Shown here: positions 1-64,000 of the stretch, one piece after another
Position numbering within the stretch: position 1 is the stretch's first letter
Layout: each line of letters begins with the position of its first letter
Source of the DNA: Watersipora subatra
Lineage: Eukaryota; Bryozoa; Gymnolaemata; Cheilostomatida; Watersiporidae
Assembly (NCBI RefSeq): GCF_963576615.1
Contig: NC_088714.1
Coordinates: forward strand, 28,764,558 to 28,828,557
Direction: 5' to 3'
DNA: 64,000 bases
Program-made: the position numbers and the translations under genes
The notes under the pieces: generated by a model
What the model was told of the DNA's origin: nothing
What the model saw: the letters and a program-made list of their open reading frames with translations, nothing else
Databases searched by the model: none

Positions 1-200
1 AGCGAGCATTTATGTCCTTATTGTTCACTTGTATCTGAGAAACCGTCAATTCTGTTTTGACTTGCCGCACATAAACCAGCTTATTTAACTTTTGAATGGA
101 GCTGAGCAATGATATGTGATTCATCAAAACCATAGCTTATCAGATTTTTTATAAATGATAATTCACATTATTTACTATTTCAGTCAGCAGAAAACGGTAA

Positions 201-374
201 AGTGCAGAGGAAATAGCAAAAATTGACAAGCACTGGACTGAAAAATCAGGCAAATTGCCAACAAGATCGGTGTTCGATGCTATACACTCAACGCTGCCTA
301 ACAGAAGTGTTATAGTGATTCGCGCTCGAGCCAACAACTTGCTAAAAAAGGCTGCGAGAAAAAATGCCAGCTGA
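201..374 (+). CDS. candidate terminal coding exon, unknown protein
   Basis: A frame opens just after a TAA at 198-200 and runs to TGA at 372-374, giving about 57 residues with motifs KIDKHWTEKSGKLPTR and RARANNLLKKAARKN. A pyrimidine-rich tract ending TTTCAG lies just upstream at about 175-182, but that exact acceptor would place TAA in frame, so the true acceptor is probably an AG at 202-209. The composition is charged and helical. I do not recognise the family. The main support is that a diverged copy of this block, with the same flanks, occurs at 1511-1702. It could be a real last exon or a fragment of an old repeat; the evidence is weak. Confidence 0.28.
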   Translation, partial: SAEEIAKIDKHWTEKSGKLPTRSVFDAIHSTLPNRSVIVIRARANNLLKKAARKNAS

Positions 375-1136
375 ATTTTTTATGTTGTTGAACCTTCTTA
401 TTATCATTGCGTTCTATTTGTCAATAAATGTGCTCTTTTTGGAGACTAAAAGAGACCAACTTCGCAGTAATGCACTTGTATAACTATTTTGTATCAAGCA
501 GTCCTAGCTATTATTTTATGTACAGAAAATGCGCATAAAACAATGACTATGATAGATAATACAATACCGACAATAGATATTATCTGTTGTACTGCACTGT
601 ACACTGTGATGCATTATTCAAGAAACAAGCTCTAAGATAAATTATAATAATTTTTTTAAAGAAAAACCAAATATAAGGAAATATGCCGCAGCAGCCAGTC
701 TACTGACAACTTACTGTCAAACCGACAAGCCCAAAAAATTACTTAGAATGCTGTGCTTGACTAAAAACAATCAGAAATCATTAAATCATTTTCCAAATTT
801 AAGTGAATGTGTCTGAGTAGAATGTTTTGTCAATTTTTTGACAGTTCAGGGCATTATTATTACTGGTAAAATGTGAATAATAGCACTCAGTATTACTATT
901 GATCAATAAAACCACCCAAAGTCAAGAGATCTAAAGTTAGAAAAAATTTGGTACTGTGCTGGGTCCAGCCCGATTGATCATTGCTAACAATAAATTGCAG
1001 TAAGAAAGAAGTTTTGAAAAGCGAAAATGCCCTCAAGATAGAATGTTATTGTATTTTTATTGGCTCTCTATGTGACATTATTTTTTCCCTGGGTTCTACA
1101 TAGACACAATGGGCTTGTTTGGAATCTACCCAATTT

Positions 1137-1200
1137 ATGGTGCTGTGGTATCGCGCTGGTTTTGGAACCTGACTCTCCAGGTTCCATTCCCGAGTGGGGA
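1137..1200 (+). repeat. tRNA-like (SINE head-like) segment
   Basis: A box-like bases TGGTATCGCGCTGG are followed about 25 bases later by a B box-like GGTTCCATTCCC. The spacing resembles a tRNA D arm and T arm, but no acceptor-stem pairing is evident. It is most likely an old tRNA-derived SINE head and not a working tRNA gene. Confidence 0.25.
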
Positions 1201-1510
1201 AATATTTTTACATAACGTTCTAAGAGTGGCTTAAGATCAATAGAAAGACATTGCTGTTATTGTATGTTAGGTTGAGTAACTAAGTATGTTGTGCAAGTAA
1301 GTCATATTAGTACTGTAGATAATATGCACAGCTAGGAAAAATGTGTGTGTTTCATTTTAGCAATCACAGTAACTATCAGAGTTGCGTCCATGCATTTTTT
1401 CCAACTAATTTTTTTAAGTTTTTGTATGCAGTGCAGCGGCGATATGCGACTGAATAAGAAACTATAACATAAACCATATTTATAAATATTGAGTTACATT
1501 ATTTGTTTAT

Positions 1511-1702
1511 TTTAGTGAGCAGAAAGTTATGCAGCCTAAAAGAAAATTGAGAGTTCAAAAAGCCATGATCGGAAGATTTAGGCAAACTACCAAAAATGTC
1601 AGAGCTGTATACTGTTGAAAGAAATTGGTGTTTGAAAATGATAATGATGACTTATGCCCGAGCCCACAACTTACTCAAGAAGCTGCAAAATTAAACTGGT
1701 AG
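1511..1702 (+). pseudogene. degenerate paralogue of the 201-374 exon
   Basis: It matches the 201-374 block at DNA level with scattered indels. It retains an upstream TTTATTTTAG acceptor-like tract, a shared GCAAACTACC/GCAAATTGCC segment and a C-terminal stretch reading ARAHNLLKK (ARANNLLKK in the first copy). In-frame stops interrupt it, for example at about 1614. Similarity continues into the 3' flank, so the duplication covered an exon plus its surroundings and not a spliced message. Confidence 0.3.
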
Positions 1703-2244
1703 CAGGGTCTTCTTGTTGTTGAGGCTTTTGTAATATCGCATTAAACTTGACGTCTGAATAAATATACTCCGTTTGGCGACTAAGCAACAACCATTCTATG
1801 GTACTTGACTAGTTGAATTTTTTGGTATCAAGCATGGTGGCTGTTGTTGTTTTATATACAAATTTATTGAATCCTACCTTAAAGTTTAACGTACTATACA
1901 ACATGTAAGTTTTAACAACAATTAAATTATTTCAGAAAAAAATACTTGGAAATGTGCAACAGAGGCCGGTTTGCCCACAACTAATGATTGCTCCAATAGG
2001 CACAAAAATAAAGTAGATTCTATAGTAAAATGTTGTGAGAGTTTTGAGATAATTTTGTTACTTTTCTGATATGTCATAAGTCAGAGAAGTCATTATGCAT
2101 ATAAGTTGCTAAAAGAGAACAAGGTTTTATGGCTTCTTAGCAAATGTGTGCAAGTTATGCTATCTTCTTAACATAGTACATAATCGATCATAGCCTTCTG
2201 AAGTATGTGCACTGTGTACGTCATATAGGTACTTCTAGAACCTA

Positions 2245-4040
2245 AATATAAGTTAAATAGCTTTTACATATGTGAAAGGTATATCGCTATAAGATACAAG
2301 TTGTATAGTTTCATGCAACCTTCTGACTAGTATATAAATTATAGTTGTTAAGTAACAATAACAGATAAATAAGTTATAGCAACCTACTAAATAATATATA
2401 AATAGCAGCAGCCTCTTAAATAATATATAATTCATAGCAGCCTCCTAACTGATATATAAATAGTAGCTACCATCTAAATGAAACTCAAATTATAGCAAAC
2501 TCTTACGTGATCTATAAGTCATAGCAACATCTTAAATTCTATGTAACCCATAGCAACCTCTGCAATGATATGTAAATTATAGCAACCTCATAAATGATAT
2601 ATAAATAGCAGCAGCCTCCTAATTAATATATAATTCATAGCAGCCTCCTAACTGATATATAAATAGTACTGTAGCTACCAACTATATGAAATTCAAATTA
2701 TAGCAGACTCTTAGTTGATCTAGAAGTGATAGCAACATCCCAAATTATGTGTAACCCATGGCACCTCTGCAACGATATGTAAGTTATAGCAACCTCCTAA
2801 ATGATATATAAATAGCAGCAGCCTCCTAATTAATATAAAATTTATTGCAGCCTCCTAACTGATATATAAATAGTAGCTACCAATTATATGAAATTCAAAT
2901 TATAGTAAACTCTTATGCGAACTATAAATCATAGCAACATCCTAAATTATATGTAACTCATAGCAACCTCTGCAATGATATGTAAGTTATAGCAACCTCC
3001 AAAATGATGTAAAAATAGCAGCAGCCTCCTAATTAATATATTATTCATGGCAGCCTCCTAACTGATATATAAATAATAGCTATCAACTATGGAAAAATGA
3101 AATTATAGCGAGGTCTTAGGTGATCTATAAGTGATAGCATCATCCTAAATTATATGTATCTCATAGCAGCCTCTGCAATGATATGTAAGTTATAGCAACC
3201 TCCTAAATGATATATAAATATCAGCAGCCTCCAAATTAATATAAAATTCATTGCAGCCTCCTAACTGATATATAAATAGTTGCTACCAACTATATGAAAT
3301 TCAAATTATAGTAAACTCTTATGCGATCTATAAGTCATAGCAACATCCTAAATTCTATGTAACTCATAGCAACCTCTGCAATGATATTTAAGTTATAGCA
3401 ACCTCCTAAATGATGTAAAAATAGCAGCAGCCTCCTAATTTATATATAATTCATAGCAACCTTCTAAATGATATATAAATAATAGCTATCAATTATGGAA
3501 AATTCTAATTATAGCAAGGTCTTAGGTGATCTATAAGTGATAGCACCATCCTAAATTATATGTATCTCATAGCAGCCTCTGCAATGATATGTAAGTTATA
3601 GCAACCTCCTAAATGATATATAAATATCAGCAGCCTCCTAATTAATATTAAATTCATTGCAGCCTCCTAACTGATATATAAATAATAGCTATCAACCATG
3701 GAAAATTCAAATTATAAAAAGGACTTAGCTGATTTATAAGTGATAGCAACATCCTAAATTATATGTAACTTATGGCAGCCTCTGCAATGATATGTAAGTT
3801 ATAGCAACCTCCAAAACAATTTATAAATAGCAGCAGCCTCCTAAATAATATATAACTTATAGCAGCCTCCTCACTGATATATAGATAATTGCTACCAACT
3901 ATGTGAAATTCAAATTATAGCAATTTCTCAAGTGATCTATAAGTTATAGCAACATACTTTATTATATGTAAATCAGAGCAGCCTCTCAAAGACATAAGTT
4001 ATAGCAAACTCCTAAATGATATAAAAGTTACGACAAATTA
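2245..4040. repeat. higher-order satellite, 203-bp period of about 29-bp subunits
   Basis: The basic subunit is close to ATAGCAACCTCCTAAATGAT plus ATATAAGTT, 29 bases. About seven subunits form a higher-order unit. The landmark TGCAATGATA (with variants) starts at 2561, 2768, 2971, 3174, 3377, 3580 and 3783, so the spacing is 207 and then repeatedly 203. A degraded eighth occurrence lies near 3985. Subunits within a period differ more than the same subunit between periods, which defines a higher-order repeat. The short open frames inside it are incidental. Confidence 0.9.
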
Positions 4041-4348
4041 CTAAAGGGTATGTAAGCTATGCCATGCTATGTAATGTTTCCATTGTAACTATTACATAAG
4101 TTACAATGGTAACATTCTAATTTATGTGTAATTTGTAGCTATCTGCTAAATGGTAATCATTATTTTTGCTTACTCATTGAAGTATGAATTATTTTACCTT
4201 CAAATTGATATGTAATTTACAACAACCATCTAGACATTGTCCAAGTTTTGACAGTTTTTTAAGTATGCACATACACAAATTATGATAAGGCAATGAATAT
4301 ATAGTGTATGATACCAAATTCTCCTAAAATTTCCATAAAAATATATAA
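4041..4348. other. AT-rich spacer
   Basis: Degraded fringe of the satellite (TAAGTTACAATGGTAACATT-type pieces near 4090) followed by unremarkable AT-rich sequence. I see no gene. Confidence 0.4.
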
Positions 4349-4494
4349 TAATTAGGAGGTGAATAAATATATATATATCTACAATGTAAATAAATTAGAC
4401 CATATAGGAGGCTTACCCTTATATATTTGCGTTAACTCCTAATCCCTTATATTTCGAAACCTCCCAACTGGTATATATTTATTCAACTCCTAAC
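4349..4494. repeat. inverted repeat around AGGAGGTGAATAAATATATA
   Basis: The left arm at 4349-4373 (TTAGGAGGTGAATAAATATA) pairs with the right arm at 4471-4494 (TATATATTTATTCAACTCCT) with about one mismatch. The interior contains further GGAGG/CCTCC pieces. It may be a small foldback element. It abuts a (TA)n tract on its right. Confidence 0.5.
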
Positions 4495-4506
4495 TCTGGA
4501 AATAAG

Positions 4507-4508
<2 letters not shown>

Positions 4509-4543
<35 letters not shown>
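4509..4543. repeat. (TA)n microsatellite
   Basis: Uninterrupted TA dinucleotides directly right of the 4349-4494 foldback. Confidence 0.95.
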
Positions 4544-4550
<7 letters not shown>

Positions 4551-4894
4551 CTAGGTGCATTACCGGCCTACAGAAACAGATTCACGAGCAGCATACGGTT
4601 TATTGAGAGTTGTCTTTCATACTTTAAAACAACTCAAAATATGCAGTCTACTGAAATTGTTGTCCTGATCAGAGTATGCATGCACATATACATGTCAATG
4701 TTGGGGGAACAATGAAAATCTGCAATGTGTCTTACAGTTAGATGCGTGTAAAATCTAGTAAATATTCTAGATTAATGTGTCTAGATTCATGCATTCGTTC
4801 ATACCCGTCTATATTTGCAGTTGACGATCGCGCACTTTTGCCGCTGATCCCCCGCCTCGGCTGACCAGTCTTTACCCGCCGAGCAGTTGACAAT

Positions 4895-5150
4895 CGCGCT
4901 CTTGCACTCGCCTTGCAATCACCTCCCACTCGCCTTGCAATTAATCGCCTCACACTCAATCGCCTCACACTCAATCGCCTCACACTCGCCTTGCAATTAA
5001 TCACCTTGCACTCACCTCGCAATCAATCACCTTGCAATCAATCACCTTGCACTCGCAACCAATCATCTCACAACCAATCGCCTGGCATTCGCAGTCAATC
5101 GCTTAGCACTCAAACGCTTTGCAATCAATCGCCTCGCACTGGCCAACTCA
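4895..5150 (+). repeat. minisatellite of 15-16 bp CAATCGCCTCACACT-like units
   Basis: Degenerate tandem units such as CTCAATCGCCTCACA, CTCGCCTTGCAATTAATC and CAATCAATCACCTTGC run for about 250 bases. Because the unit is close to a multiple of three, a frame stays open over 4913-5245 and would encode an Asn/Gln/Ser/Leu-rich peptide. There is no start context, splice signal or recognisable domain, so I treat the open frame as a by-product of the repeat. Confidence 0.75.
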
Positions 5151-5245
5151 TTCATCCGGAAAGTCGGGCCTGGAGACTTTTGCTGCACTCGGGGCGAAAA
5201 AGGTCTTCCGCGCATCCCCGAGTGACGCCACTGCCCCAAGCTTAG

Positions 5246-5560
5246 CTGTACTACCCGGCATTGCCTGGGTAGTTAAAAAAGTATTTGCACAGAAAATTGA
5301 TTTGCATTTAACATAGAAAAACATTTGCCATTCTAACTTTCAAACTAGCTATCATGAAAGAAGTGTTTTGTGTAGTTGAAATAAATTAAGAGAGAAAATA
5401 AAACAACTGTAAAGGTTTTCAAACTTTTTCAAACAATTACAACTTTTAAACTTCATATCATGAAAAAAAGATTTTGTGCAGGACAACTGAGTTAAAAATA
5501 AATAAAATAACTGTAAAGGTTTCCAAACCAATGTAAATTTAAAATTTCATAACTTTCAGC
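5246..5560 (+). repeat. unclassified repeat with CCCGGCATTGCC core, copy 1
   Basis: Starts at a near-palindromic core CCCGGCATTGCCTGGGTA and continues with GTATTTGCACAGAAAATTGA, then a block with AACAACTGTAAAGGTTTTCAAA and TTCATATCATGAAAAAA. The same ordered landmarks recur at 5750 and 6770, and inverted at 60050-60290. No coding capacity is evident. The order core, ACAGAAAATTGAT, CATATCATGA, ACAACTGTAAAG defines the family. Confidence 0.65.
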
Positions 5561-5574
5561 GACCTATATCTTTT

Positions 5575-5675
5575 GATAACGTATAGTGGAACCTAAGTTC
5601 TTGAACATAATCAGTTCCAGAAGGTAGTTCAAAAACCGAGTTGTTCGAGATCTGAAACAAGTTTTCCAATTAAAA
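5575..5675 (+). repeat. fragment with GTTC-rich inverted pieces (pogo/Tigger-end-like)
   Basis: Contains GTGGAACCTAAGTTCTTGAA, then TTCCAGAAGGTAGTTCAAAA and GAGTTGTTCGAGATCTGAAA. This resembles the AACCTCGGTTCTCGAAC terminal motifs of some non-autonomous Tc1/mariner-pogo elements. The assignment rests on motif memory only. Confidence 0.3.
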
Positions 5676-5749
5676 CAAAATAGTATAAATTTTAATCCGC
5701 TTCAAGATAAAAAAACAACTTCGGTAAAGCATTTTTCAGCATTTTACAC

Positions 5750-6310
5750 CATAAGCTGTACTTGTACCTGGGTAATAAAAAAGTATTTGCACAAAAAATT
5801 GATTAGTATTTAATATATATAACAACCTTTGCCATTCTAAAATTCAAACTACATAGGTAACAAGAAAAAACATGATAGGTAACCTATCATGAAAAAAGTG
5901 TTTTGTGTAGTTAATATAATTTGAGAGAAAATAAAAACTGCTGTAAAGTTTATCAAACTCTTTCAAACAACTAACTTTCAAATTTCATATCGTGAAGAAA
6001 AGGTTTTCTGCCAGTCTAATAAATTAAAAAAATAAAACAATTGTAAAAGGGATCAGATGTAAATTTTAAATAATTAGCAAGTAATAGCTAAATTAAGTAG
6101 GTTTTGCAACAATTACATGTACAATAAAATATGATACGGTAATGATACAATTAATACAAACTGAGAAAACAAAATAAAATTCATATGTTGAATTAATAGT
6201 AGCAATTCTTGCATAAAAGTGCGTGGGTATAAAAAAGTTACTGTCCCACCAGAAACTATCCATCAATTCTTTGAATACGACGATACTAAAAAATATGACA
6301 GAGTACCATT
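5750..6310 (+). repeat. unclassified repeat with CCCGGCATTGCC core, copy 2
   Basis: The core is eroded (TTGTACCTGGGTAATAAAAA), then the family landmarks follow in order. Unlike copy 1 it extends through a further block (GTTTTGCAACAATTACATGT ... CAATTCTTGCATAAAAGTG ... AATACGACGATACT) that is shared with copy 3. Confidence 0.65.
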
Positions 6311-6769
6311 GTATTTTGTAGTTGAAATTTTATTAGAACAATGTCTGACAAAAATGGTTGAATAAAAGAAGAAATATTAATAATAAAGATTGGAAACTAA
6401 TCAAGTGATAATGACAGTGATATAAATAAGGTTTAAACTTCAAAAACGATACTCAATGTATGTTTAAAAGAATGCAAGTTGAAATAATAACAAAGATGAA
6501 ACAAACTTTAAAAAACTTATATTATAAACTTCAAAAGCCATAAGAAGTTTATAAATGTAATAAAAGATTTTAAATTTACATATCTATATATATTTCTTAA
6601 AGTATGTAAATGTATGTAAATATAAGAGAGTGGAGAATAACTGATACTTGCAATCTTACACGATAAATCTTACAGTAATCTTACAAATGTTTGTTGTAAA
6701 ATATGAATTTAATTACGAAAAACTAATTGGTTAGGCTTAAAAGGAAAGATGTGTAAGCTAATACATTTA
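6311..6769. other. AT-rich spacer
   Basis: Short AT-rich sequence between repeat copies 2 and 3. No open frame or repeat of note. Confidence 0.35.
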
Positions 6770-7215
6770 GCTGTACAACCCAGCATTGCCCGGGTAATAA
6801 AAAAAAACTGAACAGAAAATTGATTTATATTTAACATATAACAACATTTTCCATTCTACTTAAAACAACTGTAAAGTTTTTCAAACTTACTTGTCAGACA
6901 GGTTTTAAACTTCATATCATGAGAAAAATGTTTCGTACAGGTCAAATAAATTATAAAAATAAAACAACTATAAAAGAGTTTAGATGTGACAGTAAAATAA
7001 TTAGCAAGTAATAGCTAAATTGAGTTTGTTTTGCAACAATTACAATATGAGCTGATTCAGTATTGATACAATTAATACGATCTGAGAAAACAAAATAAAA
7101 TTTGTGAATATGTTGAATTTATAATGACAATTCTTGCATAGAATTGTGTGTATAAAAAAGTTACTGTTCCACCAACAGCTATCCATCAAAACTCTGAATA
7201 CGACGATACTGGTAC
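6770..7215 (+). repeat. unclassified repeat with CCCGGCATTGCC core, copy 3
   Basis: The core reads ACCCAGCATTGCCCGGGTAA at about 6778, followed by ACAGAAAATTGATTTATATT, TTCATATCATGAGAAAAATG and the distal block GTTTTGCAACAATTACAATA to AATACGACGATACTGG, ending near 7212. Colinear with copy 2 over about 450 bases. Confidence 0.65.
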
Positions 7216-7675
7216 TACGATATGTTATGTAAACATAAAATATTGTAGTGTGTCTTTGTCTTATCAAAGGTGAAAGAATCTAGATGCTTTTCCTACTCGA
7301 GGTAATACAATTGTCCGCGTGAAAAGTAGTGACCTTAACAGCGATTTAGCAATTGAACCTCAAGAAAAGCCAGAAATAGAGGTTCACAAAAAGGGCCTCA
7401 TGTTTCATAGAGTTAATAAAATTTAATGGCCAAATTCTAATATTGAGAGAGTCTATTGTTGATATCGTTTTGCCGAAAACAAATTAGCCCTAATACGTTG
7501 AGGACAATAAAGCATCGCGTGTCATGAAACTAAAATAAAGCCATAGAGTTGTAATTATTACGGCAATTTTGTGTGAAAACGGCAAACGATGAATAGGTTA
7601 TGTATAGATGCGCACTAACCAGGGATTCCCGTTAATGAGCCCTAGATACTTAGTAGCGGCAAATAGTCCGAAAAG
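7216..7675 (+). other. non-coding stretch with a short decayed open frame
   Basis: A frame near 7300-7424 reads RGNTIVRVKSSDLNSD and then KKGLMFHRVNKI before a stop. Its composition looks protein-like, but it has no start, no splice context and a frame break just upstream. It may be a remnant of a mobile-element protein. Nothing else is visible. Confidence 0.2.
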
Positions 7676-7689
7676 TACGCTACTCTATG

Positions 7690-7765
7690 AGACAGATGCT
7701 CAATCACACACTCACGCACGCACGCTCACTCACACACACACACTCACACACACAGACAGACAGAC
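7690..7765. repeat. (CA)n-rich microsatellite
   Basis: Imperfect CACACT/CACGCACG/ACAGACAG runs. Confidence 0.85.
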
Positions 7766-7817
7766 ACCGATTGCCGATTATATAGTTGATGTTTGTTTGT
7801 TTGTATATATGTTGATA

Positions 7818-7819
7818 CA

Positions 7820-7863
<44 letters not shown>

Positions 7864-7864
7864 C

Positions 7865-7895
<31 letters not shown>

Positions 7896-7966
7896 CATAT
7901 ATATATATGTATATATGTATATGTATATATATATACAATATATATATATACAATATATATAGATAC
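7818..7966. repeat. (TA)n / TATATG microsatellite at the 5' end of copy A
   Basis: Long interrupted TA tract that ends a few bases before the tRNA-like head of the R4/Dong-like element. The other copies of this family also touch such tracts. Confidence 0.9.
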
Positions 7967-7972
7967 AAACAG

Positions 7973-8050
7973 GACAGATAGCGCAGTTTGTAAGGTATAT
8001 GGACAGTGATCATTAGGTCCTAGGTTCAAACCCCATCAACTGCACCCTTC
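7973..8050 (+). promoter_or_regulatory. tRNA-like A/B-box head at the retrotransposon 5' end
   Basis: GATAGCGCAGTTTGTAAGG resembles a tRNA D-arm (A box) and AGGTTCAAACCCCATC resembles a T-arm (B box), about 35 bases apart. Copy D keeps both boxes (GATGCGCAGTTGGTTTAAGG and AGGTTGAAATCTC). Copy B keeps the B box and has lost the A box into the (TA)n. The acceptor stem does not pair, so it is not a tRNA gene. It could be an internal RNA polymerase III promoter. Confidence 0.5.
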
Positions 8051-8218
8051 TGGCGGTCCTTAGACAAAACCCTTGTTTGTAAAACATCTACAACCTCTAT
8101 GATGAGTGCAATAACCAAAGCCATGCCGGCTCGGACGTCGCCCGGTCAAACAAGGTCAGCGCTGCCTGTAGCTGAACCAGAACAAGGCAGTGAAAAATAG
8201 GCTACTGGTTCAAAACGG

Positions 8219-10857
8219 ATGAAATGGACTCGGACTGATAACACAGACCTCATGCAGTGCTACTTTATGAGTGAACCTCCAAAATGGGGCTATATGGGAA
8301 AGAAGCGTCAACTGTGGATAAGCATGTGCCCTGAATTGCCACTAACAGCAATGCAACTTGTAGCTCAGAAAAGTAACATAATCAAGCAGCACCTCATATC
8401 AGAACTTGAGGTAGATGAAATTAGGAAACAGTTCACCCAAGTAACCTCGACCAACTAGGAGTGCATATTAACACACATCGTCACACATAAACGATTTTGT
8501 GTTGACACACAAGTTGAAGAAGACGTGCACTTTGACCTTGACCTAAGGGTGAAGGAGCTTGTGGAAAATATCATCAACAATATGCCAGCTGCTAATGATT
8601 ATGGAAGCTGGGTACCACTACGGAGAGTTAGCAAGACTATACCCAAGAAGCTGTTAGAAGACATTAACTTGGCACTGGAGTCGATCTCAACTGAATCGAT
8701 CAGTGAGACTAATGCGTTAATTTACAGTACGGCAACCGTCGTCTTGGAGGAGATGGGTATTTAGCCACTGCCAACAAGGCTTCAAACCATTCCATCTTAG
8801 CAGCTGAGGCTGCAAAATAAGATAAAAGACTTGCGCAAGAAAGTTAGTACATTGTAGGCTCAGTGAAAGATCTAACCACAGTTTGGAGCGTCCAAAAAGG
8901 GAAGCCACAATAGAAGCTTTAGAATCTGCCAAACAGCAGCTAATAGCACTCTCGGCACAACTGAAGCGGTACACCAAAGAGCGGGATAACAAGAGATTGA
9001 ACAAACTGTTCATCAATAATCCATCTAAGGTGTATTCTCAGTTCAAAGGTGAACTGCGGAGGCCAATGTCAGATCCTCCCCGATCCAGTACCTCAAATTT
9101 CTGGAAGGACATCTGGGAGAAAGAGACTACTAATAACACCACTGCAAATTGGCTGAAGAGGCTTAAAGAGAGCCACAAACACACTGTGGCTGAGCAAGGA
9201 CTCACCATCAGCGAAGTGGACATCAAGTGCAGAGTGCAGCGTATGAAGAACTGGGCAGCATCTGGCCATGACATGATTCAAGCCTTCTGGTTGAAGAAAT
9301 TGACATCACTTCACACTAGAATGGCTAAGAAGATGGAATGCCTAATAGAACAAGGCAACCATTCGAAATGGCTGACCAAAGGACGAACTGTACTTCTGAT
9401 AAAAGATCCAAAGCAGAGGCCGATTCCCAAGAACTATCGACCAATAACGTGCTTGCCCACCACATGGAAACTGCTCTCAGGAATAGTTGCAGACAAACCG
9501 GAAGAGCTCATGAGTCACTATATGACCAGCGCTCAGAAAGGAATTGGGTGCAACACCCGAGGAGTCAAACATCAGTTACTGGTGGACCAGACGGTCTGTC
9601 AAGACAGCAGGAGAAGGCATACCAATCTTGCCATGGCTCGGATCGACTACAAAAGGCCTATGACTCAGTTCCCAATAGTTGGATACATGAGTGCCTCAGT
9701 ATGTACAATGTTTACCCTGCTCTTGTGGCATTCACCAAGATGTCAATGACCAAATGGAAGACGGAACTGGAGGCTAATGGCAAAAAGCTAGCGAGTGTAA
9801 AAATTAAGCAAGGCATCTATCAAGGTGACTCCTTATCACCGCTGCTCTCCTGCATATGCCTAAACCCTCTAAGCAATATGCTGGAGAAGATTCGCTATGG
9901 GTACCAGTTTAAGAGTGGCACCAACATAAACCACCTCTTCTACATAGATGACATCAAGCTGTACGCTAACAAACAAAGAGACATTGACTCGCTAACACAC
10001 CTTACTCAGGTATACAGCAAGGACATCGGAATGACCTTCGGTACTGAGGAATGAGGAAGGCTAATTTTTAAGAAAAACCATTCTATGCTCACAGATGGCC
10101 TAAGAATGCCAAATGGTACCATTAAAGATATAAAAAAAGGGTACAAGTACTTGGGGATTATGCAAAGCAACATCCACGATGAAGCCGAGGTATGTCACAA
10201 AGCCATTACTGAATACAAGAAATGCCTTCAGCAGGTCTTGTGGTGCCAGCTCAATGCCAAGAACCAAGTCATGGCAATAAATACCTACGCACTGCCAGTA
10301 ATAAGATATCCATCAGGCATAATAAAGTGGACTGAGGAAGCCATCAAGGAAACAGATTTAGCAACTCGTAAACTGATGACCATGAATGGAGCACTCCACC
10401 CAAAATTTGATAATACTAGATTGTATCTCGATAGGAAAGATGGTGGTAGGAGACTCAAAAGTGTACAGCCGACAGTGAAGGAGAAAGAGCACAGCATCAA
10501 AGCCTATGCAGCCTCTATGGCCACTTCAGATAAGCTGCTAGCTGAATTTCAATCGGCTGCTCTTACAATGACCTTCGCCCTGATGATGAGGAAATTGACT
10601 GGCACACGAAACCTCTTTATGGCGCTTACCACCGACAAATATTTAAGGTTGGCGATCTTCACCAGACATATATGTGGCTGAACAAAGGAAACCTAACGGC
10701 CAATACAGAGTCGCTAATCATGGCAGCCCAGGAGCAAGTGCTCCCAACAAGGCAACTCCAAACAAAAATCTATCACACTAGGGACGATCCTAGATGCAGA
10801 CTGTGCAAAGATGCACCTGAGACCATCCAACACATCATCAGTGGATGCAAGTGGATG
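8219..10857 (+). pseudogene. decayed pol of copy A: reverse transcriptase and zinc knuckle
   Basis: The frame starts MKWTRTDNTDLMQCYFMSEP, a segment shared with copy B, and is broken by a stop near 8458, a gap to 8525, a stop at 8762 and frameshifts near 9560 and 9660. RT hallmarks are WLTKGRTVLLIKD and PKNYRPITCLPTTWKLLSG (9360-9480), the first catalytic region in a shifted frame (AYDSVPNSWIHECLSMY, about 9655-9710), KQGIYQGDSLSPLL (about 9805-9845), and the catalytic FYIDDIKLYA at about 9938-9967. The thumb continues to about 10540. A knuckle CRLCKDAPETIQHIISGC (10795-10848) precedes the break. Because of the stops it cannot make a full protein. A full copy would nick target DNA and reverse transcribe its own RNA. 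Confidence 0.8.
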
Positions 10858-10946
10858 TATATAAAAATTGTTTCCTCAACCAGGTTAACCCATATGGGTG
10901 GTAATTTCTGCTCTAACTCGTGTCTACTACCAAAGACTTCAGAGTT
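10858..10946 (-). mobile_element. solo antisense 3' end of the R4/Dong-like family
   Basis: Reads ATTGTTTCCTCAACCAGGTT then ACCCATATGGGTGGTAATTT, the reverse complement of the 3' terminus seen at 43600-43682 (copy C), 36484-36575 (copy B) and 60297-60390 (copy D). It is about 90 bases long, points against copy A and separates it from the hAT pseudogene. It is either a very short 5'-truncated insertion or the product of a rearrangement. Confidence 0.75.
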
Positions 10947-11540
10947 GCTGACAGCAGCAGACAACATCAATGCATTAAAAGAAAAACTTTAGCTGTGGGA
11001 TAGCTGTGTGGGCAAGGGAAAATTTAATTCTTTTCCTAAATAAAGTGCTGGAAAATAAAGACGAAAGTGCTCTTGATTGACTATCGGAGAGTACATTATC
11101 TCTGGCCATTTGGTTGCTCTGAGAGATGAATTCTGTAAATACTTTCCTAAATTAGATGCCAACAAAAAAATTTTTCAGAATTTAGCTAAAGACCCATACA
11201 AGCGGTGTGTTGAGAAAGTTCCTGCGGAGCACATAGAATAATTTTTGAAGTTGTACAATGATTTTACTATGAAAGATGAATTTGGAGCTAAATCAGTGGA
11301 AGAACTCTGGCTTGCAGCCAGACTAATGTATCTAAACACCAGCTATGAAGCATTAAAAATGTTTGTACAGTTCTCATCTACATATTCATGTGAAGCTGGC
11401 TTCTCAACTTTAGTCAGCATAAAGACAAAGGTAGAAACAATCTTGATGTAGCTGCTGACTTAAGATGTGCACTTAAGATCTCACACTACACCAAACATAC
11501 CAGAGCTAGCAAAAAATAACCAGCAGCAGAGACTCCAATA
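10944..11540 (+). pseudogene. hAT transposase C-terminal remnant (ZBED5-like)
   Basis: Three frames read LTAADNINALKEKL, then SGHLVALRDEFCKYFP, then DEFGAKSVEELWLAARLMY and FSSTYSCEAGFSTLVSIKTK, followed by a shifted LDVAADLRCAL and TPNIPEL. The order matches the hAT C-terminal dimerisation region of ZBED5-like proteins, where a Y-x-C-E-x-G-F-S motif is typical. Stops at about 10990 and 11240 and at least two frameshifts show it is dead. The N-terminal BED finger and catalytic region are absent. Confidence 0.7.
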
Positions 11541-11800
11541 AGCAATAATGACTGCTAACTTTGTACTGTTCTGTTTTCATAATAATTAGATTACTCTATT
11601 GTTGTGTTTTATCTTGAACTTTATTTTTCCATAAATCAAAAAATATATTATAATAAACCATCCATAAAAAAAAATTTTCAAAGTTCAATTAATGATTGAT
11701 TCATTTTGACTGTATGGCAAAATGCTATCTGAAAAGCCTTTTTTTGCTTGGGCTTTGTAAAACTGGCTTTAAAACAAGTTACACTAATCATATGGCCGGT
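11541..11800. other. AT-rich 3' flank of the hAT remnant
   Basis: No gene; AT-rich with several ATAAA runs. Confidence 0.35.
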
Positions 11801-11802
11801 AC

Positions 11803-12210
11803 ACTGTAAAAAAAATCTATGCAGTATTCAATCACCTCAGATGGTCATTTTTCAATGCACCTGAAAAACTACACACTCGAAAATTATGCAATGTCCATGC
11901 GCTATTCATTCAATAAAAACACACTTCTATTCATCGTTTTATGCGATGTGCAACTAAAAATTAACGCACTGCTGATGGTCATTTTTCAAGGCAATTTCTA
12001 TTCACACTGTGCATTAATCATAAAACCAAAATATGTACGCACTTAGCGTTTAAAAATTGCAGTTTTTAAACATTGACTGAGTTTTCTATACGAAGACGAT
12101 TTTCACACGCTGAGTGCATTTAGCATTGCAACCTGGTTTTACACGCTTGGCGCATTATATTTTAGGGTCAAATTTGAACGCAGCAAGTGTTTACAAGTTT
12201 AATCACTTTA
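11803..12210. repeat. possible non-autonomous element with CACTGTAAAAA end
   Basis: Starts TACACTGTAAAAA and is filled with short GCGCATT/TGCACT-type words (for example CGCTATTCATTCAATAAAAA, GCACTGCTGATGGTCATTTT). The region at 32100-32765 has the same word composition and ends TTTTTACAGTGTA, the reverse complement of this start. The far end of this copy is not identifiable. Confidence 0.3.
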
Positions 12211-12278
12211 CAAACAGCTCTGCGTTTTTTTCAGCCAAGGATATTTTTAAACAGCGAGTATATATAATTTATTATTAA

Positions 12279-12400
12279 CATTTAATAAAAGCACTAAATA
12301 ACTCGAAAAACACACACAGCATTTAATAAAAGCACTAAATAACTCGAAAAACACACACACCATTTAATAAAAGCACTAAATAACTCGAAAAACACACAGC
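12279..12400. repeat. 41-bp tandem repeat, three copies
   Basis: Units starting CATTTAATAAAAGCACTAAA at 12279, 12320 and 12361, each 41 bases and nearly identical. It lies in the presumed 3' region of the minus-strand gene. TTTATT words just left of it read AATAAA on the minus strand. Confidence 0.95.
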
Positions 12401-12659
12401 ATCTGTTTGATCAAGATCGATTTAGAATAATAATTAAAAAAAACTATCTACAATAATATAAAAGAGAGCACGATTCCATAAAATCCATTGAGTAAGCCCA
12501 AACCCCAAATCACGTAAATAATTCGCTCTAAAAGTGGTGTCACTTTGGCATACTGGATTGGAAAGGTTACTATTTCGTGTGAATTGTGTTCTATGAATTT
12601 TGTTGTTATGTTTTAGACTTATAGCGTTCCAGGCTTTGCCGGCACTTGCTTTTCTTCGC

Positions 12660-12683
12660 CTACTCATCGTCGGCTCGGCTTTC
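12660..12683 (-). CDS. exon 9: last codons and stop
   Basis: After the acceptor TTTTGCAG the frame continues in phase from exon 8 as ESRADDE and TAG. The 3' UTR would run towards 12420-12260, where minus-strand AATAAA words occur. An alternative reading in which exon 8 runs on past its donor stops after VST. Confidence 0.5.
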   Translation of the reverse strand, partial: ESRADDE

Positions 12684-15600
12684 CTGCAAAAGAGAAAAAA
12701 AATGTTTCTATGATTTATGATAATTCCAACATGAAAAATAAACGTTAAAAATAAGACTAGGAAGACGGCAAAAAGCTCGACCAATGAGTTTAGGATATGA
12801 GTGTTCTCGGAAATTTTAGTTTCAATGATTTTACAACTGGTTGAAATCGTTTTTTGCGCCAAAAGTTACATTTTGGAGTTCTCTTCTCATGAATTATATG
12901 ATAAATTGCTACCATAGAAATTCATTCGAATCCTACTTAGTTTTTCGACAGATATAAAACTAGCATAGCTGAGTCATTAGGTACTCACCCGCTTCATTTT
13001 TTCCATAAATTTGTCGACAGACAAATACTTGCTTCCCTTTCTCACGGTGCTGGAGCCCAAGAAGGTAAACTTCAGCAGCTGGCCAAACTTCTTGGCGTCG
13101 CCAAACTCGATGTCCCCAATGTAAAATACTGCCAGAAGTTTTAGCAGGACGAGAGGGTCCTCACTAACGCTTAACTTTTCCCCATCCACACAGAGTTTCC
13201 CAAATTTGAGGTGGGGAAGAGAATGGCTTACCTAAAACAGTAAAAAGTAAGTCAGATTGGAGCCGAAACCAGTCCAGCCAATTTATGACGTCAACAACAT
13301 GCCTATAGAAACATCCTAATAACCTCTAACACGCTGAGTTGGAGTTGCGAACCCATAGCCGGGCTAATGTATGACGTCAACAACATTCCTATAGAAACAT
13401 CCTAATAACCTCTAACACGCTGAGTTGGAGTTGCGAACCCATAGACGGGCTAATGTATGACGTTAACAACATTCCTATAGAAACATCCTAATAACCTCTA
13501 ACACGCTAAGTTGGAGTTGCGAACCAATAGACGGGCTAATGTATGACGTCAACAACATTCCTATAGAAACATCCTAATAACCTCTAACACGCTAAGTTGG
13601 AGTTGCGAACCCATAGACGGGCTAATGTATGACGTTAACAACATTCCTATAGAAACATCCTAATAACCTCTAACACGCTGAGTTGGAGTTGCGAACCCAT
13701 AGACGGGCTAATGTATGACGTTAACAACATTCCTATAGAAACATCCTAATAACCTCTAACACGCTAAGTTGGAGTTGCGAACCAATAGACGGGCTAATGT
13801 ATGACGTTAACAACATTCCTATAGAAACATCCTAATAACCTCTAACACGCTGAGTTGGAGTTGCGAACCAATAGCCGGGCTAATGTATGACGTTAACAAC
13901 ATTCCTATAGAAACATCCTAATAACCTCTAACACGCTAAGTTGGAGTTGCGAACCAATAGTCAGGCTAATGTATGACGTTAACAACATTCCTATAGAAAC
14001 ATCCTAATAACCTCTAACACGCTGAGTTGGAGTTGCGAACCAATAGCCGGGCTAATGTATGACGTTAACAACATTCCTATAGAAACATCCTAATAACCTC
14101 TAACACGCTAAGTTGGAGTTGCGAACCCATAGACGGGCTAATGTATGACGTTAACAACATTCCTATAGAAACATCCTAATAACCTCTAACACGCTGAGTT
14201 GGAGTTGCGAACCCATAGACGGGCTAATGTATGACGTTAACAACATTCCTATAGAAACATCCTAATAACCTCTAACACGCTAAGTTGGAGTTGCGAACCA
14301 ATAGACGGGCTAATGTATGACGTTAACAACATTCCTATAGAAACATCCTAATAACCTCTAACACGCTAAGTTGGAGTTGCGAACCAATAGCCGGGCTAAT
14401 GTATGACGTTAACAACATTCCTATAGAAACATCCTAATAACCTCTAACACGCTAAGTTGGAGTTGCGAACCCATAGACGGGCTAATGTATGACGTTAACA
14501 ACATTCCTATAGAAACATCCTAATAACCTCTAACACGCTAAGTTGGAGTTGCGAACCAATAGACGGGCTAATGTATGACGTTAACAACATTCCTATAGAA
14601 ACATCCTAATAACCTCTAACACGCTAAGTTGGAGTTGCGAACCCATAGACGGGCTAATGTATGACGTTAACAACATTCCTATAGAAACATCCTAATAACC
14701 TCTAACACGCTAAGTTGGAGTTGCGAACCAATAGACGGGCTAATGTATGACGTTAACAACATTCCTGTATAAACATCCTAATAACCTCTAACACGCTAAG
14801 TTGGAGTCGCGAACCAATAGTCAGCCTAATGTATGACGTTAACAACATTCCTATAGAAACATCCTAATAACCTCTAACACGCTGAGTTGGAGTTGCGAAC
14901 CAATAGTCAGCCTAATTTATGACGTTAACAACATTCCTGTATAAACATCCTAATAACCTCTAACACGCTAAGTTGGAGTTGCGAACCAATAGTCAGCCTA
15001 ATGTATGACGTTAATAAGTTACCGAACTAAGAAATCCACTCACTTTGTGTTCGGGTGTTTCGGCCAGCATCTTTTTGTCTCCAAGGCGCTTTCCAATCAC
15101 GATCACCAGTTTCTCAAATCCATAATCATTCGCTGCAAACAAAGTATTTTTGTTATATTTAAACTTTTTTTGACTACACACTACCAGGTAAGACCTCCAA
15201 CAATAGAGACTAGTTCTTGTTTAAGCTGCTGCACATGTAAAGCATTGGAATGGAAAATAGGGTGAGACAAACTCCGTAGATTACTATTATCGTGAGGTAA
15301 AAAGCCAGTAATACTGACTAAAATCATGGGCACCCGACTCCGACTTATATCATTTTGGCGGTTGATATTATTTTGATAATTGAGCCGTTGCTAGCGCATA
15401 AAGTAACATATTGTTCTGCAAAGAAAGTACGTAAATTTGAAGATAATAAATACACTTACGATTAGTCTCTTTTGGACATGCAGCCATGAACAAATCCTCT
15501 GCTCGCTTTCCCAACGCGTCCAAATCCAAGTCCCGATTCAGAAGGAGCTCAAGCTCAGGTATAAGCTAACAAGCAATAAAAAAATAAGCAACTTCAAAAT

Positions 15601-18600
15601 ATCGACGCTAATTTGAAAGAAGAAGACATTTTAGCAAGCGAGAAATAAAGTACAAACATTTATCTTCAATATTCTTCCTGTAGCAAATCTATAGAATTCA
15701 AGAAATATCGACATTCAGTCGACTTGCCCGTAAATAAAAACTAGTTATGACCCTCAATGAACCACTTTACTGCTCTTACATGAAGTAATTCTAAGCCCTC
15801 AACGATATAGACCTTTAACAAACTTAATACGAGTTGACAATATTATTTATATAATCAAAAAACTTTGGTGGTGAATTTTTAAAAGCTGTGGTCAGATAGA
15901 TGTCCAGTCAGAAACACATATCTGACCTGACCACAACGCCGAAATTTTTTTAGAAATTCAATTATGCTGAAGCCTACTTAGATAGTAATAATTACAATGT
16001 AAAAACCTAAACGCATAGGGTCAGATGAATGAAATCGAAGCTAGAAATGTGAGTTGTCTTATATGTGTAGTTTAAACGATGGATAACTAGCAGGCATGTG
16101 ATTTCCAAAATTCATTTTAGCTTGCTGACGGAAGTCGTTGACAAAGTACTTTGAGCAAAAGCCCGAGGCAGCATTTCAATCATAAAATTATGAAATAAAT
16201 GTGTTTATATACTGAAGTGGATAGATAAAAATACCACCTAAGGTATACTTAAATGGTGAAGGCAATGAATAGCGTACAGTAAGCCAGCGTTCGGAGCTAA
16301 TACAAAATAGCTTAAAATAAACTTTTTAGCTTATGAATCACATCCCTGACTGTGATTTGCCATAATTTGCCTGTATAATGCTAGAGGTGCAGGATTATCT
16401 CTTTGCCGGAAAACACGGCAAGGCTGTCGTGTTTTCCGGCTAACCCTCTCCCTATTCCACCTTAGATTAAACACTGTCCTACCAGCAGGAATATGTTACA
16501 AGCCCAAACTACAATTTTATAGAAAACACATACTAACAATAATGGTTTATGCACATGGGCAAGTTGGAGTGGAATACATAATAGTAAAACAATACCTTAC
16601 TCTTTCTTGAAATTTATTCCTTTGATTTTGGGCCCAAACATATTTATTTTTAAAAAATAGCCAACAAATCTAGACTTCATAACTTTTTGCTCATAAATTT
16701 TCAGAAATTGCTTATTACTAAGAAAACAGGCTAGGAATTCTGACTTAGAGAAGGTATGCCATACATTTTCAGTGAAAACATAGTTCAAAGTCTATGCCAA
16801 AGACATATTTGGGAGTAGAGTGCTGAAGATTTTTTAGAAGACCATAAAGTTATCCTCTGATTATGGAGAAGAAAACTCCTAATAGATAGGCAGTAAGTCT
16901 GCTCAGTGGTAGGATTACGTTCAATGCTGCGCCAGAATAGTGCTAAATAAAAACTTGGCAATCGTTTAATCCAGTGGCCAGATAGGACAGGCAACTGCCG
17001 AAATTGACCATAATCCGGCAAGTCATCCATCGTTTAAACTATAAATTACTGTGCACATATTATAAATTCCCTCCATAGAGAGAAACTAACTGGAATTTTC
17101 CCCTTGCAATGAATTTCAGTTCAACTCGGTCTCCAATAATATATAACATTTAAAGTTTCAGTTAATCCCAAGACTAAGACATTATTCTTTGAGAAACTAT
17201 AAAGAGTGACGAGTCTAGTCAAGTTTATTTAAAATTGTGCTTTGGAAGTAGGTAGCCATCTTCAGCTCATGCAAATTGGTATTCGGTGCAGGTTGTATTG
17301 CAAAGACTTCGCTTGTAGCTTTTTAATATCAATCCACTAAAACACTACGTGAGACCTGGGCTCAAAATAGGATACTGGGAGAATGGGCAAAATTTTGAAA
17401 GTTCATGTTATTTTGGAGAGTAATACTTACAAAAGCCTCCTGTCCATAAATTGGCCACTCAACAACCATGCCACTCCAACCATCTTTCATGTTCTTAAAA
17501 GCCTCTTTCCTAATAGACAATGATGGACGAAGCATCTCCTTTACCGCACTCTGCAATATGAAGACTGATTATAGAGTTCTTATAGTTTACTGTGGTTAAA
17601 GTTAGGGCATCATCAACGAAAACTACAAATTTTATTCAACTTGCTATAAAGGGTGAAAAGTTACCATAAAATTTCAACAATAATCAAGTTTAGCCGTGCC
17701 ATCAGGGAGTATATAACTGGTTACATAATAGATTGTTAGAAAAATGTCCACCTTTTCAAAGAAGTGGAACCCTAAAAGCCGTGACACTGACACTCCATGC
17801 CTCATTATAATATTATTCGAAACGCGACTGTCAGTGAATGCTGCCATTAGAAATATAAGCAAATCTTTAATTTAGAAGCGATTTTGGCGGCGACAAAGTG
17901 GAGCCCGATCATTAGCAACAATGATGTATAACAAGAATGGTAATGCCACAACAAAAATTACTTGAAACATTTAGCGGATGAAACAAAAGGCGCTCGAAAG
18001 GCTGTTGCATAATCAAGACTCCCTCATATATTTTAAAAACACAATAAAGCAAGCTGCACACACCTAAGAGATCTACTGAAAGCAACACAAGATGTTGGTT
18101 ATAAATTAGTACCACTAGCCTAGATCAAATTTGTGATCCTCATTGTCTGCGTTGGAGTTGCACCCACTATAAGCGGCTACTTCGATCTTATTTTATAGTG
18201 GGGGTAACTCCAACGCAGACAATGAGGATCACAAATTTTTATCTACCGCTAGCCCCTGATACTCTTATTGAGTAAACTATGCTACCTTACCTGTGGAATT
18301 GTGTCAAGATTTTGAACCCGCAAATTCCTCTTTTCCTTGCTCGGAGAAACCACTAGTGCCTCTGCCCTCACCACTATATCCCTGTAAGAAATTAAAAGAT
18401 GAAAATTATGGCTACAGAAGACAAAGTGTTTGTCGCATTTTTATGAGTTATATGAGTAGAAATCTTATGAAACATTGAGATGTCTATTTGTCCTTGCAAA
18501 GGGAGGGGGATGTGCGGATAATAGATTACAATGATTCACTTCAAACAAAGATCAAAAGCATAACATACATAAAAAACATATTATAATGCTTATAACATAC

Positions 18601-21421
18601 ATAAACATACAATATTATAATGCTTATCATCAAAACCTAAGACGTCAATATAAATTGCGATTCTGATTGACTATTCATCTCAAACGGTAAATTTTAAATT
18701 ATTTTTATGACGTCAACAATAAAGAGGAGAATTAACAAGTAAAATACGAACCCGGTGACCGAAGCAGCAGGTTCTTGATCGAGTTTTTGTTTTTTCGCAT
18801 AGTAGCTTCTTTTGTTTCTTACGCTGCAAGATAACTGTCTTTTGAAAACCTTCTACAAGCAAAGAATGTAGATCCTGATAAACTATAGATGCGCAAAAAA
18901 ATAGTATGATTACAAAACTAAAAAGGGAGTATAAAAATATCATATGTGTATAGATTAGCTAGCATGAAAACCAGAGAGAGTTGCTCAGTTCTAGTCCATC
19001 AGACAGAATATTTTCCAATCATCTTGAAACAAATTTAAAGTTTACCCAGCTTTGGACTCTTGCAATGGTGGTTATGCAAATCAACGCTAGATTACACTGG
19101 CTCATAGCGTTTACTATGATAGTAAAAAAATAAAGCTAACCCTTCATTCCTAATATAAAGCTGAAATGAAGCTATGCCTCCCCAAACAACAATTAGAAGC
19201 TCAATCATTTCAGTTTCAGTTGCATAAATATCAACGGAAGGGCTTACATTTTCTGGATCACTTATTACACTTCTCATAATAAATATGAAAATATCACTCA
19301 ATAGCCCATATTAACATTCATAGTGAATGCATGAAAATAAATGACAGAGTAGACAACTCCGACAGGTATTTAACAAGCATTAGGTATCTCTCTCCCTCCC
19401 TGAGAGGGTCAAATGCTTAGAAAATTTCTACATACACGAAATAACCCTTGATGGATAACGGATATGATGTAAGTTTCTGTATAATAAATTGTGGAAAGCT
19501 GCACGCCAATGCCAAGTATTGCTAAATGAATCTGCAGGACAGTAGGCTACATGCCCGGTAGTAAGTAGACCTATTCACGATTATAAAAAAAACTCACGTA
19601 GCAATCCTTATCTTCGGTATAGCTAGCGTCTTTGAAGATGTCACTCTTATCTGGAAATTGCCTCAGGACTTTTAGTACCACACTATCGTAGTTGGGTCTG
19701 CTGTGACTATGGGACCAATTAGCTTCCCCAATCGCCTGTACAACCATTTTCCTGGTCTCTCGTCCAGTAAATTGAGGTACATTGAGCTCCTATAAAACAA
19801 TAAAACTGAGTTCTTACTTACTATAGGGAAAAGCCATAGTGTATATTAACTTTTAAGGCAAATTACTTAATTAATTGCCTAAGGCGGAGTTTTTCTCATA
19901 GACAGAAAATACTGCAGTGTAAAATGCATAGTGTCTGCTCGAACGATAAAGTGTGACTACCAAGAGTTGCCCATTACAAGCGCTTTCAATCAAGGCTAAC
20001 CTACTAAGATTCAACAATTCAAACAGCACCATACTTAGCAGGTCTAATGTACGTAAAAATTTACATTACAAATTTAAGTTGTGCAATCAATTCAACATTA
20101 TCGACAGCCAAAGAACAGCCAACGAATTTAGACAGGTCGACAGGATTTATTTTCTCTAGCTAACCTCAATAAATATTAACAACAGCAACAACAACAACAT
20201 AATTTACAGTATATTGCTGTTACTCACTCGCATAAACAATGGAGAGCTAGAGGGTGTTGAAACAGTCGCCTCAGCAGTGGCAGAGGCTGAAGCAATAGGT
20301 TCGGCGGCAGGTGATCCTGAAATAGCGGAAACAGCAGAGGAAGGTGTTGAAACCGCAGGTCTAGGTGTGGTAACCACAGGTCTAGGTGTGGTAACCACAG
20401 GTCTAGGTGTGGCCGGCATGGAAGCAGGTGGTGATGCGACCGCAGCGCCGAGTGTTGAAGCAGTTTCATTAGGTGTTGGTAGTGTAAGCGCAACAGAGGG
20501 GGCAGCACTTGGTAAGTTATTGGATAGCTCGAACACATGGTTAATTCGAACATTTCCTTTGGTCCGTTCCCACGTAATGATTAATTGCTATAGATAACTC
20601 GAACTCAACACTGTTAATTCGAACTGTTTTTTTGCCCAACAGCTACCGAAACGGTTGTTTTCGCTTTAGGAAATCACTTTATTCAAAGCCATAGAGGTAA
20701 GTCTAAATAGAGGCAGCAGTCTAAATTCTAGCCAACAAGATAAAAATACTCAAACTTTCTAATTACAAGATTTGAGAGAAGATAACCCCATTAATTTTCA
20801 GTGAGTTTCACCGCTAGTGCCAAACCCTAATTTGTACTAACAAAAATCAGCCACAATACAATCAGGACAGTACTACACGGTGTGGGTAAGGTTAGTCGGC
20901 TAGGTTATTAAGAACTAGATGAAATCATATTTGTTATAGACAGTGTTAAGCTTTATAAGAGGGTCAGTATGGTGTAATCTCAAGAGTTCAAAACTTTCAA
21001 GTTAGAAACATTGGAAAACATTGAAATCAATGTTCAGAGGCTAAGCATGACACTAAACCACAAAAATGTTAATTTTAATGTCATGACCAGAGCTATATTG
21101 ATTGCTAATTATGATTTTTGTAATGTGGGTCTACAGAAAAACGCTATCTTAAATAGTACTCCACCCTTTCCTATTATAATTAGCTAAAACAATATGATTT
21201 TTAAATTTCTTGTTGGCATGAGTAACAGTAACAAAATAACAAGAAAAGAGGGCGTTCAGCTAAAGACTAAGTCACAGTTGTTATCAAAATTATAGACCAT
21301 ATAATTAAACCCTGAAAATAAAATTGAAAAAAGAGTCACACTGTTTTATCTTGTCAGTACATACCTGCAACCAAAAGCAAGTCAGGCATCATAGCATCAT
21401 TACGAAACACGATTGCAGAAT
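12660..21421 (-). CDS. multi-exon gene, SAMD3-like uncharacterised protein (5' incomplete)
   Basis: Nine exons on the minus strand have consensus GT/AG junctions and mostly compatible phases: 21365-21421, 20228-20556, 19598-19789, 18291-18381, 17431-17550, 15460-15565, 15044-15132, 12989-13231 and 12660-12683 (stop). They encode about 415 residues: a short conserved start (SAIVFRNDAMMPDLLLVAG), a Pro/Ser/Thr/Ala linker with three TPRPVVT-type repeats, a globular part with FTGRETRKMVVQAIGEANW, and a C-terminal part with DGEKLSVSEDPLVLLKLLAV. The layout of linker, helical domain and compact hydrophobic C-terminal block resembles proteins annotated as SAMD3-like in many animals, but a SAM domain is not seen and would lie upstream. 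The function is unknown. One junction (19598 to 18381) is out of phase by the simplest reading, so an exon may be missing from this model. Confidence 0.6.
12989..13231 (-). CDS. exon 8: C-terminal hydrophobic core
   Basis: 243 bases, phase 0 at both ends, between CTGTTTTAG and GTGAGTAC. Encodes VSHSLPHLKFGKLCVDGEKL, then SVSEDPLVLLKLLAVFYIGD, and ends KYLSVDKFMEKMKR. This is the largest and clearest exon of the gene. Confidence 0.75.
13277..15020. repeat. 86-bp intronic satellite, about 20 copies
   Basis: TATGACG starts at 13284 and again at 15004, 1720 bases apart, exactly 20 times 86. Each unit carries TATGACGTTAACAACATTCC, ATAGAAACATCCTAATAACC and AGTTGGAGTTGCGAACC. Units differ at a few recurrent sites (TGACGTCA/TGACGTTA, CCCATAG/CCAATAG, GCTGAG/GCTAAG), and the last three units near 14765-15000 share GTATAAACATCC or TCAGCC variants. 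The array fills nearly all of the intron between exons 7 and 8. Confidence 0.97.
15044..15132 (-). CDS. exon 7
   Basis: 89 bases between GTTTGCAG and GTGAGTGG, with two leading bases that complete exon 6's last codon. Encodes NDYGFEKLVIVIGKRLGDKK then MLAETPEHK. The 86-bp satellite begins in the intron just downstream on the minus strand. Confidence 0.65.
15460..15565 (-). CDS. exon 6
   Basis: 106 bases between GCTTGTTAG and GTAAGTG. Encodes LIPELELLLNRDLDLDALGK then RAEDLFMAACPKETN, ending one base into a codon, which exon 7 completes. Confidence 0.65.
15566..17430 (-). other. intron of the SAMD3-like gene
   Basis: About 1.9 kb between exons 5 and 6. It contains a GC-rich stem-loop at 16405-16440 and no convincing exon. 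Confidence 0.5.
16405..16440. other. perfect GC-rich stem-loop in intron
   Basis: GCCGGAAAACACG at 16405-16417 pairs fully with CGTGTTTTCCGGC at 16428-16440. Three more pairs close to a four-base AGGC loop. It stands out in AT-rich surroundings. No U-tract or known family is evident. Confidence 0.6.
17431..17550 (-). CDS. exon 5
   Basis: 120 bases, phase 0 at both ends, between ATATTGCAG and GTAAGTATT. Encodes SAVKEMLRPSLSIRKEAFKN then GWSGMVVEWPIYGQEAF. The E-W-P-x-Y segment is like the conserved WP motif of SAMD3-like proteins (inference). Confidence 0.65.
18127..18238. repeat. 46-bp-arm inverted repeat (foldback) in intron
   Basis: The left arm 18127-18172 and right arm 18193-18238 match at 44 of 46 positions around a 20-base loop; for example TCATTGTCTGCGTTGGAGTT pairs with AACTCCAACGCAGACAATGA. 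It lies between exons 4 and 5 and would be transcribed with the gene, making a long double-stranded hairpin. A miniature foldback transposon is the simplest explanation. Confidence 0.9.
18291..18381 (-). CDS. exon 4
   Basis: 91 bases between TTTCTTACAG and GTAAGG. The open frame needs one leading base from the previous exon and encodes DIVVRAEALVVSPSKEKRNL then RVQNLDTIPQ. It joins exon 5 in phase but not exon 3 directly. Confidence 0.55.
19598..19789 (-). CDS. exon 3: conserved globular segment
   Basis: 192 bases, phase 0 at both ends, between TTTTATAG and GTGAGT. Encodes ELNVPQFTGRETRKMVVQAI and then NYDSVVLKVLRQFPDKSDIF. The pattern of a basic helix, a P-x-Y segment and a following helix ending near FP resembles the conserved domain of SAMD3-like proteins; this is inference. 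Confidence 0.65.
20228..20556 (-). CDS. exon 2: Pro/Ser/Thr/Ala-rich linker
   Basis: The donor GTGAGT at 20222-20227 follows LFMR. The acceptor CCAAAG at about 20557 gives a matching phase with exon 1. The exon encodes a low-complexity linker with three 21-base direct repeats (20360-20420) reading TPRPVVT, TPRPVVT and TPRPAVS. Its first roughly 40 bases overlap sequence resembling a DNA-transposon end (TTAATTCGAAC), so this start may be an exonised repeat or the true acceptor may differ. Confidence 0.5.
20565..20640. repeat. DNA-transposon end-like fragment
   Basis: GATAACTCGAACTCAACACT and GTTAATTCGAACTGTTTTTT resemble the GAACT/TTCGAA-rich ends of some Tc1/mariner-pogo elements. It is an isolated fragment, placed from motif similarity. 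Confidence 0.3.
21365..21421 (-). CDS. exon 1 of the visible SAMD3-like gene
   Basis: 57 bases between TTTTCTGTAG and GTATGT on the minus strand. Encodes SAIVFRNDAMMPDLLLVA and ends one base into a codon. Upstream exons must exist because it begins mid-codon without a start. Confidence 0.55.
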
Positions 21422-21869
21422 CTACAGAAAAAAAAGACAATTGATGGTGAGCATGCATTCATGTTGACCAAGACCAGTTAGACAGTACATCACAAGTTAT
21501 GGTGCGTTTACACTGGCCAGGACCGACTCCGATTAGGTGCCAATACCCTGACTCAGACCGGTACCTCAGACATTGCATGTATGGGTGCCGACACCGACTC
21601 CCCTTTACATTGCAACGATCGAACCATTTTTTTCGGTACCAACAGCCAATCACAGCGCTTCGCCGTTCTGACCTTCACCCAACCACGCAAAGACGAGTAC
21701 ACACAAAAATCAACGCGTTTGATGTGGAAAATTATATACTAGTACTACACTATTACTACTGCTCCTACTACTACCGCTAGAAGCAACTACTGAATGCCGA
21801 ATGGAATCTTCCGATGACGATTAGATTTTGTTGATGGCAGGATCAGCTGCGGGAGCTCTGACAGTCTGT

Positions 21870-22260
21870 ATTATATGTAATTATATGTTTGTATATATTT
21901 TATGTCTATAAATATTTTATTATATGTGTTTTCCCTTTTATTATAGCCTTGTTACTCGTTAGGCTATCAATTGTCGTCGTTTATGTTGTCATATCAACGC
22001 ACTAGCGGGCCTAATTATTGGCCATTTAAACATTGTTACCTGGTGTTCCTACTCGGTTCCGTTAACCGGAACAGGCAATTTTATTGTATATAAGGGCGCA
22101 ACGCTCACTTAGTAGACAGATCGAATGGCCGTACGCTCCTCGGCTAGTAAATTTCCTTCGCTAATAAAACCTTGAATAAAATCACACTTTATATATTTCT
22201 GTATGAAATAATTTAGATCGTGCCAAGTAAGGGCCGGCAAATTCCTTTAAAGTAGTACAT
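21870..22260 (+). mobile_element. possible solo LTR or promoter-bearing insert
   Basis: A TATATAAGG box at about 22088, a C-rich start region, and AATAAAACC / GAATAAAATCACAC polyadenylation-like signals about 80-100 bases later give the compact promoter/poly(A) layout of an LTR. The boundaries are unclear: TGTATTATATG on the left and AGTAGTACA on the right are candidates, and no clean target duplication was found. Confidence 0.3.
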
Positions 22261-22294
22261 GTAGTAGTACTAGTAGTAGTACTAGTAGTAGTCA
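22248..22294. repeat. (TAG/CTA)n short repeat
   Basis: TAGTAGTACTAGTAGTAGTA runs, self-complementary at TAGTACTA. Confidence 0.85.
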
Positions 22295-22626
22295 TACAAC
22301 TGGCTATTCACTTTTAATTAATTTAAATAAAAGCTCACTATCAGAAAGAGCACTAGGGAAAGTTTAATGACAGTCTCCTAGCCTCTCATTGAACCTAGCC
22401 CTTTCGTTTCATAAACTTAGAACTGCCATTAAAGCTTAGGCTCATTTAATCAGAGGCTCCTAGCTTATGATTGGCTGATGGGCTGCTGGGATTCACCGAC
22501 ACCGACTTTCAAATCAGCACCAACACCGATCTCTCTGCTCACACCTACCGATGCCGACACCGACTCATCAAATTGGTCTGTGCTCGACAAAATGGGTAAC
22601 AAAATTGGCCAGTGTTCACGCACCAT

Positions 22627-25600
22627 TAGACAAAGAAGCATGAGTAATGCATGTAACAAGTGCCAGCGAGGTGTTGACAGTGGCCGATGGGATTAGCCTG
22701 AACTAAACAACCACCAGCCATGCTATTACATAATGCCATACCCTCAGCTATATACCAATGGATGGTTAAATAATGCTAGCTACTAGATTATGACTTTCAG
22801 TTCTTGAACTGGGTAATGTCTGGCTCTGAAAGCTAAAGCTCACAAGAGACAAAAAGTGTCCTGCAGCACACTGGAAAACTATAAAGCAAATTTTAGTCAT
22901 TGATTTTGCTAATGCTACACACAAATTTGTTGCTAACTAGCATATTAATGTGTATACAGAGAGCTTAATTATTTTGCATGTATCTGTATCATGGTTGATT
23001 AGCCAATCAAAAAAATGTTCAAAAGCTAAGCTTATGGCAAAATAGTCATTTTCTCTTAAGTAATATCTGCAACTGGGAATATTAATAATACCATTCAATA
23101 ATATAAACATCCATGGTAAAAGATTTTTTTCATGTCATGCGTATCTAATATCCTTCACAAAGCCTTGCTAGCAAAGCTGATGCTACATGTAGTTCTAGCA
23201 TTATACAATGTTGCTCATTTTACATCCATTTTTCGTCCTAAATTTCTATACTGAAAAATGAACTACTGCTAACTTTTGCCTTGCAATGGAAGCTTTGATA
23301 AGCATATGGTACGGAAATAATTTTTCTATGAATATTACAATATAAATTATATACCATTTCACTATTCAGTTCTTAAACATCCTTCTGTAAACCATATTAT
23401 TGAAACAGTTGCTGTACATTTTTGAATCCCTTGAAATCTTTAAAAAGTTGAAAAACTTATCATTCGCGACCTTGAAGCTTTAATGTAAAGCATGCATCTA
23501 GCAACCAGTTAGCAAGACAACATTTTTCTGTAATCCATATCTACGGAAACATTACCAAGGATAGCGACTCTCAATTCTTGCAAATCACTTGACATTTCTA
23601 CAGTTATCTTCAGCTTTTAAAACTACATATGTTGTCTTGGCCTGCGCGGTCAGGTGGGTTTTTGTACCTGCATATTTTTGCTCCCTATAACTTTATATCT
23701 AAGCATTCATAACAGCCTTTTTCTTCTTTGATTTTCTGCTTTTCAGTTGTTATACGACTAACACATATATAAAGTCAGAATGACTGCGTTAAAAACATGA
23801 ATATGAATTAAATGTTAGGCTACAATCATTCAGGCTTCTAATAAAAGTCCTAATTTTTTGTTACTTTGGATGAGTGACAACCATAAATTCTTTAGTTCAA
23901 TGTAATCTCCAAAGTACATGGTAAGCCAGAGCTAAAGCATAAGCACACATACCTGCTACCTCCACTATCTGTCCTATTTCTTAAACAAAGTTTTAGCCTA
24001 TCCTTGTTCGTCTAAATCAGGAACTAAAGCTAAAAGCCTGACTGTAACGAGATGGAATGAGTTAGATTTACAGCCTTACTTAGGCCTGGTTCGAACCAAT
24101 ACGGCATCTAAGACACGTGTGACAGAGTACCTGTTATGCAAGCGATCGCTCATGGACTACAAGCTGAGAGTGCGCGCGACTATTATGTCCTACAGAAAGA
24201 AATGTCGTCATTTGCGCAATTAAATTAATTTGATGCCCATACGCAGCTACACAATTTGTTTTCTTTCCAGCTGTTGGATACATAATGAGTCGAGATTACG
24301 CAGCTGTCCCCAGGTCTGAACCCGGCCTCACCTTAGCATGCACAGACAAAGGAGTGCCACACTGATAATTTCAAGATAAGATAAACTTCACTACAGGATT
24401 TGTAAATTTTTGATGGTTTTAATTTATACGCTACCACGTGCACAATAATATATATATATATACAATATATCATTATATTTTTAAAATAATAACTGCAAGA
24501 GACTTGCCAAATCATTAGTTCAAAAGGCAATGATGAAAGCGGGGATGAATTTGAGCACAAATTTAAAAAACAATATTTGCATAGTGCATAAAATGCTTTA
24601 GAAAAAAATATATTTGAAGCATATAGGTGCCTTTTAATGCTTTTTAAATGCTTTCTGGAAGGCTCACCTATCTGGTATGTTTATGAAATTTATTTTAAGA
24701 CTGCAGGGCTTTCTGCAATGCTTTAAAACAGTATACAGTTCACAAGCTATCGGCATGCTTAATCCATCATGGCTAACTGATTGTCAATGACAGTAGTTTA
24801 AAAACACTGCTACATTAGGCGGCAGTAAAAACTTTTGTTAAATCTTTTCTTTTTCAGTTTAATATATATGATATCTGAGTAAATACAAGATCTTTAAAAT
24901 TTATTGAAAGCCTTTTACTAAAAGCATTGGAGTAAGTAAGAACGTCAAAGTTCAGAGTGACAGTGAAATGGCATTGCCTTAATTAGTGTGTCTCTATCAA
25001 AGCCGGGCACTGCTACACTTTTGCTGTCTCATTTGCTGTTAATTTCTCTCATCCTTTGTCCAGCTGGAGACACTCCATAGGTATTACGTAATTACTCTCG
25101 CATTGAGGGTCTGCTGCGCCAAATTGGACATTCACTGATCCCCATAGCTCGTTGCTCTGGCAGTGATTATTTCTAATCACAATTATTCTAAACATAGATG
25201 TTTGGATTCATCAAATTGAAAAACATTTAAAATCCCTAATTGGAAATTATGCAACTCCTATTAAAACATACATGATAATAATTGAAAACTACCGTATGAT
25301 GGAACAATCTTCTGCCAACACAATCTGTTTGAACTATTATAGCAACAACAAGTAACAGTTATTAGCGGAGAACATTGGCTAAGAGAACATTTCAGGGGTT
25401 GATGTAGATCTGGCCACCATAGGAGCTTATTTGAGAATTGAACAATGAACCACAGTTTGAATACCAGGAGTTCTAATTGAACAGGCAACGGCTGTCTAAA
25501 AAGATAATGAAACTTATGAAAGGTTGGGAAGTTAAAAAGGAGCCTAGCTTAATCATTCTCCAAGTTTGTGATGACAGCTCACACCTAAAAAACAGAAGAA

Positions 25601-25743
25601 CATTGTTTGGTTTAATCCAAACTTGTAAATACTAATGATTGGATCCGATAAGCGTCCCTAGCCCATATAGGTTGCTGTTTTTTTAGGTTTGGCTAACAGT
25701 TGAAGCCAAATAAGTAACTAATGTATTATTATTATTGTACCAG
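22627..25743. other. long non-coding stretch
   Basis: No open frame with splice context or recognisable domain on either strand. It contains a short (TA)n at about 24448-24464 and B box-like GGTTCGAACCA near 24090, without a matching A box. Confidence 0.4.
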
Positions 25744-25830
25744 AAAATTTGGCCAATATCTTATTATTGGGTTATATAACATCTATAATAGATGTTATAT
25801 AACTCAATTATAAGATATTGGCCAAATTTT
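25744..25830. repeat. near-perfect palindrome, 43-bp arms, 1-base centre
   Basis: The left arm 25744-25786 begins AAAATTTGGCCAATATCTTA, and the right arm 25788-25830 ends with its complement. 41 of 43 positions pair. There is no spacer loop, so it can extrude a cruciform. No flanking target duplication is obvious. Confidence 0.92.
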
Positions 25831-27279
25831 ATGGCAAAAATTTCATTAAGAGTTGAAAAACATGTTTTCTTGAGTTGTTTGTGATAGATAGCCAAGCTAC
25901 TTAATTGCAACGCAAATAAATGGCATTTTGTGCATTTCAAAAGCATAGTAGCAAGAGCTAATGCTTTCACTTCTACATATACAGTTAGGTAGTTGGTATA
26001 ATGAATCAATTTGGGAGTGGCTACCGGTTTCTGTCTAGATTGCGTAATAGCAAATGTGCTGAGGTTCTACCGTTCTGCTATGTCATACTCTGAACGTTTG
26101 CTGAGCCCTATAGTTTGTTGTTGATCTGTATTTCATTTTCATAACAATAATTTTATGAACCTATAAGTCTGGAATATTTGATATAAAAAAATTCCATAAA
26201 AGGCTTTTATAAATAGACTTGGAAACAATATTTCAGTTTGTTTTTATAACTTTTTTGTGCATTGATAAAGCGATGTAAAGTACAATCACTACAAAGCTAA
26301 AACAATCCTCCTCAATATTTCTTACTCTTACAAAAATATTACTTTCACTACCATCAGAGTCAGTGCTGCTATTTTTGGTCGGTTTAATGAAAAAAAAAGT
26401 AAATCTGAATTAGCTATAATATCATCAACATAAGTAATTATCTGTTGTCTAATGTAAGTTATGTATCTTGGTCTACTAAAATTCACTAAATGCCTCTCAT
26501 CTTCAGCTCTGTTGTGATACTCTCCTTTACTGTTAAAGCATACGTAGCTCACTGACTCCAGCAAAACAATGCTACTAGCATAACTCATCAACGACAAAAA
26601 CAGATACAAAAACCACAGCATAATTGCTTTATAATAGCATACCATAACATACCTTAGGCAAGACTAACTAATGACGAAAAACATCATGAATACTTTAACA
26701 GATGAGTGAATGTGAGCCAGTGCTAAAACTAATATTAATGACATATTTAATGACAGACTTAATCCTACTCTGCTTATGATAGGTAATCCAATTCACATGT
26801 ATCTCGGAAGGTTCTTACATAAAACTTACACAATAATGTTGGTTTTTTCGCTTGGAAATTTCCAAACAAAAATTTAAAATTACCTTGTGATTCAATGCTA
26901 ATTTTATACAACAAATTTTGGACAACATTGTCAATACCATAAAAGTCCTAAATATCATTGGTTATGTTGTCAACGGATAATAAAATCAGGCTACTACGCA
27001 ATTACTGGGAAGTTCGCGAAAATGCGCAGTCGACCATATATTTCACATAAATGAGCATACGGCAGTGAAAGCGTATACGACACTGTATATTGTTAGTCAT
27101 ATGTATATTTAGTGATCGAATCTTAGGAAAACCAGAAACATGAGTGTACCAGGACCTTTGAAATTGAAATTGAAAATTGAAAATTGAAATCCATTGAAAA
27201 CTACCAACTAAAAATGTATAATGGTAAAAATTAGATTTAAAAAAAACAAAACACCAAAGGTAATATCAATTAGCTACCT
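25831..27279. other. non-coding stretch
   Basis: No supported gene. A (GAAATTGAAAATTGA)-like tandem piece lies at 27158-27192. The minus-strand open frame at 26328-26645 lacks splice signals and recognisable motifs. Confidence 0.4.
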
Positions 27280-27284
27280 ATAGA

Positions 27285-28200
27285 AAGTGCAACTTTGGCT
27301 TTTCCAATCGTTGAAAGAATAAACAGTAGGCCTACATTACGAGCTCCTGCAGCATAAATAATATTTTCCAGTGAATTTTACAATATATTGATTGTACAAT
27401 ATAAGAACAGTAAAATACATGTGAATTGCACAACCCATTCAAAGACCTTTCCAAACTGACCTTTCGGGCATACAAAGAGGAAAAACTTGACGTAATTATT
27501 TTTAAATATGTGGGGTGTACTGTAACTGCAGTAATATTAGGGTGCATTGACAACTTTTCTCTGTTTTTGATCAACCTCATTTGTTTTTTACCATTTTTCA
27601 GTACTTCCACAATAACTTGGGGAGCGTACATCTTTGACGTTCATTTACAACGATTTACTAATTTTTCTAAACAGCAATGTATAATCTGCAAAGGAAAACT
27701 AATAACAAATATTTTATGTCTACAAGGAAACAAAACAACAAAATATTTTACAAAAGCTGTTCTGTCTGCTCATCACCTATCTGTATTCAGAGGTCAAGGT
27801 TAGGAAAAAATAGAACTAGTGATGATACTCCCACTTGTTACATTCACATTGGTGGACTTACGCTGTAACACCTGCGCCAATCAATCGCCTTCATATTTAT
27901 GAACATTGCACAATTACCCTATTCTCTGTTTTGTCGGTACATCTGGCAATCTGTCACAACCAACTAGATTGCTACAAAAATTATATACATAATATGTATA
28001 ATGCTATATTCCCATAGTCTTCTCTCTTACATGTGAAGCAATCAATATAAACTAACGTTTAAATCAAAGTTGAGAACTTACTCGACTTAGCATGTAATAT
28101 GGAATTTTTTGGTAGTCGGAAGCAAAAACTTTACAGAAATGTATGTCATCTAGACTTTAGTTCTAAAAGGTATAGGCCTACGTTATAGGAGCGTTTACTG
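27285..28200 (+). repeat. unclassified interspersed repeat, copy 1
   Basis: Colinear with 45230-46140. Shared landmarks in order are ACAGTAGG...CTCCTGCA, ACATGT(A/G)AATTGC, CTTTGACGTTCATTTACAAC, TTTTTCTAAACAGCAA, CCTATTCTCTGTTTTGTCG and TCTCTCTTACA. Divergence is substantial, with many small indels. There is no open frame common to the two copies, so it is probably non-coding or long dead. Confidence 0.65.
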
Positions 28201-28217
28201 TATATGGTAAGAGTGAT

Positions 28218-28312
28218 GGGAATGATAAGAATGGCTTAGCCTTGTGGTTAGTCACTCTTGTTAGTAGACTTGCGGTCTGAATGTCATGAGTCCAATATAC
28301 TGCAAGGCGATT
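28218..28312 (+). repeat. tRNA-like SINE candidate next to (TA)n
   Basis: ATGGCTTAGCCTTGTGGTTA resembles an A box region of tRNA-derived SINEs. GTCATGAGTCCAATATAC sits where a B box would be but matches it poorly. A (TA)n tract at 28383-28407 could be its tail. Confidence 0.3.
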
Positions 28313-28407
28313 TTCTCATTGCTAAAGCTTTATCGCTATAATTTGGTGAATGAATGACAGACAGACAAACATTGAGATTCGTGTATATATATATATATAT
28401 ATATATC

Positions 28408-29121
28408 TGGATTTAACCCTGCATTTATTTATTCTAGCTTGTCGGCTCTTCGCTCACAAATTGCAATGTACCGGAAATTTTGTTTGGCGGCTGGTATCTA
28501 GTCTACCCCACCACCATCCATTATATGTATATAAACTGCCGCCATTTCAACCCGCTTGTTATATTCAGCCAAGGTATTTTTCTGATCCTGAATTTGTTGA
28601 TACCGTATGATCCGGTTTTGAGCGCCCCTTTTCCTGTAGAGACGGATAATACTTTGAGCTGTGGTAAATTGTCTTGTTGAATGCTTTTAAGTTTTTATAC
28701 ATTTTGATTAGTGTTATAAAAATCTTTTGTAATTAATTTCCGTCGATTCTGGTAGGGAGGCCTACTGTTTTAAAGCCAGATGTCGTAGCTTTATATTTTT
28801 ATTTTACCTAGTGGGCATGAGAGTATTGTCTAGGTTTTGGTTCAGCTTGAAATATATTATATTGACCTTGTCATTCACTTTACTTCCCAGAGATTTTCAT
28901 GTTTCTATGTTGAAAGGTTCAGTTCAACGTACGGAAAACTTGTATGCCTACCCCATTCTGATACTTATTGTCAAAGAAAGACGCTCTCACCATGCTTGAG
29001 GAAACATGTTGAAGCGAAAAATACTGACCACAAAAGATCTAACAAAAGACCAGCTCAAACACTACATATTTTCAGACCCTGTTTTAACAATCTTGAGGCA
29101 TCTTTAAAAGTAACTATCTAG
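28408..29121 (+). other. possible decayed coding region
   Basis: Overlapping plus-strand frames cover 28408-28680 (QPRYFSDPEFVDTV in one frame, continued by DPVLSAPFPVETDNTLSC in the next) and 28837-29121 (LVCLPHSDTYCQRKTLSPCL, then KHVEAKNTDHKRSNKRPA). The composition is protein-like and the first pair looks like one peptide split by a frameshift. I recognise no domain. It could be a processed pseudogene or chance. Confidence 0.2.
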
Positions 29122-29819
29122 GGTACATGATTGGGCAGTGCAAGTAGGCTGAATGTAGTGTGTGCACCTCATAACAGGACAGGGTATTTGAATTTCTAAC
29201 AATGAACACAATAAGTTCCAAAATTCCCATTGTGGGAGAACAAAGGAACCCTCTTTGTTTAGTAGGCAAGGCAAGGGCAAGGCATATTTCTCCCTTAGGT
29301 CTTAGCCAATGTTGCCTAATGCCCTCTAAAATACATTTTGCCCTTTACTTTTCAGCTTGCTATTGAGTTCACAAAACTTTTGGCGCTCTTTTTTTCTAAA
29401 CATCCTGAATCAAATTCGGTACACTTACTCTGCTGTAGCGGGCCGCAGTAATAATATTGAACCTCCAATTCTGTGCAAGGAGGCCGCATTTTCGTTGCCC
29501 GTAAATATATCAATTGACGCCAGTTATGGAAATTTTGTTCATGATATGACAGGTCACCGCTTGGATTCCCAACCCCGTGTGTTCGGATCAGCATGGTAAT
29601 CATAACAAGGAAATAGAGATATACCAGAAGTTATCTTGGCATGTCGGTAGCGGTAGCAGGGCAGTATTTATAATATAATATCTACATCTACTCTGCACTT
29701 TGAATTAACCCACTTTATAGAATGTATCCGGCAGTTTGATGGTTAATAAGACTTGTGTGGTGAAAGTGTAGCATAGGCTAAATAAGTCAATTAAATCAAC
29801 ATATTATTTGTATTTTCAG
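29122..29819 (+). other. spacer with an 80-residue open frame
   Basis: After a TTACTTTTCAG acceptor-like site (29355) a frame stays open to 29599 (for example PPILCKEAAFSLPVNISIDA). It has no known domain and its end does not join the 29820 exon in phase. Uncertain. Confidence 0.2.
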
Positions 29820-29909
29820 ACAGTAGACGCGTTCTCGGTTGTGTCAAGTTGATGTCAGAAATAGACTACAAGAAGAACTCCTCATACGCCAAAAAAATTT
29901 CACTCTCAG
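29820..29909 (+). CDS. candidate internal exon, unknown protein
   Basis: Bounded by TGTATTTTCAG and CTCAG/GTGAGC, both good splice signals. One frame is open throughout and needs two leading bases, giving SRRVLGCVKLMSEIDYKKNS then SYAKKISLS. No neighbouring exon in matching phase was found and the family is not recognised. The good signals at both ends are the main support. Confidence 0.35.
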
Positions 29910-30289
29910 GTGAGCACAACTATAAAACTTAGTTCTGTAGATGGCAAACCTTTGGAGCAAGCCATCCTTTTTGCAGAATACGTAGGTCCACTAATGATCG
30001 CCACTAATCGAGAGATAATTGCACTTTCACATTAGTTCTACTAGTAGATAGGCTCAAAAATCTTAGGACATCTTAATGCAGAGCAGTATGCCTGTTGTTC
30101 ACATTGTTTCAAAAGAATTGAAGCGGGTTTACGATGCTTCAAAGAAAAAAAGATACATGGGCTGGTGAAGTCACAATGGTCCTGGTCTGCACTGCACTGC
30201 CGACTTGTCGATTATCACAATTGCATATTTTCCGAGCCATTGTCGATAAAATGAAAAATGAGATTTTAATTGTGAAATTAAGTTAAAAT
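29910..30289. other. non-coding spacer
   Basis: No gene or repeat identified. Confidence 0.35.
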
Positions 30290-31240
30290 GAACGATCCAC
30301 ACTAGCTAAATTAGTAGCAATAGCGAGAGAGGACAATTCCACCAATTATCAATAGCTGCACTCTATGTTAGTGGTGTGAAATTTCCAACTCTAAAATGCT
30401 ATAACACTTATTACCAGCTGGTTTACTGTTTTGCGGTCTATTGAAAACTATGAGTATGTAATTTTCTTGCAATTCACATTATTGAATAGAAGAAGATAAT
30501 TTTTTGCGAGAAAGTTGAAGTTAGGGTAAAATGCACTATTCTCTGCGAAGTGGGAATAGTTTGGGTATACGCAGGGTGTTAATGGTAATAATAATATACT
30601 AACAGATGGTGATGGGCAAGCTAAGCTGCTTGGGAGTTGGCCAACTTTGTTTGCAGTGGCCAATGATATTAAACATGCTGTCGCTAAACTAGTATCAAAA
30701 GCGAGAGAGGACAATTCCGCCAAAGCAGGAGAACAATATTTTTGTTCAATTATCAATAGTTGCATACTATATTTAGGTTGCAGAAAATTTGCGGCTCTAA
30801 AATAATAATAGCAGTGACAATTTATAATTACCAACTGTTTAACGTAGCAGACATAAAACACTTGTGAGGGGCGTGTGAGTCGGGGCATTTATTTATAGTA
30901 GTTCGCTCACAGCTCACATCTTTGAATTAAATAAAAGTTTTTCAAGAATGGTGGAGCTATGGTGAAAATACCAAATTGATTTTCATAGTGAAGAAGTATA
31001 CACAGGGTAATGGTAGTAATACTAGTAGGTGGTGATAACAGAGCTCACCTGCCAAAGGGTTAACAACTCCCGATGGAGGAAGTTAAACTCGAAAGGCGAG
31101 AGGGGGCAACTCCCCCAAAACATTACATGATCGGTTTTATTATTCAACCAATCGGTTCGCTTTATGAGTTAGGGAAATGAAAAACTTTGTCGCCTTAAAA
31201 AACTAATAATAGTTGGAGGAATTACTAACCCGTTTTATTA
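30290..31240. repeat. diverged tandem repeat, three units of about 380-395 bp
   Basis: The landmark GCGAGAGAGGACAATTCC occurs at 30323 and 30701 and as GCGAGAGGGGGCAACTCC at 31096, with spacings of 378 and 395. Between them GTATACGCAGGGTGTTAATG (about 30568) matches GTATACACAGGGTAATGGTA (about 30998). Units are much diverged, so the duplication is old. Confidence 0.6.
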
Positions 31241-32099
31241 ACTTCCAATTCAATTGGAATATTCCAATTATGTCTACCGCTCTCCACATCCCTATCAACC
31301 GTATCACTTTTCTGTAGAAATTGTCAAGTCTTATTTTGTAAAGTTGAATATACCTTGGTTTTTTTTTTGGGAAATAGTTAATTTTCTTTTGCGGAAAAAA
31401 TTTCAAGGGTTTGGTTTGTCGCAAACGGAATCACATATGCAGAGTTCACCTCAAATATTGGTGTTGTTTTCCATGTCTCAAACTACTCCATGTTGGATGT
31501 AATTCAGCTGGAAATGTTGCCTGCCCTTGACCATCTCGCAAAATGACCAACTCTTAAAGCCATTGAGATTATACACACGAGATATAATCACTTACTATAA
31601 TAACACAGACCTGTAGATCAGAGGATGGCCATATTAAAAGTTTAACCACTTGGTGTCTGCTTGTCAAGGTCTTCCTTTGACATGTTGAAAACCGGTAATT
31701 ATGAAAACAAAGTTTGGTAATCCTTTAGATGTAGACCTATGCTCATCAGATATTACCAGCAAACAGCAATTGAAAAAAGGTAGGATTCCGCAATAGAATT
31801 GTCCCCACTCGAAATGGTCACGTGACCATTTCAAATTGGGACAACTCCAATTCAGATAAAGTGATTAGGGCCTGAGCTAGTGCAGACCTAATGAATTGAT
31901 CGCATTGTAAATTAAGATGAGCTATTACATTGACAGGTCAGAATTTGAACATCTGGTAATCTGTTGAGGTTTAGTGTAAATAATACATTCAGCTCATAGG
32001 CTTTCAAAACAAACGACGCTGACTACCTTGATACTTAAACTAGTCAATGCATTAATATTCTCAACTATACACGCCTATTGAGTTCAAGTACAAAATCAC
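31241..32099. other. non-coding, with a palindrome at 31795-31848
   Basis: The only structure seen is an imperfect palindrome centred on GGTCACGTGACC at 31821, with arms of about 27 bases (left TGTCCCCACTCGAAATGGTC, right GACCATTTCAAATTGGGACA). No gene. Confidence 0.55.
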
Positions 32100-32765
32100 A
32101 CAACCATTGCATAAATGTGGAAATTTAATGCGCTGACTGTTTACTGTATCTTATTTATTTGTCAACTATTAAGCATGTAGTGAGTTTTTTTTGTAAACAA
32201 TTCAACCAGTGCATAAATTTTTGCTAATAATGCAATGGCTGTGTTGCAAGTTTAATGCAGCTGACGCATTACTGTTCAAAATTTTAATCGCTTATCAAGT
32301 TTTTATTTAGTTAACACAAGCAGTGCATAAATGCCTGAAGCCTACACCCTCACCGCATAAAAATTATAAACAGTTAATGCATAATTATCAATGCTCTCTA
32401 TGCACTCATTGTGTTTATCTTAATTTAATTCACTCGGCGCTGTTAAGCGGATCACAAACGCATCATACGCATTAGCTTTATATACAAAGTGCAATGTTTA
32501 AGCATTAAGCGCATTGTAATATACTGATAGGTAATGGCAAAATACACACTGAATGCGATTTCATTGCATTGCCTGAGAATTTAATTCAATATTTAGTTCA
32601 TCACAGTGCGTTTTAAAGAAGGGGATATTTTAACAAAGTGCATTGTTTTTCGGACTGCAGAAAAATATTCATCCAATGCCTAATATTATGCATTATTCAA
32701 GCAGTCACTGCACTGAATCACTCACTTTTCACACGCACTAAGTCTGACAGTTTTTACAGTGTATA
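32100..32765. repeat. possible non-autonomous element ending TTTTTACAGTGTA
   Basis: Filled with repeated TGCATAA, GCGCATT and AATGCA words and ends TTTTTACAGTGTA, the reverse complement of the start of the 11803 repeat. The left boundary is unclear. It may be a long terminal-inverted-repeat element or a diverged tandem array. Confidence 0.35.
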
Positions 32766-33405
32766 AATAATAGGTCAAAAAATTACTACAAATTAAGTAA
32801 ACATTATGTAAACAAATGGGCATTTAAAGACAGAGACATTGACTTCAAACTGGACTAGACATTTCTAAAAGATGCTAAATCCTACAGCAACTTATGTAAA
32901 AGTTGCAACTTGTGTCTCTCAAAAAGTATTACATTATAAAAAACCTGAGATGTCAACAAGAAAAATCACTATTCTAGATGTTGCAACTCAAGCTAGCAAT
33001 AGTAATTGCAAACTACCCATAGATCAGTACCATCGTCTGGAATGTCTTCAAAAGGTATAGTGCAGTTAGCCACAAAGTCATCTTCTATTGGGGCTGTTCA
33101 AGAACAACAGTTCCTATCAAATCTAAGCATTGAACTGTCATCATGCAAGACCACCTTAATCAACCAATGAGGTTAGCATTTACCCAGATAAAAACAGACT
33201 ACAAGAACACTTTGAGTACCAAAATCCAATTCTATTATAGTCATTAGAATTGTGGTGTAAGTCCGTACTTTGTGTGAGGTACAGATTATTAGATTTTTTA
33301 TGTATTTGGGTATATGCATAATTTATAATAATTTATGCTTTGTTTGAAAGTAAACTAATGATTGTTAATTGCGCGTGTTCATTACCTATTGCAGTATTGT
33401 TTTTG
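32766..33405. other. non-coding spacer
   Basis: A 62-residue open frame at 32872-33060 has no motif or splice context. No other feature. Confidence 0.3.
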
Positions 33406-33508
33406 TGAAGACATACGTATTTAAAATAGCGAAACACATTTGGCCCACCTGACTGCTCAATTTTTAAAATTGGGCCCACTAGCAAAACAGTTTGGCCACC
33501 CCTGATAT
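33406..33508 (-). mobile_element. hAT element terminus (Charlie-like)
   Basis: On the minus strand it reads CAGGGGTGGCCAAACTGTTT then TGCTAGTGGGCC, which follows the CAGGGGTGGGCAAACT-type ends of Charlie-like hAT elements. Only one end is recognisable. The hAT transposase remnant at 10944 is unlinked. Confidence 0.45.
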
Positions 33509-33995
33509 AAGGTAACCAAACAGTGTTGATGTGTTGTGTGCCATTGTGTTGCATGAAACACTATTAACAGCAGAAATGAAGGAGCTGATGATAAAGAAAG
33601 CAACAGTTTAGGCGTCATATTTAGGAAGCCGGAGTCGGAAGCGTGACACGCAGGGCTACAACTGACACATGTGCACGTCAAGTCAGAACAAAAATAATAT
33701 GGTGTGAGACACCATGCCATCTTTTGCAGACAGAAAAAAAGTAGAGAAACAAAATTTGGCTAGCAAAAAGTCGATGACGCAAGTTTTTACAAAATCATTT
33801 AGGAGTTTTTTTTTAATATGTATGGTGGGGCAACTTCCCTTTTTTGAGATTGTTGGCCTGGATTTTTGAATATCTGGATATTTTTGAATACTGAATATTA
33901 ATAATCAGATGGCTTAGTCATATTAGTTTTTTTCATAAAACATGATTGCTACATTAATGAAAAATGACTAAAGTGTCGTAAAACTTCCATTTGCA
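33509..33995. other. non-coding spacer
   Basis: No gene seen. Confidence 0.3.
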
Positions 33996-34560
33996 TGCCA
34001 TGGTGCTCTATTTTTCAACCTTCTCTCATAGTGGCGCTTTATTAAAGATGACATTTAAATAGAAGGTGGCTTGTATTTTTCAAATAGCCTATCAGAGTTT
34101 TCAATGATAAACTTGACTCTTTTACAAGCAAAGTGACTGTCGCCGATATTTTGCACTCTCCATTGGGCGGAGCAACCATAACCCTTTTAGATGACAATCT
34201 GCTTTAACTTGCCTTCACCTTGTCGTAGATCTCTAAATCAATAGGCCTAAGCATTGGAAATCTGAGAAATATTTTGTTGATAGTTGATTAGTTAATACAC
34301 ACTGCTTGCGACTAACCTGCAATGATATTATAGCCAGTGCCCTGCATTGCAATTTGTTGAAGCTTCAATTTTTTGTTTTATTCCAAAGTTGAAGGCATGT
34401 TATTTTATAACTACCATAAAACCTTTGATTGAACGCCACCTCTATTTGAACGCCACTTCTATTTTACCACCACCCTGAGAGAAGGATTAAATAATATAGT
34501 GGCATTTTCTAATTGATTGTCACCTTTATTTGACTGCTACTGACTACCTTTGATCTTCAA
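33996..34560. repeat. pogo-like non-autonomous repeat with CCACCTCTATTTGAACG units
   Basis: 34420-34540 carries ATAAAACCTTTGATTGAACG, CCACCTCTATTTGAACGCCA and CACCTTTATTTGACTGC. 34010-34110 holds inverted-sense pieces (GTGGCGCTTTATTAAAGATG). The same words occur in the opposite orientation at 46690-46840 and 44760-44840. The layout of a TACCGTAAAACCTCT end followed by short repeated ACCTCTATTTGAA words is like pogo-type element ends (inference). Confidence 0.45.
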
Positions 34561-34649
34561 AAACCCATTCCTTAATTGAGCAGTAAAAGTGTTCACAAAA
34601 TTGTATTAATAATTAATCGTTTACATCAATAACAATTAATTCTTGTGTT

Positions 34650-36160
34650 TTACAACTCAAAAGCTTTTTGTTTTGTGCAAAGGACATGCTGAACTCATGG
34701 AATCGAACACCACTTCAATATGCAGACGATTGTTCAGTTATCTGCTCAAGATCAAATGAAGAACTACTATGTGAAACAATGGAAAGCAACTGCATGAAGC
34801 TCATACACTGGCTGGAACAATACCACATGAATGCCATCTTTTCCAATACAGGTACTATTTGGTTCAATTGCAACCCAAAACAACTTCAAGTCAGCGGAGA
34901 AAACATAAACAATACCAATTTTACTAAAGTTTTAGATTTACCCCTATACTCTAAGTTATTTATTCAACACACAAAGAGAAGAATCAAAAGCGATATTGGC
35001 AAAAATATGGAGATTACTTCTACCGTTCATCAATGCAGAGTTAAAGCCATACTATACTAAAAAGATGCTAGAATCAACCATAATACCGAAAGGGTTTTAC
35101 AATAGTTTTATATGGAATCAAAAAGCTAACATCTTTCTACAGTTGTTTGAAAGACATACTAGGAGCAAAGACTAATCCCTCAACGGAACCATTCAACCTG
35201 CACATACCTACAGCTGAGTCGTTAGGCTCCAGAGACATATACACATACTGTAGAATATGGCAGTAGGACAGAGTTATTTCAGAAAAACGTTGTTATCTAC
35301 AAAAACAAATCTTCAGAAAAAAATACATTCACACATGGTAACCCTAAATGGTAACAACACAACTATAGAAGATATGTCAGCAAGTCATTCTAGAAGATCC
35401 ACTATTCGAAAGCAACTAATTAATGATCGGCAACGCCGATGAAAAACTCATCTGATATCAGGACACAGTTCCCTGCTTATTAAAGGTCTTAAAAACAGAT
35501 CATCTGGAAAAAAAATTTATTCCACTTATATTACCAAGGAGACAAATATCTATTTTAACTGGGCTCTTCACAAGTCACACAACCTTACTATATCACTTAT
35601 ACAACCTCAATTTAACATTTACACCAACATGCACATGCCTGGATGAGAACGAAACAGTAGACCATTACTTATACAGATGCAGCAATTACATCAATCTAAG
35701 AAAAAAAATTTTCCTAACCCTCACAACTACCAACACCTGCTAGAATTTGTACATGAAAGCTGCCGATTCAATTGAAAACATAATTAACCCACTGCAGACA
35801 AACCATAGAAGTAAACATCGATGATACTTACACATACAGATGATACAGGCCATATTATAGTCATGCAATTATTAATTAACAATCAATCTTGCCACAATCA
35901 ATACTCATAGATAATCTATTTTTTCCGACCTGAACCCTTGTATATAGTATCAGTCAATTTAGTTCTGTATAAGGTATCCTGTGTTACTTATTTGAAGTCA
36001 TCCTCTCATATAAATTTTCTTTTAATTTTAACGCAACTGATCTCAAACTAAACATGAACTGTTCACTATTATTTTGCATTCAGGATACATTTACAGTTTC
36101 CATTTTATTTGATAATATGCCTGCAAATAAAGGCTTTTTGTTATTTTGTTATCAGCAAAA
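34650..36160 (+). pseudogene. 3' fragment of a non-LTR retrotransposon (reverse transcriptase and C-terminal CHC motif)
   Basis: A frame at 34668-35060 contains the RT catalytic motif LQYADDCSVI (about 34713-34742) followed by a thumb-like WLEQYHMNAIFSNTGTIWFN. After further stops and shifts a frame near 35620-35720 reads CTCLDENETVDHYLYRCSNY, a Cys/His cluster found at the C terminus of several LINE proteins. The tail carries AATAAAGGC (36126) and ends near 36160. No endonuclease and no 5' part are present. The clade is uncertain. Confidence 0.55.
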
Positions 36161-36319
36161 TAAAAGATTACTAACTACTAGTTTTTTTCGTTGAATTTTT
36201 GAAAGCAACATCATAAAAGCCATTCATAATTGTCTCAGGATAATAGTAGTTCCTTGTTTGTATATGTATATATGCATATATATAGTGAAGTTGTTATGTG
36301 CAACCTCTATATGTATGGA

Positions 36320-36338
36320 CATATACATACATATATAC

Positions 36339-36433
<95 letters not shown>

Positions 36434-36482
36434 CATACACATACACATATACATATACATGTATACATATATATACATATAC
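36320..36482. repeat. (TA)n / TACATA microsatellite at the 3' end of copy B
   Basis: Long TA tract directly abutting the 3' terminus of copy B. Confidence 0.93.
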
Positions 36483-36483
36483 A

Positions 36484-37822
36484 AGGTTGTTTCCTCACCC
36501 CGGTTAACCTGTATGGGTGGTACTTTCTGCTCTAACTCAGGTCTCCTACCAGAGACCTGGGAGTTTGAGCACTCGCCTCAAGATCTTAGCTGTTCTTAAT
36601 AGCGCACTTTTCTGCAACTCACCTGAGTTGATTGCTGTTGGTATCTGGGCAAGCCACAGTTTATGCGCCGGTGTTATAGCGCCCATTGCCAAAATGACTA
36701 CTGGAATTACAGTTGTTCTCACATCCCAGCATATTTCAATCTCTTCTCCAAGAGAGAGATATTTCTCGACCTTTTCTTTTTTTTTCGCTGGCTATATTGT
36801 AGCCATTGGGTACTGCTATATTCATTATAGTAGCTCTCTTCTTCTCCTTGTCCATCACCACTATATCGGGTTGGTTTGCTAGGACAAGCTTGTCAGTCCG
36901 GATGTAGAAGTCCCAGAGAATATTAGCGCAGTCATTTTCATTGACCTTACCAGGAGCTTTCCACCAGTGTTGTGGTTTATTAAGGCCATATTCATCACAT
37001 AGACTTCTATACACCACACCTGTGACATGATTATGCCGCTCAGTGTATGCATTTTCTGCTAGCTGTTTGCATCCACTGATGATGTGTTGGATTGTCTCAG
37101 GGGCATCTTTGCACAGTCTGCATTTAGGATCATCTCAAGTGTGATAGATTTTTGTTTGGACTTGCCTTGTTGAGAGAACTTGCTCCTGGGCTGCCATGAG
37201 TAGCGACTCTGTATTGGCTGTTAGGTTTCCTTTGTTTAGCCACATATATGTCTGGTGAAGATCGCTAACCTATTGAGTCCCCTACCGCCATCTTTCCTAT
37301 CGAGATACAATCTAGTAGTATCAGACTTTGGGTGGAGTGCTCCATGCATGGTCAGCAGTTTACGAGTTGCTATATCTGTTTCATTGATGGCTTTCTCAGT
37401 CCATTTCATTATGCCTGCTGGATATGTTATTACTGGCAGCGCGTAGGTATTTATTGCCATTACTTGATTCTTGGCATTGAGCTGGCTCCGTAGGACCTGC
37501 CGAAAGTGTTTCTTGTATTCGATAATGGCTTTGTGACGTACCTCGGCTTCGTGGTTGATGTTGCTTTGCATAATCCCCAAGTACTTGTACCCTTATTCTA
37601 TATCTTTGATGGTACCATTTGGCATTTTTAGGCCATCTGTGAGCATAGAATGGTCTTTCTTAAGAATTAGCCTTCCACATTTCTCAATACCGAAGGTTAT
37701 TCCGATGTCATTGCTGTATACCTGAGTAAGGTGTATTAGTGAATCAATGTCCTTTTCTTTGTTAGCGTACAGCTTGATGTCATCTATGTAGAAGAGGTGG
37801 TTTATCTTGGTGCCACTCTTAA
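36484..37822 (-). mobile_element. R4/Dong-like copy B, 3' half
   Basis: On the minus strand this continues copy B after the piggyBac insertion: SGTKINHLFYIDDIKLYANK (catalytic RT motif, about 37758-37817), the thumb (37236-37580), then the restriction-like endonuclease. The segment WWKAPGKVNENDCANILWDF leads to the nuclease core ANQPDIVVMDKEKK and a downstream IAVPNGYNIAS. The final D of the P-D-x(14)-D motif reads N here (MNIAVP). A frameshift lies near 36740 and a premature stop near 37610. The terminus CCGGGGTGAGGAAACAACC meets the microsatellite at 36484. Confidence 0.75.
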
Positions 37823-40732
37823 CCCTTTTTTGCATGACGTCCTCATGTGAGGACAAAATACTACATCCAATTTTTAAACTTAAAAATTAGAATTTGTTTC
37901 TCCTTGTATCGTTCAATCAATATTCTACAAATTGCTCTCTCTTGTTGTACTGTTATTGAGGTCATAGCAAGTAAGTCAAGGTCTGGAGGGAAATTTGAAG
38001 TCAGGCAGCCGTGCAAAAGGTGAGTATGCTAATTATCAGTGATTCTTTTGCTATTTCTTCAGTTCCTCTTCTTTTTAGAAAAGTGTCTTTTTTCTGAGCT
38101 TGTTCAGTCTTTTAGGTAAATGATTGAACCATAACAATGTTGTTCAAATGCTTGTAAAACTTTCAAAGTGGCTTAAATGAATTGTCCCCATTTGAGGACA
38201 TCATGCAATAACTGAATGAAAATTTCCTTATACACAGTCTTCATTAGAAATTTTGTTGATAATAAAACTCTGCATTTTGTTAGTCTTGCTAAAGTTTCTG
38301 CATCTCTCAACTATGAGTATTCAGCGCTCCAGAAAAGCAGCCTTTGAAGCATTTTAGTCTATTTTATGCTCAGACTCTGAAGATGGCTATATTTCATCAT
38401 CAGGTGACTGCAGTGATTTTGACGCAGACTACAATGTGATTGCTCTAGAGGAACAGGTTAGCGATGACTCTGACTGGGAAAGCTCCGCAAACACTTTTAG
38501 TTTGAGCAGTGGAAAGTTCTATGGCAACAGCAGTTTGAGTTCTGTCTGTTCTCTGCCTTCTTAACCTTCTATCTCAGCCGTTGCAACAACTCCTTTGCCA
38601 CAGAAGAGAAGAAAAGCGGCCGTTGCATCGACTTCTTGTTCTTCAGCATCTACTTCAGCTGCAGCTTTACAGGATCAAATGTGTAAGACACCACCAGTTG
38701 CTAACTCTACATATTCAACATTTGGTCGAAACAAAGCAATACCATCAACCATTATCAAAGCATCAACTAGTTGGACAATCAACACTGACAACGACTATGC
38801 GCATAACGAACCTGTCTTTACTGGTAAACTTCAAGTAAACCTTGCAAATACTGAAACACCAGTCAATATATTCAAGCATTTTTTTGACAATGACTTGCTA
38901 GATGGCATTGTGTATAACACAAATCTGTACGCCTCGCAGGTAAGCATCCACTCTGCATTCAATCTTACAAGAGGAGAACTTATGGTATTTTTGGGAATAA
39001 ACATTGTGATCACCTACATAAGATATCCAAGATTACGGATGTATTGGTCCAGCAACCAAGGAACTCGATGTGGATTGATTGCTGATGCAATGAGTGTCAA
39101 TAGATTTGAAGCCATACGCCGTCACCTTCTCTTTGTAGATAATGAAAAGCATGATGCAAACTCTACTGATAAAGTATGGAAGCTGCGCTCTGTGATGGAA
39201 GCTCTTCGAAAAGGTTTCTAACAAGTGTAGATGCTGAAGAATGTCATAGTATTGATGAGCAGATGGTTCCTTTCACTGGCCAGGGTGGTCTAAAGCAATA
39301 TATCAAGAGTAAGCCAAAGAAATGGAGTTACAAAATATGGGTGAGATCAGGTATGTCAGGCTACGCAAAATAATCATAATCAACGTTTATGACTTTGAAT
39401 GTATCAAGGGGCAAGCGGTAATAGACCTGAAAAAGTCCTGGGACTGAGGCCAGATGTTGTGATGCGGTTATCAGACCGTTTGGCTGGCAAGAACTACAAG
39501 ATTTACTTTGACAACTTGTTTACAACGTTGGAACTGTTGACCGAGCTAAAGAAGAAGAAGATATATGCTGTTGGCACTCTCCGCAAAAACCGGCTATGCG
39601 GCGCAGATGAGGTTTTGATTTGTGATAAAGGTATGAGAACAAGAGGAAGTGCTACCTATGCTACCAACAAAGACAACATCACCATTGTGAAGTGGAATGA
39701 TAACAATCTTGTCTACACTGCAAGCACATTTGTTGGCATGCAACCAACCAGCGTAGTACAACGATGGGACAAAAAAGCAAAGAAGCATGTGGATGTTATC
39801 AGGCCTCGTGCTATTGAAGTCTATAACAAACATATGGGAGGAGTAGATTTAACAGATTTTCTGATTTCATGCTACAGGCACAGCCTGAAGCACAAGCGTT
39901 GGTATTTACGTCTGTTTTTTTGCCTTGTGAATGTCACAATTGTGAATGGATGGCTGATCCATCGCTGGGAACATGGAGACAGCGTTGACTTGCTTGAGTT
40001 CCGCAGCTCTGTGGCACAAGCGCTAATCACACAAGGCTGGACAAAGTCAAATCAAAGAAAAGGAAGGCCGTCAAGCTCATATGTACACCCTCTTAGTCTA
40101 ACAAACATCAGAACGAGGGTATCAGATGAGATCAGGTAAGCAAAGTGATCATTATGAAGTTTTCAATTACTGAATAGTATTGAGTTTACTAATAATTTTA
40201 GTAAGAGTAATAGTTTATTCATTTATTTTAAAATTTTCACTTGTAAAAATGTTTATTTAGTCAACATGTGCCTATTGCTATAATCCTACAGCTTAAAAGC
40301 TCGCAATTTTCACAACACTGGTTGAATCACTTTAGATACAACCTTGATGCTGGACACTGGCCAGAAAAGTCAGCTATGAAATTTGCAAGCCGATGTGTTG
40401 TTCCAACCTGCCCCAGCAAAACCAGATACTTGTGCACAATGTGCAAAAAAGCTCTCTGCCCAGAGTGCTTTGGAGCATATCATACCAAGTGACTTTGTCT
40501 GACTACAGCCTATATTGCAACCAACCAACTGTTGTTTGTCCTCATATGAGGTCAGAGCGCATTGTTTCATAACTGCATGGCGTCCTCATATGAGGACATT
40601 ATTTTTTACATATGTATAAGGTGAGGTGGAATTAAAATAATAAATGTTTTGTGTATTTTGTGTGTAAATGTGCAGTTTTTGCTTGCTTATTCTCCTCTAG
40701 CTCAATGGCAGCTATATTCATGCAAGAAAGGG
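37823..40732 (+). mobile_element. piggyBac-family DNA transposon inserted in copy B
   Basis: The left end is TTAA (37819-37822) followed by CCCTTTTTTGCATGA. The right end read on the minus strand is CCCTTTCTTGCATGA, flanked by ATAA (40733-40736), a one-base change from the expected TTAA. CCC-starting ends and TTAA targets are diagnostic of piggyBac. Subterminal palindromes GTCCTCATGTGAGGAC (about 37840) and GTCCTCATATGAGGAC (about 40580) sit inside both ends. Element length is 2910. Removing it restores a continuous R4/Dong-like RT frame (GYQF then KSGT). Confidence 0.92.
38313..40492 (+). pseudogene. piggyBac transposase, inactivated
   Basis: From ATG 38313 (MSIQRSRKAAFEAF) the frame holds an acidic Ser/Asp-rich N terminus, a TAG at about 38355, a TAA at about 38562, then a long frame from 38595 through ETPVNIFKHFFDNDLLDGIV to 39221. 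A frameshift near 39215 moves to HSIDEQMVPFTG (first catalytic Asp region), and another break at 39370-39400 precedes YKIYFDNLFTT (second Asp) and NKHMGGVDLTD (third). An intron-like GTAAGC..TTTAG at 40136-40260 joins a C-terminal Cys-rich finger (CVVPTCPSKTRYLCTMCKKA then CPECFGAYH). The catalytic residues survive but the stops and shifts make it non-functional. Confidence 0.88.
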
Positions 40733-40736
40733 ATAA

Positions 40737-42290
40737 ACTGGTACCCATATTGAGTCTTCTCCAGCATATTGCTTAAAGGGTTTGGGCATATGCGGAAGAG
40801 CAGCGGTGATAAGGATTCACCTTGATAGATGCCTCGCTTAATTTTTACACTCGTAAGCTTTTTGCCATTAGCCTCCGATTCCGTCTTCCATTTGGTCATT
40901 GACATCTTGATGAATGCTACAAGAGCTGGGTGAACGTTGTAATGTACATACTGAGGTACTCAAGTATTCAACTATGGGGAATTGAGTCATAGGCTTTTTT
41001 GTAGTCGATCCAAGCCATGGCAAGAATGGTATGCCTTTTCCTGCTGTCTTGACAGGCCGTCCAATCCACCAGTAACTGATGTTTGGCTCCTCAGGTGTTG
41101 CGCCCAATTCCTTTCTGAGCACTGGTCATATAGTGACTCATGTGCTCTTCCAGTTTGTCTGCAACTATTCCTGAGAGCAGTTTCCAGGTGGTGGGCAAGC
41201 ACGTTATTGGGCGATAGTTCTTGGGAATTGACTCCTTCTTTGGATCTTTTATCAGAAGTACAGCTCGTCCTTTGGTCAGCCATTCCAGATGGTCACCTAT
41301 TAGGCATTCCATCTTCTTAGCCATTCTAGTGTGAAGCGATGTCAATTTCTTCAATTAGAAGGTTTGAATCATGTCATGACCAGGTGCTGCCCAGTTCTTC
41401 ATACGCTGCACTCTGCACTTGACGTCCACTTTGCTGATGGTGAGTCCTTGCTGAGCCACAGTGTGTTGGTGGCTCTCTTTAAGCCTCTTCAACCAAGTTG
41501 CAGTGGTGTTATAAGTAGTCACTTTCTCCCAAATGTCCTTCTAGAACTTTGAGGTGCTTGATTGGGGAGGATCTGACATTGGCCTCTGCAGTTCACCTTT
41601 GAACTGAGAATACACTTTAGATTGGTTATTGATGAACAGTTTGTTCATTCTTTTGTTATCCCTCTCTTTGGTACATACTGGTACCCTAGTGGTACCCTGC
41701 TTCCATAATCATTAGTAGCTGGCATCTTGTTGTTGATCATTTCCGCAAGCTCCTTCACTCTTGGGTCAAGGTGCATGTGTTTTTCAACTCGTGAGTCAAC
41801 ACAAGCTCGTGTATGTATGACTGTGTGTTGATATGCACTCCTCGTTGGTCGAGGTTACTTGGGGGAACTGTGCCCTAATTTCATCTATCTCAAGTTCTGA
41901 TATGAGGTGGCGATTGACTATGGTACTCCTCTGAGCTACAAGTTGCTTTGCGGTAGTGGCAATTCAGGGTGCATCTTTATCCACAGTTGACGCATCCTTC
42001 CCATATAGCCCCACCTTTGAGGTTCACTCATAAAGTAGCATTGCATGAGGTCCGTGTTATCAGTCCGAGTCCATTTCATTCGTTTTGAACCAGTAGCCCA
42101 TTTTTCACAGCCTTGTCCTGGTTCAGCTACAGGGAGCCCTGACCTTGTTTGACCAGACAACGTCTGAGCCGGCATGGCGTTGGTATTGCACTCATAATAG
42201 AGGTTGTAGACATTATACAACCGAGGATCTTGTCTAAGGGCCGCCAGAAGGGTGCAGTTGTTGGGGTTTGAACCTAAGACCTAATGATCA
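40737..42290 (-). mobile_element. R4/Dong-like copy B, 5' half
   Basis: On the minus strand from 42290: B box-like TTAGGTTCAAACCCC, leader, then a frame from 42220 with MKWTRTDNTDLMQCYFMSEP (about 42070), stops, then the N-terminal linker and RT fingers PKNYRPITCLPTTWKLLSG (41160-41230), SHYMTSAQKGIG (41115) and KWKTESEANGKKLTSVKIKR (about 40850), with GIYQGESLSPLL to GYQF at the piggyBac border. Several frameshifts (near 41090, 41280, 41920). The tRNA-like A box is missing where the (TA)n begins. Confidence 0.75.
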
Positions 42291-42299
42291 CTTTTCCTA

Positions 42300-42323
42300 T
42301 ATATACAATATGTCCTAATGTCC

Positions 42324-42401
<78 letters not shown>

Positions 42402-42420
42402 ATCATATATTTCCTTTTAT
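42300..42420. repeat. (TA)n microsatellite between copies B and C
   Basis: TA tract separating the 5' end of minus-strand copy B from the truncated 5' end of plus-strand copy C. Confidence 0.93.
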
Positions 42421-42440
42421 TCGGTTATGGCTTTTTTTAG

Positions 42441-43682
42441 GTACGTCACAAAGCCATTACCGAATACAAGAAACGCCTTCGGCAGGTCTTACGGAGCCAG
42501 TTCAATGCCAAAAACCAAGTCATGGCAATAAATACCTACGCGCTGCCAGTAATAAGATATCCAGCAAGCATAATAAAGTGGACTGAGGAAGCCATCAAAG
42601 AAACAGATATAGCAACTCGTAAACTGCTGACCATGCATGGAGCACTTCACCAAAATCTGATACTACTAGATTGTATCTCGATGAGAAAGATGGCGGTAGG
42701 GGACTCAAAACTGTACAGCAGACAGTGAAGGAGGAGGAGCAAAGCATCAAAGCATATGCAGCCTCCATGGCTACTTCAGATACGTTGCTAGCTGAATTTC
42801 AATCGGCTGCTCCTATAAAGGACTTACGCACTGATGATGAGGAAATTGACTAACACACGAAACCTTTTCATGGTGCTTGCCACCAACAAATATCTAAGGT
42901 TGGCGATCTTCACCAGACATATATTTGGCCGAACAAAGGAAATTTAACAGCCAATACAGAGTCGCTAATCATGTCAGCCCAGGAGCAAGTGACTCCAACA
43001 AGGGACTCCAAACCAAAATCTATCACACTAGAAACGATCCTAGATGCAGACTGTGCAATGATGCACCTGAGACCATCCAACACATCATCAGTGGATGCAA
43101 GCAGCTAGCAGGAAATGCATACACTGAGCGGCATGATCATGTTGCAGGTGTTGTGTATAGAAGTCTATGTGATGAGTATGGCCTTAATAAACCACATCAC
43201 TGGTGGGAATTGCTCCTGGTAAGGTCAATGAAAATGACTGCGCTAAGATCATCTGGGACTTCTACATCCGAACTGACAAGCATGTCCTAGCAAACCAGCC
43301 AGATATAGTGGTGGTAGACAAGGAGAACAAGAGGGCTACTATAATAGATATAGCAGTACCCAATGACTACAATATAGCCAGCAAAGAAAAAGAAAAGGTG
43401 GAGAAATATCTCCCTCTTTGAGAAGAGATCAAAAAATGCTGGAATGTAAGAACAACTGTAATCCCAGTAGTCATTGGGGCACTGGGCGCAATAACACCGG
43501 CGCCTAAATTGTGGCTTGCCCAAATACCAACAGCAATCAACTCAGGTGAGTTGCAGAAAAGTGCATTAGTGGGAACAGCTAAGATCTTGAGGTGAGTGCT
43601 CAAACTACCAGGTCTCTGGTAGGAGACCCGAGTTAGAGCAGAATTACCACCCATACGGAGTATCCGGGGTGAGGAAACAATT
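42441..43682 (+). mobile_element. R4/Dong-like copy C, 5'-truncated
   Basis: Begins inside the RT thumb (GTACGTCACAAAGCCATTAC) and runs to the family 3' terminus GGGGTGAGGAAACAATT at a short (TA)n. Frames give MAINTYALPVIRYPASIIKW (42522), CRLCNDAPETIQHIISGCKQ (about 43047), and the best preserved nuclease region: DFYIRTDKHVLANQPDIVVV, then DKENKRATIIDIAVPNDYN. That is P-D, fourteen residues, then D, the restriction-like endonuclease signature. A stop near 43420 and a frameshift near 43205 disable it. Head-to-head with copy B. Confidence 0.8.
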
Positions 43683-43701
43683 TATATATATATATATATA
43701 T
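43683..43701. repeat. (TA)n at the 3' end of copy C
   Basis: Short TA tract touching the element terminus. Confidence 0.85.
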
Positions 43702-45225
43702 TTGTAGCATCTGATGAATGGTTGTTATATAACTTATAAATTTGCAGATTTATAGCATATTGTTTAATAGCATCGTTGCGGTAATCTGATCTTAAAACCG
43801 ATTGGGCTCATAACTCTTCCTTTATTGCACATAAAAAGCTGATTTTGGTTGCAAACTGTAGCAAAGATACCAATATGCTTTTAAGCAGCGTTGCTAAATA
43901 CAGATATAAAACAAAATATATGCCTTCACATTGGTGTCTTACCATGTTTTATGACGCTTTTTACAATCTGATGACAGTGGTAATTAATAAGTGACAAACG
44001 AGACGACCATTTATCACTGTAGGTGACGTTGATGAAACTAAGGTAGCTTTGGTTCGAAGCATTTGGCCTAGCATTCATAGACTGACAGGTAATGTATGGA
44101 AACAGCTGTGAAACGCCATATTAGACTGACATCATATCCATTTCCAAGTATCTGACTGACAGTGATTATTCAAGACAATCTCAGAATATTTTCAGTACAA
44201 GAATTGTAGCCCTAAAAACCTAAGATGCCTGTCACTCTTTGCGGAGTAATCAGCAACACTCCCAAACATCATTCATAAGTTTGTGGAGGCTGATGGTTGA
44301 ACCATGCCTTTGACTAACAGAAGTGCAAGCTGAGCAAGTTTCAGGTTTTCAACGCAAAGCAGTGCCACCAGAATGGATATTTGTATTAAAATAAGGAATG
44401 TGAAGAAAGAGGTTGTTTTGGTTACCATTTTGAAAAAAACGAGGATTGTGACGACAACTTCGCGTGGTAGGACTCCTTCATAGGGCTATATGATGGCAGG
44501 TTAATTGCAAGCAATAGGTATCAACCGGTAGGGACATTTTTCGGTTTCTAAATGCATATTCATTAAGAGATCTTTGATAAGTTGGAGGTAAGTTTGCAGA
44601 TTTATTGCATACAAAAGGTTTCAACTCGTTCAACCAAAAAACAGGGCAAAATATAGGTGACATTTGCTTTGCCTGTAAAAAGGCTAAGGTTATCTTACCA
44701 AAATTTTGACAAGTTATTTGAAAAATACAACACTAGTCTTTATTTGAAAACCACTTTCAACAGATCGCCACTAAGGAGGAAGGGTTGAAAAATAGAGTGT
44801 CTTGACGTTCACTTAGAGGTTTTACGGTATATTTAACAATATTGCACAAAAAGCCATTGGACTCATTGATATGTTTGCTACAGTTTTCAGTCAAAGCTTG
44901 TTTTTATATGCAATAGAAGAGGAGTTAAAACTTTCGATCAATTGTAAAACGGGTTTAGAGTATTGCAATGAAGTTATCTGAACCACACAGTGTCTTCTGA
45001 CCTCAACTGATCTTATGGACTGCTGAACCAGTCCATATTAACATCCCAACATTTTTTTTTCAGCACAAAACTTACGCGCTACTGAATTTCATTAATAAAA
45101 ATTAACTTTTTCGCCACGTGTAAGCTTGCGCATGTACAAAAAACTTTTAGCATCAGTCGCGTATTTGCTGAACCACTTTTTATGTACGTCAAAATATCTA
45201 GAGTGAGTTGATCAAGGTACGACTA
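43702..45225. other. mostly non-coding, one exon-like segment
   Basis: 44023-44088 (plus strand) is bounded by ATCACTGTAG and ACAG/GTAATG and open in one frame (DVDETKVALVRSIWPSIHRL), but no partner exon is seen. 44760-44840 holds inverted pogo-like words (ACTTAGAGGTTTTACGGTA). Otherwise empty. Confidence 0.3.
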
Positions 45226-45229
45226 TTAG

Positions 45230-46140
45230 CATGATACAGCTATTACAGTAGGCACTCCTGCAACGTAGTGTAACTAATCTGTTCAAGGAATGTTTACGTT
45301 TAGGGATTTTAGATCATTCGAACAGAAAATACATGTAAATTGCCTAATCTAGTTTAAGTTCTTTTCGAACTCACCTCTTTGTACACAGAAAAAAGAAAAC
45401 TTAACCTTAACTTTTTAATTTGTTGGCTGTTCTGTAGCTGCAGCATTATTGGCTTGCCTTGACACTTTTTCTCTTTTTACTGATCAAATTCACTGGTTTC
45501 ATAGACCACGATTGTGGTAATTTTACAACAAGTTGTTGGGGAGTGCACATCTTCGACGTTCATTTACAACGTTTTGCTGACTTTTTCTAAACAGCAAAGT
45601 CTATTTTGCAAAGTAAAACTAATAGCAAATACTTTATACATCTGCAATGAAGCAGAACAAAAAACATTTTTTATTATAAAAAGTGTCTTACTACTTGTTT
45701 CTCGTCTACTTGTATCTAGGGGGTCCCAGTTAGAAGAAACGAAAACTTTCAACACTATTCCAACTCACGACATTCAGATTGGTACAACATCGCTGTAACA
45801 TCTGCACTGACCAATCGCCAAAAAGTATTTATGAAACATTGCACAGTTACCTATCCTCTGTTTTGTCGACACATTTGACCATCTATACGACAAACTAGAA
45901 TGTCATGAAAGTTGTGTACAAGTTTATAAATACTAGATGTAACGCTATACGCACGTCATTTTTTCTCTCACAAGTACGGTGAGCTAAATTACCTTTGTAA
46001 TTGCATTTGAAAATTGGCCTGATTTGACACTTTACGTTATACAAAAGTTTTTACGAAGTATGAAACAAAATCTCCACTTAAGTTCTTTACGTTATCTGGA
46101 ATTTACATAATAGGAGGTATATGTTATAGGTACAAGGTAG
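45230..46140 (+). repeat. unclassified interspersed repeat, copy 2
   Basis: Colinear with 27285-28200: ACAGTAGGCACTCCTGCAAC, ACATGTAAATTGCC, CTTCGACGTTCATTTACAAC, TTTTTCTAAACAGCAAAGTC, CCTATCCTCTGTTTTGTCGA and TTTCTCTCACAAGTACG in the same order. No shared frame. Confidence 0.65.
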
Positions 46141-46225
46141 GTATCTGTGTGCTGTAATTCTTTTTATGGTGTGGCTTTCAGAGTTTGAACAACAAAAAAC
46201 TGCAAATGCTTTGAGTTAGAAGACT

Positions 46226-46610
46226 TTGATATGCACAGAAACAACTAAAGTTGGTTATGTCCAAGTATGCCATAAAGAATTTAATTTTGTTGCAAAAAAG
46301 ACCATTTCGACTAATTGCAAATCTACATCATATTCTTGCACATATTATTCCATCGAGTGGTCTTTCCAAATCTTTGCATCTTCTTACTCTGATTATATCG
46401 TTGTCAGCTGCTTTAACAATCTTCCACCTAATATTCATTCTTTTAACAGACAAAGGCATGTTAAACACTATTTTCAAACTATTTATTCAATTTTAATGGC
46501 TAACTGTTGCCCTTTTTATTGTTTTATTATTGTTGTATGGCCTAATTTAAAAAAAAATTCCTATTTGAAATAAAATTATTGCCAATGAAATAATATATGG
46601 AATGAATTTT
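46226..46610 (+). pseudogene. CR1/L2-type reverse transcriptase C-terminal fragment
   Basis: The frame at 46251-46496 reads YAIKNLILLQKRPFRLIANL and then HILAHIIPSSGLSKSLHLL. The L-x-x-L-Q-K-R-x-x-R-x-I ... AH pattern is the conserved post-RT segment of CR1/L2-type LINEs. It is followed by an AATAAAATTATTG tail near 46571. Only about 350 bases remain. The CR1-like element at 47476 has a related segment (KLQLLQKRVLRIFHK). Confidence 0.45.
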
Positions 46611-46689
46611 TATTAATGTGACCAAGTCATTATTAGTACAATTTTGGGGACATTTTCCTACTGATCACTCGCTATTATGGGTTCGTAAA

Positions 46690-46840
46690 AATCAAAAATT
46701 GTCAAGGTGGCAGTCAAATAAAACTGACATTTAAGTAAAGGATGGCGCTTTATGTTTCTACCTTCTGCTATAGTGGCAGTCAAATAGAGGTGGCATTCAA
46801 ATAAAGGTGACATTCAAAAAGAGGTTTTGCGGTATGTATT
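46690..46840 (-). repeat. pogo-like repeat, inverted relative to 34420
   Basis: On the minus strand: TACCGCAAAACCTCTTTTTG, CACCTTTATTTGAATGCCAC, CTCTATTTGACTGCCAC. The same word order as 34420-34540. Confidence 0.5.
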
Positions 46841-47432
46841 TTTATGGAACCAACAAGTTAATAGTATTATGAAAATAATTTGAATTTAAAATTATGTATG
46901 AGCAGGAGGATAAATTAATAAATCATTTTGTAAGCAAAAGTGTAGTGCAATGCTCAAAGTAATTTTGCCCACATAAGCCTACATTTTAACATTCATGAGC
47001 ATTTGCAAGAGATATTTGCCTAAATCTGATAGCCCCATTGAATTATACCAACAACCAGACTTTTATTAGTACACAAACAATTTAAACTGTATTAATAGAA
47101 AAACATTTTTCAACAGAGCAAGTATGATGCTATAGTTTCAAATTATTACTACCTATTACAATTAATGTTTTGTTATTGTTACTTGTTTTGTAATACACAG
47201 GCACAAATAATTGAGAAGATTGCCGTGAAAATATTATTGCTCATGGCAATTGAGCCCACATAAAGCTATCAAAAGTTTCTAACAGCAAACTGTATAGAGC
47301 TATATAGCATATCACATATGGCAAGCAAACTAAGCAATGATCGACAAGTTTACTTTATAATATTAACTGTATAGCCAAAAAATTCTGCCAAGCTCTAACC
47401 ATAAATGCATCACCAGTTGTTGGCATGTTGGC
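46841..47432. other. AT-rich spacer
   Basis: No gene or repeat recognised. Confidence 0.35.
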
Positions 47433-47521
47433 AACATTGGGTTTATGTAGTCTAGTTTGAGATTTTTTAGAATCAAAAAGATTCTAAAAAATTTCAAACT
47501 AGACTACATAAACCCAATGTT
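47433..47521. repeat. 42-bp-arm hairpin at the 5' end of the CR1-like element
   Basis: The left arm 47433-47474 and right arm 47480-47521 match at 41 of 42 positions around AAAAA. The right arm is the start of the element's own sequence and the left arm is its inverted copy. Confidence 0.92.
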
Positions 47522-47857
47522 AGGCATTGACAACATGTATCGTATACGCCAGACATCACGAGTCATAATTCATTTTCTATACACACCAGCAAAAGAGACA
47601 AGTTTTTCATCGATTATCGCAGGAACATTCAGGATATGTCTTCTCTTGGATTTTCAGATTAAGCAAAGATTTATATCAACGAAGTTCTTAGCCGATCACA
47701 AAATGAACTCTTCTGGAAAACTAAAAACTTTAAAAAGGAACATAGTTATAGGTTTATATGGACATTTAAGCAAAAGATTTACTTAAGGAAGACTTCGGAT
47801 TCCGATGCTATCGAAATTTTATCTGAACAGGACTTAGACACCCTGAAACTAATATAA
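47520..47857 (+). pseudogene. ORF1 C-terminal remnant of the CR1-like element
   Basis: One frame gives YRIRQTSRVIIHFLYTPAKE. After a shift near 47700, another reads LFWKTKNFKKEHSYRFIWTF, then KQKIYLRKTSDSDAIEI and ends with a stop at 47855-47857. The FIWT..KIYLRK..S.AI.I pattern is typical of the end of the RNA-binding ORF1 protein in CR1/jockey-type LINEs. The N-terminal part is lost. Confidence 0.55.
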
Positions 47858-47894
47858 ATTTTTGTTTATAATATAAGCATAAAAATGTAGATTT

Positions 47895-50784
47895 ATGGAT
47901 ATGTACATAACATGCACTGATTATGATCTTGATAAACTTGATACTTCTTCACCTAACTCTTTGACTATTCTGAACGCTAATATTAGAAGTTTGCGGAGGA
48001 ATTTTTCTCATCTTGAATCTATTGTGTACAGCACTAGTAAACCAATTGATATAATATGTCTTACTGAAACTTTTATATATGATCATGAAATATCTTTCTA
48101 TTACCTGGATGGTTATATATTTTTAGGTGTTCAATGTGAGACAAGAAGTGGTGGTGTCGGAGTCTACCTCCGCAGTGGCATTGCTGGTGGGGTGGCTGGC
48201 GTCGCAGTTGAGTTGGCCGGAACGGAGGCTGTCACTTTCACTGTCAGAGGTGGGGTTGTTGGCATGTTTCAGACTGGTCTTACCATGACGGTAGTTTACA
48301 GGCAGCCCAGTGCTAGTATTGGTGACTTTTTGCATGGCCTGGACAACTATCTTCAATCTATATCACCTTCATCTAATCATATTATGGTAGGAGATATTAA
48401 CATAAATACTCTTGAAGAAAGTCATACCTCTTCAGAATATTTAAATATTCTTTCTAACTATGCGTTTGTAAACGTGATAAATATTTCTACAAGAATAAAT
48501 ACGTGTCTGGACCATATTAACATTAATTTTCATAACCACATTATTGTGTCAGGCACGTTGTATGCACCATTAAGTGATCATCTACCAACTTTCATTAACA
48601 TTGATAGCCCTTCGCGTTTTTTGAATGTTTTTGACAGCACAAGCTTTTCATTCCAGGATTACAAAAAGTTTAATGAGAACTCGTTTTTGAGAGATTTGGC
48701 AGACCTTGACTGGAACCATTTGTTAAACAACCAATTAACACTAGATGAAAATTATGATACCTTCTTACAAAGTTTGTTACATATTTGTAATACTCATGCA
48801 CCCAATAAATCTTTTAACTCGCAGTCACAGGCGAAACACCAAAAGAGAAAAGCGTGGATTACAACAGAGGTTTTAGACTTGATAAAAAGAAAAAAATATC
48901 TATATCGCAGAACATTAAATTCTCCGTTAAACGTGAAATTAATAAATAAATACAAAAAAATTAGGAACAACCTAACAACAGCTCTACGGCTTTCTAAATT
49001 CAAATATTTTGAAGAGAAGCTTAAGGCTGCCTCTAATGATAAACACTTATGGAATATTGTTAATCAAGAATTAGGAAAAAGCACTGTAACATCACCGGTG
49101 CCTAAATTAATTATTGACGATCGAAACCAGGTTTTAGAAGATGAAAAAGGTATTGCCGACCATCTCAACAGTTATTTTGTAAATGTTGGACCCAACTTAG
49201 CTAAAGCGTTTGGTAATACCTTTCAAGAAGAAAAAATACTATGGCAAAGTAATCTGTCAAGTCCAGAGTTTCAATTTAAAAAAGTTGATAGCACTGAGGT
49301 GAAAGCATATTTGCAAGATTTAAATATAAAAAAGCTACCGGCTTAGATAATATTCCAGCAAAGTTATTAAAGCTTGCTTGTTCCTCCATTTGCAATCCTT
49401 TGACAAAATTAATTAATGAATCTTTAGAAATTGGCCAAATCCCAAAAGCTCTTAAAATAGCTAAAGTAAAACCTTTATTTAAAAAAGGCTCAGTAAAGCT
49501 TTGTTCAAAATATCGGCCTATTTCAATACTGCCTGTCATAAGCAAAATACTGGAAAAGACCGTGAACACACAAATAATGCAATATTTAGAAAGTAATAAT
49601 TTGATTCATGAAAACCAGTTTGGATTTTGGAAAAATAAAAACACAGCACTAGCTCTTACTCAATTCACAAATCAAATTTTAAAAGCATTTAATGATGGAA
49701 AATCCGTACTTGGAGTCTATCTTGATTTTAGTAAAGCCTTTGATAACCTTGATCACCAAACTTTTTTATATAAGCTGAAACAGCTAAAGCTTAGTTCAAA
49801 TTCTATTAAATGGGTGGAAAACTTTTTTTCTCAACGAAAGCAAGTCACCGTTATTGGACAATCTGTTTCTGATGAACTAAGCATTACATGTGGTGTTCCC
49901 CAGGGATCCATACTTGGCCCTACACTTTTTTAATTTATATTAACGATTTACCAAACATTTTAACAGTTTTTACTCCAATTTTGTATGCCGATGATACAAA
50001 CTTATTTTTAGAATCCAAAGACTTAGATGAGCAAATTTCTGCAGTAAATAATGAACTGAATGAAATCCAAAAATGGTGTACTATGAACAAACTAACATTA
50101 AATGTAGACAAAACAAACTTTATAATATTAAAAAACAATCAAAATAAATATGAATTCCCGAGGACCGCTTTAACTTTGCATGGTAAAATTTTAAACCAAG
50201 TCGAAAGTGTAAAATTTCTGGGTGTTCACATTGATACAAATTTATCATAGAAGGTTCACATAGAAACATTTTTTAATAGTGTTAGACCTTTGTTAGGACT
50301 CTTATATAAATGCTCAAGGTATTTACCCCACAAAATTTTGGTTTTAATTTACAACGCATTTATTCATTCTAAATTCAGTTACTGTATTGAGGCTTGGGGG
50401 AACGCCCCAGGTAAATACTTAAACAAACTTCAACTTCTACAAAAACGAGTTCTCAGGATTTTTCATAAAAAACCTAAATTAGAACACACCCGCCCACTTT
50501 TTCAAAAATCTTAAATTCTGACTGTGAATAAACTCTATAAATTTCGAACTCTCATCGCGTCTCAATTATTCCACAGCCTTAAATCACATCGCATTCATCA
50601 ATATCCCACGCGCTGCTCTTCCTTAAATCTAAAGCTACCTCCCTCTAAATCTGCTTCGGGTCATCGCAGAATGTCATACCAGCAGTCAGCACAATGGAAC
50701 GCTCTGCCTGATGAACTGCGTAGGGTTGTGAGTATGCCCACTTTTAGACATGCCCTCAAGCTGTACCTGTTGAGCGGTGACTAA
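47895..50784 (+). pseudogene. ORF2 (APE endonuclease and reverse transcriptase) of the CR1-like element
   Basis: The endonuclease domain has the ordered motifs TILNANIRSL (about 47960), ICLTETF (48055), SGGVGVYLR (48148), VVYRQPS (48293), VGDININ (48390) and LSDHLPTFI (48573), so the catalytic N, E, D and H positions are present. The RT has YRPISILPVISKILEKTV (49513), GVYLDFSKAFDNLDHQ (49708), CGVPQGSILGP (49890) and the catalytic LYADDTNLF (49981). The C-terminal segment includes KLQLLQKRVLRIFHK (50426). Breaks: a frameshift near 49335, another near 49928, TAG at 50248-50250 and TAA at 50512-50514. Restoring them is not attempted here. Confidence 0.88.
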
Positions 50785-50935
50785 ATAGTTTCTGGCTGCT
50801 TGCTGTTAACTTGTGGCCCAGCGCCTTGACTAGCAATGCTACTGCGCAGTTTGGGCCTCATCATTATTTCTTTTTTTTTCTTTTTTTTTCCTGTTTTCAT
50901 ATTTTTTATGAAATAAAACAAACAAACAAACCAGA

Positions 50936-52275
50936 AGGTATAAGCTCAACACAGCATGGATTATGCATGTGGGACATTTGCGCGACGACTAGACCGCAGC
51001 ATCTAAGCCGCGCGTAGTCTCAAAACACACCTTACATAGCCTACAGCTGTTATTGGCTCAAGGCAGCTTGTATATACGAACAATGCATCAATGTCTTCTA
51101 ATCACAATCAGCTGACTAGTATCATCTACAAAAGTAGCTAATTAAAAAGTCGGAGGGGGGTGTGCATGTGTGTGTGTATGTGTGTGTGTGTATAACTGGT
51201 ATCAGTGCTGCCCCTCGGTATAATTTAAAGTCGGCAAAGAAAGATCTTAATACATGGATAACATGCGTGAGAGCAACGGCAAAGATATTTAACTCCGAAA
51301 CTTTACTCTCTTGATCACATTTGCGATACATAAGTAGTCGAATAAGAGAGAGCAATGAGACAAGAAAATGTTCTGCAAAGTTTCATAAAGAGGTACTTGA
51401 GTGGTACCCTCAGAGCGGTACTATCACGAAAGGCTCCCGCACACACCAACAAGAGCTACATAGCAATTTTGTCGTCGGAAAAAATGATTTGCTTCTCATA
51501 TGACTTGTCCGAGTTAAATATTTTCATAAATACAATAAAAGAGTTTTTTATATCTACGAACATTTCAGTTCACTCGCCACTGACTAGTCAACATGTCTTA
51601 GACAAATTGCAATTACCGTAATGGAATTTGCGTTCAAAGAGCCATTATGCGGATGAACGTATACATCGGTACATGTAACCACCGTAACATGTTACGATAC
51701 CATAGGTTTTGAAGATGTTGTTTCATATGATTTAAGTTAATTCTATCCGAAAGTATAGACATTTCCTATTGTTTTTGATGTTGGAGACAGCATACTTGCT
51801 AAGATGTTTGGAAATTAAAATATGTTGTATAAATGAATAAACTTATTGATGTATTGATATGAACAAGCAGTAGAAGAACATTCGTCTTTCGTTACCCCTT
51901 TTATATGTCTCCCACACTGCTTTATATTACCTTGTACTACCCTGTACTACCTAATCTACTAATTTTATTCGCTAGCTTTATTCGCTAGCTTTATCTAGCT
52001 TTACTCACTCACCATAATTGCCAAGACCACCTGTCCTGCTTTGAGCTCAGACGCCAATATAGTTTCAGCCTAGCAAATCCATAATAGAACATGCCCTTTC
52101 TTTTATTTTTTTGTTTTGGGCCACACCATTACTACCAAAAGGCAAACGTAGTGACTCACCTTACTTACACCGCTCACTACCTGACTCTGTTAGGGTAGTC
52201 TCCATAGGTTATGCCTCTGGCCTATCTGACCCCGTGCCACTGCCAAGAAAACTCTCTTCATTACTGCCAGCTCCA
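50936..52275. other. mostly non-coding, (TG)n at 51161-51192
   Basis: A (TG)n microsatellite and an 88-residue plus-strand frame at 51355-51621 (SYIAILSSEKMICFSYDLSE), without recognisable motif or neighbours. 51930-52010 has short direct repeats (TATTCGCTAGCTTTATTCGC). No gene can be supported. Confidence 0.3.
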
Positions 52276-53244
52276 TTACAAAAATGCACTCGCTTTTAAA
52301 ACACCCTGACCTCCGCCACCACCGATACTTTCAGCGTGACCACTGTCACTACCAACACGACTTCCACCAGCCCCGACTAGCTTGGACACTTTTGGTTGGG
52401 TCAGTAATGACTTCTCAACCTTATTTCCATTTCTTCCATCTCTACCTTGCTCTCCCCAAAAGGCAGGCTTGACAGGCATCCTGTGAGGTCTCCACCTGTG
52501 CCATAACCGGTTGCACAGGAGATAGCACAACAGAGCTGAGATTTAAAACAGGCCCAGACCTATCTTGCTTGACCTCACCCTCCACCAGTGCATGTCTGCT
52601 AGCAGCAATTCTCCTTTGAACCTATGCTAACTCCTGGACTGCTACTCTGAATGCTTTGACATTTTCCAAATCCATGACTGCTGCCTCACGCTTGGCTTTT
52701 AGCCTAGCCAATTTTTCCTTTGACTTTTTCTGTTCTTCCTTTTCCTCCCTCACATTTTCGCTACCTTTTTTGTGACCATCTCTATCTAACATTTCATTGC
52801 AGGATACCTCAGCTAAAAAAGTGCCAACTTTTTCCATTACAGATACTGCTTCAGTTACTTTCGTAGCCCCTTCACTTATGTCAGCGTGACTGTAGGCAAC
52901 GACTGTGTGACCCATAGACACCTTCATCTCTATGGTGCTTCGGGCTGTCCCCCTTGACTACCGATTTCTCCACCACTGTCTTTGAGCTGGTTTTCAAGAT
53001 AACTTTCTATTAATGCGCATTCACTACTCATCACTTCCTTTGTTTAACAAGTCCACAAATCTTGACCTGTGTGGCCTCTCTTAACATCATTTTCTTGGTC
53101 AGACGTATGTGTCAGCGTTTGCCCCTTGACATCTTCTGAAACATGACAACCTAACACAGCAGTAAGGGGTCTCGACAAAAGTGGTTGAACTGCCTTAATA
53201 CCTCTACACTCCTTAACAGGCTCAAACTTACTCTCGCATAACAC
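52276..53244 (-). other. unassigned frames downstream of the protease
   Basis: Minus-strand frames at 53044-53244, 52622-52927 (a charged coiled-coil with KSKEKLARLKAKREAAVMDL) and 52276-52530 (Gly-rich end). Compositional continuity suggests they belong to the same element, but no pol domain is recognisable. Confidence 0.3.
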
Positions 53245-53304
53245 ATTTACAACGGCAAATAATTTTAGCTACTTCAACTCATTTATGACCAAAAAGTTTG
53301 TTCT

Positions 53305-53560
53305 CTATTCTTTCACCACATAAACTTCAACATCCATAGTCTTGTGTTTAATTTTCAAATTAACTACCACACTTCTAATCACTTCCAATTCACTACCATC
53401 AGCATTTTCTAAAACTTTTGATGGCTTCCTTAACCGTAGGTTTAACATATTGGCGGTCGCCTCGGTTACTATTGACACCTCAGCTTCAGTATCAAATGTA
53501 AACTCAACATTTATTTCAAAAACTTCTAAATAATGCACAGTTCTTTGGCCAAGTCATTGA
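53305..53560 (-). pseudogene. retropepsin-like protease segment
   Basis: HYLEVFEINVEFTFDTEAEV then SIVTEATANMLNL, with ADGSELEVIRSVVVNLKIKH downstream. The layout matches a retroviral-type aspartic protease, but the catalytic D-T/S-G triad reads D-T-E, so it is expected to be inactive. It is out of frame with gag. Confidence 0.55.
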
Positions 53561-53648
53561 TCTTTACCATATTTACCCTAGAGCCAGCAAATCTTGAATT
53601 TTTACCCCTGCTACTGTCACTGTACTTTTCATCATGCCTATCCATATC

Positions 53649-54530
53649 TCACTTCTCATACTGACTGTCTCTCTTATATCTGTTCATACAGTAATATCTG
53701 GGTCTATTCCACTTATCCCTTTCATCATGATAACTTTCTCTGCCCCAGTACCTCTCCCTACTGCTATCTTGACTGCCAAATCTTACTTTTCTATCCTTAT
53801 GCCTGCAGTATCGGGATGCATGTCCTCGTTTCCCACAAGAAAAACATTTGATGGAGAGACAACTCCACATCTCATAGCCACTACGCTTGCAATTGTAGCA
53901 TACTCTATCTTCACTACCTTTACTACTATTCGCTCCATATCTAAAGACACACCTCTCCCTGCTATTGTCTCTATACTTCGTACTGTCTCTGTCCTTGTTA
54001 TACTTTCGACTTCTTGTTCCACACCTGCTAACATCACGCTCGTCACTAATATTCCCACAATACTTTTTACTACTCCTAGGGCTACTTCTAGGAGAAAGTC
54101 TACTTCTGGTATAAAAATTTCTATCCCTACTACCACTCCGGTACTGTGCATGACTGTTGAACTCCGACACCTTTGCTACTTCCATCTTATCCTCGCTTTT
54201 CAAGTCAGTACCTCTACTCTCTGCTCTCAAGAACCTATCTGAATTGTTTTCCATCTCACGCGCCATCAAAGCGTCATTTAACAACACCCAGGTCAAATTG
54301 GCATTCTTCATCAGATCTCTACTTGCTTCTCTATCTCTCAACCCACTAACTGCCACTATAAGGGCAAACCTTGTCTTATTATAATTATTCGCTACCTCAG
54401 CATATCTACTCAAATTTTCAACTAATTGCAAGTACTCTTTATCACTTTGTCTAAGTGCCTGCCTAGCTGTCAAAAATTTATGCCCCTTTACAAACATGCT
54501 CTCCTGTCTACTATAGTATCCTGCAAAATG
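53649..54530 (-). pseudogene. gag-like protein with two zinc knuckles
   Basis: An open frame of at least 282 residues from ATG at 54497, probably starting further upstream. The N-terminal half is a Gypsy-type capsid (HKFLTARQALRQSDKEYLQL, then VSGLRDREASRDLMKNANL). The middle is Arg/Ser-rich. Near residues 214-245 two CCHC knuckles occur: CYNCKRSGYEMWSC, where the usual His is Tyr, and CFSCGKRGHASRYC, which is intact. The second knuckle would bind RNA; the first is probably impaired. The frame stops before the protease. Confidence 0.65.
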
Positions 54531-54600
54531 TTGACTGTCTCTTTATAAGTGGAATTTGCACCCTCTACATTAAACCCTGCATATATTCATACTTCTCTTC

Positions 54601-57324
54601 CGCTATGCCCAATAGCTCTCAATAGTGGCACACACTAGCTGTACATCTTTGACAATGAAAAATGCTTTTCAATTTTACACATGTTGTTGCTACATTTGTA
54701 ACAATAGACAAGACTTGAGAAAGCTTTGAGAATTGTGAACAAATAGAATCCAGAATGGTTGCAAAGGTCCTGGTTCATAGATTATGTTCAGGCTGTAATG
54801 TCTGCTCTTGAACACCTCTTTCCAGGTAATAACCATCATTCCTTTAAGGCATCTCAAAACTATAATTACTCAACTAAAAGGGAAAAGCTTAGGGATAGGT
54901 GTATGAGTATGGTATGGAGCTTGTCAAGATATACATGTACTGTGCATGTATATGTATTTTTAGAAAAATGTCAAGTTGCACTGATTTTTTTGAAAAAATG
55001 GCCATTCGGGCTGTCTGTGTTGTGGCATATGCTATTATAGGTCTGAAACCCACCAATGTGGCATCACACTTCGTAAAATAATATCAAAAAATGAGCGAGT
55101 AAACAATAAAATTACTTGAATAATCACATTTCAAGCTTTTGATATACGTTCTTTAATTTTTTTAGTATGCAAAGTTTTACTATGTGCATTTCATTGTGAG
55201 CAGGCCTGGGACAGACAGTTGAAAAGAAAGCAAAATCGAAGAAGAACAGCAGAGCATACTCGAAGTACTAAGGCAAATTGCAGAGTCTAGCTTTGTCTCT
55301 TCAAGTCCTATGTGCCTAATAAATCTATATCCAATAAAATGATAGCAGTGTATTAAGACCAAGCTCACTCACATCCTTATGTATTTTTTGTTTAAAAATA
55401 TAGAAGATTTGATTCTAGTGCATCTAGTAACTGTTGTTTTTTAATATTTAACAATGGAGGAAGAGTATGTGTCATCAAAGGCAGCTTTAGAAGAATATGA
55501 CTGGTGGGCAAATTCCGATTTCCTCAAGAAATGAGAGTACTTACTAAACCAGTGGATGAGGGAGGATATTTCCAAAGTAGATTTATAAGGAGAAAATTGA
55601 GAATTTAGATCCACTTTATGTATCAGTATTTGATAGAATAATTAAGGTTTTTGTATTTTAATCAACAGTATAAATAAAACGTTTCAAAATGTTTCGATCA
55701 GGCAACGCTTTTTATCAAATTTTCTGCCAGCTGTTGCTTCGATCTAACATAATCCAATGAGATACTTTGAGTCTAAGACAATGTTGAGAAATAGCTTCCA
55801 TACAGACAAGTTTAATGAATTATTTTGATTTCAAGTTCATATCAGTTCATTTATGCATTATTGTAGAATTGGGTGGAGTGTTATAGGCGGGGTAGATTCC
55901 TGTTTAGTGTACGCACCAACAATGGCATCGAACGCATCAACAGTGTGGCAGTTGCAACAAGTGGTTTCACCGTCGGTGCATCATTATAAAATGATTAAAA
56001 ACGAAACAGATTTTGGCCCTGTCATGCTGTGGATCATGAATGGCAATGTAAAAGGTGTGACCCTTTAGGTTAGATGTTTTATTTACATACATGTACATGG
56101 TGCAAGATTCACGTTATGGCATATTATGCATAAAGATGTTCAACCTTGTTTTATATAGTCATGATGATGTTTTAAATTTGCTTGTGTCAGCAGGTATTGT
56201 TTCTGTTTATATTTTGTAACATCATTTGTGTGAATAGGGAGGTGATTTTTTGTTTCCATTAGGGCCGTTTAGCATCAAAAGCCAATAATATTTTAATATT
56301 AGTATTTTTAATATTTTTCATCTTGTTGAGAGATATACCAATACTTGTTTATGGATTTATTGATATTTTAAATTACATGTACTTAAACATTTTCTGTGAG
56401 TGAGGTAGTGAATAAGCCATTCATCTTGATGTCTAAGACAATATCAATATAACACAGATCTTGTGTCAGTTACGCTGGCCTAACATGCATGATCTATTTC
56501 AAAGTAATGGATTTCGCATATATGCCAACAAAAAAACACATTTGTAGATACTGTCCAGTAAGAAGATGTAGTTGTTGGTAGTGATATCATATGTCCCAGA
56601 TGCTCACTCAACCGATTGTTCGGCTCATGAGCCACAATATTTCCTCTGTAACACATATGCAGATATTTCATTTGACATAACGAAGCATGAAATTATTCAT
56701 GCTTCACACAAAGCATTATATATACATGTATATGCACATAAATATATATAAAATTACCAAAATATTAGAAATTCATTTATTAACAAAATGTTTACAAAAT
56801 ACATACAATTTTGGCAATAATCACATACGAGTCTGATACATGTAGGAAATTAGCATTGCTATTGACATTTATCGTGAGTGCATTATGGTATCCCCTCATA
56901 CACAAGATACTGCAATGTCACTCACTTGAACTTTGTATTGCTATTGTTTCCTTATGTTGGGTGAACAAGAAATTATTGCTTATTCTTCTTAATATTTAAA
57001 GAGGCAGAATTAGTGGATTACCGCGAGTTATGATTTGTGTAACAAGCTCATTTAAAAAATCTTTCCGATTTTAATTCACCTGTATTAACTATCCATATTT
57101 TAGTCTAATTAAATGAGATGATACGGTTTATAATAGTTTATTTGGTACAGCATGATTTTTTTAATTGACAAGATAAGACATAATACAGTTTGGCAATAGT
57201 TCATTTGATTGAATCATGAAGGCTTACCAATATCTAGCATAAATTAGCCTTGAAAAATTTACTCAAACAAAACTGTTATTTTGCTTATTACTTTTCGTCA
57301 TGAAATCGTTGTGAAACTTATGTA
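54601..57324. other. long non-coding stretch
   Basis: Short open frames only (for example 55454-55537, MEEEYVSSKAALEEYDWWAN; 55853-56068, GWSVIGGVDSCLVYAPTMAS). None has splice context or a known motif. Confidence 0.35.
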
Positions 57325-57444
57325 AACGTATGTGTGCAGCATATGTTCTTGTGCTATATGTAATAACGTATGTGTGCAGCATATGCTCTTGTGCTATATG
57401 TAATAACGTATGTGTGCAGTATATGTTCTCGCTATATGTAATAA
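57325..57444. repeat. 40-bp tandem repeat, three copies
   Basis: Units AACGTATGTGTGCAGCATAT... begin at 57325, 57365 and 57405. They lie just downstream of the stop codon of the minus-strand coiled-coil exon, presumably in its 3' UTR. Confidence 0.95.
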
Positions 57445-57471
57445 CGCCAGTCTTTACAGTATAGTACACTT

Positions 57472-57752
57472 CGCTCTTTCCTCTTCAAGTTGTTTTTTAA
57501 TTTCTTCTGTACGCTGTTCAGCTTTCTCTTTAGCAACTCTTTCCTCAATCAACTTGCCATGTGCGTCGTTTTTGGCTTTATCTGCAAGAATAGCAGATAC
57601 TTCGGCCTCTTCAAGTTGTAGCTTTACCCTGTCCAGCTCTCCCTGAAGTTTTTGGTGTTGCGCAAAGTCTGCTGAAACTTTTTTTTGCACTTCAAGGGTC
57701 TTTTGTAAAGCACTTAGCTGGCTTGTCAGATTGTTTTTCTCTGCTGTTGCTC
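57472..57752 (-). CDS. terminal exon: coiled-coil protein ending in a CaaX box (GBP-like?)
   Basis: After a TTTTTTGCTTTTAG acceptor the minus-strand frame runs about 93 residues to TAA. It is a continuous charged helix with heptad spacing (LTSQLSALQKTLEVQKKVSA, then GELDRVKLQLEEAEVSAILA, then AEQRTEEIKKQLEEERAK) and ends C-T-I-L. A C-terminal Cys-aliphatic-aliphatic-Leu is a prenylation signal, with Leu favouring geranylgeranylation. A long helical tail ending in a CaaX box is the architecture of guanylate-binding proteins, so membership of that family is possible, but the GTPase exons are not in view. One leading base completes the previous codon. Upstream exons would lie above 57753, possibly beyond copy D. 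Confidence 0.6.
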
Positions 57753-58518
57753 TAAAAGCAAAAAATTTAGCTACTCAAGGATTCATCCGAAAACAGAATT
57801 TTGGATTATTTTTATGTTATGTAGCAAACAGTGACACTATTGCAGCTGCTACGTTAAAAATGGAGTGTTTATAAAATAACCAAATAAGCAGGGTAGTGAA
57901 ATTACGATAATATAGTCTTAATATCGTATGTTAAGTATAAGCTAGCTAAACTACAGATGTAGTTTGCCCACATCGTCATTCTCATTGCATGAGAGGCAAC
58001 ACTTCTGTTGGCAGACAACTTGCTGCCCGGTTTATAGTGAGCCTTAATAGAGAATATTCATGTTTTGCTTTTGAATAGTAATCTGATTTGAGGAAACTAG
58101 TAGGCAAGTTTTATTTTTTTATTTTTGTTTGGTCATTTATTTGTTTTTGCATTCTGTTCCTTAAAGAGCACACTTGGAAAGTGTTAAATAATGCAACTTT
58201 AGTTTTGAGGAACCATGCTTATGATGAAGTAAAATGAAATACATCAGTGAAGACCTTTCAAAGTTCCGCTTGCTATAATCAGCAAAAATTACATTTTAAC
58301 TATTGTATGGGCAGCTGTACGTAAAGGAAGCCTGAAAATTCCTTTACAGCACCACACCATGTATCTCAGATTAACTTTACAGTAGTAGTCAAAAGATATT
58401 TACATATATTATTATACAACATATTGTTTACATAGTTTTACAAATATAAATATTCATGACACAACACACACTCTTCGTATACATATATATATATTTGCAT
58501 GCACATATATTTATATAT
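57753..58518. other. presumed intron of the coiled-coil gene
   Basis: No exon seen. Small TA runs occur at 58479-58518, just left of the ribozyme element. Confidence 0.35.
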
Positions 58519-58693
58519 ATATACATGTACTCAAATCACAAAAGCGATGTGCAAAGCTCATCGCTTTTGTGATTTGAGCACTCTGGTGCCAGCACATTGA
58601 CTTTCTTAAAGTCTGTGAGGCAACCTAGTTGTTTCATGGCAGGAAGTCAACTCTCATTGGTAATGGGATTTGTGACCCTGGCCTAAGCTCTGA

Positions 58694-58739
58694 GCTGCAC
58701 TGATGAGGCTTCAATAGCCGAAACAGTACTGTCTGTAGC
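58694..58739 (+). ncRNA. type I hammerhead self-cleaving ribozyme, unit 1
   Basis: All core parts are present. Stem I is GCUGCA (58694-58699) with UGUAGC (58734-58739), six pairs including one G-U. CUGAUGA is at 58700-58706. Stem II is GGCU (58707-58710) with AGCC (58716-58719) and a UCAAU loop. GAAA is at 58720-58723. Stem III is A-C-A with U-G-U closing a GUAC loop. Predicted cleavage is after C58733, in a G-U-C context. The very short stem III is typical of the minimal type I motifs of metazoan retroelements, which often act as dimers. Confidence 0.92.
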
Positions 58740-58952
58740 ATGAGTATAGGCTCCCTCACTTCGGTTTGATTGAGCACTCTGTGAGAGGTGCGGCACTATT
58801 AGCCTTAGTGCAAAGCTCATCACTTTTGTGATTTGAGCACTCTGGTGCTAGTACATTGACTTTCTTAAAGTCTGTGAGACAACCTGGTTGTTTCATGGCA
58901 GGAAGTCAACTCTCATTGGTAATGGGATTTGTGTCCCTGGCCTAAGCTCTGA

Positions 58953-58998
58953 GCTGCACTGATGAGGCTTCAATAGCCGAAACAGTGCTGTCTGTACC
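58953..58998 (+). ncRNA. type I hammerhead ribozyme, unit 2
   Basis: The same core, with CUGAUGA at 58959-58965, stem II GGCU/AGCC, GAAA at 58979-58982 and cleavage predicted after C58992. Stem I is GCUGCA with UGUACC, one C-C mismatch, and the stem III loop reads GUGC. It is probably weaker than unit 1, but every invariant core base is kept. Confidence 0.88.
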
Positions 58999-59015
58999 AT
59001 GAGTATATACATGTA

Positions 59016-60049
59016 TATATATATATGTTTGTTTAAATGTATATAGGTGTAAATATATATATATTTATATATATGCATCTATTAAAAATTTATATATATA
59101 TATCTATATAAATTTTAAAATTTTTATGTCTTTCCTTTTGTTCTTCTATGACTTGATACTTCGGTGTGCAGCTATAACTATTAAAATCTTGGAAAGAAAA
59201 GCTCGCATCGCCTTGGATTTGAAATCATGAAAATTGCACTGGCAAATTTGCAAACTAATTATTATCTTACCACAATCTACGAAGGTTCTTACGAATCGAT
59301 ATATTTTACTATATACTGTATACACCCTTTTCCCAACTTAACACTTCAAATGACATATAAATAAAAACTCAATGAACTGTAATAATATCTCTATGAAACA
59401 GGATGTATTTTTGTCATCGCCATACTATTACTAATCTGATATCCCCAAAACAATATCAACAATTATTCCTCTCACAATTACCATTTAACAATTGTATCTC
59501 AGTTGAGCTTCATCAGTTATGGCAAAAATTTGTTCATAAAATGGCAAACTTATAAACAAAAAATTTTTTGTTTATAAATAGGTTTGCTAAAATGCATACT
59601 AAAACATCATTCAAGGATGTTTTTAGTAAACTGAATTCATTAGAGACAGATTTTTATGTTACACATCTGTTTTGAAAATAAAAACTCGTCACATAGTACA
59701 TTGTAATGTTACATTTTCTTGCAGATCATAACAACGAAATGCACTAAAGTTATTGTAGCTAATTATAGTTACTAAACTTAAAATATTGTTTTGTTACTAT
59801 TTGAAATGATAATGATTTTGATAATTTTTACCAGGCAGTGATTGCAGTAGATAATTACTATGGGTTTCTATACCACTCTTTACGTCTATTGTCTATACAA
59901 TATTTTCACCTTACAATTTTCACCTTCAATCATACAACCATAGACAAATAATTTTTTGATAGAGTATATTTGACCATTACTTGCTAATGATTTCACATTT
60001 ACATTTAAACGCTTTTACAGTTTTATTTTACTTCCTAATTTATTTCAAC
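59016..60049. other. AT-rich non-coding stretch
   Basis: TA-rich runs to about 59110, then AT-rich sequence with a small foldback of AAAAAATTTTTT near 59558. No gene. Confidence 0.35.
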
Positions 60050-60290
60050 AAAACACTTTTTTCATGATATAAAGTTCACAAGTTACAGTTGTGTAAAAAA
60101 AGCTAGAAAACCTTTACAGTTGTTTTATTATTTCTCCTAATTAATTTGAACTGCACAAAAACACTTTACCCATGATATGAAGCTTAAATTTAAAATGGTA
60201 AGTTTTTTATATGTTAAATAGAAATCAATTTTTGGCCCAAAGACTTTTATGTGTTACCGGGCAATGCCGGGCATTCATCTACAAGTAGCA
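60050..60290 (-). repeat. CCCGGCATTGCC repeat, inverted copy 4
   Basis: On the minus strand: ATGCCCGGCATTGCCCGGTA (about 60255-60274), then AAAATTGATTTCTATTTAAC, TTCATATCATGGGTAAAGTG, ACAACTGTAAAGGTTTTC and TTATATCATGAAAAAAGTG, the order seen at 5246-5560. It joins the 3' end of copy D within about 25 bases. Confidence 0.65.
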
Positions 60291-60358
60291 TGTAAAAAAT
60301 TGTTTCCTTCCTCCGGTTAACCCATATGGGTGGTAATTTCTGCCCTAACTTGGGTCGC

Positions 60359-62604
60359 CTACCAGAGACCTGGGAGTTTGAGCACTGGCCTCAAAGTTTT
60401 AGCTGTTCCCAATAGCACACTTTTTCTTTTTTCTTTGATTGCTGCCGGTATCTGGGCAAGCCACATTTCATATGCAGGTTTTATTGTGTCCAGTACCCAG
60501 TTGACTACTGGAATTACAGTTGTTTTGACATCCCAGCATCTTTTCATCTTTTCTCCAGGAGGCAGATAATTCTCTACCTTTTCTTTTTCTTTGCTTGCTA
60601 TATTGTAGTCATTGGGTACTGCTATATCTAATATAGTAGCCCTCTTGTTCTCCTTGTCCACCACCACTATATATGGTTGGTTTGCTAGGACAAGCTTGTC
60701 AGTCCGAATGTTGAAGTCCCAGAGGATCTTAGCGTGGTCAATCTCATTCACCTTACCAGGAGACTCTCACCAGTGCTGGGGTTTATTAAGGCCATACTCA
60801 TCACTTACATTTTCACACACCACCTGCAACATGATTATGCCATCAGGGTATGCGTTTCTGGCAAAATGCTTGCATCCACTGATGATGTGTTGGATGGTAT
60901 CAAGTGTATCTTTGCTCTGTCTGCATCTAAGACCGTTTTTAGTATGATGGATATTTTATTTTATTTTATTAATTGCCATGACATGATTTCTGGCATTGAG
61001 CTTGCTTCGTAGGACCTGCCGAATGCGTTTCTTGCATTTGGTAATGGCTTTGTGACGTACTTCGACTTCGTGGTTGATGTTGCTGTGCATAGTCCCTAAA
61101 TACTTGTACCCTTTTTCTATATCTTTGATAGTACCATTTGGCATTCTTAGGCCATTTGTGAGCATAGAATGGCCTTTCTTGAGAATTAGCCTTCCACATT
61201 TCTTAATACCGAAGGTCATTCCGATATCCTTGCTGTATACCAGAGTAAGGTGTATTGGCGAATCAGTGCTTCTGTCCTTCTTACCATAGAGCTTGATGTC
61301 ATCCATGTAGAAGTGGTGGTTTATTTTGGTGCCCCTCTCAAGCTGGTACCCATATTGAGTCTTCTCCAAAATATTATTTAGAGGGTTTAGGCATATGCAG
61401 AAAAGAAGCAGTGATAAGGAGTCACCTTGATAAATGGCTCGCTTAATTTTTACACTCGCCAGCTTTTTGCCATTAGCCTCCAGTTCCGTCTTCCATTTGG
61501 TCATTGACATCTTGATCAACATCACAAGGGTCGGGTCAGGTAAACATTGTACAACCTTAGGCACTCAAGTATCCAACTATAGGGAATTGAGTCATAGGCC
61601 TTTTTTGTAGTCAATCCAAGCCATGGCGAGATTGGTATGCCTTCTCCTGCTGTCTTGACAGACCGTCTGTTCTGCCAGTAACTGATGTTTGGCTTCTCAA
61701 GTGTTTCATCCAATCACTTTCTGAGAACTGGTCAAATAGTAACTCATGTGCTCTTCCAGTTTGTGTGCAACTATTCCCGAGATTAGTTTTCAGATGGTAG
61801 GCAAGCATGTTAATGGTCAATAGTTCTTGAGAATCGGTCATTGAGGTGGGTCTTTCCTAAGAAGTACAGTTCGTCCTATGGTCAGCCATTCTGGATGGTC
61901 ACCTTATTCTATTAGGCATTTCATTTGCTTTGCCATTGTAGTGTGAAGTGATGTCAATTACTTCAACCAGAAGTCTTGAATCATGTCAGGTCCAAGTGCT
62001 GCCTAGTTCTTCATATGCTGCACTCTGCACTTGATGTCAACTTTGCTGATGGTGAGTCCCTGCTGAGCCACAGTGTGTTAAGAGCTCTTTTGGAGCTTCT
62101 TTGACCACTTTGCAGTGGTGTTATGAAAAGCCTCTTTTTTCCCAGATGTCTTTCCAGAACTTTGAGGTGCTGGATTTGGGAGGATCTCGCATCGGCCTCC
62201 TTATATCACCTTTGTACTGGAAATACACTCTTTTGATGAATTATTGGTGAACATTTTGTTCATTCTTGTATTATTCTGCTGTTTGGTGTACTGTACCGCT
62301 TCAGTCATGCCAAAAATGTTACTAGCTGCTGTTTGGCAAATTCTAGATCTTCCATTGTGGCTTCCCTTTTTGGATGCTCCAAACTGTGGTTAGATCTCTC
62401 ATTGAGCCTACTAGCTTTTTTGCGCAAGTCATTGATCTTATTTTGCAACCTCCTCTGCCAAGACGGAATAGCTTGAAGCCTTGTTGACAGTGGCTTAATA
62501 CCCAAATCGTCTAATACGACGGTTGTTACACTGTAGATTAGGGCATTAGTTTTGCTGGTCAATCCCATTGAGATCGAATCCAGCGCCAAGTTAATGTCTT
62601 CCAA
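60359..62604 (-). pseudogene. decayed pol of copy D
   Basis: The N-terminal linker at 62305-62604 (MEDINLALDSISMGLTSKTN) is followed by broken frames, then the RT block 60956-61564 (MTKWKTELEANGKKLASVKI, AIYQGDSLSLLLFCI, and the catalytic FYMDDIKLYG). The endonuclease frame 60359-60751 has ILWDFNIRTDKLVLANQPYI then DKENKRATILDIAVPNDYN: the first catalytic Asp of P-D is replaced by Tyr. It continues to the family C-terminal LKLPGLW. Stops and the internal deletion make it non-functional. Confidence 0.78.
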
Positions 62605-63219
62605 CGGGTTTTTAGGTATGGCTTGATAACTTTCCGTAGCGATACCCTGCTCCCATAATCATTAGCAAATGGTATCTTGTTGATGATATCATCCGCAAGT
62701 TTTTACACCCTTGGTCAAGGTCAAAATGCATGTATTTCTTTTAATCCAGGAGTCAAACCAAGATGGTGTATGTGCTAGCTCAAGGTGTGGGTGTGTGTGT
62801 TAATATGCAGTCATCATTGATCAAGGTTACTTGGGTGAACTGTTGCTCAATTTCATCTACCTCGTTTCAATTTGAGCAGCCGCTTGATTATGTCACTTAT
62901 CTGAGCTGCAAGTTGTTTAGAGGTAAGAAGCAATTAGGGTGCATGTTTATCTGCAGTTGACCATCCTTTTCATATAGCCCGACTTTTGAAGTTCATTTAT
63001 AAACTAGCACTGCATGAGGTTCGTGTTATCAGTCCGAGTCCATTTCATACGTTTTGAAACAGTAGCAAATTTTCACTACCTTAACCTGGTTCATCTGCAG
63101 GCAGCGCAGACCTTGTTTGATCGGGCGATGTCCGGGCCGGCATGGCTCTGGCTATTGCAATTATCATAGAGGTTTTAAATGTTATATAAGCAATGGTCTT
63201 GTTCAAGGATCGCCAGAAG

Positions 63220-63292
63220 GGTGCGGTTTATGAGATTTCAACCTAGGACCTAATGGCCACCATCCAGATACCTTAAACCAACTGCGCATCTG
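63220..63292 (-). promoter_or_regulatory. tRNA-like A/B-box head of copy D
   Basis: Reads GACAGATGCGCAGTTGGTTT (A box/D-arm-like) and CCTAGGTTGAAATCTC (B box-like) on the minus strand. The A-box part is closer to a tRNA D arm than in copy A. Confidence 0.5.
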
Positions 63293-63313
63293 TCCTATAC
63301 TGCATGTATGTCA

Positions 63314-63341
63314 TGTATATATATATATATATATATACATA

Positions 63342-63401
<60 letters not shown>
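63314..63401. repeat. (TA)n microsatellite at the 5' end of copy D
   Basis: Nearly pure TA tract of about 88 bases. Confidence 0.95.
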
Positions 63402-63404
<3 letters not shown>

Positions 63405-64000
63405 GCTGCACAATGATCGCGTTAATTAAACGATTAACGCGGTCATTACAAATACACGATTAACTGAGTTGAGCCAATTATTCTTCAATTGAAATACAAC
63501 CGAGGTGGTGATCATGATGTGGTGCCTTTGTATTGTTCAATATATAGCACTAACATAGCAGGTTACCATCATTTAATTTACTAACAATTAAGTATTATGA
63601 CAAGCAGCAATTTTTTATCAATTATGTACAACCGCAATTATTTTGCACTCAACTATGAAACCACAAAGTGAGTGCTAACATTAAACTTGTTTATACAATG
63701 CACAGGCACCGCGCCGATCCAGCCGTAAGCAGCCAAGTAGTTTAACCGTTCAACATGTTTCTAGGTAATAGAAAGAAAAGCGATGTCAGTATTATTTAAT
63801 ACATGTATCTCACAGTCTATTTTTTGTTTATTTTAGAAAGATTTTTTTAAAGTAAATTCCACATGTATTTTCATATTTCAAAAGATCACAATCATATTAC
63901 AGCTTTAGAATATAAGTGACATAAGATTGACACTTTATTGGAACATGAAAGCAGAAAAAATGTCTTCCATACTAGCTAGCGCCTTTCCGTACGTTGTTGG
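63402..64000. other. possible hAT terminus, then non-coding
   Basis: TTAGAGCTGCACAATGATCG then CGTTAATTAAACGATTAACG, directly after the (TA)n, resembles the AGAGCTGCACGATTAAT-type ends of some hAT elements. The other end is outside the window or lost. 63490-64000 shows no gene. Confidence 0.3.

Follow-up and report, generated by a model that had tools for sequence, protein, structure and literature searches.

The window, by which we mean the whole stretch of 64,000 nucleotides of Watersipora subatra that was analysed, contains on its plus strand a retrozyme copy of 474 bp with two hammerhead ribozymes (HHRs), bordered on both sides by the same short direct repeat. Long interspersed elements (LINEs) and tandem arrays lie elsewhere in the window. 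Coordinates refer to the window, and the features were as follows, with Penelope-like elements abbreviated as PLEs.

58530-59003, plus strand: retrozyme copy of some 1.7 units (259 nt each), with a short inverted 5' piece
58518-58529, no strand: left copy of TATATACATGTA, probable target-site duplication, in low-complexity surroundings
59004-59015, no strand: right copy of TATATACATGTA, then (TA)n
58527-58581, plus strand: 5'-terminal inverted fold-back whose arms (58527-58552, 58556-58581) are 92% complementary
58687-58745, plus strand: first hammerhead, predicted cut after C58733, by direct reading and structural descriptor
58687-58690 (GCTC) and 58742-58745 (GAGT), plus strand: outer stem I of the first hammerhead
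58694-58699 (GCTGCA) and 58734-58739 (TGTAGC), plus strand: inner stem I of the first hammerhead
58700-58706, 58707-58719 and 58720-58723, plus strand: CTGATGA, stem II and GAAA of the first hammerhead
58946-59004, plus strand: second hammerhead, CTGATGA at 58959-58965, predicted cut after 58992
58734-58992, plus strand: predicted 259-nt monomer RNA between the cuts
58745-58778, plus strand: candidate module TATA-GCTC-spacer-TTGAGCACT, common to PLEs, with its TATA where copies end
58833-58844, plus strand: second TTGAGCACTCTG of the unit, with its counterpart in the partial unit at 58574-58585
8826-10992 (plus), 36224-37592 (minus), 42898-43680 (plus) and 60300-61564 (minus): pieces of R2-like LINE
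47883-50930, plus strand: APE-type LINE with a (CAAA)-like tail, used as control
2370-4023: tandem array with a unit of 203 bp, 8 copies, 85% matches
13280-15014: tandem array with a unit of 86 bp, 20 copies, 97% matches

Two R2-like LINE 3' ends of the window were seen to pass into TA repeats, and two long frames at 38565-40139 (plus strand) resembled a piggyBac-type transposase by eye. An earlier note on this DNA had taken the surroundings of the element for an intron, with a coiled-coil gene on the opposite strand; the open reading frame at 57454-57774 had no Pfam match, none of 15 candidates scored E≤0.001, and a coiled-coil gene with an intron was not confirmed.

Direct reading bore out the two hammerhead cores of that note, with predicted cuts after 58733 and 58992, 259 nt apart and equal to the tandem period. 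Two 200-nt stretches of the copy are 96% identical at the same distance of 259, and each unit carries CTGATGA, a four-pair stem II (GGCT-TCAAT-AGCC), GAAA and, at the cut, GTC; stem III is short and reads ACAGTACTGT in the first unit and ACAGTGCTGT in the second. In the first unit, the six pairs of stem I are followed, beyond an internal loop, by an outer helix of four pairs. This outer helix makes the hammerhead, earlier called minimal, a canonical type I form whose stem III is short. In the second unit TGTACC replaces the consensus TGTAGC (C58997), which leaves a C.C mismatch in stem I. A structural descriptor (stem I ≥5 bp, CUGANGA, stem II ≥3, GAA, stem III ≥3, UH) found one site in the 64-kb window, the first unit, with stems of 6/4/4 pairs, and no sites in 60 Markov-1 windows searched on both strands. 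The second unit, with its C.C mismatch, fails this descriptor; of the two ribozymes, both called complete in the note, the first is intact.

The family-model search proposed in the note found the cores below threshold. No Rfam entry was detected within the window at the gathering threshold, and a permissive Rfam search of 751 bases returned HH9 with 21.2 bits at 58683-58755 (gathering 52) and Hammerhead_3 with 18.1 bits at 58946-58988 (gathering 48.5), both scores being lower than many chance matches to other families. Single-strand folding of 66-nt ribozyme pieces was no better than that of shuffles (z -0.19 and -0.82), and the minimum-energy fold puts part of the ribozyme core into other pairs. 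The circular fold of the consensus reached -90.9 kcal/mol, with a z of -5.3 relative to 60 mononucleotide shuffles. GC of the element is 0.46, i.e. below 50%. The list of open reading frames (90-aa minimum) held no frame inside the 474 bp, coding for a reverse transcriptase (RT) or GIY-YIG endonuclease being absent, and no long terminal repeat (LTR), primer-binding site, polypurine tract or coding region was noticed on reading the unit. A scan of the unit for Pol III boxes gave no A box and a single weak B-like match, which lies within the ribozyme.

For the genomic family, a 27-nt core was searched in the genome, whose published assembly is reported as 783.70 Mb in 11 chromosomes. It occurred at 2096 places with ≤2 mismatches, dispersed over chromosomes, and the reversed control at 0. 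Units were exactly 259 nt long in 80 of the 86 units of the first sample, which provides the further genomic copies of equal period that the earlier note had called for, and the core was intact in 132 of 148 units. Array sizes ranged from 0.13 to 15 units; in the 15-unit array the units differ little from each other. Two samples were read. Loci L009-L048 are the 40 that were scored among 1376 candidates, and they favour window-like copies because the query contained the 3' end. Loci L049-L099, on parts of chromosomes 1 and 2, were selected for an exact core among the first 100 of the 2096 places, following their order along the genome.

The 3' ends of copies lie some 16 nt beyond the cut (TGTAGCATGAGTATAT), with (TA)n next to them. 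Of the 53 arrays in the position-ordered sample, for which ends played no part in the choice, 43 stop at unit position 16, seven at positions 9-14, and three continue into a further unit (90, 251, 259); this count includes L082-L085, near-duplicates of L081. Elements shorter than one unit (30 of 88) have the same 3' end and target. The 5' ends are scattered, with peaks at unit positions 71-80 (18 of 88) and 1-20 (18 of 88). The former peak is the foot of a predicted second hairpin, where several loci carry fold-back copies of the end, and the latter may reflect whole-number turns or annealing of TATAT to the target. Inverted 5' matches of at least 8 nt were found in 10 of 88 elements, against 4.0 in swapped controls; the longest (26, 18 and 16 nt) are clear, and fold-back ends, once considered a general rule, are thus occasional. 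That of the window copy (58527-58581) is a probable self-primed cDNA end. At one locus (L042), two retrozyme copies were found with their 3' ends facing each other over a short palindromic TA tract. Truncated 5' ends together with a common 3' end at (TA)n suggest target-primed reverse transcription.

Runs of TA of at least 8 nt were present within 60 nt on the 3' side of 91% and on the 5' side of 74% of 88 elements, with a background of 2.4%. Since the 5' flanks are also TA-rich, the (TA) run is mostly target. That the (TA)n was instead made at the 3' end during insertion, by slippage on UAUA, would agree with the excess of runs on the 3' side and with some elements that have a non-TA 5' flank, but it is rather improbable given that the majority of 5' flanks are TA-rich as well and that several copies are located within the TA tail of a LINE. 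A 12-bp duplication flanks the window copy; in (TA)n, duplications are ambiguous for most other copies.

Selection on the ribozyme was assessed by separating changes found in only some units of an array, taken as post-insertion, from changes found in all its units, taken as already in the template. Fixed (template) changes numbered 1/2683 in the HHR and 133/7554 in the body (50 arrays, L082-L085 left out), and later changes 60/7535 and 106/20955, respectively (Fisher 4e-17 on events and 2e-8 on distinct alleles). Without four odd arrays, fixed changes were 1/2482 versus 113/7020. The 48-nt main part of the ribozyme had 0 fixed variants and 52 later changes. Once inserted, the ribozyme accumulates changes no more slowly than the body, and several arrays have lost G12 at its CpG. 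Because the search for arrays used the core and tolerated up to 5 substitutions, sampling favours intact cores; later core changes are nevertheless present in the same arrays, and the sample not chosen by exact core agrees (fixed 1/1954 versus 86/6032; 6e-5 on distinct alleles). This is strong evidence, from sequence comparison, that the ribozyme decays after insertion and that having an intact ribozyme is associated with use as a template. The retrozyme reading of the earlier note is upheld by copy number, unit length, the 12-bp end duplication and this selection, and the family is almost certainly a retrozyme with a functional ribozyme.

Ordinary satellite DNA with a chance hammerhead-like stretch would have the exact period, and unequal crossing-over also homogenises the units of one array. 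This explanation is nonetheless scarcely credible, as it is contradicted by the dispersal of copies over chromosomes and by the 3' end and target shared among elements of less than one unit; moreover, the ribozyme is conserved between arrays and not within them, and random sequence gave 0 descriptor matches. Concerning the template, even 0.13-unit copies span the cut site, so the template kept the cut junction whole. Concordance at diagnostic sites within arrays was 98.8%, compared with a mean of 79.4% in 200 shuffles, and divergence was 0.71% within and 5.02% between arrays (54 arrays). The units of one array carry the same variants, and each insertion therefore represents one monomer sequence. 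A few same-site, same-unit differences recur in at least two arrays, and these are mostly CpG, polymorphic sites and the duplicated loci L081-L085. A circle copied several times round would be the simplest explanation of this homogeneity, and we consider a circular template very likely. If a uniform array were instead transcribed into a linear multimer that stayed uncut, tandem copies spanning the cut site would equally result, and HHR mutants of the anole PLE left in vitro insertion unaffected in the results reported in PMC11167929. Such a template is improbable, however, because it leaves ribozyme retention in templates unexplained and predicts joint inheritance of old unit-specific differences, whereas within-array differences are rare (0.7%).

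Candidate helpers of the retrozyme were compared. A PLE RT query gave 135 scored matches among 891 candidates, many in frames of 400-820 aa, which rules out the absence of PLEs that the single genomic match to the Pfam GIY-YIG model (among 16 candidates) had suggested. Because of that single match, the PLE endonuclease was assigned by eye. The element at locus L160 has a GIY-YIG-like C-terminus by eye and a hammerhead of the minimal form in its pseudo-LTR, with stems of 4 (stem I), 4 and 3 pairs. PLE copies at L018, L019 and L059 end in GTTTATA joined to TA-rich DNA, at the point where L160 continues. Ten further copies were chosen from the 135 matches solely by RT-match position; nearly all are of one family, and L165, L168 and L169 come from one cluster. 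All ten end at a TATA site; its distance past the hammerhead cut is 49 nt in six (AGTATATA), 125 nt in three and 118 nt in the remaining one. Directly after nine of these ends stands (TA)n, and the tenth (L170) is followed by GTTATATATA. Hammerhead-like motifs unlike that of the retrozyme were also observed on the minus strand at L024 (about 1816-1853) and L052 (about 2572-2605); the former has a stem I of 10 pairs, with TATA..GCTC..TTGAGCACT and (TA)n downstream.

The first start site of the PLE is followed by GCTGCTCC, a spacer and GTTGAGCACT, and the retrozyme 3' end TATAT by GCTCCC, a spacer and GTTGAGCACTCTG. A module pattern, TATA-(0-8)-GCTC-(5-25)-TTGAGCACT, was drawn after these sequences were seen. 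It fits the retrozyme and three of three PLE families compared, i.e. L160, for which alone the protein frame was read, a second PLE in L018, and L049, the last two tied to L160 by similarity. In the window it occurs once, within the retrozyme, and in 100 Markov windows 0 times. Elsewhere in 332,010 sampled bases it was found in PLE-like stretches of L018 (two), L019, L024, L032, L049, L087, L106 and L167, of which L024, L032, L087 and L106 are tied to PLEs by the module alone, and in retrozyme pieces of L009, L015, L039, L061 and L090, where TA happens to precede the second hairpin. Both L018 copies, L024 and L049 have a hammerhead core upstream of the module. As GCTC can pair with GAGC, the module may form a hairpin beside the start site.

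Four nine-mers are common to the three PLE families, among them TTGAGCACT, of which the retrozyme has two copies; any of the four was present in 514 of 40,000 random circles, and 0 had one twice. Gapped local alignments of the retrozyme with PLE pieces were not significant, the score being reached by 50, 147 and 60 of 1000 shuffles. Special conservation of TTGAGCACTCTG was considered and rejected, as its first copy varies between arrays at 3 of 13 sites; the second copy varies at 0 of 13 (50 arrays, L082-L085 left out). For the unit block 86-114, conservation gave p 0.02 on events and 0.24 on sites. Start site, ordered module and target are common to the retrozyme and the PLEs of the same genome.

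The main rival to PLE mobilisation retains the same retrozyme and circle, with an R2-like LINE bearing a restriction-like endonuclease and ending in (TA)n as the helper. This LINE was initially taken as sole helper and was demoted once the PLE ends at TATA were read. A TA run of at least 8 nt lies within 40 nt of 36 of 40 LINE 3' ends (39 loci; background 1.8%), a count that used the 39 of 40 listed places lying outside the window and was separate from the biased set of retrozyme neighbours, and the APE-type LINE control had such a run at 0 of 20 ends (20 of 42 matches). Nine of 88 retrozymes lie ≤150 nt from an R2-like LINE end. The nearest LINE RT in the PDB was R2 (E 7e-8; LINE-1 0.035), zf-RVT scored below cut-off, and R2-type LINEs with a restriction-like endonuclease are described as often targeting microsatellites (PMC4640811). 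Against this helper, the LINE has no sense-strand module and carries the nine-mer in antisense only, its 3' region resembles the retrozyme no more than shuffles do, and window scans found no HHR in it. We regard the LINE as an unlikely helper and mobilisation by PLEs as the best-supported reading, and a probable one: the common initiation module and the common (TA)n landing site point to PLEs as the source of the enzyme, and the close likeness of units within each insertion indicates a circle.

Sequence comparison established the anatomy and copy number of the family, its 3' anchoring and target, the homogeneity of its units, the selection on its ribozyme and the module common to PLEs, and together these suggest the following course of events. 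The type I hammerheads would divide transcripts of tandem copies into 259-nt monomers, and these would be joined into circles. In published systems, circles are joined by tRNA ligase. A Penelope-like RT would recognise the circle's module, also carried by PLE RNA, in which a possible GCUC/GAGC hairpin, with UUGAGCACU at its end, comes after UAUA. Genomic (TA)n would be nicked, and the nicked strand would anneal to the UAUA and prime copying, which could stop before one turn of the circle was complete or continue for many. Copying of a circle from (TA)n would give the common 3' end, the 5' truncation, the location in (TA)n and the near-identical units. The inserted ribozyme would be free to decay, and only RNAs that still cut would become templates. 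The copy at 58530-59003 appears to be old, and its joint explanation as a self-cut circular retrozyme copied by a PLE at (TA)n is given a probability of roughly two in three (0.67). The genome makes the identity of the helper and the circle as template testable, and an in vitro PLE assay could use its defined RNA and target.

The Watersipora family was compared with metazoan non-LTR retrozymes as described by Cervera and de la Pena 2020 (PMC7229834), which have type I HHRs in repeats of 150-450 bp and, where target-site duplications are present, duplications of >4 bp. It resembles them in its type I HHR, its unit length, dimers to multimers, GC below 50%, no LTR noticed, non-autonomy, and HHR-bearing PLEs in the same genome. 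It differs from the retrozymes so described in the single dominant 3' end in (TA)n, the module common to PLEs and the bryozoan host. The type I hammerhead repeats of newt and axolotl (PMC7229834) share the short stem III with a palindromic loop; their units are about 330-350 nt, compared with 259 in Watersipora, where stem III is one or two pairs longer. In Watersipora, ACAGTACTGT is present in 134 of 148 units and could pair between two units. HHR-bearing PLEs have an internal RT start past the HHR cut and, as reported for the anole PLE by Frangieh et al. (PMC11167929), two start sites with a tail between them; the Watersipora PLE ends at 49 and at 125 or 118 nt match this pattern. PLEs with an HHR in the pseudo-LTR, as characterised in the same report, have in common with the retrozyme the apparent internal RT start beyond the HHR cut, paired start sites with an intervening tail, an AT-rich target and tandem copies. 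The retrozyme differs from PLEs in having no RT, and its HHR is of the canonical type I where that of the Watersipora PLE is minimal. The unit sequence is new to us, as judged from published descriptions. A literature search, mostly at title and abstract level, recognised no paper describing this target or module and found none combining bryozoa and a hammerhead ribozyme, and what we describe would be a family of metazoan non-LTR retrozymes that we did not find in print.

SINEs with a 3' end borrowed from a LINE are non-autonomous and carry the initiation signal of their helper. The retrozyme differs from these in that its RNA would be circular and self-cleaving, and in that the proposed helper is a PLE. 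We are inclined, with some reserve, to regard the retrozyme as standing to the PLE as the SINE stands to the LINE, i.e. as a circular ribozyme RNA with a PLE initiation module (UAUA and a hairpin, UUGAGCACU). Metazoan retrozymes are presented, in the relevant part of a review (PMC7761336), as having no conserved motif that identifies the helper. If the reading is true, the module common to the retrozyme and PLEs would be a motif of that kind.
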